A stretch of DNA of 64,000 bases from Owenia fusiformis. Its lineage: Eukaryota; Annelida; Polychaeta; Sabellida; Oweniidae. The stretch is from NCBI GenBank assembly GCA_903813345.2, contig CAIIXF020000002.1:25124455-25188454 (forward strand). The letters are read 5' to 3'. The number at the start of each line of letters is the position of its first letter. The first letter of the stretch is position 1. The translations under genes and the position numbers were made by a program. Positions 1-64,000 of the stretch are shown in pieces. A model generated the notes under the pieces. It was not told the origin of the DNA. It worked only from the letters and a program-made list of their open reading frames with translations, and ran no database searches.

Positions 1-25
1 AAAATCCTATCTGAAAACAGATATA

Positions 26-878
26 CGAGGGGTGATCCAAAAGTCGTGGACGCCCCGCACTAACTTTGCTATTTTCAAATATAATTGCATGAAACTTTCA
101 GATAATAAAGATCAACATCTAAACAACTTTGTGTATAAGTTTCAACAGAAAATAATGTATTTTAGCTTTTTGGTAAAGATTTTTTAACACTGGGTCCCTG
201 CCACCCGGAACGGTATTTAAATATAGCAAATCACGTCACAACTGTTATAATATGGCAAATACTTTAGGTACGGGTGCACAACCTAACACCAGTCATTATA
301 TGAGAGAATTTCCGATTTTCAATCTGAGTGTCCTCTGCCATCATCATCTTCACATATAAAGACCTACTTTTCAACATATTTTCTACGAATTTGAACACAT
401 GTTTCATACCGCTTTACCAATGAATGTAAGACATTTATGAAACCGCCATTCCTTATGTGATACAAATACTGCTGGAGTGCCACTCTAAACCTCATCAAAT
501 GAGTAAAAAACATTTTCTTTCAGCCCTCCTTTCAACTTCAAGAAAAGGAAGAAAATCACACGGAGCCATATCTAGACTGTATCGTGCATATGGTAGCTGC
601 TAAAGGTCATGCTGTGGTCATGATCAAGACTTGTGAAACAAGTCAAACGACGGCAACATTTAAGGCTGAAAGTTGTCATGTATGAATACCGTTCCGGGTG
701 GCAGGGTCCCTATATTAAAAACTGTCTAGAAAACTACATAAAACATATCATTTCTCCATGAAATTAATACACAAAGTACTTAGGTTTTTGGTATATATTA
801 TTCTGAAGTTTAAAGTAATTTTTATCAAAAACCAACAAAATTAGAGCAGGGCGTCCAAGACTTTTGGATCACCCCTCG
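26..878. mobile_element. Mariner-type (IS630/Tc1-mariner) non-autonomous element
   Basis: The terminal inverted repeats start CGAGGGGTGATCCAAAAGTC on the left and end with the matching complement ...GATCACCCCTCG on the right. Both ends are flanked by TA (24-25 and 879-880), the target duplication typical of the Tc1/mariner superfamily. The terminal repeats are about 30 bp. No transposase frame is visible in the 853-bp interior, so it would have to be moved by a transposase encoded elsewhere. A related but distinct element with the same first bases lies at 44800-47434. Confidence 0.8.
193..710. mobile_element. Inverted-repeat element nested in the mariner MITE
   Basis: Inside the outer element, the sequence GGGTCCCTGCCACCCGGAAC near 193-212 recurs inverted near 688-710. 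The inverted repeat is about 24 bp and encloses about 470 bp without a coding frame. This looks like a second element inserted in the first. I could not define a clear target duplication, so an alternative is that these are subterminal repeats of the outer element. Confidence 0.5.
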
Positions 879-1384
879 TAAGTATATTTTATGAAACTAT
901 GTATTCTTTTTCAAATACTATTGTATTTGCCAATATTTACACAGAATAAAAAAAAGAAAAAAAATGTTTACTTCTTAAAAGTATTCAAACACAGGTCTCT
1001 TGCTTAGAGTACATGATAATGATTTTTGTTATTGGCATTGGAGCTCTAGTATAGTGCTATGCATTTTTCATCTAGCTTTGGTCACGGTTAGTTATGTCTA
1101 GTTAACCTTAATAGTATAGTAGGAACAAGGGGTTCCCATGCACCCATAAGGTGTGAATAAGTTACATACATTTTTGTAATCCCTAGGGTGTCTATTTAAT
1201 GAATCCATTTGTTAACATTGCCAACTAATGTCCCATAGTACTTTTATGGCGGCATTCAGTTACCATGGTTACGCATCTTTAGACATCTTACCTTGGTATC
1301 TTAAATCATTTGTAGCTCTGTCATTATTTGGTCTATAGAAATGATATTGGTACCAAATTAAACCTCGTTAAATTTCCAATAAAT

Positions 1385-1990
1385 TTATGATATTCAATTA
1401 TGCAAATTATCTAATTTGCATAAATTATGACGTCATCAATCTATTTTTGGTTCAGAATTTCCAACTATAGCAACGTATCTATTAGAACTGAGGCCGTATG
1501 GCAAAATTTCTGAAAGGTTTTGTCCTTTATTCTATTAGTAGAAGGTATAAGCAACATAAAAGTGAAAACAGATTCAAAATTGAATCAGTATTACGAAAGT
1601 TATGTAACTTTCGAGGCAGCTATCGTGAATGTCATTATTTGACAATAATATACATACGTCTTACCTTGGAGTCTTGAATCAATGTAGCTTCGCCATTATT
1701 TGGTCTATAGAGATGATATTGGTATCTGATTAAACCTTATTAAATTTACTATATGGTTACAATATTCAGTTATGCAAATTAGCTAATTTGCATTAATTGT
1801 GACGTCATCAATCCATTTTTGGTTCAGAATATCCTAGTATAGCAACATATCTATTAGAACTGAGGCCGTATGACAGAATGGGTCAGAATGTGTGCATAGT
1901 TTTGTCCCTTATTTGATGAGTGGAAGATATAAGCAACATTAAAGAGACAACAAATCTTCAAAATTGGATCAGAATTAACAAAATTATCCA
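1385..1990. repeat. Diverged direct duplication inside the left palindrome arm
   Basis: Two copies about 355 bp apart (near 1385-1640 and 1740-2000) share a block with a palindrome of the type GCAAATTAGCTAATTTGCAT, then TGACGTCATCAAT, then TTAGAACTGAGGCCGTATG. The mirror of this duplication is in the right arm (about 4620-5230). TGACGTCA is a perfect CRE-type site and ATTTGCAT a POU octamer. Their presence in every copy is seen; any regulatory role is inference. Confidence 0.7.
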
Positions 1991-2547
1991 GCTTTGGAAG
2001 CAGCTACTGTGAACGTCATTGTTTGACAATTATAAAAAAATATTAAATTAACAAAAAAGTAACAACCATAGTTGTTTCAATCTTATTGAGTAAAAATGTG
2101 CATGTATTGAACTGAACTAATAAGTATGTGGAAAGGTTACATGCATTTTGACTATCATTCACAGGGGTCAAAACGGTTATCTCGACCCTGTATATTAAAG
2201 ATCCAATTTTATAATTTACCATGCACTTTCAATGATTCATATAAATAGTATACATATAGTCTTAAAGCATCTGAAGTATATAGCATGATTAGAAGTGAAG
2301 ATGATTCATCATATGGTTTATGTAATATTTCTAACATTACAGATGCTATGGTAACATCACTTGATAATGAGGTTTTTACATTTCACGTTCTTAATGAGTT
2401 AAAAGGAAGTTTTTCTCCCGTGCTTTAGGGATAAATAGTCGCATGAATTTGTTTAGAAAAATTATAACTTAATTAATTTAACCCCCCTTGACAGCCCCAT
2501 ATTTGAAGATTTTGGTGAAACCTGGCAAAATACATTAATTATTAGGT

Positions 2548-4072
2548 TCCAGAAGCCCCCAGAAGCTATATGATGGCCCCAAGAATCTATACAGGGGCCC
2601 CAAGTGGCCCCCAGAAGCTATACTGCGCTCCCCAGAAGCTATATGTTGGCCCCAAGAAGCTGAATAGTGGCCCCCAGGAGCTATACGGTGGCTCCCAGAA
2701 GCTATACAGGAAACTCTGTGGCCCCCAGGAGCTATACGGTGGCGCCCAGAAGCTATACAGGGGCCCCCAGTGGCCCCAAAAAGCTATACGGTGGCCCCCA
2801 GAAGCTATACAGGGGGCCCCAGAAGCTATACGATGGCCCCCAGAAGCTATACAAGGGCCCCCAGAAACTATACTATGGTCTCCAGAAGCTATATGGTGGC
2901 CCCCAGTGGCCCTCGGAAGCTATATGATGGCCTCCAGAAGCTAATTAGTGGCCCCCAGAAGCTATACAGTGCCCCCAGTAGCCCCTAGAAGCTATACGGT
3001 GGCCCCCAAAGCTATATGGTGGCCCATTGGGGGACACTGTATAGCTTCTGGAGGCCATCGTATAGCTTATGGGGGCTACCGTATAGTTTCTGCCGGCCCT
3101 TGCATAGCTTCTGGGGGCAAACGTATAGCTTCTGGGAGCCACTGGGGGCCCCTGTATAGCTTCTGGGGGCTACAGTACAGTTTCTGCAGGCCCTTGCATA
3201 GCTTCTGGGGGCCATCGTATAGCTTCTGGGAGCCACTGTGGGCCCCTTTATAGCTTCTGGGGGCCACTATATAGCTTTCGGGGCCACTGGGGGCCACCGT
3301 ATAGCTTCTAGGGGCTACTGGGGGGCCTTTTATAGCTTCTGGGAGCCATTGGGGGCCACCATATAGATTCTGGGGGCCATTGTGTAGCTTCTGGGAACCA
3401 CCATATAGCTCCTGAGGGTCACTATTTAGCTTCTTGGGGCCATCATATAGCCTATGAGGGCTACTGGGGACCACCGTATAGCTTCTAGGGGCTACTGGGG
3501 GCCCTTCACATCTTCTGGGAGCCATTGGGGGTCATCATATAGATTCTGGGGGCCATCATGTAGCTTTTTGGGGCTCCTGTATAGCTTCTGGGGGCCATCG
3601 TTTAGCTTCTTGGGGCCACTGGGGTCTCCTGTATAGCTTCTGGGAGCCACTGTATAGCTCCTGGGGGCCACTAATTAGCTTCTGGAGGCCATCATATAGC
3701 TTCCGAGGGCCACTGGGGGCCACCATATAGCTTCTGGAGACCATAGTATAGTTTCTGGGGGCCCTTGTATAGCTTCTGGGGGCCATCGTATAGCTTCTGG
3801 GGGCCCCTGTATAGCTTTTGGGGGCCACCGTATAGCTTTTTGGGGCCACTGGGGGCCCCTGTATAGCTTCTGGGCGCCACCGTATAGCTCCTGGGGGCCA
3901 CAGGGTTTCCTGTATAGCTTCTGGGAGCCACCGTATAGCTCCTGGGGGCCACTATTCAGCTTCTGGGGGCCAACATATAGCTTCTGGGGAGCACAGTATA
4001 GCTTCTGGGGGCCACTTGGGTCCCCTGTATAGATTCTTGGGGCCATCATATAGCTTCTGGGGGCTTCTGGAA
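2548..4072. repeat. 21-bp tandem array at the palindrome centre
   Basis: Units are built on CCCCAGAAGCTATAC plus about six variable bases. Units read on the plus strand from 2548 to about 3010 and on the minus strand from about 3018 to 4072. Because 21 is a multiple of three and units rarely contain stops, long open frames appear in several frames on both strands, translating to repeats such as MAPRSYT. These frames are by-products of the array, not evidence of proteins. Confidence 0.9.
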
Positions 4073-5829
4073 CCTAATAATTAATGTATTTTGCCAGGTT
4101 TCACCAAAATCTTCAAATATGGGGCTGTCAAGGGGGGTTAAATTAATTAAGTTATAATTTTTCTAAACAAATTCATGCGACTATCTATCCCTAAAGCACG
4201 GGAGAAAAACTTCCTTTTAACTCATTAAGAACGTGAAATGTAAAAACCTCATTATCAAGTGATGTTACCATAGCATCTGTAATGTTAGAAATATTACATA
4301 AACCATATGATGAATCATCTTCACTTCTAATCATGCTATATACTTCAGATGCTTTAAGACTATATGTATACTATTTATATGAATCATTGAAAGTGCATGG
4401 TAAATTATAAAATTGGATCTTTAATATACAGGGTCGAGATAACCGTTTTGACCCCTGTGAATGATAGTCAAAATGCATGTAACCTTTCCACATACTTATT
4501 AGTTCAGTTCAATACATGCACATTTTTACTCAATAAGATTGAAACAACTATGGTTGTTACTTTTTTGTTAATTTAATATTCTTTTTATAATTGTCAAACA
4601 ATGACGTTCACAGTAGCTGCTTCCAAAGCTGGATAATTTTGTTAATTCTGATCCAATTTTGAAGATTTGTTGTCTCTTTAATGTTGCTTATATCTTCCAC
4701 TCATCAAATAAGGGACAAAACTATGCACACATTCTGACCCATTCTGTCATACGGCCTCAGTTCTAATAGATATGTTGCTATACTAGGATATTCTGAACCA
4801 AAAATGGATTGATGACGTCACAATTAATGCAAATTAGCTAATTTGCATAACTGAATATTGTAACCATATAGTAAATTTAATAAGGTTTAATCAGATACCA
4901 ATATCATCTCTATAGACCAAATAATGGCGAAGCTACATTGATTCAAGACTCCAAGGTAAGACGTATGTATATTATTGTCAAATAATGACATTCACGATAG
5001 CTGCCTCGAAAGTTACATAACTTTCGTAATACTGATTCAATTTTGAATCTGTTTTCACTTTTATGTTGCTTATACCTTCTACTAATAGAATAAAGGACAA
5101 AACCTTTCAGAAATTTTGCCATACGGCCTCAGTTCTAATAGATACGTTGCTATAGTTGGAAATTCTGAACCAAAAATAGATTGATGACGTCATAATTTAT
5201 GCAAATTAGATAATTTGCATAATTGAATATCATAAATTTATTGGAAATTTAACGAGGTTTAATTTGGTACCAATATCATTTCTATAGACCAAATAATGAC
5301 AGAGCTACAAATGATTTAAGATACCAAGGTAAGATGTCTAAAGATGCGTAACCATGGTAACTGAATGCCGCCATAAAAGTACTATGGGACATTAGTTGGC
5401 AATGTTAACAAATGAATTCATTAAATAGACACCCTAGGGATTACAAAAATGTATGTAACTTATTCACACCTTATGGGTGCATGGGAACCCCTTGTTCCTA
5501 CTATACTATAACTAAATGTATAAATTAACTGAATGAGGATCATAACGAGAAAGTCTGAGCGGAAAAACGACAGGCCAAACGAATGGTCTAGAATTTCCAA
5601 AAATAAAATAAAATAACCAATACAATTTATTGAGGTCGTGCTTTTAGGGGATATGCTGATAGCTTATAACATTTTTACAATCGTCAACACGTTTTCTTTC
5701 CCAGGAATTAATCCATAGGAATCCACTAGACCTCTTAGTCTACTGAGATACAGTTTCTGGTAAAATACTAAATGCAGATGATCATGTTGCATATATCTAG
5801 ATATATAAAACGAAATAAATGAAGTATTA

Positions 5830-5877
5830 CTCAGACCATGGGCTCTCTCTTCCGGCGGTAGAGCCCATGCTCAGACC
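5830..5877. repeat. Short hairpin flanked by 8-bp direct repeats
   Basis: ATGGGCTCT (5838-5846) pairs with AGAGCCCAT (5860-5868) around a 13-base loop. CTCAGACC lies immediately on each side (5830-5837 and 5870-5877). The direct repeats resemble an 8-bp target duplication around a minimal palindrome, as could remain after a hAT-type insertion lost its interior. It is too short to be a convincing microRNA precursor. Confidence 0.5.
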
Positions 5878-6256
5878 CGTATTCAAGAAGAGGGAGTCTC
5901 GGGATGGGAGTTGAGCGACCCTCTCCCCCTGGCCAACATCAATTTAAAAATCATGTAGTTTTCACTTTTCAAGTGATCTTGATCAAAACTGACCCCCCCC
6001 CTTGACAAAAGCTAGCTACAGGCCTAGGCTTGTACTGACGTGATACAACATATGAGCAACCTTGGCTCAACCTTTTAGAGACACAGCTGGTTAGAAACAA
6101 CAATATGAAACAAGAAGCTGAAACAAGAAGCTCTTGTTCATCCCACTTAATTGGCATGTTTCGATGAACAAGGATTCAAAGAAGATATGGTTTTGTTAAT
6201 TGTACAATTACAATAAAATACAATATAACATGACATTGCTTGATCGACTTTAACGT

Positions 6257-6384
6257 TTATGATATGTAACAAATTGATGTATTTGGTAACGATTGTGTTT
6301 TTCGAATTTCGACGGGCAGTGTGGCATGTTCTGGAGACTGTGAGTCCATAGGAACTATGTCGAAAAATAGATGGCAGGGATAGT
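6257..6384 (-). other. Candidate terminal coding exon (weak)
   Basis: On the minus strand an acceptor-like TTTAAATAG at 6385 and upward is followed by an open frame of 42 codons including the stop, reading ...DIVPMDSQSPEHATLPVEIR... and ending in CYIS. The residue composition looks more like protein than most frames around it. It could be the last exon of the gene starting at 13756, but no intermediate exons were found and the linkage is a guess. Confidence 0.18.
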
Positions 6385-9300
6385 CTATTTAAAATCTTAA
6401 TGCCAGGCAAAGCAGAACGATGACGGGAATTGCGTCCGCTCTCCCAAAATTTATCGTGGCATCCTCTGCAGTTGACGATGACATCCGATGACAATTGTTT
6501 GTACACACTATATAGTATATTATCATTTCAATAAATCTAAATTCAGATATGAACTTTAGAGAACTTGCTTGTAGATGATTTCGAAAAAAGGTCAATGTGA
6601 AGCAAGTTGAAAAATACCTGTATTTGCCTTTTTACCTTCAATATATATGTTGCCATGGTAACAGATATTGGCAGAAATATGTTGTAATTCATTACATGTT
6701 TATATATTATGCTGACAGTAAAAAAATTGAAGTCAGTCTAAACAGTGCTTGTTATAGCTAACAGCCGACGCCGAACAACAAATAAATACTAATGTGTTCT
6801 ATTAAATGGCTCTTAAAGGGCTCACATCTATTTTTAGATGTTAAATCATAAAATTAGCAATTTCCTTGCCCATGGTCTTGAATGAATTTTCTACAGTGGA
6901 CGATCAAAATGATATCATAGATTGACAATTAAGTTAAAAATACTCACCTTATATTCTCCAATAAACTTGAAATGCGAGAGGAAGCAATTGATGCTCCCAG
7001 GCTTGATGTGGCAAACAACGATATTATGGCAAAGAGCAAACATTTCACCTTAACTGAACTCTGTCGTAAATTTAATGCATGGGATAATAATATACAGAAG
7101 TATACCTGTATTACATTGTGATGTTCCTAGCTTGAAATTAAATCAATGGAAGATTGTCAATCTAATGTCATCATTTGACAAGAAACTATCAATTATAGGA
7201 CGGATCGCAAAAAGCTCGCGCACGCATTGTTACACATTTTGTGGCGTAATCCAGAGGATCCTCGCTTTTAACATGATAGAATGTGACGTTTTTGAGAAAA
7301 ATGTATACACATGAAAATCCTTTCGTCCTCCACATTTACCTCTATATCTCAAAACATTTTAGACGAATAACTCTGATATCATATATATATTGTTAATGGG
7401 CTAGGAGCATCATAAAACACGAATCAATTGATATTTTAGGTGAAATAAATATACGTGTTGCTGTGCTTGAAAATAGGCGAATGGCGTAAATTAGCCCTAT
7501 TTTAATGAATTTTGAAAACCTTTCGTCCTCCACTTTTCCACATACAACAGAAAACACATACTTTTGTGAACAAAATCAACTAATTATTAATAAACTAGAG
7601 TTTAGGAGCAAAATAATCATGTATGATTTATTAAAAATTGATCTCGTATTTTTTGTTTAATGTACACCTGAAAAGTTGAAGGTACCAAAAAATGAGCAAA
7701 AAAGGTCGCTGTCAACAGATTCTATTTTTCAGACTCTATGACGTCACAATATGAGACGCTTACTAAAATTCATCCTTTGAAATAAAACTTCCATCTACCT
7801 TTATCAAGACGAAAAATAAGTATAATAGTCATATATTGTTTGAGTTATGAGCGTTTAAAGACGAAAAATAATTCAAAATGTAACGTGTCAACATGGGATA
7901 TTTGCCAGATGTTTTGGTAAAAAACTCTTTTTTAAAAACGAACGCGCAAAAAATGTGAACGGAGTGTAGTTGATCTAAAATCTTCATCGAAACAGCTTTA
8001 AAATGATATATAACTTTAATTAGAATATTATCTTATATTCCGGGGAATCAAAGTTACATTCACGCGATACCCTTAAAAAACAAATGCGCCACCTTTTTGC
8101 GACACGTCTAGGCATTTCAGAAACATAGCGCTCTGAGTAAGGCGACCGAGAGTCACAATTTACCTTTATCGAGTGTAATAGCCATTTCAAATCCATATAA
8201 ACCAGAAGATGTTGCGTTGGTATCTAGGATGCATTTATGTCAAAGAAAGACCAGACCTAAATTGTAATAATACTGAATATAAAGCCTGGAAAATAATGTG
8301 TTACCAAATGATGTAAATTTCAATGGAATAAAAAGTCTAACTTTTGTTATCCCTAGGATGAATTATTTTCTTCATCCTAGGTAATCCTAAGGTAACTTAC
8401 ATAGGTTCTTCAGTCATATCTGTACGAAAAGGCAAGTAATGAGATATCTTCTCGCAGCAACTAATCAAAATAAGAAGAAAATAGAAATCTGATTCAAACA
8501 TGTTCAAAAAGAAGGTCGCCAACTCAACGTTCAACTACAGGAAAGAACATCAAGGAAACATTAACGTAAATTGGGAAATTATCAATGAAATTATCAAAGC
8601 AAAAATAACTCATTCTTGTAAGTTTGCTAAGACCTTAGCAATAGAAATTCCATGTTTAAATGAAAGTCCTTTAGATAACATAAATATATCTGGCACACAC
8701 GCTTCATCTTGATTTTAATCGCATCAATGCTAGCGGATTTGATGTAGAAATATCAAAATCAACGAATACAAAAATAATTTGTTCCTAATTTCCAAGCAAG
8801 GCTAAATTACACAAATATAATGCATCAACTGATTAGTTTATATAATAATATATTCATCGTCGTTTTCCCCTGTCCCTCCAAATTTTAAGTTGAGTAAAAA
8901 CTGTTAAAAAGAATGGTGGAAAAGTGGAACACATTTCAAAGTTCCAAGATCAATTTATTTTAATTGACGTAATGTGATTAGAACTTTGAATTTCGAAGAA
9001 GTAGAACACAAGTCATGCATCCAAGTGGATTACTTAGCGGTATCAAATGTATCCCATTTACAAGGTTTAACTGTATGTGTAGTGACAGTAAATGTATACT
9101 GCCATTGTTTGTCTACGACGATTTAAGATATGACCTTTGAATAATACGTGTCATTTCATATTCATTGAAAAAGTACTAAATAACGGCTTGTATTGTTTTC
9201 TTATTCAAATGGCCCCTTTAATTCGATTTTTGATCCATCTTGCTCCCGTGGGAATCCCTATCATAAGCAGAATATATTAACGGAGATGAAAATATCATAC

Positions 9301-10320
9301 TGACCGAGGGCTTTAGGTATCAATTCTATTCTGCCTTGGTCAATGTCACACTGTAGCTATGAATTAAAACCACGTTCCCCCTGATTACATGGCCAATAAC
9401 CGATTTGTTACATCACTACGAGTTGTCTTTTTAACCTTGTAAATCTTTTTATTTCAGGTTTAGAAGGATTACAAAAAGTATCTGTCAACAAAAAACAACG
9501 CTGTCGCAATTGTTAAGTCTGATAAGTATCAATTCTATACCCCCTGGGGTGTCATAGCCTGTATAATGTTGTAATTTTTGTAATGAAAACTGAAATAAAT
9601 TATTTTGAAATTGAATTGAATTGAATTGATTCCAACTTACTGTTTCTTTCGGTATATTCAAGATCAAGGAATATTGCTCATTGTTTCATCTTGACGATAT
9701 CTGTTCAACTATTGTGTATAATATGAATGTTTTTTTAGTCTTATGACTTTGGTCTCTCAATTAGTTTTGTCTTTTTGGTTTCTTATGATATTTGTAATTA
9801 TTATAAATAACGGGGCTTAGACTGAATTCTTCAATGGTGTTAGGAGTGATTACCGTTTCTTTGTTTATATTTGACATAATATCAGTCTGGAAAACTGAGG
9901 TTTGTTTTCTCAAAATAGGCTGTACTTTTATTATTTTCTAACTGAAAATGGCACATTTCGGATCATTCACACTAGAACCATCCCGGTAGTAAAAGGGCAC
10001 ACTCATTAAACTGATGAGTTTCCGAAACACCTACCTGTTGGCACTGGTATTTCTATATCGCCTACATTTTTAGCTGATAATAGACAGTAAACTTTAATAT
10101 CAAACGATTAAATAGTCACAATTTATTAAAAACAGAAAATATTAATTACACTCATATCGCAAAGTGATTGTTTTATTCTAAAGATCCAAAATGATTTGAG
10201 TTGGCGTTTTGGAATTCTCATACCGTTGAATCTCTGAAAATGATAGGCATTGATTTTAAACAATAATAGAACTTAAACCAAAAATAACTGAATCATCACG
10301 CATTTATAATTCCAGAATTG

Positions 10321-10505
10321 CTACATTTACGTAGCCAATCTCTAACGGTATTATACGGTGCCGTTTTGGCTACGATACTGTATGGTACTGTACGGTACCG
10401 TAGACAGAAACGGTACCATACGGCAATGTGAATACGGTACAGCATCATACTCGAACGGTATACCGCATGGTACCATACTCTTCATGTACCGTACGGTATC
10501 GTGAT
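10321..10505. repeat. Degenerate ACGGTACCGT-rich palindromic repeats
   Basis: Short units of the type ACGGTACCGT, ATACGGTAC and CATGGTACC recur about a dozen times within 180 bases in both orientations, because the core is itself palindromic. No coding frame or known element is recognised. It may be a decayed simple palindromic repeat. Confidence 0.6.
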
Positions 10506-11759
10506 TTCAAAATAAGAATTGGGCGTGCAAATGAAGTATCTTGTGAAATAAGAGAATAGAAATATTTCTTGTTGCAAAATTGTGATAACATTTTATATTA
10601 CATCTTTTATTTTTACGTCTTATATCAAACAATGGAGAGGTTAAGCTAACGATGTTTTTCACAACGTAACCGTGAACGCAAAGTACAAAAATTAACAAAG
10701 GAATGTATCGAGCGCTCATAGTTTTATGCGCGCTTAGTCTACTTCAGATACTCTTTCAGCTTCAGAGTTTCGGGTTTAGAACGGGAGATTTGAATATTTG
10801 ACGTTGGGTCAACGGGAACCATTTTACTCGTGTCTATTGAACACTATGCTGTCAATTTTGATTTCGATGCACAGTTGAATTCTTGCTGAACACGATGGTG
10901 TATGTCATGCATGATTTAGCGCCAAAAACTTACGAAACGAGCTCGTTTAAAATATGTATTAGAAAACCAGCTATAAAACCGCATCAATGACATACTATAG
11001 AATCATTACACGCTATGGTGTAGTCTAAACAAACACTGGATTTGAACGGCTATTTATATGAGAAGGCTACATGAATTTGTATATGGTCGAGTGATACGTA
11101 CAGGTTCAGTTTCGATTATATATGCAAAGCTTAACCTCTCCAGTGATCACTCTGTAGCACTGACCGATTAATATACACTTTTATACTGTAGATGTTTTGA
11201 ATATAGATAAATAGAAAATTGAATTGGATCACAGAGAAGCAAAAGATAAATAGCCAACATCCAATCCATGTGATTAGTATCAAGATGCTGGAATTCAATT
11301 TCAATCCGTTTTGAGCTAATTTAGTGATAATACAACCATTTAATTGACCAAATAGATAGACTAAATTACATCACGACATTCAATTGAAAGAATCTCTTCT
11401 GGCCAGATGTGATTGCTTTTTCTGTTAATGCTTCAACACAGTGAGTGGCTATATTCCATGTGAGAGTATGGTTATCTGTTCTTAATGATGGTATCCGTAC
11501 ATGTACATAGCATAATTGACAGCTTGTAATGTGCTCAAACACGCATTCAAAACAACTTCAGACATGATCAGACTTGTTAAACATAACTCTCACAGAAAAT
11601 ACATCATTAGTTTGCAATGCATTGGTACTGTGATATCGATGTTCTGTCTAACCATCATCGGGCTGTTAGAACGACGTCCGTGTGAACATCGTCCTCTAAA
11701 TATTGATAATCCTCTGTTATAACTACATTTGCACCAACGTTTGGAATATTGAGAAATTG

Positions 11760-13290
11760 ATCATGCATCCAATCAACTAGAATCAACTCATGCAAATCAT
11801 GATCAAAATATCAGATAGGCCATTCTACTTTAAAACAACAAAATGCAAACTGTGTTTAATAGATCAGATAGGCCATTCTACCTTAAAACAACAAATGCAA
11901 ACTGGGTTTAATAGATCAGATAGGCCATTCAACCTTAAAACAACACATGCAAACTGGGTTTAATAGATCAGATAGGCCATTCAACCTTAAAACAACAAAT
12001 GCAAACTGGGTTTAATAGATCAGATAGGCCATTCAACCTTAAAACAACAAATGCAAACTGGGTTTAATAGATCAGATAGGCCATTCAACCTTAAAACAAC
12101 AAATGCAAACTGGGTTTAATAGATCAGATAGGCCATTCAACCTTAAATAAACCAATGTACATGTATATTATAATCAAGATCAGATAGTTTAAATCAACTA
12201 ATGAATTTATGATCGAAATATCAGATAGGCCATTCTACCTAAGCATATCAAAGCAAATTATGATCAATATGTTCAGATAAGTCATTATACCTTAAATCAA
12301 CTTGATCAATATGATCAATAAACCATATAGGATATTTTACCTCAAATCAACTGATGCAAATTGAGATCAATAGATCATATAGGCAATACTACCTTAAATG
12401 AACCAATGTAAATTAAGATCAGATAAATAAATTAATAGACCAAATAGGCCATTCTGCCTTAAATCAACTAATGCAATTAGTAATTGAAATACCAGATAGG
12501 TCATTCTACCTTAACACATCAATGCAAATAATGAGCAATAGATCAGATAGGCCATTATACCTTATATCAACTAATACATGATCAAATTCAATAAATCGGC
12601 TATTCTAACTAAAATCAACCAATTTAAATCATGATAGGCCAGTCAACCCTAAATCAACAAATGCAAATTATAGTAATCAATAGATCAGATAGTCCATTCT
12701 ATATTGAATAAACCAATGTAAACTATGACCAATAGATTAGATAGGCCATTCAGCCTTAAAACAACAAATGCCATTGGGATTAATAGATCGGATAGGCCAT
12801 TCAACCTTAAAACAACAAATGCCATTGGGATTAATAGATCGGATAGGCCATTTAACCTTAAAACAACGAATGCACTCTTGGATTAATAGATCGGATGGGC
12901 CATTCAACCTTAAAACAACAATGCACTCTGGGATTAATAGATCGGATAGGCCATTCATTCAACCTTAAAACAACAAATGCAAACTTGGATCAATAGATCA
13001 GATAGGCCATTCTACCTTAAATCAACGAATGCAAATTATGATCAATCGATTATGCCTAGGTCACATTTGCTCCAATCCATCGGCCGTTGCCCGGTCGATT
13101 GAGTGTTTTGCTCAATATTGTATTCAATTTTGAACAAAATACTCAATCGGCCGGGCGCCATAGTGAAAATCGGAGCAAAGGCATTATTTAGGCAATTCTA
13201 CCTTAAATCAACGAATGCAAATTGAGATCGAAAGATCAGATAGACCAGTCTTCGATTCTACTAATGCGAATTGTAATCAAATTAATAAAT
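11760..13290. repeat. Minisatellite of about 52-bp units
   Basis: Units carry GATCAGATAGGCCATTC, then AACCTTAAAACAACAAATGC and a variable tail. Five almost identical 52-bp units lie between about 11870 and 12150, with diverged units on both sides out to about 13290, next to the donor of the coding exon at 13307. The mix of a homogenised core and decayed edges is typical of a minisatellite growing by unequal exchange. Open frames within it are repeat by-products. Confidence 0.85.
13054..13190. mobile_element. Hairpin MITE inside the 52-bp minisatellite
   Basis: An inverted repeat interrupts the array: CATTTGCTCC / GGAGCAAAGG at the outside and CGGTCGATTGAGTGTTTTG / CAAAATACTCAATCGGCC at the inside, around a short AT-rich loop. 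The flanks are minisatellite units, so the hairpin arrived after the array formed. No target duplication is clear. Confidence 0.6.
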
Positions 13291-13306
13291 CAAATGTGCT
13301 ACTTAC

Positions 13307-13756
13307 CCTAAGTAAGTCCACTTTAGTAGGAAAATATGATGCTACAGCAATATCAGCAATTGAACTAGTTGTACTTTTTGGAATAGAACATATTGTGTTT
13401 GTAGATCCACCGTAATTGGACAGGGTCACTATAGGTTGACGCGGACTAATAGGTGGGGCTAATGAATGTTGGTCCCCAGAACAAGTGGCGGGTGGGCCAA
13501 ATGGTGTGGAATTTTGATAGCTTTCATGTATGTTGTAAGAACTGGCGATGTGTCTGTCATCACTTTCAGTTATTGCCAATGTTACGTTATAAAGTGACGG
13601 CGACTTGTCTTTGAGTGATAGGGATCTTCGTGTTCCATTTGATATCCTTTGGCCGTTCTCATTGATGGTTTGTGCAGTCTGTGTTGGGCGTCTTACAGTT
13701 GACTGCCGTGAGCGTTTCTTTCGCACCATCGTTCCACGTCGTACAAACATTGACAT
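13307..13756 (-). CDS. Probable first coding exon of an unrecognised gene
   Basis: The frame opens with ATG at 13756 (MSMFVRRGTMVRKKRSRQS...) and stays open for 150 codons to a strong donor, ...CTTAGG|GTAAGTAGC, with the intron starting at 13306. The product begins very basic (RRGTMVRKKRSRQSTVRR) and continues as a Ser/Thr/Pro/Asn-rich, low-complexity region without cysteine clusters or membrane segments, like a disordered cytoplasmic or nuclear N-terminus. The presumed first intron starts straight into the 52-bp minisatellite. No following exon could be identified down to 5.5 kb, so the rest may lie beyond a long intron outside the window. I do not recognise the family. Frame length, start context and donor argue for a real exon. 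Confidence 0.5.
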
Positions 13757-16700
13757 TTTTTGGGATGTTCAGCCGTTCAATTTTAGCGTTGCAGGAAACA
13801 ATCCATCAAAACATTGTTCACACATTCGTTTTATAAATTCGTGTTGCTACAAAATGATATATCCATTATTCTGTCTCGATTGCATTTTAGTATGACATAA
13901 ACCTGACTCGGTGAGTAAGATGACATAATTGATCGGACGTATAAACGGTGTATACTAAAGGCTAATCTGCCAGACGGTCACCATATGACGGTCGCTCTCT
14001 TTTGCCTGCATTCACCAAGCGTTCCTTTTAATTGCATTACCTAAGGATGCTTACGTCTTTATCATCCGTCAATCAATTACGTTTTATCAACATGTTCTTA
14101 TCATAACTTTTAATGCTTTTTCTCAACGGTCCATCTACACGTCTATGTCGCATTATTACGGAATGAAAAGTGGACTTACTGTGCGTTAACATAAACCTGG
14201 TAATTAACTGTTATATTCTTGTCCAAATGTCATTCGCTTCGTTCCGTTTAAATATCCACGTTCGTCATATTCTGCCGAGATCTGTTTTCTTAAATGTCAA
14301 CGCCGCACGACACCGGAAAATTTCAAAGAATTCAATATAAGAAAAACTGTTATGGAAATTCTTAAATTGAATGTTATCGTCTAAATATTCACGTTATAGC
14401 ATCACTAGAGGCTAAATAGCAATGTTATATTAGATCTTGACCCAAAGTCTTTTCAGAGAAATGGCACTGCCAAAATTGTAAACATTTTTATCCAGACGAA
14501 ATACTATACATTTTGTGTCTTGTAGTTACAATAATCAATTAATGATTGTGATCATATCAAAAGTAAACTCCATTGTAATTAAATGGTTGAAAATGTTCTG
14601 GTCTCTTGATGAATTTTAATGAACATACTTGCTTACATGTCAACGTCATGAAAATTCAACTGCTTCTTAAGTTATTTTTCTTCCGATATAATGATGAATC
14701 CATATTATCCATGAGTTGAACAGCCAAATCGTAATCTATATGATATTACAACGTATACTTATTTACATTCTAGCTGTATGCTGACTAACTACCTGTATAT
14801 AGAATTCTTCAATATATTTCTATAGCATAAAACAGGTATATAATGGCAGCGAACCGTCATTAACAATAACACATTAACTGTGATTTACGTCAGTTCCATG
14901 GTACAATATCGTCAATACGAAGATATTAATTGTAGTCATACCTCTAACATTCTATTAAATGTTATAGTCACTGGTACTCTTTCTAGCTCCTATGAAATAC
15001 AGCACACTCGATAATTGCTGAAATTATCACTCAATTGTTAGCTTATAAGCAATCGCATAGAGGTACGTCCGCATTTGCAAATTTTGAAATGAAACAATCG
15101 GAAAATCATTCATCAAATCTGATGCGTGGACTAGCAATTAAATTACCACCTGTAGACTAGTAGTGTTACCGGAAGAACGTAATACGTGTCACCTCATGAG
15201 AAACGGTGCCTTGTTAAAAGCGGTAAACACTTCCTATCTTGTTTTTGCAGATACACCCCATACCCCAGAATGCAATAATTACATGTTGTATATTGCAAAC
15301 AGGTAGCAGTTATTACCGACCTAAGCTTTTTCAGTACAAATAGTATGTACTTTCGATACTGGATCTTTTGGTCTTTTAGACCGAATGCTCCATTTTGTTT
15401 AAATATTCACAACTAGTTTTGATACTAGGTTTATCAATAAACATATGAATCAATGTGACCTTTGTGTTGTTTTTTGAATTGTGCTGAAGGTTGTTAGACG
15501 CTGCTTTTTCGTTCTTTAGATCATCGACTGGGATGTTGGGGATTTTCTTTCCTTCAGACAGGTAGTTTCTGTTTCAGTGTAGTTTTTGAAACTTTATAGC
15601 ACTTTCATTGTCTTACTTATTTGCTTTTGAACATGTATATACGCATTATGTATCTAAAATGATTCCGATGATAATGCAATCGCTGCCTTTACGATATTAA
15701 GTTGAAGAAAAGAAAATTACAGTGTATTACCCTATGAGGACATTCTCTTCAAATAACCGTAGTGTATCAAAGTACGATGTCATCATTACAGAATCATATG
15801 ATTGTTTATATACACTGTCCTAAGCTTTACGTCCCGAGGTTCCATTTGCCATTTTCTTAATACAAGACAATGCGGTATTAGAATGGTGCTTAAAGATGCA
15901 ACAACGATAGGATAAACTTAAAGAAAAACAATCTTCAATACTATATATTTAAGTTGTTCCCTTTGCATTAGTTCACTTCGCTTCTTAAAAGAGAGCTTCG
16001 TCTTCGGGGTCCTAAACGGTAACATAGTCTGTATAGGGCAGAGAGTAGTTTAAACTCTGGGCGCAGGGCATTTGAGTTGAGTCCTAGTTGCTATTTCCAT
16101 ACCCCATAACTAATGTTTGTCACAAAACTTCACGATATGTAGGCCAATTCCAAGATTTAGAACTGACTATATTTTGAGGTCGACATAAAAATCATCCTGG
16201 ACGTTTCCTTTGATTAAGCTAATAATCTGTCTGGAACATCACCATATTGCGTGTTTGGCTTATTCACCTGTATAGCATATCAACAATTTCTTTTCTATAA
16301 AATCTCCAGGTCAGAGTTCTACTGCTCTCCAAATCTGGACGTTTGTAGGGTCTTGTCTTGGAGAGTGTTCACTTTTGAGTAGGATTAAGTGCATTTCTTT
16401 GTATAATATTTTCTACAACAGTGAACTTGACATAATAGCACGCTGATATTACAAGGTAATAGTTCCATTAAAATAAAACGCGAGTATGATTAAATCGGTT
16501 TTGGCATGTGATGCTCTGATCACTTTGATAATAGGCATAAAATCAATTGTTCCTTCACCGTTACACTTCCCCGCTGTAAAAAGGTGTACGGCACAGACTT
16601 ATGCGATCCAATACACGAAGAGCCATTTTATGGTAAAACTGTATCGTTGATGTGGTGGCATAATATGGCATATTGGGTACTCTTTATTTCTATTTGTTTA

Positions 16701-19700
16701 TATATTTAAGAATCACGGCATTGCAATAACATTATTGTTTTTAATTCATGTATTGAATGATTGTGAGTTGGCTATGTAAATCAAAGAGCATGCATGTTAT
16801 ATAATGATGTACATCTATGTATCTAATCCCATCTAATGCCACAGGAGGGAGATTCAAGACCGATTCAAACATGTTCGTCTTGGCTGGAATTAAATTAAAC
16901 ATATTGAGAGACAATTAAATGCAATGGGACAATCTTTTCCTAGCTTCGTCTTAACAGGTACCAGCAATATAACACTCTTGCGCTCTACTACAGAGAGACA
17001 TTAAAATGGCGGCGTGTCCATTCCTACATTAGAGTGAAACTTTGACCACATTCCAAGTTTGAGTTTAATGTACTAAATATACTTCCAATATCGAAGAGTC
17101 ACACTATTCAAAGATAATCGCCTTTCAGCTCAGAAGATTAATGCTTTTAAGGGGAGCTTATCAAATAAGCATAGGCACGTAACAATAATGATAAATGGGC
17201 AAACGTTGGAATGACAAAGTGCCTGGGGTAAGGCATACTGCAACTATGCATACAAAGTGGCATTCTATGAGAACGTCATGTTAAACCAGCAAAAATGCCA
17301 CGTTTAATTGACTTTTAGCTTTTTTCTTTTTTTCATGAGGAGTTACTGACAATTCTGAAACATTCGTGTTTCATTTGATTTCCCTCAATCTGTTCTGAAA
17401 TTCTGACGAATGGATTTAACGAATTTAATGTGTTTTTGGAACTGACAAGCTTAGACCAATGGACACTTTAACTGGTTCAACATCAGTACTAAAAGCTCAC
17501 GTACTTTCAAAACGGATGTCATTTTTCTCTCTAAATTCACGTTTGGACGATTTAGAAGAAAACCTCTGTTGATAAAAATCGACAAAATCTTGTCTGAGAA
17601 GTCTTGTCTTCACGTTTCAAGCCAAACCATTTGTTGGATGATTGATCTGAAATTTTTAGGTGTGTTTCTCGGTGTACGTAAAAGTCTATAAATACTTACA
17701 GTCTTTTGAATCTTTTGACATTCTGTTTTTTAGGTGGCGATTTTGGACTTTTGGTTCAGAAAACTAGTAACACAACACGATTTTAGCTCAGTGCCCGTGG
17801 TACCATTTTTGTATAATATGATCCTTGTTAATAGACTAATCTAATTATCCACCCTCGTTTATTATTGAGAGAAATTGAGGCGAATGACAACCTTGAAAAA
17901 TATAACGCCTTTCTTGGAATGAAAGTATAAAGACCTGATAATTTTATAATGAGGTCATGCACTTTACCTGATGCAGTTAAACGTGAAACAAAGTCGAGAG
18001 TTTAGACAACCATATTCCAAATAATAGGCTATTAGAATTTGGGTCCAAAATATTAATTTGGAACAACTCAATGGTATCACTCGTAAATTACCTGGTTCAT
18101 GTTTTATACACGCTTGGCAAATGCAATTTTAAGCGGTTCTTCTGCAAATTCAAAACTCAGGTAATGAGACAATATTAGATTGCAAATATAGGTCAATAGT
18201 ATACTAGGTCACATGATCAGCTGAAGATTGGCATTTTGTAGTATGATTTTGGCAAAGTGTTCAATAACAAAGATTGAAACTAAAAACTAACTATTATTTT
18301 GTATGTTCGCCTTTAATTTCCCGGAAGTCTAGATGTTTTAAACTTGGAACTGACAAAATAATCATTGATATATCTACCTTTAACATCGCCAATTTAATTT
18401 TTACATCCAAACTACGTGTACATTGAAGTACACATCATACTTATGTCCGATCATTAGTTTGAATAATAATTTGGTTTCAAATATTTATTGTATGACTTTA
18501 AATACGAGATCAATGTTAATGCTACCAGGGGGAATCGAACCTACATGCCTTACTATTTATTCATATTTTTTCTGCTTTGAAAAATTCAATATGAGATGGA
18601 TATTTCTTAGTTTTTCAAAGAAATCTACAAAATTTCTTTGCTGTTTTATCTTTACATCGTCATTTCAATCTCCGTCATCATTTTTCGAGCGAGTTACCTT
18701 GACATATCAAGACGGCATGCTATTCTCATATTCATTGAACTTAATATGACTGTCATTCATCATTTATTAAGCAGTAAAAAAATAATTTACATCATGGGTG
18801 ACAAACTGTTTCTACTTTTCTGGTGAATGTCGACTCTCACATCATGCGAATGTAATTTTAGGCGATCTGTCTGCATGGGGTGTCTATGTTCCTCCAGACA
18901 GGATAAAATCCGACAATCGATGCAATATGTTCATGTTGTCCTCGTTATCAAACCCTACATGAATATAACAGAAAACCAACTATGATATTGTAGATTAATT
19001 ACAATTGATATTTTAACATATTGATATATGGAGCACGCAATAATAGGGAAGATGGGTAGATCGATGCTAGATACAGTATAAATAATCACATATCTTACTA
19101 CTGGTTCGACAGAAAGGTAATTCGGGTGTCTTATATATATTAAGGTGTAAGGTGTAACCATAATTCTCAATATCTATTTATCTAGACATATATTTGGAAC
19201 TACTCCTAAGTTCGATTGTCCGTGTCACCATAGTAACCAAATTTAGCCTAGGAATGGAAATATATATAAATTGTACATATTCGTTCAAAATCTCCCGGTT
19301 CCTATTTCCCGAAATGTTCTTTTATCAATTATATAAATATAGCTAATTGTTTCCATGTCATGTGAACAACATCACGCCAACTGTTACGTATCTCCAAGCC
19401 TCGTGTCACAACGCAATCACATTCTGCAGTTCCATTGCATACCGTAATGTGTATCCTGCTGTACACCCCCTCTAATAGTTTGGTAAACAAATGTCCACAT
19501 CGGATGATATATTTCTCCATTACAATCCAGGTTGCGATCAGATTTCGATTACTTTGTTGAAATTACCAAACGTAGACTACTCTTTGCATTCGTTCGACTT
19601 TGCTTCTTAAAAGAGAACTGCTTATATATTGGTTGAAGACGTAGTTTGAAATAAGATTTTTGGACAAATAAAGTACTTTTTCCCCTTTCCACACCGGTGG

Positions 19701-20960
19701 AGCCCATGATAACTTCATTTTGTTCGATAGATTGATCAAGGGCGAACGTAACACCCGGAACGTTCGCAAATTGCCGTTCGTTTTTTTTACCGCATCCGAT
19801 TTGAATTAGCCAATCTAAACACCATTGTCCAATGAAGACTAAGCAAAGCCCCGGATGTTGTGCCGTTTTTTGTTTCGTTTGGAACACAACTAAGCCCCGC
19901 ATATTAATAAGCACTTGGGTTGATTGAGAAACGGAAACATTTCAAGGATGAGTGCAAATATATTTTCAAATGATCTAGTTAATTGTTCGAAGATACTACT
20001 TATGGCAGACTATTTTTTCTTTTGCTTTTCAAATCAAGTACGTGTGTTGGAGGGGGTTGTTGTCTTCAGGTTCATTACTCTCAAAATCTAGTTGGATACC
20101 CCAATGGTGATATTGTAATAACAAGTTAGGTAACTGCTGAACACTGGAATACGTTTCACTTACAAGTCGTTATTGAGATATAATAATACTACTCGGAATT
20201 TCATATCAGGTCTCCAACCTAAGACATGGGATTAAACTCTTTATCAGATGTTAAGATGACCTACCTGTTCACAGTTGAATTTTATTTTGTTTTGGAATTT
20301 GTGAAAATATTCTGTAATGTTTGCAGGGGATTCAAGCATTTAATTCAATGATCATTGTGTGGTCAACTGCATTATCCCTTGAAAGACGGACATTAGGTAA
20401 AAACATTCTGCATCTTTGCTTGAGAATATCATTAGCTAGAGCTTTGTTTACTCGTTTGAAATGTAATCAATCAAGGTACATCTTACCCTGTCCTCGATAA
20501 GTTTGCCCAGTTTAATTATGTTTGGTTATTTTACAATCATCGTTGTCATTTTTCGACTTACAATGTACTTACCCCGTATAATATGAAAAGCTTTCGTGGA
20601 AAAATGTATTATTTACAGTGTCAGACCGTACGTCAGCTTTGAACAAAAATACATTGTTTATACATTTTATTGAATGAAATAACATGTCATGTGGAGTGTA
20701 AAAGCGTGGGTTATAAAGTGGAAGAAGAAGAAGAATAGGAAAGTTTATCGTTTATGAACTGATTGCATTTATGCTAAATATAATTTGAGATGATAAGGAA
20801 TACGGAGAATTGAAGTACTAACAATGGAAATACCACCCACTAACTCCCCTGATATTTCGTGATATTCTTTCTGCTCTTCCACCAAGCGATCGAACGAAAT
20901 TAGGGTGACCTTCGCCAACGAACGATCGAACATATTTCACCCTCTGAAAAACTATATAAT
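13757..20960. other. Gene-less AT-rich stretch
   Basis: I see no coding region with splice or domain support. The largest minus-strand frame (19549-19914, 121 codons) and others have no recognisable similarity and no exon-like boundaries. A short motif, TTCGCTTCTTAAAAGAGAG near 15977, recurs in similar form near 19597-19616. No RNA gene was identified. Confidence 0.5.
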
Positions 20961-20965
20961 ATGGT

Positions 20966-21066
20966 AATTGAACCACTAAAACTGAAGAATATTCAAGTTT
21001 AAGGGAACTTTCTAATATCCTACCATGTTATCTACCCCGAATTAGCCACCTGGTGGTGAAAATGGT
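20966..21066. repeat. Dispersed repeat, copy 1 (about 100 bp)
   Basis: This segment (GAACCACTAAAAC ... GCCACCTGGTGGTGAAA) is clearly homologous to 63301-63403. The shared 3' part contains a palindromic CCACCTGGTGG. It is probably a short interspersed or MITE-type repeat. Its full ends are not defined. Confidence 0.65.
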
Positions 21067-21187
21067 TACTACCTTGGTATCCCCATGTTTAAATCAATAC
21101 GTCGCTGAAATCCACATTTCCTTAGAACTCAAGTTGATGGTGTCTCAACAAGCAGATTCATGTAGAGTCCATTTTCGATAGTAAGGG

Positions 21188-21362
21188 GTTCTTAAACACG
21201 GGGGTCAAGCAGACCCGATGATACAATGAGCTTGCTCGGCGGTGTCATGACTGTGTAACGGGGCTTAATGTATAAGTGAGCTCGGAGGTAGGTTCAAACA
21301 ACGCGGATCCTCAAAGCATGTGCTCATGGTATCATCGTGGCTTAACACCCGTGTTAAACAGG
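21188..21362. mobile_element. Imperfect hairpin, possible MITE
   Basis: CTTAAACACGGGGGTCAAGC at the left is roughly complementary to GCTTAACACCCGTGTTAAAC at the right, and GATGATACAATGAGC pairs with GCTCATGGTATCATC further in. The overall hairpin is about 170 bp. The 138-codon plus-strand frame starting at 21276 begins inside this hairpin and is not supported as a gene. Confidence 0.5.
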
Positions 21363-22728
21363 ACATTGGGCTTGCTTTTTAATACTTTTTGTTGGCTCGA
21401 ACTCACAAGTCATACTGTAAAGCCTTTTAAGATTAACATGGGAACGCTGATATTTTATTTACGACCGGAAAAGAAACTTGAATCCAGTCCAATTATCTCC
21501 AATTATCTCGGTAACTATTTATTATCTTACGAAGAAAAACTGTTATCGACTCTCTGTATATGTTGTCTTATATTACGACTCGTTGTTCTGAGACATGAAG
21601 TACTGAGTCTAATACCAACAATTAAAGGGGAAAGTCTTGTTTTAAAATCAATCTTTCAAACGTTTAAATGGGTATCGGCGGAGTGTGGGTAACCTCTATA
21701 TGAAGTTGACTATCGACTTCCCCATCTAATTGGTTCATACACAGAGCTTCTACAAAGTGATGAAGTGAAATGCATTCCTTGAATGACTTGCTCACTGTGC
21801 AGTCAGGTAATTTTTACAATAAATAAAAAATTAGATAAAATAAAATTGTTGAGTTTTTAGTGTTATATTTTCCGAATGTTTTCTGTTGTGCTGGGGAACA
21901 GTCAATGAAGCCAAACCGTTTAAAATAGATTCGGAATCGATAGAAGTGGGAATACCACGTATCTAAATAAATGATCGGTCTTATTATGCTGTTGAAATGT
22001 AGAATGTATTGGCTCCAAGGGGTCCATAAACCATCTTTTTATACCCTGTGGCAACCTTTATTCAAACTGATTAATCCAGATGTTAAAAACCAGATTGTTC
22101 ATTACATTTATTTAAAATGGTTCCGAAATGAGACAAAGGAGTTTCATTTCTTATTATACACAAGTACTGGTCAGAATATTTAACAAGTACTTGTAATACC
22201 TCATTCAGTTTTCATCCACAGAAACCGTACGACGGCCGTAGATTCCCAAATTCGAGATAAATATGCAGCATGGAATAGAGAGATAAACAGTACAATATGG
22301 GCTTTCTTTATCGAATTCAAATTTTTATTAAATTACGATCGCCTCAGAGCAAATATGACTGAGGCTAAAAGCTACATGTTCTAATTGTAAAAGAAATTGT
22401 TCAAAATCACTAAAAAATGTTTTTGATTTCTTATACAACCTATACTTTTACCACCACAACAATCATCCTTCTCATATTCAGCACCACAATAAAACCCCAA
22501 CAACCACCAACATGCAACATAGCAACAGCCAACGTAGTGAAATAAGTAGCTCAGCCCACATACATCAGGAATTCAATTTTAATGTGTATACTACAATTTA
22601 TTGTATACAGTATTACTGCATACTTATATTTCGTGTTTACAATTTAATTGACATCTTGATAGCGACTGTACTCATGAAATCTTTTGACAAAATGTTATTT
22701 TGATTTTTGATTTCACTATTGGCAACTA
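21363..22728. other. No feature seen
   Basis: An AT-rich stretch with short open frames only. None has splice context, a domain or recognisable similarity. Confidence 0.4.
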
Positions 22729-23931
22729 CAGGGTGTGCCAATAAAATGTAACCCAAAATAAATGTTAATAACTCAGCCATTCAGCATGGATTTAAAATCA
22801 TATCAGGCAATTTGGCACAGTTCAAAGTTCTTTCATTCTATCAAGTTTCATTTTAAGTCCAAATGGTCAAATGAAATTAATGAATTTATGAATGAAATTC
22901 ATAAAATATTGATTGTTACTTTGTTTCTAACAATGTAGAAAATGAAATATGGTCATTATTGTTTGATAGATAATATAATTTAGCACATTACTATTGACTG
23001 TCTTATGACTTTTAAAGGTAAAATACTCAATCGCTAGATAATCGCGAATCGCGTTCTCCATGACGAATTTGAGAGAATTCTTTTCAAGAACTACTTGAAT
23101 GTACATAAACTATTATATTTGCATGTTCCTGAATCTTGATGCAAAATGTGGTACTATGACTACAATGATAACCTTCTCCGAATTTTAGACATAATTTTTT
23201 ATTCTCAACTCCCCCATTTTTTCAATTTCACTAGTTCAATTTATATTCCCATTGCTTTTGTGGTTGCTAGGGCAAAATCATAGACCGAAATTATGTTGGA
23301 ATAATACCAAGTCAAGCATTCATCTATTTTCTAACTAAATAACTGATTGTTATTTTTAGCATGAATGTTAAATACAAAAAACAAGTTGAATTTGAAAATG
23401 TTTATCACACAATTTTGCGTTCCATTGATCTCATTGGGGTTTTCTCGATACCTGCCATCTTTGAAAGTGGATAAGTTCAGTTCTAGAAAAGCTATTACCT
23501 TCAATTTTGATTAATTTGAAAGATAGTTGATTTTTTATAGGAAATATAGTACCAGAATTAACAAAGAAAATAAACAATTTACCACAAAATGTAAAAAAAA
23601 TGTACACCCTCTGGGTCACGTTGACCTAGATTTGACCTTGGTTGACCTACTTTCTTTTGAAAAGCCAATACATTTCCGAAGGGGTCATTGAATAAGGTTT
23701 ACCTGTTTCAACTATGTGATGCTTCTGGGGATATTACAGGAGACAATATCTTTATAATAGCCCTACATTAAAAAGTCTAGAGGCTCATATCGGATTTGAT
23801 GTAAAATGATCATAGAATCGTGAAGATTGAGAATGGACTAAAGAATTCAATCCTCCAGCATGGGTTTAGATATATATTTCACGCAGAAGAACCTTGTATC
23901 AAGTTCTTTGCTGGGTTTGCTCACCCTGTAT
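22729..23931. mobile_element. Possible DNA element bounded by CTACAGGGTG... inverted ends
   Basis: The left edge CTACAGGGTGTGCCAA and right edge TTTGCTCACCCTGTATG are inverted to each other over about 13 positions with a mismatch. A similar edge, TTACAGGGTGTCCAAATGG, occurs at 24733. The interior has no transposase frame. The match is short, so this is a tentative call. Confidence 0.35.
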
Positions 23932-25689
23932 GAGCCCCCTTTATTTCAAGTACGTGGGATATCGAAGGTGCATCATCTGCCTCTAATTCTAATTTGCTCC
24001 ATCATCCCATAATCTGAAGCTATCATCTGAAACTGGAGCCGTGTTGCTTGATTTATTACTTCATAATATGGAGATAACTTGAGCGAGTGATTCACGATTC
24101 GAATTAAGGAACAATTTCAGCTGATGTTCATGTACGTATATTATATTATTAACCTTTTTAGGGCGTGTTTAATAGAGCGAAACATGGTCTCTGGTTCGTC
24201 TCTGGTTCCTTTTAAAGTCATCATTCTAATGAAGGAACGATACAGGTTCTGGAAAATAAATGAGTAGGGGCAACCCAATAGTAATGATTACAGAGGGCTG
24301 TGAGTCTAAATTGATGATCGGGAATTGTAGCTTTTTCATCGCTGACAGTATGTCATTGGGATCATCTCAAAATATCGCAAATTAATTAGTTCCTGAGGAA
24401 GAATCATTGAACGGGTGTTCTTGCCATTAGTTACATTGAAATCATTCAATCTATATGCCAAGCCGTGGCCCTCTTTTCCTACTATAATACACATTCAACC
24501 ATGGAGATTGTATCTGTACTTCTACTTAATTTGACGGCTGTTTTAATTTGGCGGATCCGATGTCGATTTGGTTAAAAAAAATCACTCAGAGAATCCACGA
24601 ACGTACGGTAGGTTCGTTTATTAATGCGTGATAATGTTTACCTTGCAGTATGTATTTATTTACGTATAACACGTACATAAAACAACATAGATAAAACAAT
24701 GCAGGTACTACTGGGGTGTGTTATTCAATGGTATTACAGGGTGTCCAAATGGTGTCAATTTTGCATATTTTGCCTTGAAAGGGGAGCGGTATCAATATGG
24801 TGAAATTTTTAAACACGCGTTTCTCATAAACCAGTCATCAAAACATTCTGAAAATTTTACACATCGTCAATTTAATGGTCATCTTTTGGATGGTAACATT
24901 ATAATTTGAAATATGTAAATATATATACTTTTCTCTATATTGTTTTAGAAAACACATCAGACACCTTTTTCGTTCCTGGTATCATATGTCGGAATGAAAT
25001 GAAACATCTATCCGAACCTCATTGGAGCAAAACGACATAAACACAGCCTTTTTAGGTCTCTCAATATTGTAGTTATACAAAGGTTTGGTTGACTTTAAAA
25101 AGTATCTTGTTAATGATGTTAAATATTTATCTTAATTTTTATCTATTTTGGGGGATTTTGTTTTAAGTTTGCATACTTTTTGTTAAATCAACCAAAATCT
25201 CCTTTCTATAATTAAAATATTGAGAGGTCTAAGAAAATGTTGTATTTGCTATGCTGATCTAACAAGGTTCGGAAAGACATTTTATTCTATTCTCAAGAAT
25301 TGGTAGAAATGAACAAAAAATAATTGCACTAAAAAACAAAAAATGTTAACAAAATGAGTAATAAAAAATAAGTATATTAATAATTTTTGCATTAAATTGT
25401 TGCCAATCAGTCAACATTATAAAGGACCGTGTTTTTATGTTTTCAATCATTGGTTTAAGAGAAAAACATTGTCCTTTCAGAATTATTTAGTTCTTTTAAT
25501 GTGAATTTTGTTGTGAAAGTTTGATGATAATCTACCTAATGATTAAAAAACTGCACTTCTTTACAAAACATGTAAAACCCTATCATAAAGGTGTTTAGAG
25601 GGCATTTCTATTGATGACTTTATTCTGCATAATAGGGAAACCTTATAAATGGAAATAAATTAAGAACATATAGGGAATTTAAATTCGGT

Positions 25690-26222
25690 GTCTGCACTGA
25701 ACCGTTTACAAAGGAAAACCTGACAAGACACCATCGAAAAATACTGGCAGAATTTAGATCTTTGAAGTTATATAGCCATAGAGACAGGTTGCTTTAATAA
25801 CATTCCATTACACAACAGAAAATGTATTTTATGTGATAGTGACCAAGTAGAAGATGAAAAACATTTTCTGTTAGACTGTACACACTATATAGATATCAGA
25901 AATGACCTATTTTCATATTTAAGAGATTCATTTGATAATTTTAGTGTTGATTATATTACACTCCACTCTATAATGACATGTGAATCTAGTCATTTATATT
26001 AAATGTTTCAAAAGAGGGCATTTAATCTGGAACGTTTGCACTATAACATTGTAATATTGATGATATTTATATATATTATATATGTATTCATATAAGTGTC
26101 TCATAAGCCGGCATCGGCTGGAGGTTTTTTATTAATGTATTTCAGTATTGTATTTTATTGTATTATGTATGAACCTGTATAATTTGTATGAGTAGTACAA
26201 ATAAAGTGAAATGGGTAAATAG
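25690..26222 (+). pseudogene. 3' fragment of a LINE-type retrotransposon ORF2
   Basis: Around 25790-26000 a frame reads GCFNNIPLHNRKCILCDSD followed by QVEDEKHFLLDCTHY, the Cys/His cluster (C-x2-C, H, C) commonly found after the reverse transcriptase in LINE ORF2 proteins of marine animals. It ends in TAA at about 26000. Just upstream, RHHRKILAEFRSL is in another frame, so the copy is frameshifted, and the reverse-transcriptase core is absent (5' truncation). The 3' region has CCGGCATCGGCTGG and ends near AATAAAGTGAAATGGG, a plausible LINE tail. Confidence 0.65.
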
Positions 26223-26394
26223 TAAAACTGAGCAAAAACGTTTTCGCGGGAATATTGCCGAGTGAGAGATACAGAGCGAAAGATATAAGTAGCGATATAC
26301 ATAGGAGTTACACACTGGGAGGTTTTGGGTACAGGGAATATCCCAAGGATTTACAATATATAAAATCCACTTGTCATCTTGAAAATTCTCTCTT

Positions 26395-26575
26395 GAGCAG
26401 AGCTCATGTGTCCGTAGGCATCAACATATAAAATTTAACACAAATTCGTCCACTGGTATTTGAATTATCAAAGATTACGTTTTTACGAAAAATGGCGGAA
26501 ACTCAGGACGGACGGACGGACTGACGACTTCTCTGAATCCCTCTCGAACTATGTTCGATTGGATAATGAAAGCTA
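26395..26575. repeat. Dispersed GGACGGACGGACTGAC-type repeat
   Basis: The motif order ATATAAAATTTAACACAAATTCGTCCACTGGTATTTGAATTATC, a GGACGGACGGACTGAC microsatellite and then ACTATGTTCGATTGGATAAT is shared with 46161-46285 and 54600-54771. It is an interspersed repeat whose TE class I cannot assign. Confidence 0.5.
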
Positions 26576-26763
26576 ACGGCTGCATTTGTGTATACTATAC
26601 GACATCTATAATTGGAAAGCAATTTGTTATTCGTGTATTGCATGTTTCTGCCTTAAAATCAGTTGATTGTGTGCAGATAATCATGAGTTATAATTTATAA
26701 ACACTCTGTTTTGGGGATCGTATTATTTCAATGGTGATGACAATGCCACCTGAGATGAAATAC

Positions 26764-26838
26764 GCTCCCTTCCATAAGATGGGCTTACGAGTAAGCCCGG
26801 ATGGGGGGAGGTTGCCAATCTTATGGAGGGGAGTGCCT
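26764..26838. repeat. Short hairpin
   Basis: CTCCCTTCCATAAGAT pairs with ATCTTATGGAGGGGAG around a loop rich in GGATGGGGGG. Probably a MITE fragment. A 61-codon frame over it is not considered coding. Confidence 0.45.
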
Positions 26839-27239
26839 ATAGCCACTGTGCAAAGTCTGCAGACACTCAACATAGGGATTTAGAATAGTGGCTTTGAATG
26901 ACTTGAAACTTTAAGAGGTCATGTCGAATTAAATTGAATAAAATGTGCAACAGTGTCCAGTGTATTCGGGGATTCCCGATTACGTCATCTCCTGCATCAT
27001 CTCCAAATCAAATTGGTCGCGAGTAAATCTCAGGCACGACATGGAAATCTGAAATTATAGAGGGCGCATATTCATTTTACACACGGCGAAATGAAATGAG
27101 ATTTCCCGGGAAATTTCGGACAATACTAGTATATTAATAGTCTATTGTACATTGTACAACCACATTTGACCAGCACGATCACAAATCACATAGGGACCAT
27201 GGACCTATGGATGATCTAAAACAATCAACCACGTACTGA

Positions 27240-27650
27240 CCGAGCTTCGTATTAAAAGAAAAAATATCAAGGATCAAGGTAAATCACTTATGATCAGGAA
27301 AAATCACCTAAACCAGGGACACTCAACTAAGATTAGAACAATTGAGAACAATCACAGTATCAAAACAAAATATTAAGAATCACAACCAAACAATTGCCCA
27401 GAAGAGTCAAGAAAAATTTAAAGTAATAAAAACAATCACTTAAGATTAAGAACAATCACCTGAAAAATTGTTTAGGATCGACCCAATCCCTAAGGATCAA
27501 GACAGATACCAAAGATCAAGATCATGAGGATATTTCTAAGGATCAAAAACATTATCACTTAAGATCAATAACAATCACCTAGGATCAAGATTAATCACTT
27601 AGAATTAAGAACACCAAGGGCTCAGAAGAAATTTTTGGATCGGGAAAAAA
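27240..27650. repeat. Degenerate GATCAAGAACAATCACYTA tandem repeat
   Basis: Units of roughly 18-30 bp related to GGATCAAGAACAATCACTTA recur across about 400 bases with heavy divergence. Noncoding. Confidence 0.6.
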
Positions 27651-27821
27651 TCACTTAGTGTGCTGTTAATGGGTTCAATAATGTAACTTAAAAGTCCAAT
27701 ATAAGATGAGATATAAATGCATTTTTATTTGAGACATAAATACTATAACTTGACAGACATCTAGCAGCCCCTCGGCTATTGGCTAAAACACATCACGTGG
27801 TACAAAAGTAGGTCGAATTTG

Positions 27822-28146
27822 TGTAGTCCCCAAGGAGGATTGGCTCCCAGGATCGAAACTCGATATTTTCCAACAATGAAAACGTCGAAATGTCGTTATT
27901 TTCTGAAATTAAAACCGACTATAAATTCAAAATAAACAGTTCAAAAGATTCGAACCAATATCTCGATCATTTCTTGTGAGTTTTGGAATTTTTCGTTTGG
28001 AAATAAGACCAAAATTCACGATTTAAATGTTGAAGTGAACAAAATGGCGGCTGTTTGAATTGGAATTTTGTATTACGACATACCCATATATGGGACAGAA
28101 TATCGGTGGTGCACTCTGGGAGCCAATCCTCCTTGTGTAGTCCCGC
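27822..28146. mobile_element. MITE with GTGTAGTCCCCAAGGAGGATT ends
   Basis: CCAAGGAGGATTGGCTCCCA (left) and GGGAGCCAATCCTCCTTG (right) are inverted copies around about 290 bp. GTGTAGTCCC is found at the outer edge on both sides but in direct orientation, so it may be a target duplication or flank. The interior has no coding support. Confidence 0.6.
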
Positions 28147-28557
28147 CATATTTAGACAGACTTCCGGTACAAGTGCACTTGGATTTGCGCCCTCTATAAT
28201 TTCAGATTTCCATGTCGTGCCTGAGATTTACTCGCGACCAAATCAAATTGCAGGATGCAATCACGTGAACAATCACGAGCACGTGCTCTCAAATTTGAAA
28301 TCGTGGAAATGGCGTTAACATCGATATCAGTTCAATATCCATATTCCAAACCTATGGTTATACTATTGAAGTTACTCGATTCAAACTTGTAGCTGAGAAT
28401 ACTCATAAAACTACAGCGGCGAACATTGGGAGATTCAGTTCAATGGCAAATGAGGTCTGTTTATAAAATTTGTTTTCGAACGTGCCAATATGAAAGGTCA
28501 TCTTTGGGAAATCCCCCCTACCGTGGCACATTTTTATCCATCATTATTTAAATCTGT

Positions 28558-28688
28558 CTATGGTCCACAGGATTTTGGACATCTATCATCAGGATTGTGC
28601 CCTTGAGCAATTAGAAACTCTCGCAAGCTGTCGAACTGGTCACGTTGATGTTCAAATAAATCTAGCAGGCGTTTCATTTCACGAATAT
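28558..28688 (-). CDS. Intact stray copy of the last exon of the secreted Cys-rich gene
   Basis: This segment is nearly identical on the minus strand to the terminal exon at 34680-34800. It keeps the flank ATTATATTTTCAG as acceptor, an open frame (REMKRLLDLFEHQRDQFDSL ... CPKSCGP) and the TAG stop. Differences are few (for example NPDAGC becomes NPDDRC). No copies of exons 1-3 were found between here and 32 kb on the minus strand. It is therefore either the remaining 3' exon of a dispersed paralogue whose other exons lie elsewhere, or an exon copied by inversion. Expression is unknown. Confidence 0.55.
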
Positions 28689-29583
28689 CTGAAAATATAA
28701 TTTGGTGTACCCATTGTTTGTTTACATTTTGTAGATAATAGAATAGGGCTAATGTTTACATAGGTATTTGAGCCACAATATGAGAAACCCAGTCTTGTCA
28801 CATATCTGACTGTTTAAACTAAGGTAAAAAAGAGCCAGAAATTTAGATCAAATGCCTACACTAAAACGTTAAAATAGTGAATTATTGAAGAGTTGATCAC
28901 AATTGTAAAATCCATATATTGCAATTAGCTTTAATAGAATGAAAAATGAAAGCTTATATGATAATAAATGGCATACAATAAGATCCTTTTCTCACGATCG
29001 TACTCAATTTTAAGACTAGTCCATCAGCTTACTGCATGTTACCCCTGCTTTGGACAATTTTGATATTTTTACATAGTACTATTATTGATTTAAATTGAAC
29101 ATCCATAATTTAATTTGGGTGTTATTTCTATATTTGTCATAAAAAGTATTAGCGCAGTAGACATATGAACTTCGTTCTCCAAATCGAGACTTGTCATTTA
29201 TTGAATCGGTCTACTGCACGTTACGCCTTGCCTCTGTTTGTTCACCCCCGTGTTCACCAGCCCAGCTAATGATTACGATAGCTTGAGATGTTATATTATG
29301 AACATGACGCTGCCAATCTCTGCTAAGAAGTAAAATGAGATTTTGGTCTTCTTTTAAAGTTAAAAATAAATTGAAAAAGCGTAAACCAAACAAGAAATCG
29401 AACCAATGGACATGTACAAAATTATCTAAAAATGCCAGATGAGCAGTTAGTTTATTCAAATTTTACTCAAGAAATGCATAGAATAGAAAAGAGCATAGAT
29501 AAAATGTATTTAAGGGTCTTCTGCAAGTAACCGGGATTCTTGGATTTCATCTTCCTTTTTTCCCAGAACCAGTCTCATTGTTA

Positions 29584-31010
29584 TCAATTATTAGGAGGCC
29601 CCATCGGGGGGCCTCCTATCAATTTTGTAGATATTATTATTATTATTATTTATTCTTCCTCCCTCTTTTTCTCCTACTTCCAACTACCTTTCAACTAGGT
29701 ACTACATAGTCCTACTAGGGACCTGGGCTGAACTTGGCGGGAAAGGAATTTTTATCTAGGTCAAGGTCAAAATCTAGGTCAAATCTAAGTTTTTTTCAAG
29801 TTTCTCAAATCCTGACACTACACTTAAATATTTTTGGCTGAATTTTTGCACACAGATAGATATTAGTATTCTATTAGTCTTAGCCTTTTGCCGTCTAGAG
29901 AAATTTTGCCTAGATTTTGAGATATTGAAGGTCAAAAAAAGGTCAAAAAAGGTCTTTTTTCAACTTGCTTCAAATTGACCAAATTTTTTTTTAAAACTCA
30001 TCTACAAGTTCTCAGGATTCCAAATCTGACCTTACTTTTGACCTTTGACCTTTGGTTGACCTTCAGTGACCTCCGAAAGGTAAAAAAAGTTGATTTTTCA
30101 AATCGATTTTCTGGATTCAAATTTAGGTATATTTATTCACAAAAGATCTTCTGAGGTCTAAAAAAGTAAAATTTGCAAGGTCAAAGGTCAAGGTCATCAA
30201 ACGAAATCACAAACTGTGTTTTCTAAGTTTCTCAAAATTGGAGACTACAAATCAATTTTTTTTACTGAAAGTCAGAATATATATTCCTCTAAAGGTTCTA
30301 CACATATTAGCAATTGACTATTTATTAAAATTTTGCTCCAGTTTTGAGATATTAGAACTCAAAAACTGAAAAAAGGTCAAATTTCAAAATTTTTCAAGGT
30401 CAAATTTCAACTTGCTCTAAATTGACCAAACTTTTTTTTAAAAAGCATCTACAAGATCTCAGGAACTCAAATCTGACCTTAGTTTTGAACAATGACCTTT
30501 AGTTGACCTTCAGTGACCTTCGAAAGGTCAAAAAAGTTAATTTTTCAAATTGATTTTCTGGATTCAAATTTAGGTTTCTTCAATCAGAAAAGATATACTG
30601 AGGTCTAAAAAAGTAAAACCTGTAAGGTCAAAGGTCAAGGTCATCAAACAAGATCACAAACTGTGTTTTCTAAGTTTCTCAAAGTTTGTGACTACAAATC
30701 AATATTTTTGAATTAAAGTCAGGATATATATTCCTCTAAAGGTTTTACACATAATAACAATTGATTATCTATTAAAATTCTGCACCAGTTTTGAGATATT
30801 GGACCTCAAAAACTGAAAAAGGTCTAATGTTGAAATTTTTTCAAGGTCAAATTTCACATTGCTTCAAATTGACCAAACTTTTTTTAAAAATCATCTACAA
30901 GATGCCTGGAGTTCATATATGTCCTTGTATTTAAGATTTGACCTTTGGCTGACCTTTAAATGTTCAAAAAAGCCTACGGGGCCTCCGTAAGATTGCTTGC
31001 AATCTTCTAG
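29584..31010. mobile_element. Helitron-like non-autonomous element with core tandem repeats
   Basis: The right end carries the 18-base hairpin AAGATTGCTTGCAATCTT (30989-31006) immediately followed by CTAG and then T, matching the Helitron 3' rule (hairpin, CTRR, insertion before T). The left end can be placed at TC (29584) after an A. GGAGGCCCC/GGGGCCTCC motifs occur near both ends (29595-29617 and about 30978-30986). Between them are three diverged units of about 450 bp, rich in AAGGTCAAAGGTCAAGGTCA. The element has no Rep/helicase frame. The overall plan resembles Helentron-related elements with central tandem repeats described in bivalves. Confidence 0.6.
29740..30970. repeat. Three diverged tandem units of about 450 bp
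   Basis: The block CTGTGTTTTCTAAGTTTCTC at 30211 recurs at 30660 (offset about 449), and a more diverged copy starts near 29790. Each unit contains CAAATTGACCAAACTTTTTTT and TTTTGAGATATT. They form the core of the Helitron-like element. Confidence 0.7.
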
Positions 31011-32085
31011 TTATTCCATCAATTACAAAATGTTAATTTTACTATTATGGCATTTCTGTAGTCTGTGATATTTGTCAATCTATAAAAGATACACAACAGT
31101 ATAAGGATTTAAGCATATTTTTTATTGAACTATGAAATTGATCAGTTTATCGGTTTTATTAGTTTCACTAATCTAGAAATGACCTATCGGTGGGTTGTTG
31201 TTGATTATGTAATGCAATGCAGTTATTTGAAATAACGCGTTCTGATTGGCTGGAATTGGCCACACTCTACTTGCATAGTTATGTGTGAATTGTTCACAAT
31301 GTATTTGGATAAATCCATGAGAATAAATTTAAAATTAGTCGATCTGTAGTCGCACCATTTCTGCATACCTTTCTGTTCCGCTCTGTAAATATAGGAGAAG
31401 GGCATATGATGAATGGGGATGCAGTCATAAACAAAACTGATTACTTCCAGAGCCAGCTTTACAAGGCAATACTGTAAAGGTAATTTGAGATACAGGTATG
31501 TAGGATCGTCACTTACGAGATTAATTTACAAATCGTCCGCCATATCAAGGCAACACCAACAATGTCGTCTGAATTTCAATTTATCTGTTAGCAAACTCCA
31601 TATCACTTGCAATTGATGGAATTGTCAGATGGCTTAACAATATCCCTACAAAAGTCATTCGCTGACATGAGTATCTGTTTACTATTTGTGATAGTCATTA
31701 GACGGTACATTCAAACAATGAGACGGTTTCTGGGCACACTTGAATGTAGGAAGTTGAATTCGAAGAATCTTGATAGAATCCAGACGGCCCTTGACTGAAT
31801 TATCCCAAAGTTCCTACTTATTCTATGCTTTTCTCTCTGAAATTTAAACGAACTACCAAAGTATCTGATGTAGTGACTTTTATAAGGCTTTTCCACATGC
31901 CCATCGATTATTTTTCTTGTTGGGTGCAAACTTTCTCAATTTATTTTAGATTTTAAATGAACACCAAAACTCATTTTCTCCTGAGGATGGACAGCATGTT
32001 TTCAATTAAACACCCTAAGAAATAACAATAATACAAGCTTGGCGAATGAACTATCATAACAGAGGCAAGGGTCTAGGCAAAAGAC
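31011..32085. other. Upstream region of the secreted Cys-rich gene
   Basis: No gene or repeat is recognised. It should contain the promoter and 5' UTR of the gene at 32086, but I see no clear TATA box or initiator that can be assigned. Confidence 0.4.
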
Positions 32086-32441
32086 ATGGCTTTATACTTC
32101 ACGGCTGCTACTGTCATCTTAAGCATCAGCATACATGGATATAATGCTAAGTTCCCTGATGCGTACATTTCTGATTTCATCCCAGAGAACTACAAGGATG
32201 AATACATGGAGGTTGGTGGAAGGAATAAACGATCTGTTGTATTCTCGGGGGTAGAACCAGAGGGGGAAGAGGTACTGAATCGACTGAATAACATCATGAA
32301 CAATGCGAGCATCAGTGCTGAGAGCAAGCAAAGACTGGAGGCTGCATTGAGCAGTATCGGCAAGGGACAGAGCAGCGGTGGAGGAGATGGCATTGTCCGT
32401 GGACGTAGTTTCGGCAAATCAGGAATAGCCGTTCATAGAGG
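32086..32441 (+). CDS. Secreted Cys-rich gene, exon 1
   Basis: Encodes the signal peptide, the furin-like RNKR site and the Gly/Ser-rich segment up to AVHRG. If the donor at GG|GTGAAT is not used, the frame ends at TGA two bases later, giving a 119-aa product. In-phase joining to exon 2 favours splicing, but an intron-retained short form is possible. Confidence 0.65.
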
Positions 32442-34800
32442 GTGAATACGCATTATATTTCCTTGGAGATAAGTCTCATTTGCTTTATATCTCTTTAATA
32501 TGACAGTCACCCAATATAAGTCAAGACATCAGACTATAATTAGGCTTTGTTGAAAAAGAGTTATTAATTTTGAAGTTTAAAAGTCTTAAGCTGTAAATTG
32601 TTTCAATCATTCTCTTTCATTTCAACCATTTCATGCATTTCGACCCCCGTTTTAAGCAGTTCGCCCGCCAGTGTATACACTCTTTTTCCAATTGAGGTGC
32701 TGAAGGATGTAGAAATTGTTTAAGAAATAGACACCGAATTCACAATTCTATTCACTTGGCACCCTTAGGAAAAATCAATAGTGAACTATTATTTCATGGA
32801 TTATGGCGACGGCTTCACAAATTGATGTTGACCCTTAACCCGCCCATGGACTTTTGAGACCATGAGACTGGATTTTTATCCGACATTATTTGAGTCTGAA
32901 TGCTCTATGTTGTATAAGTACATGTACTTGTATCTACAACTATTTTGATGCTATCAGCATTGGCTATCAATTTCTTCAACATGTATTGTTATGACTTCAG
33001 TATGAATGAAATGTCACTTAGTGTTCTGACTTGAGTGGTTCTTGAATGGTGGGGGAAAGGGGGTGTTAAACATACAGTAGCTTTTCACGTTAGATCGTGG
33101 CTTAGGGATATATGGGGTTTGCTTTTTTTCACGACTGGTATAAGGGCCCCACTAAGAGTTTGCTTTTTTTCTTGCTAGGTTCCATTGCAAATGCTGGTCC
33201 TTTTCCTTTGCCACTTCTTTAGCTTAAATATCTATAAATGAGAGGCATAGAGGTATGACTAAGTACTATATACAAGATTACTAAAAAGACGGAATCAAAA
33301 GTATCAACTTATATTGCAGATCAATAGGGGTGATGGACAAAAGGTTGTGGCCTGTTGATCTACGACCAATGACTACACCGCGTCCACAACTACATGCGAC
33401 CCAATGTTGTTGTAAGGTTGCTGTCCCACCCCTGTCACGACTAACATCTCGCAGGGTTACAAGATCGCGGTCAGCATACAGACGAGTCCGGGCAGGGAGT
33501 AGAAGGTGTGGGTTTGCTGGATGGAGACGATGCACTCAATGGAGAAATCAACAATAGTGAGTATTTTGCAACATTGTTTTTTATTGTAACATTGGGGATG
33601 ATAGAAAACACAATTTAGTTTATTTTATCAATCTTTACAATCGATGTATAATATCAATATTTTCAGAAAATAATCATTCTTACTTGTCCATATTAGTTAC
33701 AACATGTTTGTGTTTTATTGTTTTGGGGATTTATTTTGAGGTGTTAGGCCAAATTAATTGAAATATTACTTGTAATTCGTTCTTTCCAAAGTCTTGCTTG
33801 ACGCCTTTCTGACAACCCTTATCTCCCCCTTACCTACTTACAAGGTTTTGTATGCTAATATCAATTATTGAGGTATCTCCAATATTTCCACGTTTTCATT
33901 ATGGTGTTTTTTCAGTCCAATATATTACCACCAGACCGTTTACACTGCCTATTATACACAAAGGCTTTGCCCCAAGGACAAAGAGGTCTGCTGTAGAGGT
34001 TTTGTACCATACAAACGCTGCTGTACAAGTAAGTACTTGATCTTTTCAAGAGCTTCATAATCATCTAGAACTGTTATACACCAAGTTCTTGTCCCAAGGA
34101 CCAAGTGGTCTGCTGTAGATCTAGATGTTTTCTATCCTACAAATGATGCTATGCAAGTACGTAGACACTTTTCAGGAGCTTCATCCACCTTTTATACAAA
34201 AAAGGACTAAAAGGGGTCTGTTTTAGATGTTTTGTATTCTACAAACGCTGCTGTACAAGTAAGTAGACCTTTTCAAGAGCTTCATTTTATCTTTACGGTT
34301 TTGACTATAGGCAATTTTTGATAGGACTATGTGGTAAAACATTAAGATAGTGTTTTCCCTCTGTTTACCTAATATTGATGCCAAAAGATCATAAAGGCTA
34401 TAGATCGACATCAAAACTATTAAATCTTCTGCAATCGTCAGTGGGTATTGATACAAACAATTGGGGATCAGGGTAAGTTTGTGTATATCAAAGACAGAGG
34501 GTGACATCTATGAATTGACAGAAAATCGATTTATGTTCAACCTGTAAAGTGCTGGGCAACATATCAGGCGAAGTAAAAATAGTTACAACAAAAAATGTTT
34601 TGGAAGGCGTAAAAAGCTTGATTTAGCCTTATTATATCATGTGATTGATGTACCAAATTATATTTTCAGATATTCGTGAAATGAAACGCCTGCTGGATTT
34701 ATTTGAACATCAACGTGACCAGTTTGACAGCTTGCGAGAGTTTCTAATTGCCCAAGGGCACAATCCCGACGCTGGATGTCCAAAATCTTGTGGACCATAG
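32086..34800 (+). CDS. Predicted secreted cysteine-rich precursor, four exons, unrecognised family
   Basis: Exons 32086-32441, 33320-33556, 33916-34028 and 34670-34800 join in phase (2, 2, 1) into 278 codons plus TAG. The start MALYFTAATVILSISIHGYNA is a typical signal peptide. A furin-type site RNKR follows at about residues 46-49. Next come a charged, Gly/Ser-rich segment, a strongly basic region (RRVTRSRSAYRRVRAGSRR) with CCC before it and two single Cys after it, then LCPKDKEVCCRGFVPYKRCC (spacing C-x6-CC-x8-CC), a helical REMKRLLDLFEHQRDQFDSL and a tail GCPKSCGP. That gives 12 Cys in the matured part. Donors are GTGAAT, GTGAGT and GTAAGT, the first being weak. Secretion, proteolytic maturation and disulfide bonding are inferred. 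Candidates include a matrix, defence or peptide-hormone-like protein; no family is recognised. Confidence 0.65.
33081..33222. repeat. Dispersed repeat of about 140 bp, copy A
   Basis: CTTTTCACGTTAGATCGTGG ... GAGTTTGCTTTTTTTCTTGC ... TTTGCCACTT is clearly related to 51449-51583. It lies in intron 1 of the secreted-protein gene. Confidence 0.65.
33320..33556 (+). CDS. Secreted Cys-rich gene, exon 2
   Basis: The acceptor is ATATTGCAG. Only one frame is open across the exon, the one that continues exon 1. It encodes QCCCK, the Arg-rich region and two further Cys, ending WRNQQ before the donor GTGAGT. Confidence 0.65.
33916..34028 (+). CDS. Secreted Cys-rich gene, exon 3
   Basis: The acceptor is TTTTTTCAG and the donor GTAAGT. 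It encodes YPIYYHQTVYTAYY followed by the C-x6-CC-x8-CC module. Two decayed copies of its 3' part follow at 34076-34156 and 34192-34258. Confidence 0.65.
34076..34156 (+). pseudogene. Decayed duplicate of exon 3 (copy 2)
   Basis: Aligned with exon 3 the frame reads CPKDQVVCCRSR..., then meets TGA in place of the codon for the Arg before the last CC pair. The splice donor (GTACGT) and the following TTTTCARGAGCTTCAT intron sequence are kept, so the duplication unit included exon and intron. Confidence 0.6.
34192..34258 (+). pseudogene. Decayed duplicate of exon 3 (copy 3)
   Basis: It matches the 3' part of exon 3 (ACAAACGCTGCTGTACAA) and keeps a perfect donor, GTAAGT. The upstream half is eroded, with an in-frame TAA early on. 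This is the third repeat of a unit of about 110-120 bp. Confidence 0.55.
34670..34800 (+). CDS. Secreted Cys-rich gene, exon 4 (terminal)
   Basis: After TATTTTCAG the frame encodes an amphipathic, charged helix-like segment, then AQGHNPDAGCPKSCGP and TAG. It has an intact inverted copy at 28558-28688 and a broken direct copy at 34851-34986. Confidence 0.65.
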
Positions 34801-34835
34801 ATAGAGGACAAATGTAAATAAACAACGGGCATAGC

Positions 34836-34986
34836 AAATTATATTTTCATATATTCGTGAAATGATATTAAACGTCTGCTAGATTTATATGAACATCAAC
34901 GTGACCAGTTTGACAGCTTGCGAGAGTCTCTAATTGCCCAAGGGCACAATCCCGATGCTGGATGTCCAAAATCTTGTGGACCATAG
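34836..34986 (+). pseudogene. Decayed duplicate of exon 4
   Basis: It is nearly identical to exon 4 and its upstream intron flank. The acceptor is lost (TTTTCAT in place of TTTTCAG), and five extra bases (ATATT) after GAAATG shift the frame. The end CCAAAATCTTGTGGACCATAG is preserved. This is a recent tandem copy that can no longer be used as the original exon. Confidence 0.7.
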
Positions 34987-35319
34987 ATGGATGACAGATG
35001 TATAAATTAACAAAGGGCAAAAGTGTGCTCCGAGAGTTCGTTGTCATGTGTTTGGTAATAAATACGCTCAATGAAATAAGGGACAGACTAAAATGTGCTT
35101 GCTTTTTGCCCTAATGTTGCACATTTACTACGCCACTCAAACATTGGATATAGAGATATAGTACAAAAGAATACATGAGTCGATTTAAATTTCACAGGAT
35201 CTTTTAACTAAATGCTAACCATAGTGTATAATTTGAAAGAAAATATTAGCTCGTCCAGTAAATTCAGACCATCAATAAACACATTTTACATGAAGAAAAA
35301 TACTAAAAAAGACAAAGCT

Positions 35320-35575
35320 ATCAGGGGCTTAGCCAGCTTTCAGCCAGGGGGTGCGATCGCCAAAAAATCGGTTTTCAGTCAGGGGGTGCGAATTGTGGCA
35401 CAAACAAGCCAAAAATAAGATTTATATTGAATTTTACAAAACTTGATGTAACTTCCTTCAAAATTGAGCTAGAAACTTCAAATAAAAAGCATTTTAAAGC
35501 TCTTTTCTACGTCTTTCTCATGATTTATTTTTATTGGTTATGCCCCCTGGCTACGCCTATGACCGGCTAAAATCA
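35320..35575. mobile_element. GGCTTAGCCAG-type inverted-repeat element
   Basis: GGGGCTTAGCCAG ... CCAGGGGGTGCG at the left is complementary to GCCCCCTGGCTACGCCTATG at the right. The same terminal theme (AGGCCCGTAGCCAGGGGG ... TGGCTATGGGCCTGT) is found at 58781-58969. Noncoding; the superfamily is uncertain. Confidence 0.55.
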
Positions 35576-35625
35576 TTTGTCTACGATACCTGGCGCCATG
35601 GTTCTTTTACTTCTTTACGATAACG

Positions 35626-36044
35626 CCGGTACTCCACTCGATTACGCCGGTTACCATAACGGACAGTTTCGGTGACAAAATGTCTGAACCTCGAAAGTAC
35701 GATTTTACTTTTTTCCACGACATTTGTATCGCAAACGTGTGTCAGTATCATATATGTTTAAGAGAATGTACACGTTTGCCAACAAATAGTTCAGAAGACA
35801 TAAACAGAACGGTTTAGAAGTGCAGATCTTAACCGTTTTTGAAATTCCGTTTACGTAACAAAAGCGAGGTATTAAATCGACGATTCTGTTGTCTGACTTC
35901 TGAACTATTTGTTCGCAAATGTGTATATTTTCTTAGACATATGATACTGACACACGTTTGTGATAAAAATGCTTTGGCAATTCTACCTACAATGCGTGAA
36001 ATAAGGAAAAAATCGTACCTTGGAGGTTCCGACATTTTGTTACT
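35626..36044. mobile_element. Foldback element, truncated family member
   Basis: The two halves are inverted copies: TCAGTATCATATATGTTTAAG ... AATAGTTCAGAAGACA on the left mirrors TCTGAACTATTTG ... CATATGATACTGACAC on the right, around AACCGTTTTTGAAATTCCG. It belongs to the same family as 49767-50296, but its right end stops at GACATTTTGTTAC, so it is incomplete. Overlapping short frames on both strands follow from the palindrome. Confidence 0.75.
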
Positions 36045-36546
36045 TATATAATTTTCATTCTTATTGTACTCATGTATTCACCCACGTGATAAAATAACGA
36101 GATTTCAAACATTTGACATTTATTGCACTTCAAGACATAAGCATAGTTTTAAACCTCTGGCTACTCTTCGAGTCACTGACTAACTAATATATTTTTCTCA
36201 TACTATACTCCTACCTTCGGGTAAATATTGGGCTCGGAATAAACCAATATCCTGAACCTCATTGGGGATCGGATATACTCCATATCAACGAAATGATTAG
36301 GTTTAGTGAACGACATCACAAGCATGTTTGAAGTGCTTATGATCAACACTGATATGCCAGTTTTACGTTAATTGAGATAAAATATAGTATCATTACTAGT
36401 GAGGCTGTCACTTCAGGACAGAGATAACAATACGATTTTATTTTTTGTTTCGTTTTGGTGTTAAGTACTTAGATCAAGTAAGACTGTCGATGAAAAACAA
36501 CATGATACGCATATATTGATGATAATTTTTAGTGTTAAGTATAGCT

Positions 36547-36660
36547 TATTATGTCATCGCCACAAGTGGTGGCATATTGTTTTACTCTCCAACTTTTTTG
36601 CGGACGATGGTCGGCGTCTGTAGCAAATGGCAGGTGGTGACATTTTGCATGTTAATGCCT
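36547..36660 (-). repeat. Short MITE/SINE-like family, copy 1
   Basis: Minus-strand copy of a family also present at 42498-42640, 48771-48890 and 52095-52206, with a partial copy at 59515-59580. Shared blocks are AACATGCAAAATGTCACCAC, TTGGAGACTATAACAATATG and GTGGTGGCGACATAA. ATGTCRCCAC occurs inverted near both ends, so a MITE is more likely than a SINE. Confidence 0.65.
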
Positions 36661-37041
36661 TGTTTGCTCCGTCCAATTGTAGCGTTTAACTATCCCTCGT
36701 ATATTTTCTGTCCATTTGATGTTATGGTCATTTCACGGTTGTTATTCGTCGTAAAAACCAGATCGACACTTTGACGAGTACAGAACACTATAAATATAAA
36801 TTAATAATCAACTGATGCAACTATACATGTAAGACTATTCGAAGTGTTTTTAAAGTGGCATTTTGTTATCATTAAAACAATTGAATTCTTAAAAATACAT
36901 AATTCTTAAGTTGAAACCCTTATCATATGACATGATTGGCCATGAAATACTTTCTTTTTAACTAAAACATATTACGTTAACCGGCGATGTGTGTACTGTT
37001 TGTAACGGGACAGCAGATGACAGAACAAGTGTATCAGCAAT

Positions 37042-38700
37042 ATGTTCGACTCTCTCATTCCATTGGAACTCGTATTTACGACTATAATCGTTGGTTTTAT
37101 TTCGTCGTGTTTAGCACTATATTGCACAACATTGGATGCAGTTCCATTTACGGGGCCGTTTCCACGACCAGCCATTAATGAGAGCAAACGACGAGGACAC
37201 AAGGAGTGTAGATTAAATGAGAAGGACCAACGCGTTGCAGATTTTGTTAGGTTTATATCCGAAAAGGTTGACATAAGGAGAAAATACATACACAATGAAT
37301 TAGTGAAACATACAGACTACATAGAAAACCTAGTTCAATCAATCTGTGGGAAGGTTTGTGAATTCAATAGAGCGTTTCGGATAAAAGAAATAGTACGACG
37401 GGGGAGCTTTTACGATCGCACGAAAATTGTTGAGCCGAACGAATACGATCTGATGGCCATTCTTTTAATATCGGACAGTAGTGCCATCGACGTATTTTTG
37501 AACGAAAACTGTCATTACAAAGATGAAGGATGGGGGTATGGGTTAATAAAGCTAGTGAAGTCGGATTTAACGCTCCCTATTCCAAAGGATTGTATGATTA
37601 AAACGTCCCATGCCGTACACGCTGCCGGAGAATCTTGGCAACTTAGCTACGTTATAATGTACAAACTTAGAGAGGCGGTAGAATGGGCATTAAAGGAAAT
37701 GAAGGATGTTAAACTTTTGACGGGCAATGAATTTACATTTCATAAGGACGATCCCAAAAATCCGTATCAACTCGGGGATGTAAGCTTGCATTGGGATTTA
37801 CATGGACCTAGCGTTTGGTTACGAGTGGGGGCACCTCTCTGCACCACTGATATCGATTTGTGTTTTTGTATCGAGCGTAAGAATCCAGTGAAAATTACTC
37901 GAAATATTCAAAATTATGAAGATAATACTAAACGCCCACAAATGGACACACAAATATCCACTGTCACGCATACGAAGTTGGGTAGATGCGCGATGATTCG
38001 GGGGGATACCTATCAATGCGACAAATGCATTGAAGATCATTGGGTGGAGTCCGTCATAGACCCCTTAAAGAACAAATGTGCATGGACAGATTCACATCGA
38101 TCGCTTTTACTCACGTTCAAGATGATATCGGAGTTCATGAGGAAGCGATACAAGTATGTTGACTTTTTCCCTTCGTATTATCTGAAGGTATTGTTGGTTG
38201 AGCACGAAAATAAATGCAACGATGAAACAAACGTAGGGAAATGCTTTTATGATATCGTCAATAGATTTAAAGCGAATGATCTTGGACTTGAGGATTTAGA
38301 GACCATAGACGAGGTATTTGAAAATGAAGATGACGCCAATACAGATGAGTTTACGATTCAATTGGAAACCGGGAAATTTCCACGTGTAAAACCAATTCCA
38401 GACATGCATTATCCCAAAAGGAAAATATTTGGGAAACTTCACGGAGCTATAGCCCTCATTTGGTTTCTACAATATGTAAAACATACACCTAATACTGAAT
38501 GGTGGGCGAAACTCACTGGGTCTGAATTTGGTGTCCAAGAAAATGAGCCATTTAAATCATTAACCGAAACATTCGAAAGGGTAAACACTTGGACAACATC
38601 TTTTCGTACTGGTGACTTGTATCTCCATAATGGTAGTAGACTAGAACTTAAATGGCAACACGATGATGGTACAGATACGTATGTGTGTGTTACCCAGTAA
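37042..38700 (+). CDS. cGAS-like / Mab-21 family nucleotidyltransferase with N-terminal membrane segment
   Basis: An intronless frame of 552 codons. It carries the nucleotidyltransferase signature RRGSFYDRTKIVEPNEYDLM (G121-S122, then acidic E134 and D136), and the third acidic position fits D270 in TTDIDLCFCIE, the arrangement of metal ligands in cGAS and cGAS-like receptors. The Mab-21 C-terminal lobe is visible around SYYLKVLL (K382), which aligns with the SYHVK segment of cGAS. Members with all three acids can make cyclic dinucleotides on sensing nucleic acid; ligand and product here are unknown. Residues 8-31 (LELVFTTIIVGFISSCLALY...) are hydrophobic, predicting a membrane anchor or signal. 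C326, C329, H333 and C346 could bind zinc. The in-frame upstream stop TGA at 37018 makes M1 at 37042 the first possible start, unless an upstream exon is spliced on. AATAAA signals follow at 38922 and 38936. Confidence 0.85.
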   Translation: MFDSLIPLELVFTTIIVGFISSCLALYCTTLDAVPFTGPFPRPAINESKRRGHKECRLNEKDQRVADFVRFISEKVDIRRKYIHNELVKHTDYIENLVQSICGKVCEFNRAFRIKEIVRRGSFYDRTKIVEPNEYDLMAILLISDSSAIDVFLNENCHYKDEGWGYGLIKLVKSDLTLPIPKDCMIKTSHAVHAAGESWQLSYVIMYKLREAVEWALKEMKDVKLLTGNEFTFHKDDPKNPYQLGDVSLHWDLHGPSVWLRVGAPLCTTDIDLCFCIERKNPVKITRNIQNYEDNTKRPQMDTQISTVTHTKLGRCAMIRGDTYQCDKCIEDHWVESVIDPLKNKCAWTDSHRSLLLTFKMISEFMRKRYKYVDFFPSYYLKVLLVEHENKCNDETNVGKCFYDIVNRFKANDLGLEDLETIDEVFENEDDANTDEFTIQLETGKFPRVKPIPDMHYPKRKIFGKLHGAIALIWFLQYVKHTPNTEWWAKLTGSEFGVQENEPFKSLTETFERVNTWTTSFRTGDLYLHNGSRLELKWQHDDGTDTYVCVTQ

Positions 38701-38740
38701 ATACCATAGGCAAAGGCCGCCGATAGGAATTAATTTTTAT

Positions 38741-38826
38741 ATAAAGATGGCATGGTAATCGATCTGTGATTATTTATAAAAAGATATAAATACTGGATTC
38801 TGTTGGTGCTGCCATCTTTATATCGG
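38741..38826. mobile_element. 85-bp hairpin MITE, copy 1
   Basis: ATATAAAGATGGCA at the left and TGCCATCTTTATAT at the right are perfect inverted repeats. The same element is present at 55425-55500. It lies in the 3' UTR of the cGAS-like gene, before the poly(A) signals. Confidence 0.7.
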
Positions 38827-38921
38827 CCCAGAAACTATATAGTAAATACCAATCCAAGCATTTAATGACGATGGTTAGGATGATGAAAAGTTGTCAAATG
38901 CCTTTGTCATCTGTACACAAA

Positions 38922-38941
38922 AATAAAATGTAACAAATAAA
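38922..38941 (+). terminator. Polyadenylation signals after the cGAS-like gene
   Basis: Two AATAAA hexamers (38922-38927 and 38936-38941) lie about 220-240 bp after the stop codon and are well placed to end this transcript. Confidence 0.55.
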
Positions 38942-38945
38942 GTTT

Positions 38946-40054
38946 AAAAATGGCCTTTTACACCATAATCTATTTCACCATGTCTCTTTTAGCATACTCT
39001 TTTACCAGGTACTAGATATAGTATTACATAAATCTAATACTTAACACAGGTGTGATTAAAGACCGATGTCCTCTGACTTCATTGTCACCTTTTTATAATA
39101 TAAGTAATGAACAATAAAGTGACAATGTATTTTCTTTAAATGAAAGTTATCATAAAAAAAATTTGATTTCCTGAAAATTGCTACATATAAATAGGCTTTA
39201 ACACATGATCCAATAGAAACGTTACTAATATAAACAAGCAATTACGCATAGTCCATTCGATCAATTGAAGTTTCCATACGTTTCTAGGGGAGTGTAAACA
39301 TCTTGAACCCCTGTACATGGTAGTGGGAGACTTGATACGTAAACATAAGTCGAAAGCAAACGTCAGACAGTTCAACTGATTTAAAGTTCGATCGCTATAA
39401 AGTGAATAATTAACCAAATACTCAAATGGGAATACCATGAATCAAATCGCGTTTGATTTGGATTTTAATTCTATTTTAAAATGTATTTTCGAAATTTATA
39501 TCACTTGGAATACTGCTTCACAGAAATATACATAATTTGAACTATAAAACAATAACATTTTGGAACATATACTTAGGTTAATATATAGAGTAGATTGTTT
39601 TTTATCGATATCGCTTTTTGTCCATATTCAAAAATGATTATTCTTATCAATCCGGTTTTTAGTTAGTCATGGGATTGTCCATCGCTAAAACTAAATTCCT
39701 ACTTGTTGTCATTGGGCAGAAGACTTGCCATTATGATGTGTTTGTTTATGATCTTATGGGGAAAGTTTACTTTTTTGTTGTAAAATGTGGTTTTGTTATT
39801 CCGATTGAGTTCACATATTTCATTCGAAGCATCCTTCGGGCGCAGAACCCCAGACAAACGTAATACTTTCTGTCTCTTATCAACAGAATACATTATACGC
39901 CGTTCCAATAGATTCCCAGTCCGTAGTCATATATTCCTCCTAAGAGGAAGCTGTTACTGTGTGCGATTTCTTGTATCGGAAGTCAACTAGCTTTAGTTTA
40001 AGGTTAGTTCAGTGTTCTTGAACTCAGCGATGTCCATAACTAACAAAGATTTCC
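38946..40054. other. No gene seen
   Basis: AT-rich sequence with short frames on both strands, none with domain or splice support. Confidence 0.4.
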
Positions 40055-40351
40055 TCAAACACTAAATGTCCATCCTATTGGGTCATCCAGATCGGTCTCC
40101 GGGTTAGTATTCTTAGCCGTGCCAATGCCTACCATGTCGACCTCATCGTAAGGATGTCCTTCATCATCGTCACTATCCAAATCGCGTCCAATAGGGACTT
40201 GCACGTCTTTGGGCGTTCTTCGATGACTGCCATTCACCGATGGACTTCTGTGGAAATACTTCCAGGCTATACCCACTATGAAGATGGCGGCCATGATAAA
40301 TCCTGTGGTCACCGCAATCGGTAAGCCGATGTTGCCCATGGTCAATACCAT
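40055..40351 (-). CDS. Small single-pass membrane protein ORF (98 aa), unrecognised
   Basis: From M1 (MVLTMGNIGLPIAVTTGF...) the product has a short outside N-terminus, one clear transmembrane segment at about residues 9-31 (IGLPIAVTTGFIMAAIFIVG), a basic stop-transfer stretch (KYFHRS...RR) and an acidic cytoplasmic tail with DLDSDDDEGHPYDEVDMVG. The YDEV motif could be a tyrosine-based sorting or phosphorylation site. The stop is TGA at 40055-40057. A splice-acceptor-like TTTTAG lies about 27 bases upstream of the ATG, so this may be the coding end of a transcript with a 5' noncoding exon, or the terminal exon of a longer receptor. Single-pass topology is well supported; the role is unknown. 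Confidence 0.5.
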   Translation of the reverse strand: MVLTMGNIGLPIAVTTGFIMAAIFIVGIAWKYFHRSPSVNGSHRRTPKDVQVPIGRDLDSDDDEGHPYDEVDMVGIGTAKNTNPETDLDDPIGWTFSV

Positions 40352-40771
40352 TGTTACGATTATGTAGTCTTTTCTAAAATATCAACAAGACTATCAAAGT
40401 GGTATATTGTTCTTTAAATCGTTTGTTAACTGCGACAGCAATGTTAGTCAGTATCTTATATATTCTGTTGTTTGTATGATGCAACCGGTCAGTTGTTTCC
40501 CGTGGTGTGATTGTTTTGGGGCAAAGGTACGTTTTATTTATATCACAGAACTTGACATTGATTATCACCCGATTATAAATGATATTTGATTCGTCTAGAC
40601 AAACTCTCAAAAAATTGGGTCAATGACGTCTGATGATTCATCTACCGTCATGGAATTCCCGAGTATGCAGAGTACTGGCGGATCAAGGGAGATACAGATT
40701 TGAAATGTGTCCTTACTACGTTGCCTTTAGGTAATCCAACAATTAAAATGTCAACTCCGTTTAAATATTAT

Positions 40772-40942
40772 ACAAATAGTGACTGCCATTGAGGGCAATA
40801 GTGTAAATTATTTCCCCGAGGGAATATCCTCTACAATGTACTATTCCCGAAGCCGCAGGCTGAGGGAATAGTACATTGTAGAGGATATTCCCAAGGGGAA
40901 ATCATTTACACTATTGCTCGAAATTAGGCAGTCACTATTTGT
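40772..40942. mobile_element. 171-bp hairpin MITE
   Basis: ACAAATAGTGACTGCC at the left is exactly complementary to GGCAGTCACTATTTGT at the right. Most of the arms pair (GAATATCCTCTACAATGTACTATTCCC against its complement) around GAAGCCGCAGGCTGA. The near-perfect arms suggest recent movement. Confidence 0.8.
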
Positions 40943-41480
40943 TTTATTATATACCCTATACTGACTCTTGTCCCGTTTCCTCTGCGAAGGCCAAAAAGGC
41001 TTAGAAAGCCCCCGTCCCCGGGTCCATTGTTAGCATTATAAGCTGTGACGTTATCAGATGCTCAACAGAAATTTTTGCCTCTGAGACTCTCACTTGACAA
41101 ATTCAATCGCGTTTAACACGCGGAATAGATTATCATAACACTTGAAATTACACAGACGTATTGAGCTTAGGGAACTTTATACACGTTGCTTATATTGTAT
41201 CGTTCACGCACGTCTGTCATGGTGAACGGAGTTGATTTGTGTTTGTGCTCATCCTCCATTTTTCTGTTTTTCGTCTGCGCAGTGATGGTGCGCAGACGTT
41301 TCCAAGGGTAATAGAACTTGCAATTGTGACGTCAGCGGGCAATAGTTCAAATGTATATTCCCGCTGACGTCACATTTGAGGGAATATAACTTTCCGAGGG
41401 AAATAGTAAATCTATTTCGGAACACGTGACTAGGTATTGACCAATCAGGATTAGTGTTACATATTGGGTATATAATAACA
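40941..41480. mobile_element. Possible larger inverted-repeat element beside the hairpin
   Basis: TTATTATATACCC (about 40944-40956) is inverted as GGGTATATAATAA (41467-41479). The interior has a smaller palindrome, GACGTCAGCGGG ... CCCGCTGACGTC, at about 41330-41370. No coding frame. The short terminal match makes this tentative. Confidence 0.4.
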
Positions 41481-41485
41481 TTCAA

Positions 41486-42490
41486 TGGTTTATATATTTG
41501 ATACATGCATCTCTAATTTCAATAAAAACAAGGTTAATCGTCTTCTTAACATAGAGCCATACAGAGCACACACTATTCATGCTTCTAGAAATCAAGCGAA
41601 TATGTCACATTTGTCCGTTTGACACTCAACTACGACTTTAAATGAAGTGAAATCACGAATATCAAGCTAGGTACAAAATGTGACCATCAGGCTGTAATTA
41701 CAAGTGCAACCATTGGTTACATATACAGGGACCCGGATGCTGATACGACTATGGACGGCAATAACAGAATAAATGGTTATATTACTGAAGTGGAAAAAAT
41801 TCCTTGCACTTATACAATAACAAAACACAATTTTATACATCACGTTTCGTGTATTTTTCTTGAACGTGTAATGTCATACATTAATCGTAATAGTTCATTA
41901 CTACGGTGTGTCGTGTAAAAATGGACGAAATTCATGGACGGATTCAGAATTTATAAAAATATAAATTCATAAAAACTCAAAAGTGAGTCAATATACATAA
42001 TTGATACATCTCTTCGAAATGGAAAAATATATGGACTATACATAATTTGCATGTGCATTTACAATATTTACAAAAGTACTTCTTGCACTACATTTTGCAT
42101 TTTGAAAGTTTTGAGTACAGTTTACATATACAAATCATTGTAATGGTAAATTGAATCTATACATGTTTAAAAAATGTCAATACAATATGCAATAATTCTT
42201 AGTGATTGAGTATGAACAGTAAATGTTAAAGGGAGTGCTTTGTCCATGATAATATAGAACATAGCTAGTAGGTAACACTTGATGCAATTAAATGTTTACC
42301 ATTCCTTTAATTAAACTGCATTTTAATAAACCCCGAAATAAAAGGCATAAAGAACATGTTTAAGTCATGATGTTGGCATATCATTTATAAGCGTAATCGA
42401 GGTGCAGGGTGCATTATATACACTAAACACGTCCAAGTATGTAAAACGATACACAATGTTTAGTCAATATTTCTCAAAGGAGGAATTTTA
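41486..42490. other. No gene seen
   Basis: AT-rich sequence downstream of the 3' end of the WD40 gene and of the small membrane ORF's promoter side. Nothing identifiable. Confidence 0.4.
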
Positions 42491-42497
42491 AACAAGC

Positions 42498-42640
42498 TAT
42501 CAACATGCAAAATGTCACCACCTGTCATTTGTTATACACGTCGTAATATGTTACAGACGCCATGTTAAAGGCGGGGAACGCCGGACACAAAAAAGTTGGA
42601 GACTATTACAATATGTCTACACTTTTGGTTGTGACATGAA
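42498..42640 (+). repeat. Short MITE/SINE-like family, copy 2
   Basis: It shares AACATGCAAAATGTCACCAC, AAAAAGTTGGAGACTAT and the GTTGTGACAT end with the copy at 36547. It is the longest copy because of an insertion in its middle. It lies in or beyond the 3' UTR of the WD40 gene. Confidence 0.6.
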
Positions 42641-43223
42641 AACAAAAGTCAGACCTTTAAAACATTTTCATTGCTGGTCATGTGTAAGATATTTTAGAAA
42701 AATATAGACCAGGGGCTAACTCTGACAAATATTTTATTATTCAAACAAAAATACACTAGTACCCTATCAAAAACTTTTTTTGCAAAATCAATTCAAAAAT
42801 TAACATTCACAAATTAGAAAAATTAGAAAAAAGCCTTACTGATAGATGGGTCTAGCAACAGAGTCTGGTGATTAAAAAATTAACATTCTTGGCTTGCCCA
42901 CTGGTTTGTAATACCACGCTTTGTAAAATGGAACTTGTTCTGGATTCAAAGAATATCGAATAGCCTTTGAAACACTGTTCACCAGAACAGTTTTTGCTTG
43001 AGAATTTCTAACTTATTTAGTACAGTCATGGGTTTTCAACAGAATGGCAATATGACATTTCCTATTCAACTCAACATTTTGACTTTCATAACAATATTCC
43101 ATGAAAAACCCATGCAAATTTTGCATTTGGCTAGGATAAACAAAATAGCCATGATGACAGTTTTCGTTAAATGTCCATAAATTCACAATATCATGACATG
43201 ATCTGAGGGGAAAATAATACTGA

Positions 43224-43380
43224 TCAGTCATCAAAGAAATCAAATTCGCCCAATTTATTCGCTCTAATGTTCGGGGCATTTGGTGAGGGTGTGTCTTCAA
43301 GGTCATAGCATCGCAACATTTGGTATTCACTAGGTCCTCCACGGTCTTGTCTCACTGGTTTCAGCTTCTCATGACGTAAC
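43224..43380 (-). CDS. WD40/EF-hand gene, exon t (terminal)
   Basis: After TATTTTTCAG it encodes LRHEKLKPVRQDRGGPSEYQ and ends NKLGEFDFFDD followed by TGA. Confidence 0.8.
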
Positions 43381-46300
43381 CTGAAAAATAAATTTCTTCA
43401 AAATTTAGAGGGAGATATAGGATACATGTAGAACATGTTTTCAAAAAACAATGTGATATCATTCAATAGGATATATATATAAATACACTCATATCCTAAT
43501 TCCATGCAGTTTTTAATTCCATATAATAGAAACTGCTTAGTGGAACCCATCTCAAGTGGAATGGGCAGCCTATTAACTCTATGTTAATAATGAACCTCTG
43601 TAAGTGGAACACATCTCAAGTGGAATGCGCAGCCTTTTGACTCAATGTTAATAATGAACCTCTGTAAATGGAACACCTTGCTAGTGGAACTCTTTCCCTG
43701 TAGTTCCAAGGGCCTTCCACTTACACAGGTTCTTCTGCATTTCTTAACTGATATGTCAATCAATTAAAAATACAACATACAGATAAAGATTAGAATTGGA
43801 TGTATTATTAAGTTTTTGCTATCAAGGTCATGGCCAGACATGAAACATGGCGAGACAAGTGCTTCACTAACATCTTCAAAAATATTTTCAAATGACACTG
43901 GAAATGAAATGAAATTCACCTTACCAAATTCTAAGGACAAGAAATGGTTGTGACATCAAACATACAGAAGATTGTGATTTAAGCATACCTTTTTCCAGTG
44001 CCCTTATTGAATGGCTTCTCTTTCAGTTGATTTGCTATAGTGTCGTCATCTACATAGTACGTTTGTTTGGCTAGAAGCTGGATGGGGTCAGGTGTAATAT
44101 TTTGCTGGAATCAGACAAACGATAGAGATGATTTTCATCATACAGTAAACATGTAACAGATCTGTAAGTGGAACACCTTCATAAGTGCAACACGCTTTTA
44201 GAGTCTTATGACCATACAACTTTAATGTTAAATGGAACACCTTCATAAGTGGAACACTCTTTTAGAGTCTTATGACCTATCAGTCTGTAATATTTCCAAT
44301 CTATTCTTTAAAACCATTATCAAACATATTTCCTGAATGAGCATTTCCTAAGGTATGTTCAATCTACCTAAGCGATCTTAATCTTATCTACCTCATTTTC
44401 CTGTTTTGAATTTCTCCTAGAGTCTTCATGAATGACTTGATAAACATTCTTCTTTTCTGCTAGGACAGGATGGTCTGGTAGACTAAGTGGATCTTTCAGT
44501 ACATCATAAGGGACATGGGGATCTTGGTAAGTCTTAGGATTGTAGATATCCCAATCATCAGGCTGTCCAAATGTTCCTGAAATATGAGTTAATGTTCAAT
44601 AATTTAATCTCAGTCCCTGGGTACCCAATGAGTTAGATGATGTAGTTCATGAGATTTTTGTTGGAGATTTACAACAAGAGATTTAGCAACGGTTTTACCA
44701 AATGTTCCTGAAATATGAAATTACAAATTGATACCGTGATTAAACATATCTACCACAGGAAACTATGTTAAATGATTAAATATGACCCAGCAGGTTGTAC
44801 GAGGGGTGATCAATAAGTAATGGACGCTTTTTTACACAGATGCTTTTTATTGACCAATCCCTTCGATTTTCTTACCAGTGATACATCATTCAATTATCTA
44901 TCAACTCTGAAGATTTGAAGACAAAATATATAATACAGGTTGATATATCCTTATTTCTGTGAAGGAGGTATAGGTACCCCAGGACCGACATTTACGTCAC
45001 ATATTCTGAAGCTATTTTAGCTTGTTTAACATGCAATGCAGTTGAATGCAGGCTGTACAAAACAAACTATTATGCTCATGAATTACCCCATTTTGTTTTG
45101 CCATAGTTGATTTTGAATATTTTATCATCACTATGTGGTATTCATGCCACATTCATTCCACAGGGCCCTCTAAATACAGGGTTCGTACACCTTTTTCAAA
45201 ATGAAATTCCCTGACATTTCCCTGACATTTCCAGACAAAAAAAGAAAATTCCAGATCTTGTTTAATGCCTGCACGGCCTCCTAAAAAGGCTCAAACAACT
45301 GTATTATTAAAAAGACGAGACTTGTGAAACATTTTGGGGTTCTCCTTTAGTATCATTTCTCATGACTTAACGTTACATCTACAGGCCATCTTATTCACCA
45401 ATTTATATGCATAAGGCCAAAGGTAATCATACATGGATAGGGGTGTAACCAGAAAAGGTTAATGGGGTGCAATTTTTGGGGTTTGCATCACTGTGAGCGA
45501 AGGAAATGGGGGGGGGTACGGGGGTTCACCCCCAGAAAGTTTTTTTAAATTTACATTGTATAGATGCATTCAAAGCATTTCAAACTATAATTGATTAATG
45601 TTTTAGTCCAAATGGCAACTGACACTTAAAAATTTTGATTTAAAATCATACTAGAAAAATAAGAACTCCCCTGAGAGGCAATTCCCACCTAATGAAACAT
45701 ATTTTATCTAATACTGATCATTGTGAACATTATATAATAGCAATAACCTGGCATTACTTTTTTCTTCTCCCTTTTGGGAAAACTGCACCAAAACATGATA
45801 CCATATTACAAATTCCTTCTCTAGTAGCATCACTATAAGGCAAGGCCAATGATACCAAACCAAATAATCGGTATTTGTGTTATCGGGAACCATTTTCTTT
45901 AAATTATCATAAATTTCATTAAAAATGGTGGCCATTTTGAATTCAAAGACCATTTTGAATATTTCTTCGTGAGCAGATGTCCTTTGTCCCTATGGCAGCC
46001 CCATATAACATTTGAGCAGAAGTAAAACTTTAGGTTCATCTTTACATGAAGAAAGGTTCTTCTTTCGATCCTGGGTTATTCCTTCCTCTTCCCATTAAAT
46101 TTGGACCAAATCCAAAAACCATCAAAAATCTTTTTTTCATGAAAAATGACAAAGTGTATTCTTGAGCAGAGGCTCTACATAACCTTAGCATCTGTATATA
46201 AAATTTGAACAAAATCTGTGAACTGATATTTGAGTTATCGTCCTGTCAGATGGACAGATGAATAGACTGACAAACGACTGAACTGTCCAACAGACAGCTT

Positions 46301-49300
46301 CTCAATATAAATACAATTTTACACTGTAAAGAGTTCCCGGAATTTTTTGTTTTTCACCTCCCACCCTCCTAAGATAAACCCCTCAACAAAACATGAAACA
46401 TATACCGGTAATTAACTTTGAATGGCCTGAGACTAGTGTACTACATGGAAAAGCATAACTGTATATTGAACCATTATTTCAATTTATGTTAGATTTTGGA
46501 ATTCATTGATATCCTGTCATAGCTCTAAAATATTTTTGTTGGAACATTATTTTTTCAACACTGATACAAAATCCCCTGACATTTCCCTGACATATCTACA
46601 GTTTCAAAATTCCCTGACATTTTTGGCTCTTTTTGACCCAATTTTAAAATTCCCTGACATTTCCAGCACCTGGAAAAATAAATCAATTTCCCTGACATTT
46701 CCAGGTGTGTACGAACCCTGAAATAGGTTCCATAAAGTGCTACATGTACACAATTCCTCATCCTCTTAACTCAAGATTGTGAGACAAGGCTGAATCCATT
46801 CTCTGACATAGAAGCAAGATGCAGTTGCATGGGTTGTTTTATTTCATCAATGTCAATAAACCTGCATCCTTTCTCTATAGAAATAAGTAGTATAGAAATT
46901 AACAAGTCACATGTGAGCAGATCTGGACAATATGGTGCATTGGCCAAGGGCTCGATCTTGAGTTCCAGGGATATTGTTTTCTGAACATTTTGAGATCTGT
47001 GGGCAGGTGCATTTTCCATATGGAGTAGGGTGTTCCCTTTTCTCACCACCCCTTTCTTCCACAATGCTTTCTCAAATTGACCTGCAAACCCCTTCCATAC
47101 AACACTCTGACATCACAATACTTTCTGTTTATGTGTTACCAGTCAGCAAAAAATTTCAAACAACACAACACTTGTTGCACATAAAAAGTTCCAATCTAAC
47201 TGAAATTTACCAAACTGGCTAAAAACTGAATATGTGACGTAAATGTCGGTCCCGGGGTACCTGTACCTCCTTCACGGAAATAAGGATATATCAATAAGTA
47301 TTATATATTTTGTCTTCAAATCTTCAGAATTGATAGATAATTGAATGATGTATCACTGGTAGGAAAATCAAAGGGATTGGTCTATAAAAAGAATCTGTGT
47401 AAAAAAGCGTCCATTACTTATTGATCACCCCTCGTAGGTGATTTAATGCATGATGGAGAAACATATCTTACCAACATATCTGCCATCATACGTCCAAAGT
47501 CTTACAGTGTGGTCAAGAGATGAACTTAAAAGCATACTGGAGTCTTCTATGAGATCTATACATGTAACATTCTCAATGTGGCCTCTCCACTCCTTTATCA
47601 CTGGAACATACAGGAAGAGTGTTATTTTTTATAGGAAACACTAAAGTTGTTGCTTGACTTGAATATATGAATTCCCCATGCAAATATTAATTATGTTATC
47701 GATGAATATGATTTTTGAATAGTGAACTCACTAAGTAATTAGAAGATGCTACCTATAATATCTAATAAAGCATGCTTACGTGGAGGTGGGTTTGGCTCCT
47801 TCTCAGTGAGACAGTAGCCATCAATGTCCCACACTTTGATGAACCCAAGGTTGTCAGCAGTGAAGAGCCTGGTGTCATCCGAGTTGACCTTCATGGCCGT
47901 AACCATACATGACTTGTCTTTAGTGCAAGCCTGGAAATGAGGAATTATGATAAGTATAAAGGTTGAAGTGAAGAGCCTGGTGTCGTCTGAGTTGACCTTC
48001 ATGGCAGTAACCATACATGACTTGTCTTTAGTGCAAGCCTGGAATTGAGAAGTTTGGCCCGCTATTTAACTATTGGAAAATCAAGTTGAACATGAATTTC
48101 AAATTTCAGCTGTTTTGTTATGGCGCGATGTTTTGAATCTAAACTGATGTACCACATGGCTTGCTCTTTTAACTGGCATACATCGCCACGTGGTATCTCA
48201 AATTACCAAACCAGACAAGTGGAGGAGACATCCCTGCATAACAGTTTCACATAATTTTGTGAAAATAGTATTTTCTTTCCATGCAAATGAGGAATTATGA
48301 TTGACATAAAGATCGACTTCAGAGAAAATCAACAAGAAATAGATATGCAAAAGGATATCAGATTGCAACAATGTCTCATCACATCATCAGAGATCAATAC
48401 AATAATCAGACAAGTCTTATTTTTTAATGCAAGTCTGCAAATGAATACACCTTAGACCATGGGTTTCAGAGTTTCAGTAGAGAGTAGCATGTTGTTATTA
48501 ATCTTGTTATCAATGAAAGGCTAGAACTGATCCTAAGCTTACGATTTATTAAAACTATAACTGCTTGCATTGATGTAAAGAAATTTTATCTGAATTCTGA
48601 AAACATCGCCTGACTGAAAACAATAGCATACTTATCAATGTAACACACTGGAGAAACAAAGTAACACCAAAAATGTATAAAAACATTCATAAGTTCATAA
48701 TATAGAAAACAAGATGAATGAAACAACAACATAAATGATACGAAATTAAGGTGGAGGTAGAGGTATGACAAGGCATTTACATGCAAAATGTCACAACCTG
48801 CCATTTGTTACAGATGCCTAATGCCGAAAGCGGTCACAAAAAAGTTGGAGACTATAACAATATGCCACCACTTATGGTGGCGACATAAAAAATGAAAGGC
48901 CTCTTAAGCTAGACCAAAGGCTTCTTTCTGAAACAGGATGCAATGTCTATGGATCCAGATGAAAAGCCACATAAAACGAAATAAAAGGCCCATAAAACAA
49001 GATGCAATACATAATAGAATAACATGCATCATATAAAATAAAACAACATGAAGGCAAGAAACAAGATAACAAACAGTCTATATATTGAACCGAATGCATC
49101 TAAATGTACCTGCACCAATAAGATAATACAAATTCACACATAGCTAGGCAAGGTGTGTCCAATTCCAGCCAATCTGAACAGAGTATTCACAGAATGAACA
49201 GTGTGTGAAATATCAATAATGCACTTGTTGTGTACAGTTTGTAAGCGATTGAGATTGAAATTGAGTTTTTGACCCCTGCAAAATGTTTCATTGAAAATAT

Positions 49301-52300
49301 GTTCTTTTAGTGATTTTGTATCATATAGGTGATTTTATAGAAAATATTTTGCAATGTGTGAATTGAATTTAAGCCCAATACTCAATGCATTGTGGCTGCT
49401 TCATTCCACTCAGATGTTGTTTCCTAAGCTTTGCCTTCTCCCTATTCAGTTATGCAAAGATTTGGAAACAAAATCTTCGTAGAATTGTTCAGCACACAAT
49501 GCACCGAATCCAAGGCTTAAATCCTTAAATACCTTAACAACATGCAATGCCTACAAAACAACATGCAGTATCTATAAAAACAAAATGCAAGCGCTACAAA
49601 ACAACAAACCTCGTAATCAGGTTCCTCAATATAGATGGGAGAAGTCTTCAGAAATAAAATAAAAATGCATTTGTAAAAAGTTAGTAAGGTGTTCAACTTT
49701 AAGGTTCCTCTTACTAGATGGGAGAAGTCTTCAGAAAAAAAAATACATTTGGAAAGTTAGTTAGGTCACTGGTGATCCGCTCGATTACACTGGTTACCGA
49801 AATGATTCGTTTCGGTAACAAAATGTCGAAGGTATGATTTTTCCCTTTTCTGTATTTCACACATTGTAGGCAGAATCCCTATGACATTTTTCTCACAAAC
49901 TTGTTTCAGTATCATATGTTTTAGAAAATGTACATGCTTGGGAAAAAATAGCTCAGAAGACAACAGAATCATTGATTTAATACCTCACTTAAGTTACGTA
50001 AACAGAATGGGTTAAAAGTGCAGATCATAAGTTCTTAACTGTTATTCGAAATTCTGTTTATGTAACTTAAAGTGAGGAATTAAATGGGCGATTCTGTTGT
50101 CTTCTGAACTGTTTGTTCACAAACATGTACATTTTCTTAAACATATGATACTGATACACGTTTGTGAGAAAAATGTTGTGAGAATTCTGCCTACAATTTG
50201 TGAAATAAGGAAAAGAGAAAAATCGTACCCCCGACATTCTGACATTTTGTTACCGAACCATTTCGGTAACCAGCGTAATCGAGTGGATCACCAGTGTAGG
50301 TGTTCAGCTTTCAAGTTCCTCTATATAAATGGGAAAAATCTTCAGAAATAAAATAAAAAAATGCAGTTGTAAAAAGTTAATAGTGTTTTACTTTAAGGTT
50401 CCTCTATATAAACGGGAGAAGTCTTCAGAAATAAAATTAAAAAAAAAGATGTACAGTGTATATGTTACAGAAAAGGGTCAGTTCAAAAACCAAGTCTTGA
50501 CAACACCCCCACCTATTTCTCAACGAGAAAATGATGTATGAATATTCATGAATCTGATTACATTTAAATCCCATGTAAATGAATTTCCTTTGGTACCTCA
50601 AAATACTGTTCATTTTCTGATGTGTTTGAGCTGTAGAGGTTGATTTTACGTTAAGTTATTTGGTGATTGGATTTGAAAGAAACCGATATTGTATTGATCT
50701 GACCCTTACAAAACAAAACCTGTTGAAGAAACTTGAATAAGAAAACTTTATTTTCGTAACGAAATACGAATGAGGCAGTTAAACGTTCTTCAAGGATACT
50801 CGGATGAAAAAAGATGAGTGTATAAACTCCCGAGAACTCTTAATAATGAATAAATGGAAAACATCTATAAAGAAGTGTCAGGAATCATTCCCTTTTGCAA
50901 TCCTCTGTCTATGGCAGAGACTATACCCCTCCCTCAAATGTAACCGATTGCATCTATGGGTGTCTTTTGGTGTAGATGAAATATTGACCTGGGGGTTATT
51001 AACAGGTACATGTACTTTGTAGAGTGCAGAATTCCTATTGTAGTAACCATGGATATAACGATGTCATAGTTACATGTGGAGAACAATGGACTAAAGAAAT
51101 TCTTATCATTACAAAGTTTCTGTTTGCCCCCTGGTCTCTCAAATCATATCTCTCATTAAACATGTAGTTATATATCAAACTTACAGCTTGGAAGCAAGCC
51201 ATTAGGCTTCCCCCATGGAAGACATTCCAGATGTGGATCTTGCCCCTTGGCCCACTGGATACCAGAGAGGCTGCTTCCTTATTCTGAGCTCTGGTCTTCA
51301 AGAACAGTAGGCTATTAACACTAAGGTCTCCCGCCCCTGGAAAATATATGACATTATCTTTATAATCCATAGAGTGGGGTAAGTTTACACTTATTAATCC
51401 TTCCCTGGAAAGTATATATAAGAATCATTATCTTCACTATTTCTATTTCTTTTCACGTTAAATCATGGTTTTGGGCTATATGGGGTCTGTTTTTCTTGAC
51501 TGGTATGCACTTAGAGTTTGCTTTTTCTTGCTTAGTTCCATTACAACTTTTGGTCCTTTCCCTTTGGCACTTGTGCTTATATATTTGAAGGATCGAGAAG
51601 AAAAACGTGAACCCAGAACATTGCCCAAAGTTGTATAAATACAGACTGTACATGCTTGTTGAATAAATATTGCCATGGACAGTTATTTCAAATGGCATGC
51701 AATTTTCAAAAAGATAAAAAACTATTTAGGTTAACTCTATAAAATTGTCTTTAAATCTGTATGCTTAACTCTTGAAACTTACATGATGCTTTCCTTTCAT
51801 TATTATTTTCAGCCGTTGTATCGGGTGGGTGCAAATGACAAAATATATGACCAGAGACTAGGTTCCACACAATAACTTCACCATCGTATGAAGATGTTGC
51901 GATTTTATTGGGCGGGCATTGAGCAATGGCAAGAATATCCTCTTTGTGGCCGTTATTTTCATCATCAGACCATCGAGGAAGAGGATTCTGTACATGGTGT
52001 ATACTACCCTCGTCTCCGTCTGAATATATGTTTATACTGCGGTCCCAACCAACGGATACTATATACCTACAAGGTACAGAAAAAATATGAAATGAGGCAT
52101 TAACATGCAAAATGTCAGCACTTGCCATTTGTTACAGGAACACCTGACACCATCACAAATAGTTGGAGACTATAACAATATGTCACTACTTGTGGTTGTG
52201 ACATAAATACAATACATTTACCATTGACAATTTGAACTAAATTATTGTCAAGTAGTACAAAGTAAGAAGGTTTGAAGTAATTTTCAAAACAATTCAACGA

Positions 52301-55300
52301 TCTTATTTCATTTGTATTGAATTTGTCACACAAAGGCCTTAATGTCTTCGTGTGTGATCATTTAATTACTTAAAATTAAACAATCTATAACTCATCATTA
52401 AAGACTTTGATACAAAACTAATTCTGTAAAAGGTACTGCAGAATTATGTACCATGTACTTACTACAAGTGTTTGTATTTATGTGGATGAAGGTTTGTATC
52501 ATTATCTATTGATGGGGCATAGGGTTATATGGGTTCAGACTAAGAGATTTTCTTTAAAGAGTCTCTTTAAATATGTATATTCACTAGTGGTGCAACTCGC
52601 AAGAAAAATGCCACTCGAGTAGAAAGTGTGAAAATGCCACTGTAATCGAGTACCACTCGCAAAAATGAGGGAAAAATTTAAAAAAATAAAAACTCACCTA
52701 GTCGACTGTTTGAAGACCAAATAGATACAATTTCTTCGTTTCTTCTATATGTTATTGATGTTATATATAGTTTGTATCAATTTAGTGAGAATAAATGTAG
52801 TTATTCATGCCATAATTGTGTTTGTTTGTTTGTTTTTAAATATTTTCATTTTGTTTCCGGAATCGATACTTTGTTTCGTTCAGTGCATCCAAAAATGATC
52901 ATTCCCGGGGTATGAGATCGTTGTTTGGGAATTCAATGCCTACTCGAGTTTGAAAAAACGTACTCGAGTAACTACCTTGGACAGGTTCAACGAGTGAGTG
53001 GCGAGTACTGGCATTCGAGTTGCACCACTAATATTCACCAACTTTTACATCAACTTACCTATTTTTATTCATCTCTACATACACAACATCACACACCTCT
53101 TCTGGCTCTGTGTCAGCTAAAATATCAAAAGAGCAACATTTAATTTATCATTCTGAATGAAAGACATGCAAATTCACCCCCAAAAGTTGGCAACTATGCT
53201 TCCCCATTGTATAGCCAGTTATAATGTTTTATGTTTAAAGAGCATATTACATAAATACACCATTGCTCATACATATGGAATATTTTCCAATTTACCATTA
53301 ATTTCCCCATTTCCAATGCCCTCTCAAATTTTACTGAAAGGAGATTTTTCAAATATTTCATAGAACAGTCGGGAAAAATAAAATAAACACATTTTTTATT
53401 AGAAACATTTCAACCAGAAGGTAACTTCACTCGTTCCTTTAAAATAATTACAAATTCGGCTTACATTTTGTAAGAGTCCTCAGACATTGTCCATTATTGT
53501 AATTCCAGACCTTTAGGCAACCATCCCTACCCCCTGTGATCAGTCTTCTCCCTGTTCCATCAAAGTCCATACACGTGATGGCTTCTGTACCATGGGCCTC
53601 TCCGAAGTCAAACACAGGTCGACCACTTTCAAAGTCCCATAGTTTAATTGTCTGAAAACAAACCCATTTCAGTAACTACATGTTGTAGACTATTACAACA
53701 TTTGAAGGTATCATAGATGGATCACCTTAAATATACACATGTTACTTGTCTAAAATAAAATCTTTTTGTATATTTACGATACAGGAAAAATTATATAACA
53801 TTGATATCACTAAAAGGCCTTAGAGAACAACCAAATGATGGCTATCATATAAAAAACAATTTAGTCAAAAACTACCATTAATTTGATTCTTTCCAAAAAT
53901 GTAACACTACTTCTTTATGAAATCTATAAATAACTAGAAGATGGCAACTCCACGGAGTAGCAAATCCCAACGAACACGAAATCATCAATCTGTACAGTCA
54001 CAATGGAATATTTACCATCTACTCTTACCTTCAATAAATATTTTAAATCATTGTAGTATCATGTAACCATACTTTCAAGATAACTCTAAGTAATGGCGAA
54101 TTTCTGCTCTAGTCAGCCATTTTGAATTTTCAGAGGCGCAAATCAGAAAAACAATGCCATAATTGTGATATACTCTGAAATTCCTTCAATTTGTGTATAA
54201 AATAGCCATACTTTTAAGAGATCAGAAAACAATTGCGAAATCCCGCATTAGGCGGCCATTTTGAATTTTTTGAGGCCCGAATCAGAAAAACGTTGCAATA
54301 TTTGCAATCTACTCTAAATTGCCTTTCATTTGAGTATAATAAAGCTATACTTCAAAAACATCTCAAAATTAACGCAAATTCCTGTTTTCCCCGATCCCCC
54401 ATTTACGGCCCCTGGGGGTCAGGGTGAAAAACCAGGGATATATGTGAAATAGATAGATGTTGTTAATATACTACCAAAATTTCAAATAATAATATTTATT
54501 ATTTTGGTTTAAAATGAAGAACATAAGATTATTGCGAAAAATTCCCGCCATTTTTAAACTGGCGCCCATCTTGAAAAAATTTTTTTTGCGTAAAACTGTT
54601 CACCAATATACATCTTTCCACCAAATATGAAAAAAATCTGTCCACTAGTATTCGAGTTATCTTCCGGACAGACAGACGGACTGACTGACGGACTGACGGA
54701 CTGACAGACTGACGGACTGACGGACAGAGGGCTTCACTATATCCCTACAGAACTTCGTTCGTTGGGATAATTAGATATCTGTTACTTACTGAGCCATCAG
54801 AGCAGGTTATGACTTGCTTGAACTGCACATTATATTTACAGGCATGTATGGGTTCCTTGTGGGTAATGACAATATCTGCATGGAGAACAGGCCTGAAACA
54901 TGCATATTTGAAAATCAACATCATTTTTATTAATTGACATGTCTGTCCATTTGTTTGGGGCACTTGGCATAAGTTCTGAATAATATTACACTAGTCCAGA
55001 AAAGGAGGGGAAGTGGGATCGATCCCCATTAGAGTAGACTGACTCCTGAAAATTTTGATCCTGAAAATGATGCACTACTAATTTTTAAATTATGTGCATA
55101 GCTTTTATTTGTTGGCAGAAAGGAAATTGTTGTTTCCATCAATCTTGTAAAATGTTAAGCAATTGTTCAACAATATGTACACACAATATGTATTGCAATG
55201 TGTACAACAATACAATCTTACTTGAGTCTTAGATGTAAACAAGCCAGTTGGTCTGTTGATACACAGAGAGCTTTAGCTGCAGGGGAATAATGGCAGGATT

Positions 55301-58300
55301 GGAGGTCTCCCCTGATCTTGTGAGCTTTAGGTCTGACAGTCAGCAAAGCATTCTGGTCTGTCACATCCCATACCTAAAGAAGAAAGGGTGAATAATTGAT
55401 GATAGAAATAATGTTGAATTGGATAAAAAGATGGCAGTGGAATCAAATATATGGCGATTTATAAGCAAATGAATAAACACTGCTGCCATCTTTATATCAA
55501 CATAAAACCTATAATGGTATACTTTAAAAGAAAGTTTATAACACAACCTTTGCTCAATTCTGTGACTTCTGGCTCAGTTTTTGCAAAATGAGACATATTC
55601 AGCAAGGCTAAAAATCCAACTCTCCATTTTTTGTGAATAATGAAAAAGTTCGAATTTTCATTAATTCACATAAAATTTTAATATTAACTCGTAAAGTTAC
55701 AGTATGCAACACTGTAAAAGGTGCTCTTGTGTACTTTTTAATATAACGTATTGTCAACTGTAACGTAAAAATATAAGATGAAAGAAGGTTTAGAATTTTC
55801 ACATTTTTTGGACAAAAAACCATGTGACCCCCCTCTGGTTCTGGCTACTAATAGGAACATGACAGGACGGACCCCACTACAATTTAGAATGCACTAAGGC
55901 TTTTGAGTCAATATGACCTACCTTGATGACCTTATCTGTAGATATACTAAATATTCTCTCCTCTTCCTCTGCTATGAACAGGTGAAATATAGGAGCATTG
56001 TGTCCTCGTAGCATCATTATGGGTTTTGTTGGCACATATGGGTTCCAGATTCGCACTATTCTATCCATTCCTATAAAATACAGCAGATTTATGCATGATT
56101 GATGCTTTAAAAATGTTTTTTTCCAGGTTTTAGTCAGTTTTATGAACCTTTTGAATTAGTAGCCCTTTCAGCCATACTATTCATAATTGAAAAGTAATTT
56201 ATAAAAATTAATACTTATATCCTAAAAAAGCTGTCTTGGTAAATAGAATATTTTCAGAATTGTTCAAAAGCCTTACCTCCAGTCACTAGAATATTTTTCT
56301 TCATTGAGTAATCAAAACTTTTAACTCCTTTATAGATTTTGAAGACCGTTTCATCTGCTTCTAGCCTTCGTTGAGTATTAGCATATATGTAAGCTGCTTT
56401 TTGTTTTACTTTGTCCTTTACTGCATTTGGGTCTTTAATCTCTTTTAGTTGAGCTTCAACATGAGTGCTACCTAGGGTACTACCTGAAAGCACATTTTAA
56501 ACATTAGAAATGTTTTTTACGAACTCAGGTATGGGTTGAAGTTAAAATATAAAATATGCTATGGATTGGCTACATTACAAACTAGGAATAACATAATATC
56601 TGAAATGGGTATGAGCCAGTTTTGACATGGTTGGAACAAAAGGTGTTTCAAGTTCTTAAGTGTTGAGTGACACTCTTTTGTTTATGTTGGTGAAATTACT
56701 GATATTGGTACTGTAATTTGGACATGAAGCTCTTCAATGTTCGCTCTAGATATCTGAATATTCTATATATTGTGTAAAAAATGAATTCAACCATTCGCAA
56801 ATGTATCTGGTTACTATAGCAACACAACAAAGGGTAGGTACTTGTACATATCTCTGGCAGTCTTACCTATGACTAAAGCCGTATTTGCATGATTTGAACA
56901 TGAGATTACACCCCTGAGATCCTCATAGTATTTCAGCTGAAATAAATAATATAAAAGGCACATCATAACAAGTCATTTCTTGTTGAGAACATCAAAATGT
57001 TACATGTTTAATCGTGTTTAAATTATTTCCTCCTAGTTATTTCAATTCTTATCCATTATCTGTGCGAGTGGTCCATTCTTTTCAATGTATTTCAGAATTG
57101 CCTTTTAATTGTCACTTTCAAAGGCTAATCATTTAGTAATACAACTCCCTGTTACAATGAATCTGATTGGCTGATACATTCTAGCAAGAATTTGATTGAT
57201 AAATACACTATAACCACTGAATTTGATTTGCTGATACACAACATCTAAAATCTGATTGGCTTACAGACACACTATGACTCAAATCTGAATGACTGACAAA
57301 GTTCATAATTGACAGTACTATGTACAATTGGTTACACATATTAAACCATCATACCTCTTGTATCCAGTCACCATGCACCTTCCACCTGACGAACCTAGTG
57401 TTGGGGCCTGCTGCTATGTTTTCTATGCTGGTACTTGCTATACCCTCAACCTTGGGCATTTTGTGCCAAATTCTAGAAGAATACATTGTGGCAATTACAG
57501 TGAAACAATTGAAAATTGTATGCTTTAAATGTTAACCTTAACAGAACTGTTGATCTTGAACTTTGGTTTCAACCAAAAGTATGTTCAAGGTTTAGAGTAT
57601 CAGTGAAGAAACCTAGTAACCCTCTCCTAAAACCTAGTAACCCAAAACTATTCATAAATTAATATTCACCTCAGACATTCACCAGCAGACTGTATCACTA
57701 CAATATTGATGCAACCCTGACTGTCGCCATATAAGACCATGCACTCATCATCTCCTAGGTATGTGTAGTCTAGCTTCAATGGAACTGTCTCAAGTCCACT
57801 GATCTGACAATAAGGATCAAATGAAGAGAGCTCGAAGAACTGGATTTCACGATCCCTGAAAAAGTGAGAATTAAAGTTATTTTTATTTCATTGAATTTCT
57901 GTGCTATGATATAGTTAATAAATGACAAATTGAATGATTTGCTCTTCTTGATACATAATAAGCCATTTAAGAGGAAAATAATTCCAGGAAAATAGTTCAT
58001 TCGTTGGAATCTATTAGAGTTTTATAAACAAACAGTCAAGTTTCTTTTTATTACACATTTTTCATAAAATAATTTTCTAATTTCAAATACATGTATGTCA
58101 TACAGTATTTCAATGTTATTTCAAGTTTTCAATATTATTTTGCAAGACAAATTTCATGATCGCCTCAAGGTTTATAACACAATGTAAAGCATCTTTGAGA
58201 AACGTTTCTTTTGGAACTAGATAATTTCTGTGTCACTTCCCAAAAAATGGCTACCAAATTGTAACCATACCTGTAATGTAACCGTATTGCAGATATAATT

Positions 58301-61300
58301 TTAAATCGCTTTAGATTAAAGAACATATCATACACACTGACCCTGTTCCAACAATGAATTTGTTGTATTGTGTCATCACAGTGAAGTCTGTTATCCATTT
58401 TGGCTTCTGTCTTGAACTCTGCTCTGCAGTCTACAAATTGAAATAACAAATTACTCTGCGCACGTTACGCTTTTCTGGGCATGGCAGTGTCAGAAATCAT
58501 TGAATCATAAAATTCAAAATTATGAAGTAAAACGTTAACAAGACAGTAGAATATTTCACAAAAGGTCCTGGTAAATTGTGAATCATAACAGTTAATTTTG
58601 GGGAAAAAAAACTCAAAAGGCAAAACAGTATTAGTCGAGATATGCATCGGTAACACACATGCTTCGTTTTACTTTAATTTACAAATAAAGATACAGTCAA
58701 ACCTGTATATCTAAACACCTCCCTGATCTGAACACGTTATCTTAGTTCCCATCTTCTTACAGCTCCCATTTACTCACACAGGCCCGTAGCCAGGGGGTGT
58801 TGGAGGGAACACCCCCCCCCTGGCCAAAATTTCTTTCAGAATTATGCAGTTTTTCACCAATCTGACTATTTTTTGAGTGATTTTTGGACAAATTTGCCAA
58901 AGTGAACCCCCTTAAAATTTTTGGGAAAAGTGAACCCCCCTTGGAAAATTCTGGCTATGGGCCTGTAACATATTCAGAGACCTAGAAATGTGAACACATG
59001 TTAATCTGGTTAAACACAGATTTGATTTTACTTACAACAACAGTTTTTGTCTTTCGGAGCTGCATATTGCTTGACCAGAAACTTGTTATACCATCTTGGC
59101 TACACACTATGAATGTAGCCCCATCGGAGCCTATCCTCAATACACTGTCTCTATGGGGTGTATTGACAACCTTTGCAGGAATATGAAATGCAACCTAGAA
59201 AATATAAAGGGAGAAACTATGAATTATGAGTAAATGAATATTTCCTTATTTGGACATTACTGGAATTTAAAAGGAAAATTCACTTTTTTAAAAATATCAC
59301 AAAAAAGGCTTAAGTTCATCTTCGTTCACTCGGCTCCCGTCGGTCGATGAATGCAGTGAAGACCTGACCGTGCAAAGATGGCTAATGTTAGAAATCACAA
59401 AATAATATGAAATAAGATCAAATATGTTTGAGTGTTTACAAAAAGACATGAGAAGAAATGTTGGCTTCAGATTACATGTATACATAATGTAAAATTGAAA
59501 CAGAAACTAAACAAGGCATTAACATGACAAAATGTCACCACCTTGTAAGTTATTGCAAATTATTACAGATGCCAAATTCCAAACAAGTATCACCAATCAC
59601 CATCCACCATCCAAGTCCATCACATAAAAAACATACTTACTTCCTTAGATCTGAGATATGAATCTTCTTTCTCAGCATACTCCAGCTGCATATATGTACA
59701 AAACTCATCCCAAGTGATCTCCCCATCTGAACTGACATCAATTTTGTAGAACAGGGCATCTATTTGATTCTCCTGTAAAACAACAGTGAAATATTGATAC
59801 ATTGGAAATGAATACTGTATGTTATAATGTGACATAGTGTTAATCATTATAATAATATTAATATGTTGAATATGTAAGTGATTTTGTTATAATTTGAAAC
59901 AGTGTTAATTGTTTGTTTTTTAGTTTTTCATTATTTAATGAATAACATTTCTACAAATTTTTGGTCGTGAAACCTAGACAGTGTTTCACATTTTTTAATG
60001 TGTTTCACATTTTATAATGTGTTTCACATTTTATAATGTGAAACAGTGTGGCAGGTTGAAGTTAAATCAAACAATTTATTCAAAATATAGTATCATTATT
60101 CAAGTCGTAATGTTATATCATTAAGTTTCCTCCACCACTCACTAGCACCAGGCAATATGCTGCTTTCCCTTTTATGCTCTTTGTGCTTTAATTCCAATTT
60201 CAAATCATTGAATTAAACCAAGCTGTCCCAATATAGCCATTAATACACCATTTATTATTTCAACAAATACACGAGTGACTCTCATTTGACTACATTTACC
60301 AGCAGCTCATTAAAGAATCTCAAGGAAAACAAAATGTTAGCCAAAGTCAAAAGAGTCATAAGAACTGTTTTTCAAATGAAGTAAAAATACAAGGAGAATC
60401 ATGAGAATAAGAAAATAACCAAAATGAACTGAATAAGATCCAGTGACAAACTCACAAGGAACTTCTAATAAGATTATCAGATGTATGAGATGAGTAAAAT
60501 TATTATATCAGTAGGAAGTAAGAACAGATGAATTCTGACAAAAGTTGTCATTATAAAGAACAAAAAGAAAAAAACAATTGAACTTTTGACCCAAATATGG
60601 CCAATATATACATTTTGAAATGAGCCTGAAGAAGCCAATATAAAACACAATAGCACAATCCGCGACTTTAAAAGTCAGAATCACAACCGTCACAACCAAT
60701 ATAGTTCACTGTACACTGTACTTTATACTAGTGTACCTAGACAAGTTACTTACTGTTACCCCTCCTTCCTGAATAAAAAGCATATCTAAAGTACTTTAGG
60801 ATTGATCAAACAGTGATGTTTAAAATCTGCAAATGTGCACAATCTGTGTGATGTAGTGAAACCATCAATAATTGTGTTAAAGTTGTTCAAACAATACTTG
60901 TGCATTTACTATTTACTATTCATATTGGAAGCTAAACAAACAATGAAACAAACAAACAAACAACTTATGGTAAATCACAACTGTAGGTTGGACAATCAAT
61001 CAAGATATTAGATAAATGATAAGATGGACAAACGACCAATGATAAATCACAATTGTTCACTGGGCAAACAACCAATGGTAAATCAAAGCTACAAGCTGGA
61101 CAAACAAACAAATGGTAGATCACAAGCTGGACAAACAAACAAATGGTAGATCACTTACACGACAAACAAACAAATGGTAGAGTTACATTATAACAGGGGT
61201 TATTAAAAAATGGACTACGATTTACAATCATGTGTTACAACACTACAACAACAACATAGGTAACTATTATATTTTAGCTAAGAAATACAACATGGCTAAA

Positions 61301-62441
61301 AATTACAACTTGAGTAAGAACTACAACTTTGGTTATGATTATAATTTGGTTATTAAACTACCCCAGGGTTACTATTACAATTTGGGTTATAATTCAATTG
61401 AGGGTTACCATTGCAATTTGGGTTACAATTGTAATATGCGTTACAATTTTGGTTAAAATAACAACTTGGGTTACAATATAATATAAATAACAAATAATTC
61501 TAGCATTTCTACAAACAGTTGAATGTGTATAAAGTGTATGTGTAATTTTGTGTATAAAATACATATTTGTTATATATGTGTGATAATAAGTACTAAATGC
61601 GTAAGCTACAATACAGTGTAGGGTCAGACAAGTGAAATGATACCTCATCCTCATGGGTAATCTTACCTCCTGTGTTAATTGGGGGAAAACAAACAATCTT
61701 ATATAATTACTATATAATTACAATTAGATCAAACAATTAACAGTCATTTTAAATACATTTCTGTTTGCAGGGTTCCAAACATGTTCTTCAATGTAGAAAA
61801 TGTACTACACTTAATTCAGATTTTCGAATTCTTACAAACGAAACTATGTGTGGTTTTCTCTAGAAAAAGTCAAACCAAACTTTGCAACTTGTTTAGGAAC
61901 CCTACATTCTGGAATATTGGTGGGGTTTTGTACACTCAATTAATGGGTGCACTAAAATTATGTTATGGGGTGCACTATGTAACATACCGGATATGGTAGT
62001 TTTTTCTGTGTATGGTAAAAATTCAAATATTAAAATCATTGTGTAAAAGATTGTTCTGTTCACATTAGAATTACATTGTGTCAACTAATTTGCATATTTA
62101 GTTGAGTCAACTTTTCAAATGTGCTTCAGTGCTCTGTTATTCACTTTAAATTATCACAGTTTTCTATACTTTAACTAGATATTATTTGAAATCAATCAAC
62201 TCAAAATAAATTTTATGAAATTATAAAAATGTGCATTTCAATACATCACTTCTTTTATCAATCAGCAAAACATCAACATATTTATCGTAAATCAACTTAC
62301 CTTTCCTCCAACTATGTTTAACTTTGTCTTAATGAGATCTTTGAATTCGTCCAGATCAAGCTGTCCTGAACCATCCTCATCTGCTTGTTCAAATGCAAGT
62401 TTCAGGTCTTCAAGAAGATCGATGTTGATCTTTTCTTCTAT
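43224..62441 (-). CDS. EF-hand/WD40-repeat protein of the WDR49/EFCAB8/WDY type, 20 exons, 5' end not seen
   Basis: Twenty minus-strand exons join in phase into about 974 codons ending in TGA at 43224-43226. Order, 5' to 3': 62301-62441, 59641-59772, 59036-59194, 58342-58430, 57670-57855, 57355-57472, 56867-56936, 56277-56483, 55922-56070, 55222-55373, 54790-54892, 53465-53651, 53059-53116, 51783-52066, 51185-51336, 47780-47930, 47472-47600, 44392-44576, 43989-44104, 43224-43380. Two EF-hands come first, then many WD40 blades (e.g. RIVRIWNPY, TIKLWDFESG, VIVWNLVSGH, FIKVWDIDGY, TVRLWTYDGR) and a C-terminal tail. Two EF-hands before WD40 propellers in about 1,000 aa is the plan of WDR49/EFCAB8 and the fly Y-linked WDY protein, associated with sperm and motile cilia. 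Calcium-regulated axonemal scaffolding is inferred. Exon 1 has no start codon; it opens with an acceptor, so at least one upstream exon exists. Confidence 0.85.
43490..43745. repeat. Tandem repeat with CCTCTGTAAGTGGAACAC units
   Basis: Two to three units of about 78 bp repeat AATAATGAACCTCTGTAAGTGGAACACATCTCAAGTGGAATG. An inverted version of the same motif (CCACTTACACAGGTTC) closes the block. Related sequence lies at 44160-44285. It resembles the ends of pogo/Tigger-type transposons and lies in the last intron of the WD40 gene. Confidence 0.6.
43989..44104 (-). CDS. WD40/EF-hand gene, exon s
   Basis: Encodes NITPDPIQLLAKQTYYVDDD and KEKPFNKGTGKR, part of the non-WD C-terminal tail. Confidence 0.75.
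44160..44285. repeat. Tandem pair related to the CTGTAAGTGGAACAC repeat
   Basis: TGGAACACCTTCATAAGTGG and TTTTAGAGTCTTATGACC occur twice, about 60 bp apart. Same family as 43490-43745, in the neighbouring intron. Confidence 0.55.
44392..44576 (-). CDS. WD40/EF-hand gene, exon r
   Basis: Encodes GTFGQPDDWDIYNPKTYQDP and a Pro/Asp-rich tail. FGQP-x-x-W is a short motif seen after the last propeller in this type of protein. Donor GTAGAT is weaker than the others. Confidence 0.8.
45177..46720. mobile_element. Element with CAGGGTTCGTACACC ends nested in the mariner-like element
   Basis: The ends CAGGGTTCGTACACCT and AGGTGTGTACGAACCCTG are inverted copies, flanked by AAATA (45172-45176 and 46721-46725). 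Subterminal ATTCCCTGACATTT repeats recur in both orientations near the two ends. The terminal sequence looks like a hAT-type end, but hAT makes 8-bp duplications and only 5 bp match here. No transposase frame is visible, so it is non-autonomous. Confidence 0.65.
46771..47064 (-). pseudogene. Decayed mariner transposase, C-terminal part
   Basis: The frame keeps LLHMENAPAHRS and, about 34 residues on, PYCPDLLTCD, the second and third catalytic blocks of mariner transposases (normally HDNA-type and PYSPDLAPCD). The aspartate of the second block reads Glu (MENA), and the first catalytic block and DNA-binding N-terminus are missing, in part because the nested element and deletions replaced them. 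The enzyme cannot be functional. Confidence 0.75.
47472..47600 (-). CDS. WD40/EF-hand gene, exon q: last WD blade
   Basis: Encodes IKEWRGHIENVTCIDLIEDS and SSSLDHTVRLWTYDGRYV. It lies only 38 bp outside the right end of the mariner element, which therefore sits in the following intron. Confidence 0.85.
47780..47930 (-). CDS. WD40/EF-hand gene, exon p
   Basis: Encodes CMVTAMKVNSDDTRLFTADN and FIKVWDIDGYCLTEKEPNPP. Its 5' half is duplicated just upstream at 47967-48042. Confidence 0.85.
47967..48042 (-). pseudogene. Partial duplicate of WD40-gene exon p
   Basis: The first 70-odd bases of exon p with its acceptor (CTGGAATTG in place of CTGGAAATG on the plus strand) are repeated almost without change (TCCGAG becomes TCTGAG), then the copy ends without a donor. 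A still more decayed trace follows at 48408-48440. The open frame that runs through both copies is not a new exon, because it would repeat the blade start. Confidence 0.7.
48771..48890 (+). repeat. Short MITE/SINE-like family, copy 3
   Basis: It contains ACATGCAAAATGTCACAACC, AAAAAGTTGGAGACTATAAC and CACTTATGGTGGCGACATAA. Intronic in the WD40 gene. Confidence 0.65.
49612..50445. repeat. About 82-bp tandem units, split by a foldback element
   Basis: Units start AGGTTCCTC(T/A)ATATA and contain GGGAGAAGTCTTCAGAAATA. Two lie on the left (about 49619 and 49702) and two on the right (about 50312 and 50395) of the insertion at 49767-50296. Restoring the array by removing the insert gives regular spacing. 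Confidence 0.7.
49767..50296. mobile_element. 530-bp foldback element with TAGGT target duplication
   Basis: The ends CACTGGTGATCCGCTCGATTACAC and GTAATCGAGTGGATCACCAGTG are inverted copies, flanked by TAGGT on both sides (49762-49766 and 50297-50301). The arms pair over most of the length around TTCTTAACTGTTATTCGAAATTC. A truncated relative is at 35626-36044. Overlapping small frames on both strands are products of the palindrome. Confidence 0.8.
51185..51336 (-). CDS. WD40/EF-hand gene, exon o
   Basis: Encodes GDLSVNSLLFLKTR and SSGPRGKIHIWNVFHGGSLM, another blade. The next intron (47931-51184) is the second longest and holds a foldback element, tandem repeats and a partial exon copy. Confidence 0.8.
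51449..51583. repeat. Dispersed repeat of about 140 bp, copy B
   Basis: Homologous to 33081-33222 (TTTTCACGTTAAATCATGG ... TTAGAGTTTGCTTTTTCTTG). Intronic. Confidence 0.65.
51783..52066 (-). CDS. WD40/EF-hand gene, exon n
   Basis: Encodes YIVSVGWDRSINIYSDG, then GHKEDILAIAQCPPNKIATS and YDGEVIVWNLVSGHIF: two WD blades with canonical GH...WN spacing. Confidence 0.85.
52095..52206 (+). repeat. Short MITE/SINE-like family, copy 4
   Basis: GGCATTAACATGCAAAATGTC ... GTTGGAGACTATAACAATAT ... GTGGTTGTGACATAAAT. It is 28 bp upstream (plus-strand right side) of WD40 exon n. Confidence 0.65.
52585..53030. mobile_element. hAT-type MITE with 8-bp target duplication
   Basis: TAGTGGTGCAACTCG at the left and CGAGTTGCACCACTA at the right are perfect 15-bp inverted repeats. 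ATATTCAC flanks the element exactly on both sides (52577-52584 and 53031-53038), the 8-bp duplication typical of hAT. Subterminal ACTCGAGTA motifs recur. No transposase. It lies in a WD40-gene intron, ending 28 bp from exon m. Confidence 0.85.
53059..53116 (-). CDS. WD40/EF-hand gene, exon m
   Basis: A 58-bp exon encoding SDTEPEEVCDVVYVEMNKNR (the final codon is split by the intron). A hAT-type MITE ends 28 bp before it on the plus strand, that is, just inside the following intron. Confidence 0.75.
53465..53651 (-). CDS. WD40/EF-hand gene, exon l
   Basis: Encodes TIKLWDFESGRPVFDF, AHGTEAITCMDFDGTGRRLI and GGRDGCLKVWNYNNGQCLRT: almost two full blades. Confidence 0.85.
53939..54771. mobile_element. 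Interspersed element with ATCCCAACGAAC ends
   Basis: ATCCCAACGAAC (about 53966) is inverted as GTTCGTTGGGAT at about 54758-54769. Between them are repeated blocks (GGCCATTTTGAATTTT, AATCAGAAAAAC) and a GACGGACTGACGGACTGAC microsatellite at 54663-54727. Related pieces lie at 26395-26575 and 46161-46285. Noncoding, intronic. Confidence 0.55.
54790..54892 (-). CDS. WD40/EF-hand gene, exon k
   Basis: Encodes THKEPIHACKYNVQFKQVIT and CSDGS, the H...I..C.Y pattern of a WD blade. Confidence 0.8.
55222..55373 (-). CDS. WD40/EF-hand gene, exon j
   Basis: Encodes VWDVTDQNALLTV and HYSPAAKALCVSTDQLACLH. Continues the blade of the preceding exon (IK|VWD). Confidence 0.8.
55425..55500. mobile_element. 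85-bp hairpin MITE family, copy 2
   Basis: AAAAAGATGGCAGTG and CTGCTGCCATCTTTATAT are inverted copies around an AT-rich loop. Same family as 38741-38826. Intronic, 50 bp from WD40 exon j. Confidence 0.65.
55922..56070 (-). CDS. WD40/EF-hand gene, exon i
   Basis: Encodes MDRIVRIWNPYVPTKPIMML and RGHNAPIFHLF, a textbook WD blade with the GH and W-N positions, then STDKVIK. Confidence 0.85.
56277..56483 (-). CDS. WD40/EF-hand gene, exon h
   Basis: Encodes a charged linker (HVEAQLKEIKDPNAVKDKVK ... RRLEADETVFKIY) followed by KGVKSFDYSMKKNILVTG, the first strand of the second propeller. The linker probably separates two propellers. Confidence 0.8.
56867..56936 (-). CDS. WD40/EF-hand gene, exon g
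   Basis: A short exon encoding LKYYEDLRGVISCSNHANTA plus LVI. Joins in phase 1 to the next exon. Confidence 0.75.
57355..57472 (-). CDS. WD40/EF-hand gene, exon f
   Basis: Encodes IWHKMPKVEGIASTSIENIA and RFVRWKVHGDWIQE. Acceptor TTCTTCTAG, donor GTATGA. Confidence 0.75.
57670..57855 (-). CDS. WD40/EF-hand gene, exon e
   Basis: Encodes DREIQFFELSSFDPYCQISG and LGDDECMVLYGDSQGCINIV, completing one blade and opening the next. Phase 2 at both ends. Confidence 0.8.
58342..58430 (-). CDS. WD40/EF-hand gene, exon d
   Basis: Encodes QKPKWITDFTVMTQYNKFIV, a WD blade start with W-x-x-D-F. Acceptor TTTGTAG, donor GTCAGT, ends in phase 2. Confidence 0.75.
58676..59035. mobile_element. Composite of a Tigger-like end and a nested AGGCCCGTAGCC element
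   Basis: ACAGTCAAACCTGTATATCTAAACACC on the left resembles the ends of pogo/Tigger-type elements. It is interrupted at about 58781-58969 by a second element with ends ACAGGCCCGTAGCCAGGG and TGGCTATGGGCCTGT. A matching tail (GTTAATCTGGTTAAACACAG) follows at 59000-59020. The nested element resembles 35320-35575. Confidence 0.55.
59036..59194 (-). CDS. WD40/EF-hand gene, exon c: first WD blade
   Basis: Encodes HIPAKVVNTPHRDSVLRIG and SQDGITSFWSSNMQL, the first WD-like strand pair. Phase 0 at both ends. Confidence 0.8.
59515..59580 (+). repeat. Short MITE/SINE-like family, partial copy 5
   Basis: GGCATTAACATGACAAAATG ... TTACAGATGCC matches the left half of the family; the right half is missing. 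It is 60 bp from WD40 exon b. Confidence 0.55.
59641..59772 (-). CDS. WD40/EF-hand gene, exon b: EF-hand 2
   Basis: Encodes ENQIDALFYKI and the loop DVSSDGEITWDE, a plausible calcium loop, then FCTYMQLEYAEKEDSY. Phase 0 at both ends. Confidence 0.85.
59985..60052. repeat. Short palindromic TTTCACATTTTATAATGTG repeat
   Basis: TTTCACATTTT(A/T)TAATGTG occurs three times in tandem and ends in GTGAAACAGTGTG. It is a small expansion of a palindromic unit in an intron. Confidence 0.6.
60940..61190. repeat. Degenerate CAAACAAACAAATGGTAGATCAC tandem repeat
   Basis: Units of about 30 bp containing GGACAAACAAACAAATGGTA recur at least five times with divergence. Intronic to the WD40 gene. Confidence 0.65.
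61230..61500. repeat. Degenerate GGTTACAATTTG tandem repeat
   Basis: Units of roughly 15-21 bp (AACTACAACTTGGGTTA type) run through 260 bases and make a 74-codon Tyr/Asn-rich frame (NYNLSKNYNFGYDYNLV). The frame mirrors the repeat period and is not considered a gene. Confidence 0.65.
62301..62441 (-). CDS. WD40/EF-hand gene, exon a: EF-hand 1
   Basis: Encodes EEKINIDLLEDLKLAFEQAD and the canonical loop DEDGSGQLDLDE (positions 1, 3, 5, 7, 9 and 12 all suited to calcium), then F. Acceptor TTTTTAG, donor GTAAGT, phase 0 at both ends. Confidence 0.85.
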
Positions 62442-64000
62442 CTAAAAATCAAATAAAGATTTGAAATTATCAATTTTTAATGAGCACGTGTATTTGAGTA
62501 TTCTGACTTGAGTAATGGGATGGATGTCCATGTATGAAAAGATCTCAAGGGCCTCTGGGAAGACCAGTTTTTTGTACTAATAGCTACCCAGAATAATTAT
62601 AGTTTTCGAAAGAAATCAAACCAAGTCTTGATGCTTTTGTCAAAATAAATATCATGAACACATGAACAAGAATATCCTGATTTCTATAAATTAAAAAACT
62701 TCAGCTAATGATACCTATTGCCAGATGATTCATGAATAGGTAATTAATCCACAAATTGTAAGGCATTCTATACAGATGTATTATTTTCTGGCCAATCAAG
62801 AAAGGAAAACTGTAATAAGGGGAAATATTGATTTTGTGACTGAAAACCCATAAAGTAAGATCTGAATCTATGTAGGGCATAGTAATGACACAATTTTAAA
62901 TGGTTTGTTTCTTTTCAAACTTTTGAATAACATTGCTATTGAAGATATTACAAAAAATTAAACACGGATAAATGAATAGATGATGCGATTTCATAAAATT
63001 GTTTATTCTATGCTAGCTTTAGTTCTCTGCTTAAGCCTCAATGAAACATTTGCATATAGCAAGAACATGTTCATAATAAATCTTTAAACAATAGACTAGA
63101 TGCGAGTAGAAATAATCTTGATTTACATGACTTCGTGACTCTACGTGACTTTATGTGACTTCGGGGAGATTCCCCATAGACCCCATGTTACAAAATCACA
63201 AAAAGTGAAATATCTTTTCTTATATTGGACAGATAACATTTTCTTTTACTGGACATATTTTAATTTACATAACAATTAGATACATAAGGGTAATATGAAA
63301 ATTGAACCACTAAAACAGATGAATTTTAAGTTAAAGGGAACATTCTACTATACCCGCCATGTTATCTGACCCGAACGAGCCACCTGGTGGTGAAACTGGT
63401 AACTCGCATCTGCTTTATTCATTGAGTTTTCAAATTCCTTAAACACCCATTAACTAGATTTAGTCTAAGTGAACTCCATAAACAACCTACCAAAGATGTA
63501 TCATTTCTGATAAATCTGACTGATTCTATACTTGAGACACTCCTTCCAAAATATGATCTTGTCAATGTTTCATTCCTATCAAAGGAAAATAAATGTCCAG
63601 TTGTAGATACCGGAGTTCTTGTATTTTGCTCATTCACCCAAGATACCAAAGACATCTTGCGCTAATTTGCACTACTTTAAAGATGTAACATATTACAGCA
63701 TAAAAATAAGTAAAATGTCGTTTCAGGCATGTGAAGATTCTTTATACTTCCGTAATTTTGATTTCAATCTTCAACGATATAATCCAGTTGTTGTCCACAA
63801 TTTCTAATGCACATATTCATTTAATAGACCTCTTAATTATTTAACTGGTACAAACTAAAACATTTGTAATTTTCTCAGATCATTTCCGATAGATTTTTCC
63901 AATTCAACCTCACATTGATTATACGGTTTCTTGTAGTGAGTGAAATATTGCATCTTAGGTACCTATTTAATTCAAGTTTGTCTTGCATATCCTGTAATCA
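62442..64000. other. 5' flank or upstream intron of the WD40/EF-hand gene
   Basis: The start exon of the WD40 gene should lie here or beyond the window, but no exon in a compatible phase was found. The dispersed repeat at 63301-63403 and a short TGACTTCGTGACTC/TGACTTTATGTGAC repeat at 63129-63165 are present. The 78-codon minus-strand frame at 63419-63655 is not supported. Confidence 0.4.
63301..63403. repeat. Dispersed repeat, copy 2 (about 100 bp)
   Basis: Homologous to 20966-21066 in the same orientation (GAACCACTAAAAC ... CGCCATGTTATCTGACCC ... GCCACCTGGTGGTGAAA). Confidence 0.65.

Follow-up and report, generated by a model that had tools for sequence, protein, structure and literature searches.

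A probable four-exon gene with duplicated 3' exons predicts a furin-site, cysteine-rich, putatively secreted protein

Results

Gene model

A predicted four-exon gene lies on the forward strand of a 64,000-nucleotide stretch of Owenia fusiformis DNA (the window), accompanied by additional copies of its last two exons and by a diverged inverted copy of its 5' flank (Table 1). As the first-pass annotation of this DNA had proposed, the four exons join in phase; the resulting reading frame of 837 nt encodes 278 amino acids with no internal stops. All three introns begin with GT and end with AG.

Table 1. Features of the gene and of its partial copies, in window coordinates.
Feature	Position	Strand	Description
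Exon 1	32086–32441	+	Hydrophobic N-terminus, RNKR site, helical stretch with one sequon; donor GTGAAT
Exon 2	33320–33556	+	CCC, Arg-rich block, CGFAGWRRC; donor GTGAGT
Exon 3	33916–34028	+	Tyr-rich stretch, C-x6-CC-x8-CC; donor GTAAGT
Exon 4	34670–34800	+	26-residue helix, C-x3-C tail, stop TAG
AATAAA polyadenylation-like signal	34817–34822	+	Second one at 35057
Damaged tandem copy of exon 3	34071–34163	+	Stops in the matching frame
Shortened tandem copy of exon 3	34176–34258	+	Acceptor and GTAAGT donor kept
Tandem copy of exon 4	34832–35002	+	Acceptor CAG changed to CAT, 5-nt insertion
Inverted intact copy of exon 4	28558–28688	-	Acceptor kept
Diverged inverted copy of the gene's 5' flank (31714–31977)	29332–29582	-	67.3% over 266 nt, E 1.9e-15

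The model was recovered by an exon-chaining search to which the exons were not supplied. On the + strand of 31950–34950, it looked for the longest chain running from an ATG to a stop in up to four exons, using splice thresholds (donor at least 7/9, acceptor at least 6/12 pyrimidines) that were chosen after the sites were known. The longest chain consisted of exactly the four proposed exons, and its length of 837 nt was reached by none of 500 dinucleotide shuffles (median 291 nt, maximum 774 nt). Elsewhere in the window, 2 of 74 tile-strands reached 837 nt, both of them overlapping the open reading frame (ORF) at 37021–38700; the next-longest chains, below this length, were 789, 750 and 750 nt, with a median of 297 over the 74 tile-strands. 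At a stricter donor setting (8/9), the longest chain dropped to 360 nt. An ATG-initiated ORF of at least 119 codons, the length of exon 1 with its read-on and the longest in the stretch, was matched in 13 of 1000 shuffles; taken by itself, exon 1 is less unusual than the chain.

Codon usage was trained only on ORF 37021–38700 and two minus-strand ORFs, one of which (51035–51424) is unconfirmed as coding. By this measure the predicted frame outscored the other five in exons 1 and 2; in exons 3 and 4 it came second of six and is not favored. The four-exon gene is probably real and protein-coding.

Predicted protein

The hydrophobic N-terminus, the RNKR site, the arginine-rich block, the C-x6-CC-x8-CC module, the short Cys tail and the total of 12 cysteines described in the first-pass annotation were all found in the product. 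Hydrophobicity is maximal at residues 5–16. Downstream of this hydrophobic N-terminus, RNKR (residues 46–49) is the sole R-x-K/R-R site in the protein, and residues 50–278 carry a net charge of +20. The single sequon lies at residue 73. Cysteines occur at residues 148, 149, 150, 182, 190, 216, 223, 224, 233, 234, 272 and 276, with none before 148 (spacings 0, 0, 31, 7, 25, 6, 0, 8, 0, 37 and 3). Exon 4 folded alone gave a helix at its residues 2–27 with a mean pLDDT of 82.8; the AlphaFold model of exon 1, likewise folded alone, was not confident (mean pLDDT 41.6).

The first-pass annotation had recognized no family, and a search of the 278-residue product against NCBIfam, Pfam and the PDB gave no family match above cut-off. 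The statement held in full for NCBIfam, a mainly prokaryotic library that returned no match, and for the PDB, where matches were chance-like. It held nearly so for Pfam, in which one match, to PF22968 (RNF34L-like_3rd), fell below cut-off and is considered further below. A polyketide-type synthase was matched in the PDB (E 1e-6 and 6.2e-7), and the match was rejected as chance because that chain holds the matched stretch twice and each copy alone gave E 0.08 to 0.13; PDB chains with a single copy of the stretch gave E 0.03 to 0.04.

The product may resemble EMI-type modules in its C..GW..C motif, spaced tyrosines and CC-x-G-F; EMI was not among the Pfam matches at E up to 10, in a search whose HMMER filters may drop weak ones. 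When viral contigs were searched with exons 2–4 only, one stretch fit a pattern and no relative was confirmed. A literature search at record level returned nothing relevant, and Rfam and tRNA scans of the whole window found nothing.

Duplicated exons and an inverted partial copy

The first-pass annotation was silent on the duplicated exons and on the inverted partial copy. Of the two tandem copies of exon 3, the shortened one is open in the matching frame; splicing it onto exon 2 would create a stop codon, and splicing it onto exon 3 would put the reading frame out of register.

Comparison with the window by tblastn placed the inverted copy of exon 4 at 28692–28561 on the minus strand (90.9% identity) and the tandem copy at 34864–34983 (90.0% identity). 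Eight codons differ between exon 4 and the inverted copy, six of them synonymous and two replacement, where 21–31% synonymous changes were expected (p 0.0016 to 0.013, by the transition bias assumed). Of the five alternative frames, one on the reverse strand gave a synonymous to replacement ratio of 4:1 but contains a stop, and the sole stop-free reverse frame gave 0:6. Comparisons with the tandem copy were weaker (3:2 and 5:4). The 6:2 ratio against the inverted copy supports exon 4 as coding sequence under constraint.

The alignment of the gene's 5' flank with 29582–29332 extends to AACAGAGGCAAGG, directly before the ATG. This flank copy and the exon 4 copy farther along the same strand look like an inverted duplicate that has no recognizable exons 1–3. 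The exon 4 region matches its inverted copy at 94.2% over 154 nt and is far less diverged than the flank, a pattern that could reflect selection, later transfer or gene conversion. We rejected the idea that the inverted copy of exon 4 terminates a complete paralogue: the best chains encoded 80 amino acids (donor 7/9) and 155 amino acids (donor 6/9) and were unlike the gene.

Discussion

We infer from the features of the reading frame that the gene would be expressed as a furin-processed, basic, disulfide-rich secreted animal protein, a reading to which we assign a probability of roughly one half. The N-terminal hydrophobic segment would mediate entry into the secretory pathway, and a furin-like protease would then cut after RNKR (residue 49) to release a 229-residue protein that is strongly basic. 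The 12 cysteines would probably form disulfides around GWRRC and the C-x6-CC-x8-CC module, which would be followed by one amphipathic helix. Judged by composition only, the Arg-rich block would most likely bind polyanions such as glycosaminoglycans, mucins or microbial surfaces, so that the likeliest role would be in extracellular matrix, mucus or defence.

We place the gene in a broad kind, that of secreted furin-site cysteine-rich proteins. Like secreted, furin-processed cysteine-rich proteins, the product has a hydrophobic N-terminus, an R-x-K-R site and cysteines only after that site; unlike them, it has no match to any secreted family named in Pfam, NCBIfam or the PDB.

The first-pass annotation had also likened the layout to precursors of processed cysteine-rich peptides. 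Further cleavage at basic sites would then liberate an active peptide, either the disulfide module at the C-terminus or a portion of the exon 1 region, and the product does offer, besides RNKR at 46, two minimal R-x-x-R sites (164 and 173) together with eight KR/RR sites. However, the full furin motif occurs only once, and several of the KR/RR sites fall within the cysteine module and the helix. Glycine, the criterion for an amidated neuropeptide precursor, precedes none of the eight. The likeness is weak, and we regard a peptide precursor as distinctly unlikely. A different concern is that the model itself is wrong in part. The transcript might end at the TGA at 32443, up to which the exon 1 frame stays open (a 120-residue product), might read on past exon 3, or might use other or extra 3' exons. 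Chain runs allowing three, four, five or six exons gave identical exons 1 and 2 and an identical start of exon 3, and they ended differently: at a maximum of three exons the longest chain (738 nt) continued past exon 3 until a stop codon at 34060, at five (849 nt) it skipped exon 4, and at six (906 nt) it kept exon 4 and added two small exons. Because the five- and six-exon chains are longer and are altered after exons 1–3, the end of the gene is less certain than its start, and codon usage is neutral in exons 3 and 4. Against such errors, exon 4 and its inverted copy show an excess of synonymous changes in the predicted frame, and both keep the acceptor. We consider a partly wrong model unlikely.

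The sub-threshold Pfam match raises the question of whether a SAP-like domain, with PF22968 (rififylin-like) as its relative, is encoded by the exon 3–4 segment. The whole protein matched with E 3.5e-4 (21 bits) and the exon 3–4 segment with E 5.3e-5 (23.6 bits), both under the curated gathering cut-off of 27 bits; exons 2–3 alone gave no Pfam match. The match covers 33 residues and part of the profile (positions 17–49 of 55), and because it crosses the exon 3/4 junction it mildly supports the exon join. None of seven control sequences (one reversed and six shuffled with the cysteines fixed) matched PF22968, but two of the seven matched elsewhere in Pfam, weakly (E 0.062 to 0.19). PF22968 is named after ubiquitin ligases, which act inside the cell, whereas the product looks secreted and matched no other ubiquitin ligase part in Pfam. 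Homology to these intracellular enzymes seems unlikely, the match is probably convergence, and a SAP-like domain is very improbable.

The furin-processed secreted protein that we favor is likely to be the product of a genuine gene, a candidate orphan of a fairly ordinary sort, with no family recognized in NCBIfam, Pfam or the PDB. A bolder proposal is that it represents a new secreted animal family whose disulfide fold (CCC ... CGFAGWRRC ... C-x6-CC-x8-CC, helix, C-x3-C) is undescribed and whose last exons are changing by tandem and inverted duplication; we think this rather doubtful. If real, the gene would add a candidate secreted cysteine-rich family and would bring together, in ~7 kb, the duplication of last exons, their decay and an inverted copy under constraint. 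Many secreted genes are lineage-restricted, so relatives or a function would have to emerge to raise interest in this one above a moderate to low level.

Other features of the window

The single-exon ORF at 37021–38700 on the + strand encodes 559 amino acids; its similarity to the cGAS/Mab-21 type is weak (Pfam PF03281, E 0.0024, under the cut-off; best PDB match E 0.0017, cGAS entries from E 0.0045), and it is possibly a cGAS-like receptor gene. Two exon-like ORFs on the minus strand encode WD40 repeats (PF00400), at 51754–52131 (E 1e-5, just under cut-off) and at 53451–53675 (E 1e-9, above cut-off).

Several repeats were also observed. A minisatellite-like array at 2546–4073 is built of GGCCCCCAGAAGCTATA-type units and flips to the reverse complement near 3028, and a satellite-like array at 11810–13035 has a unit of ~52 bp, with 97% matches over 11810–12147. 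A 447-bp unit is repeated in tandem, roughly twice, at 29958–30903, in the interval that separates the gene from the inverted copy of exon 4. A dispersed repeat at 35633–36000 and 49856–50287 occurs in both orientations, with inverted arms at 35672–36043, and looks like a small mobile element. Finally, a stretch of intron 1 (33081–33231) recurs with 77% identity at 51449–51584, between the minus-strand ORFs at 51035–51424 and 51751–52131.
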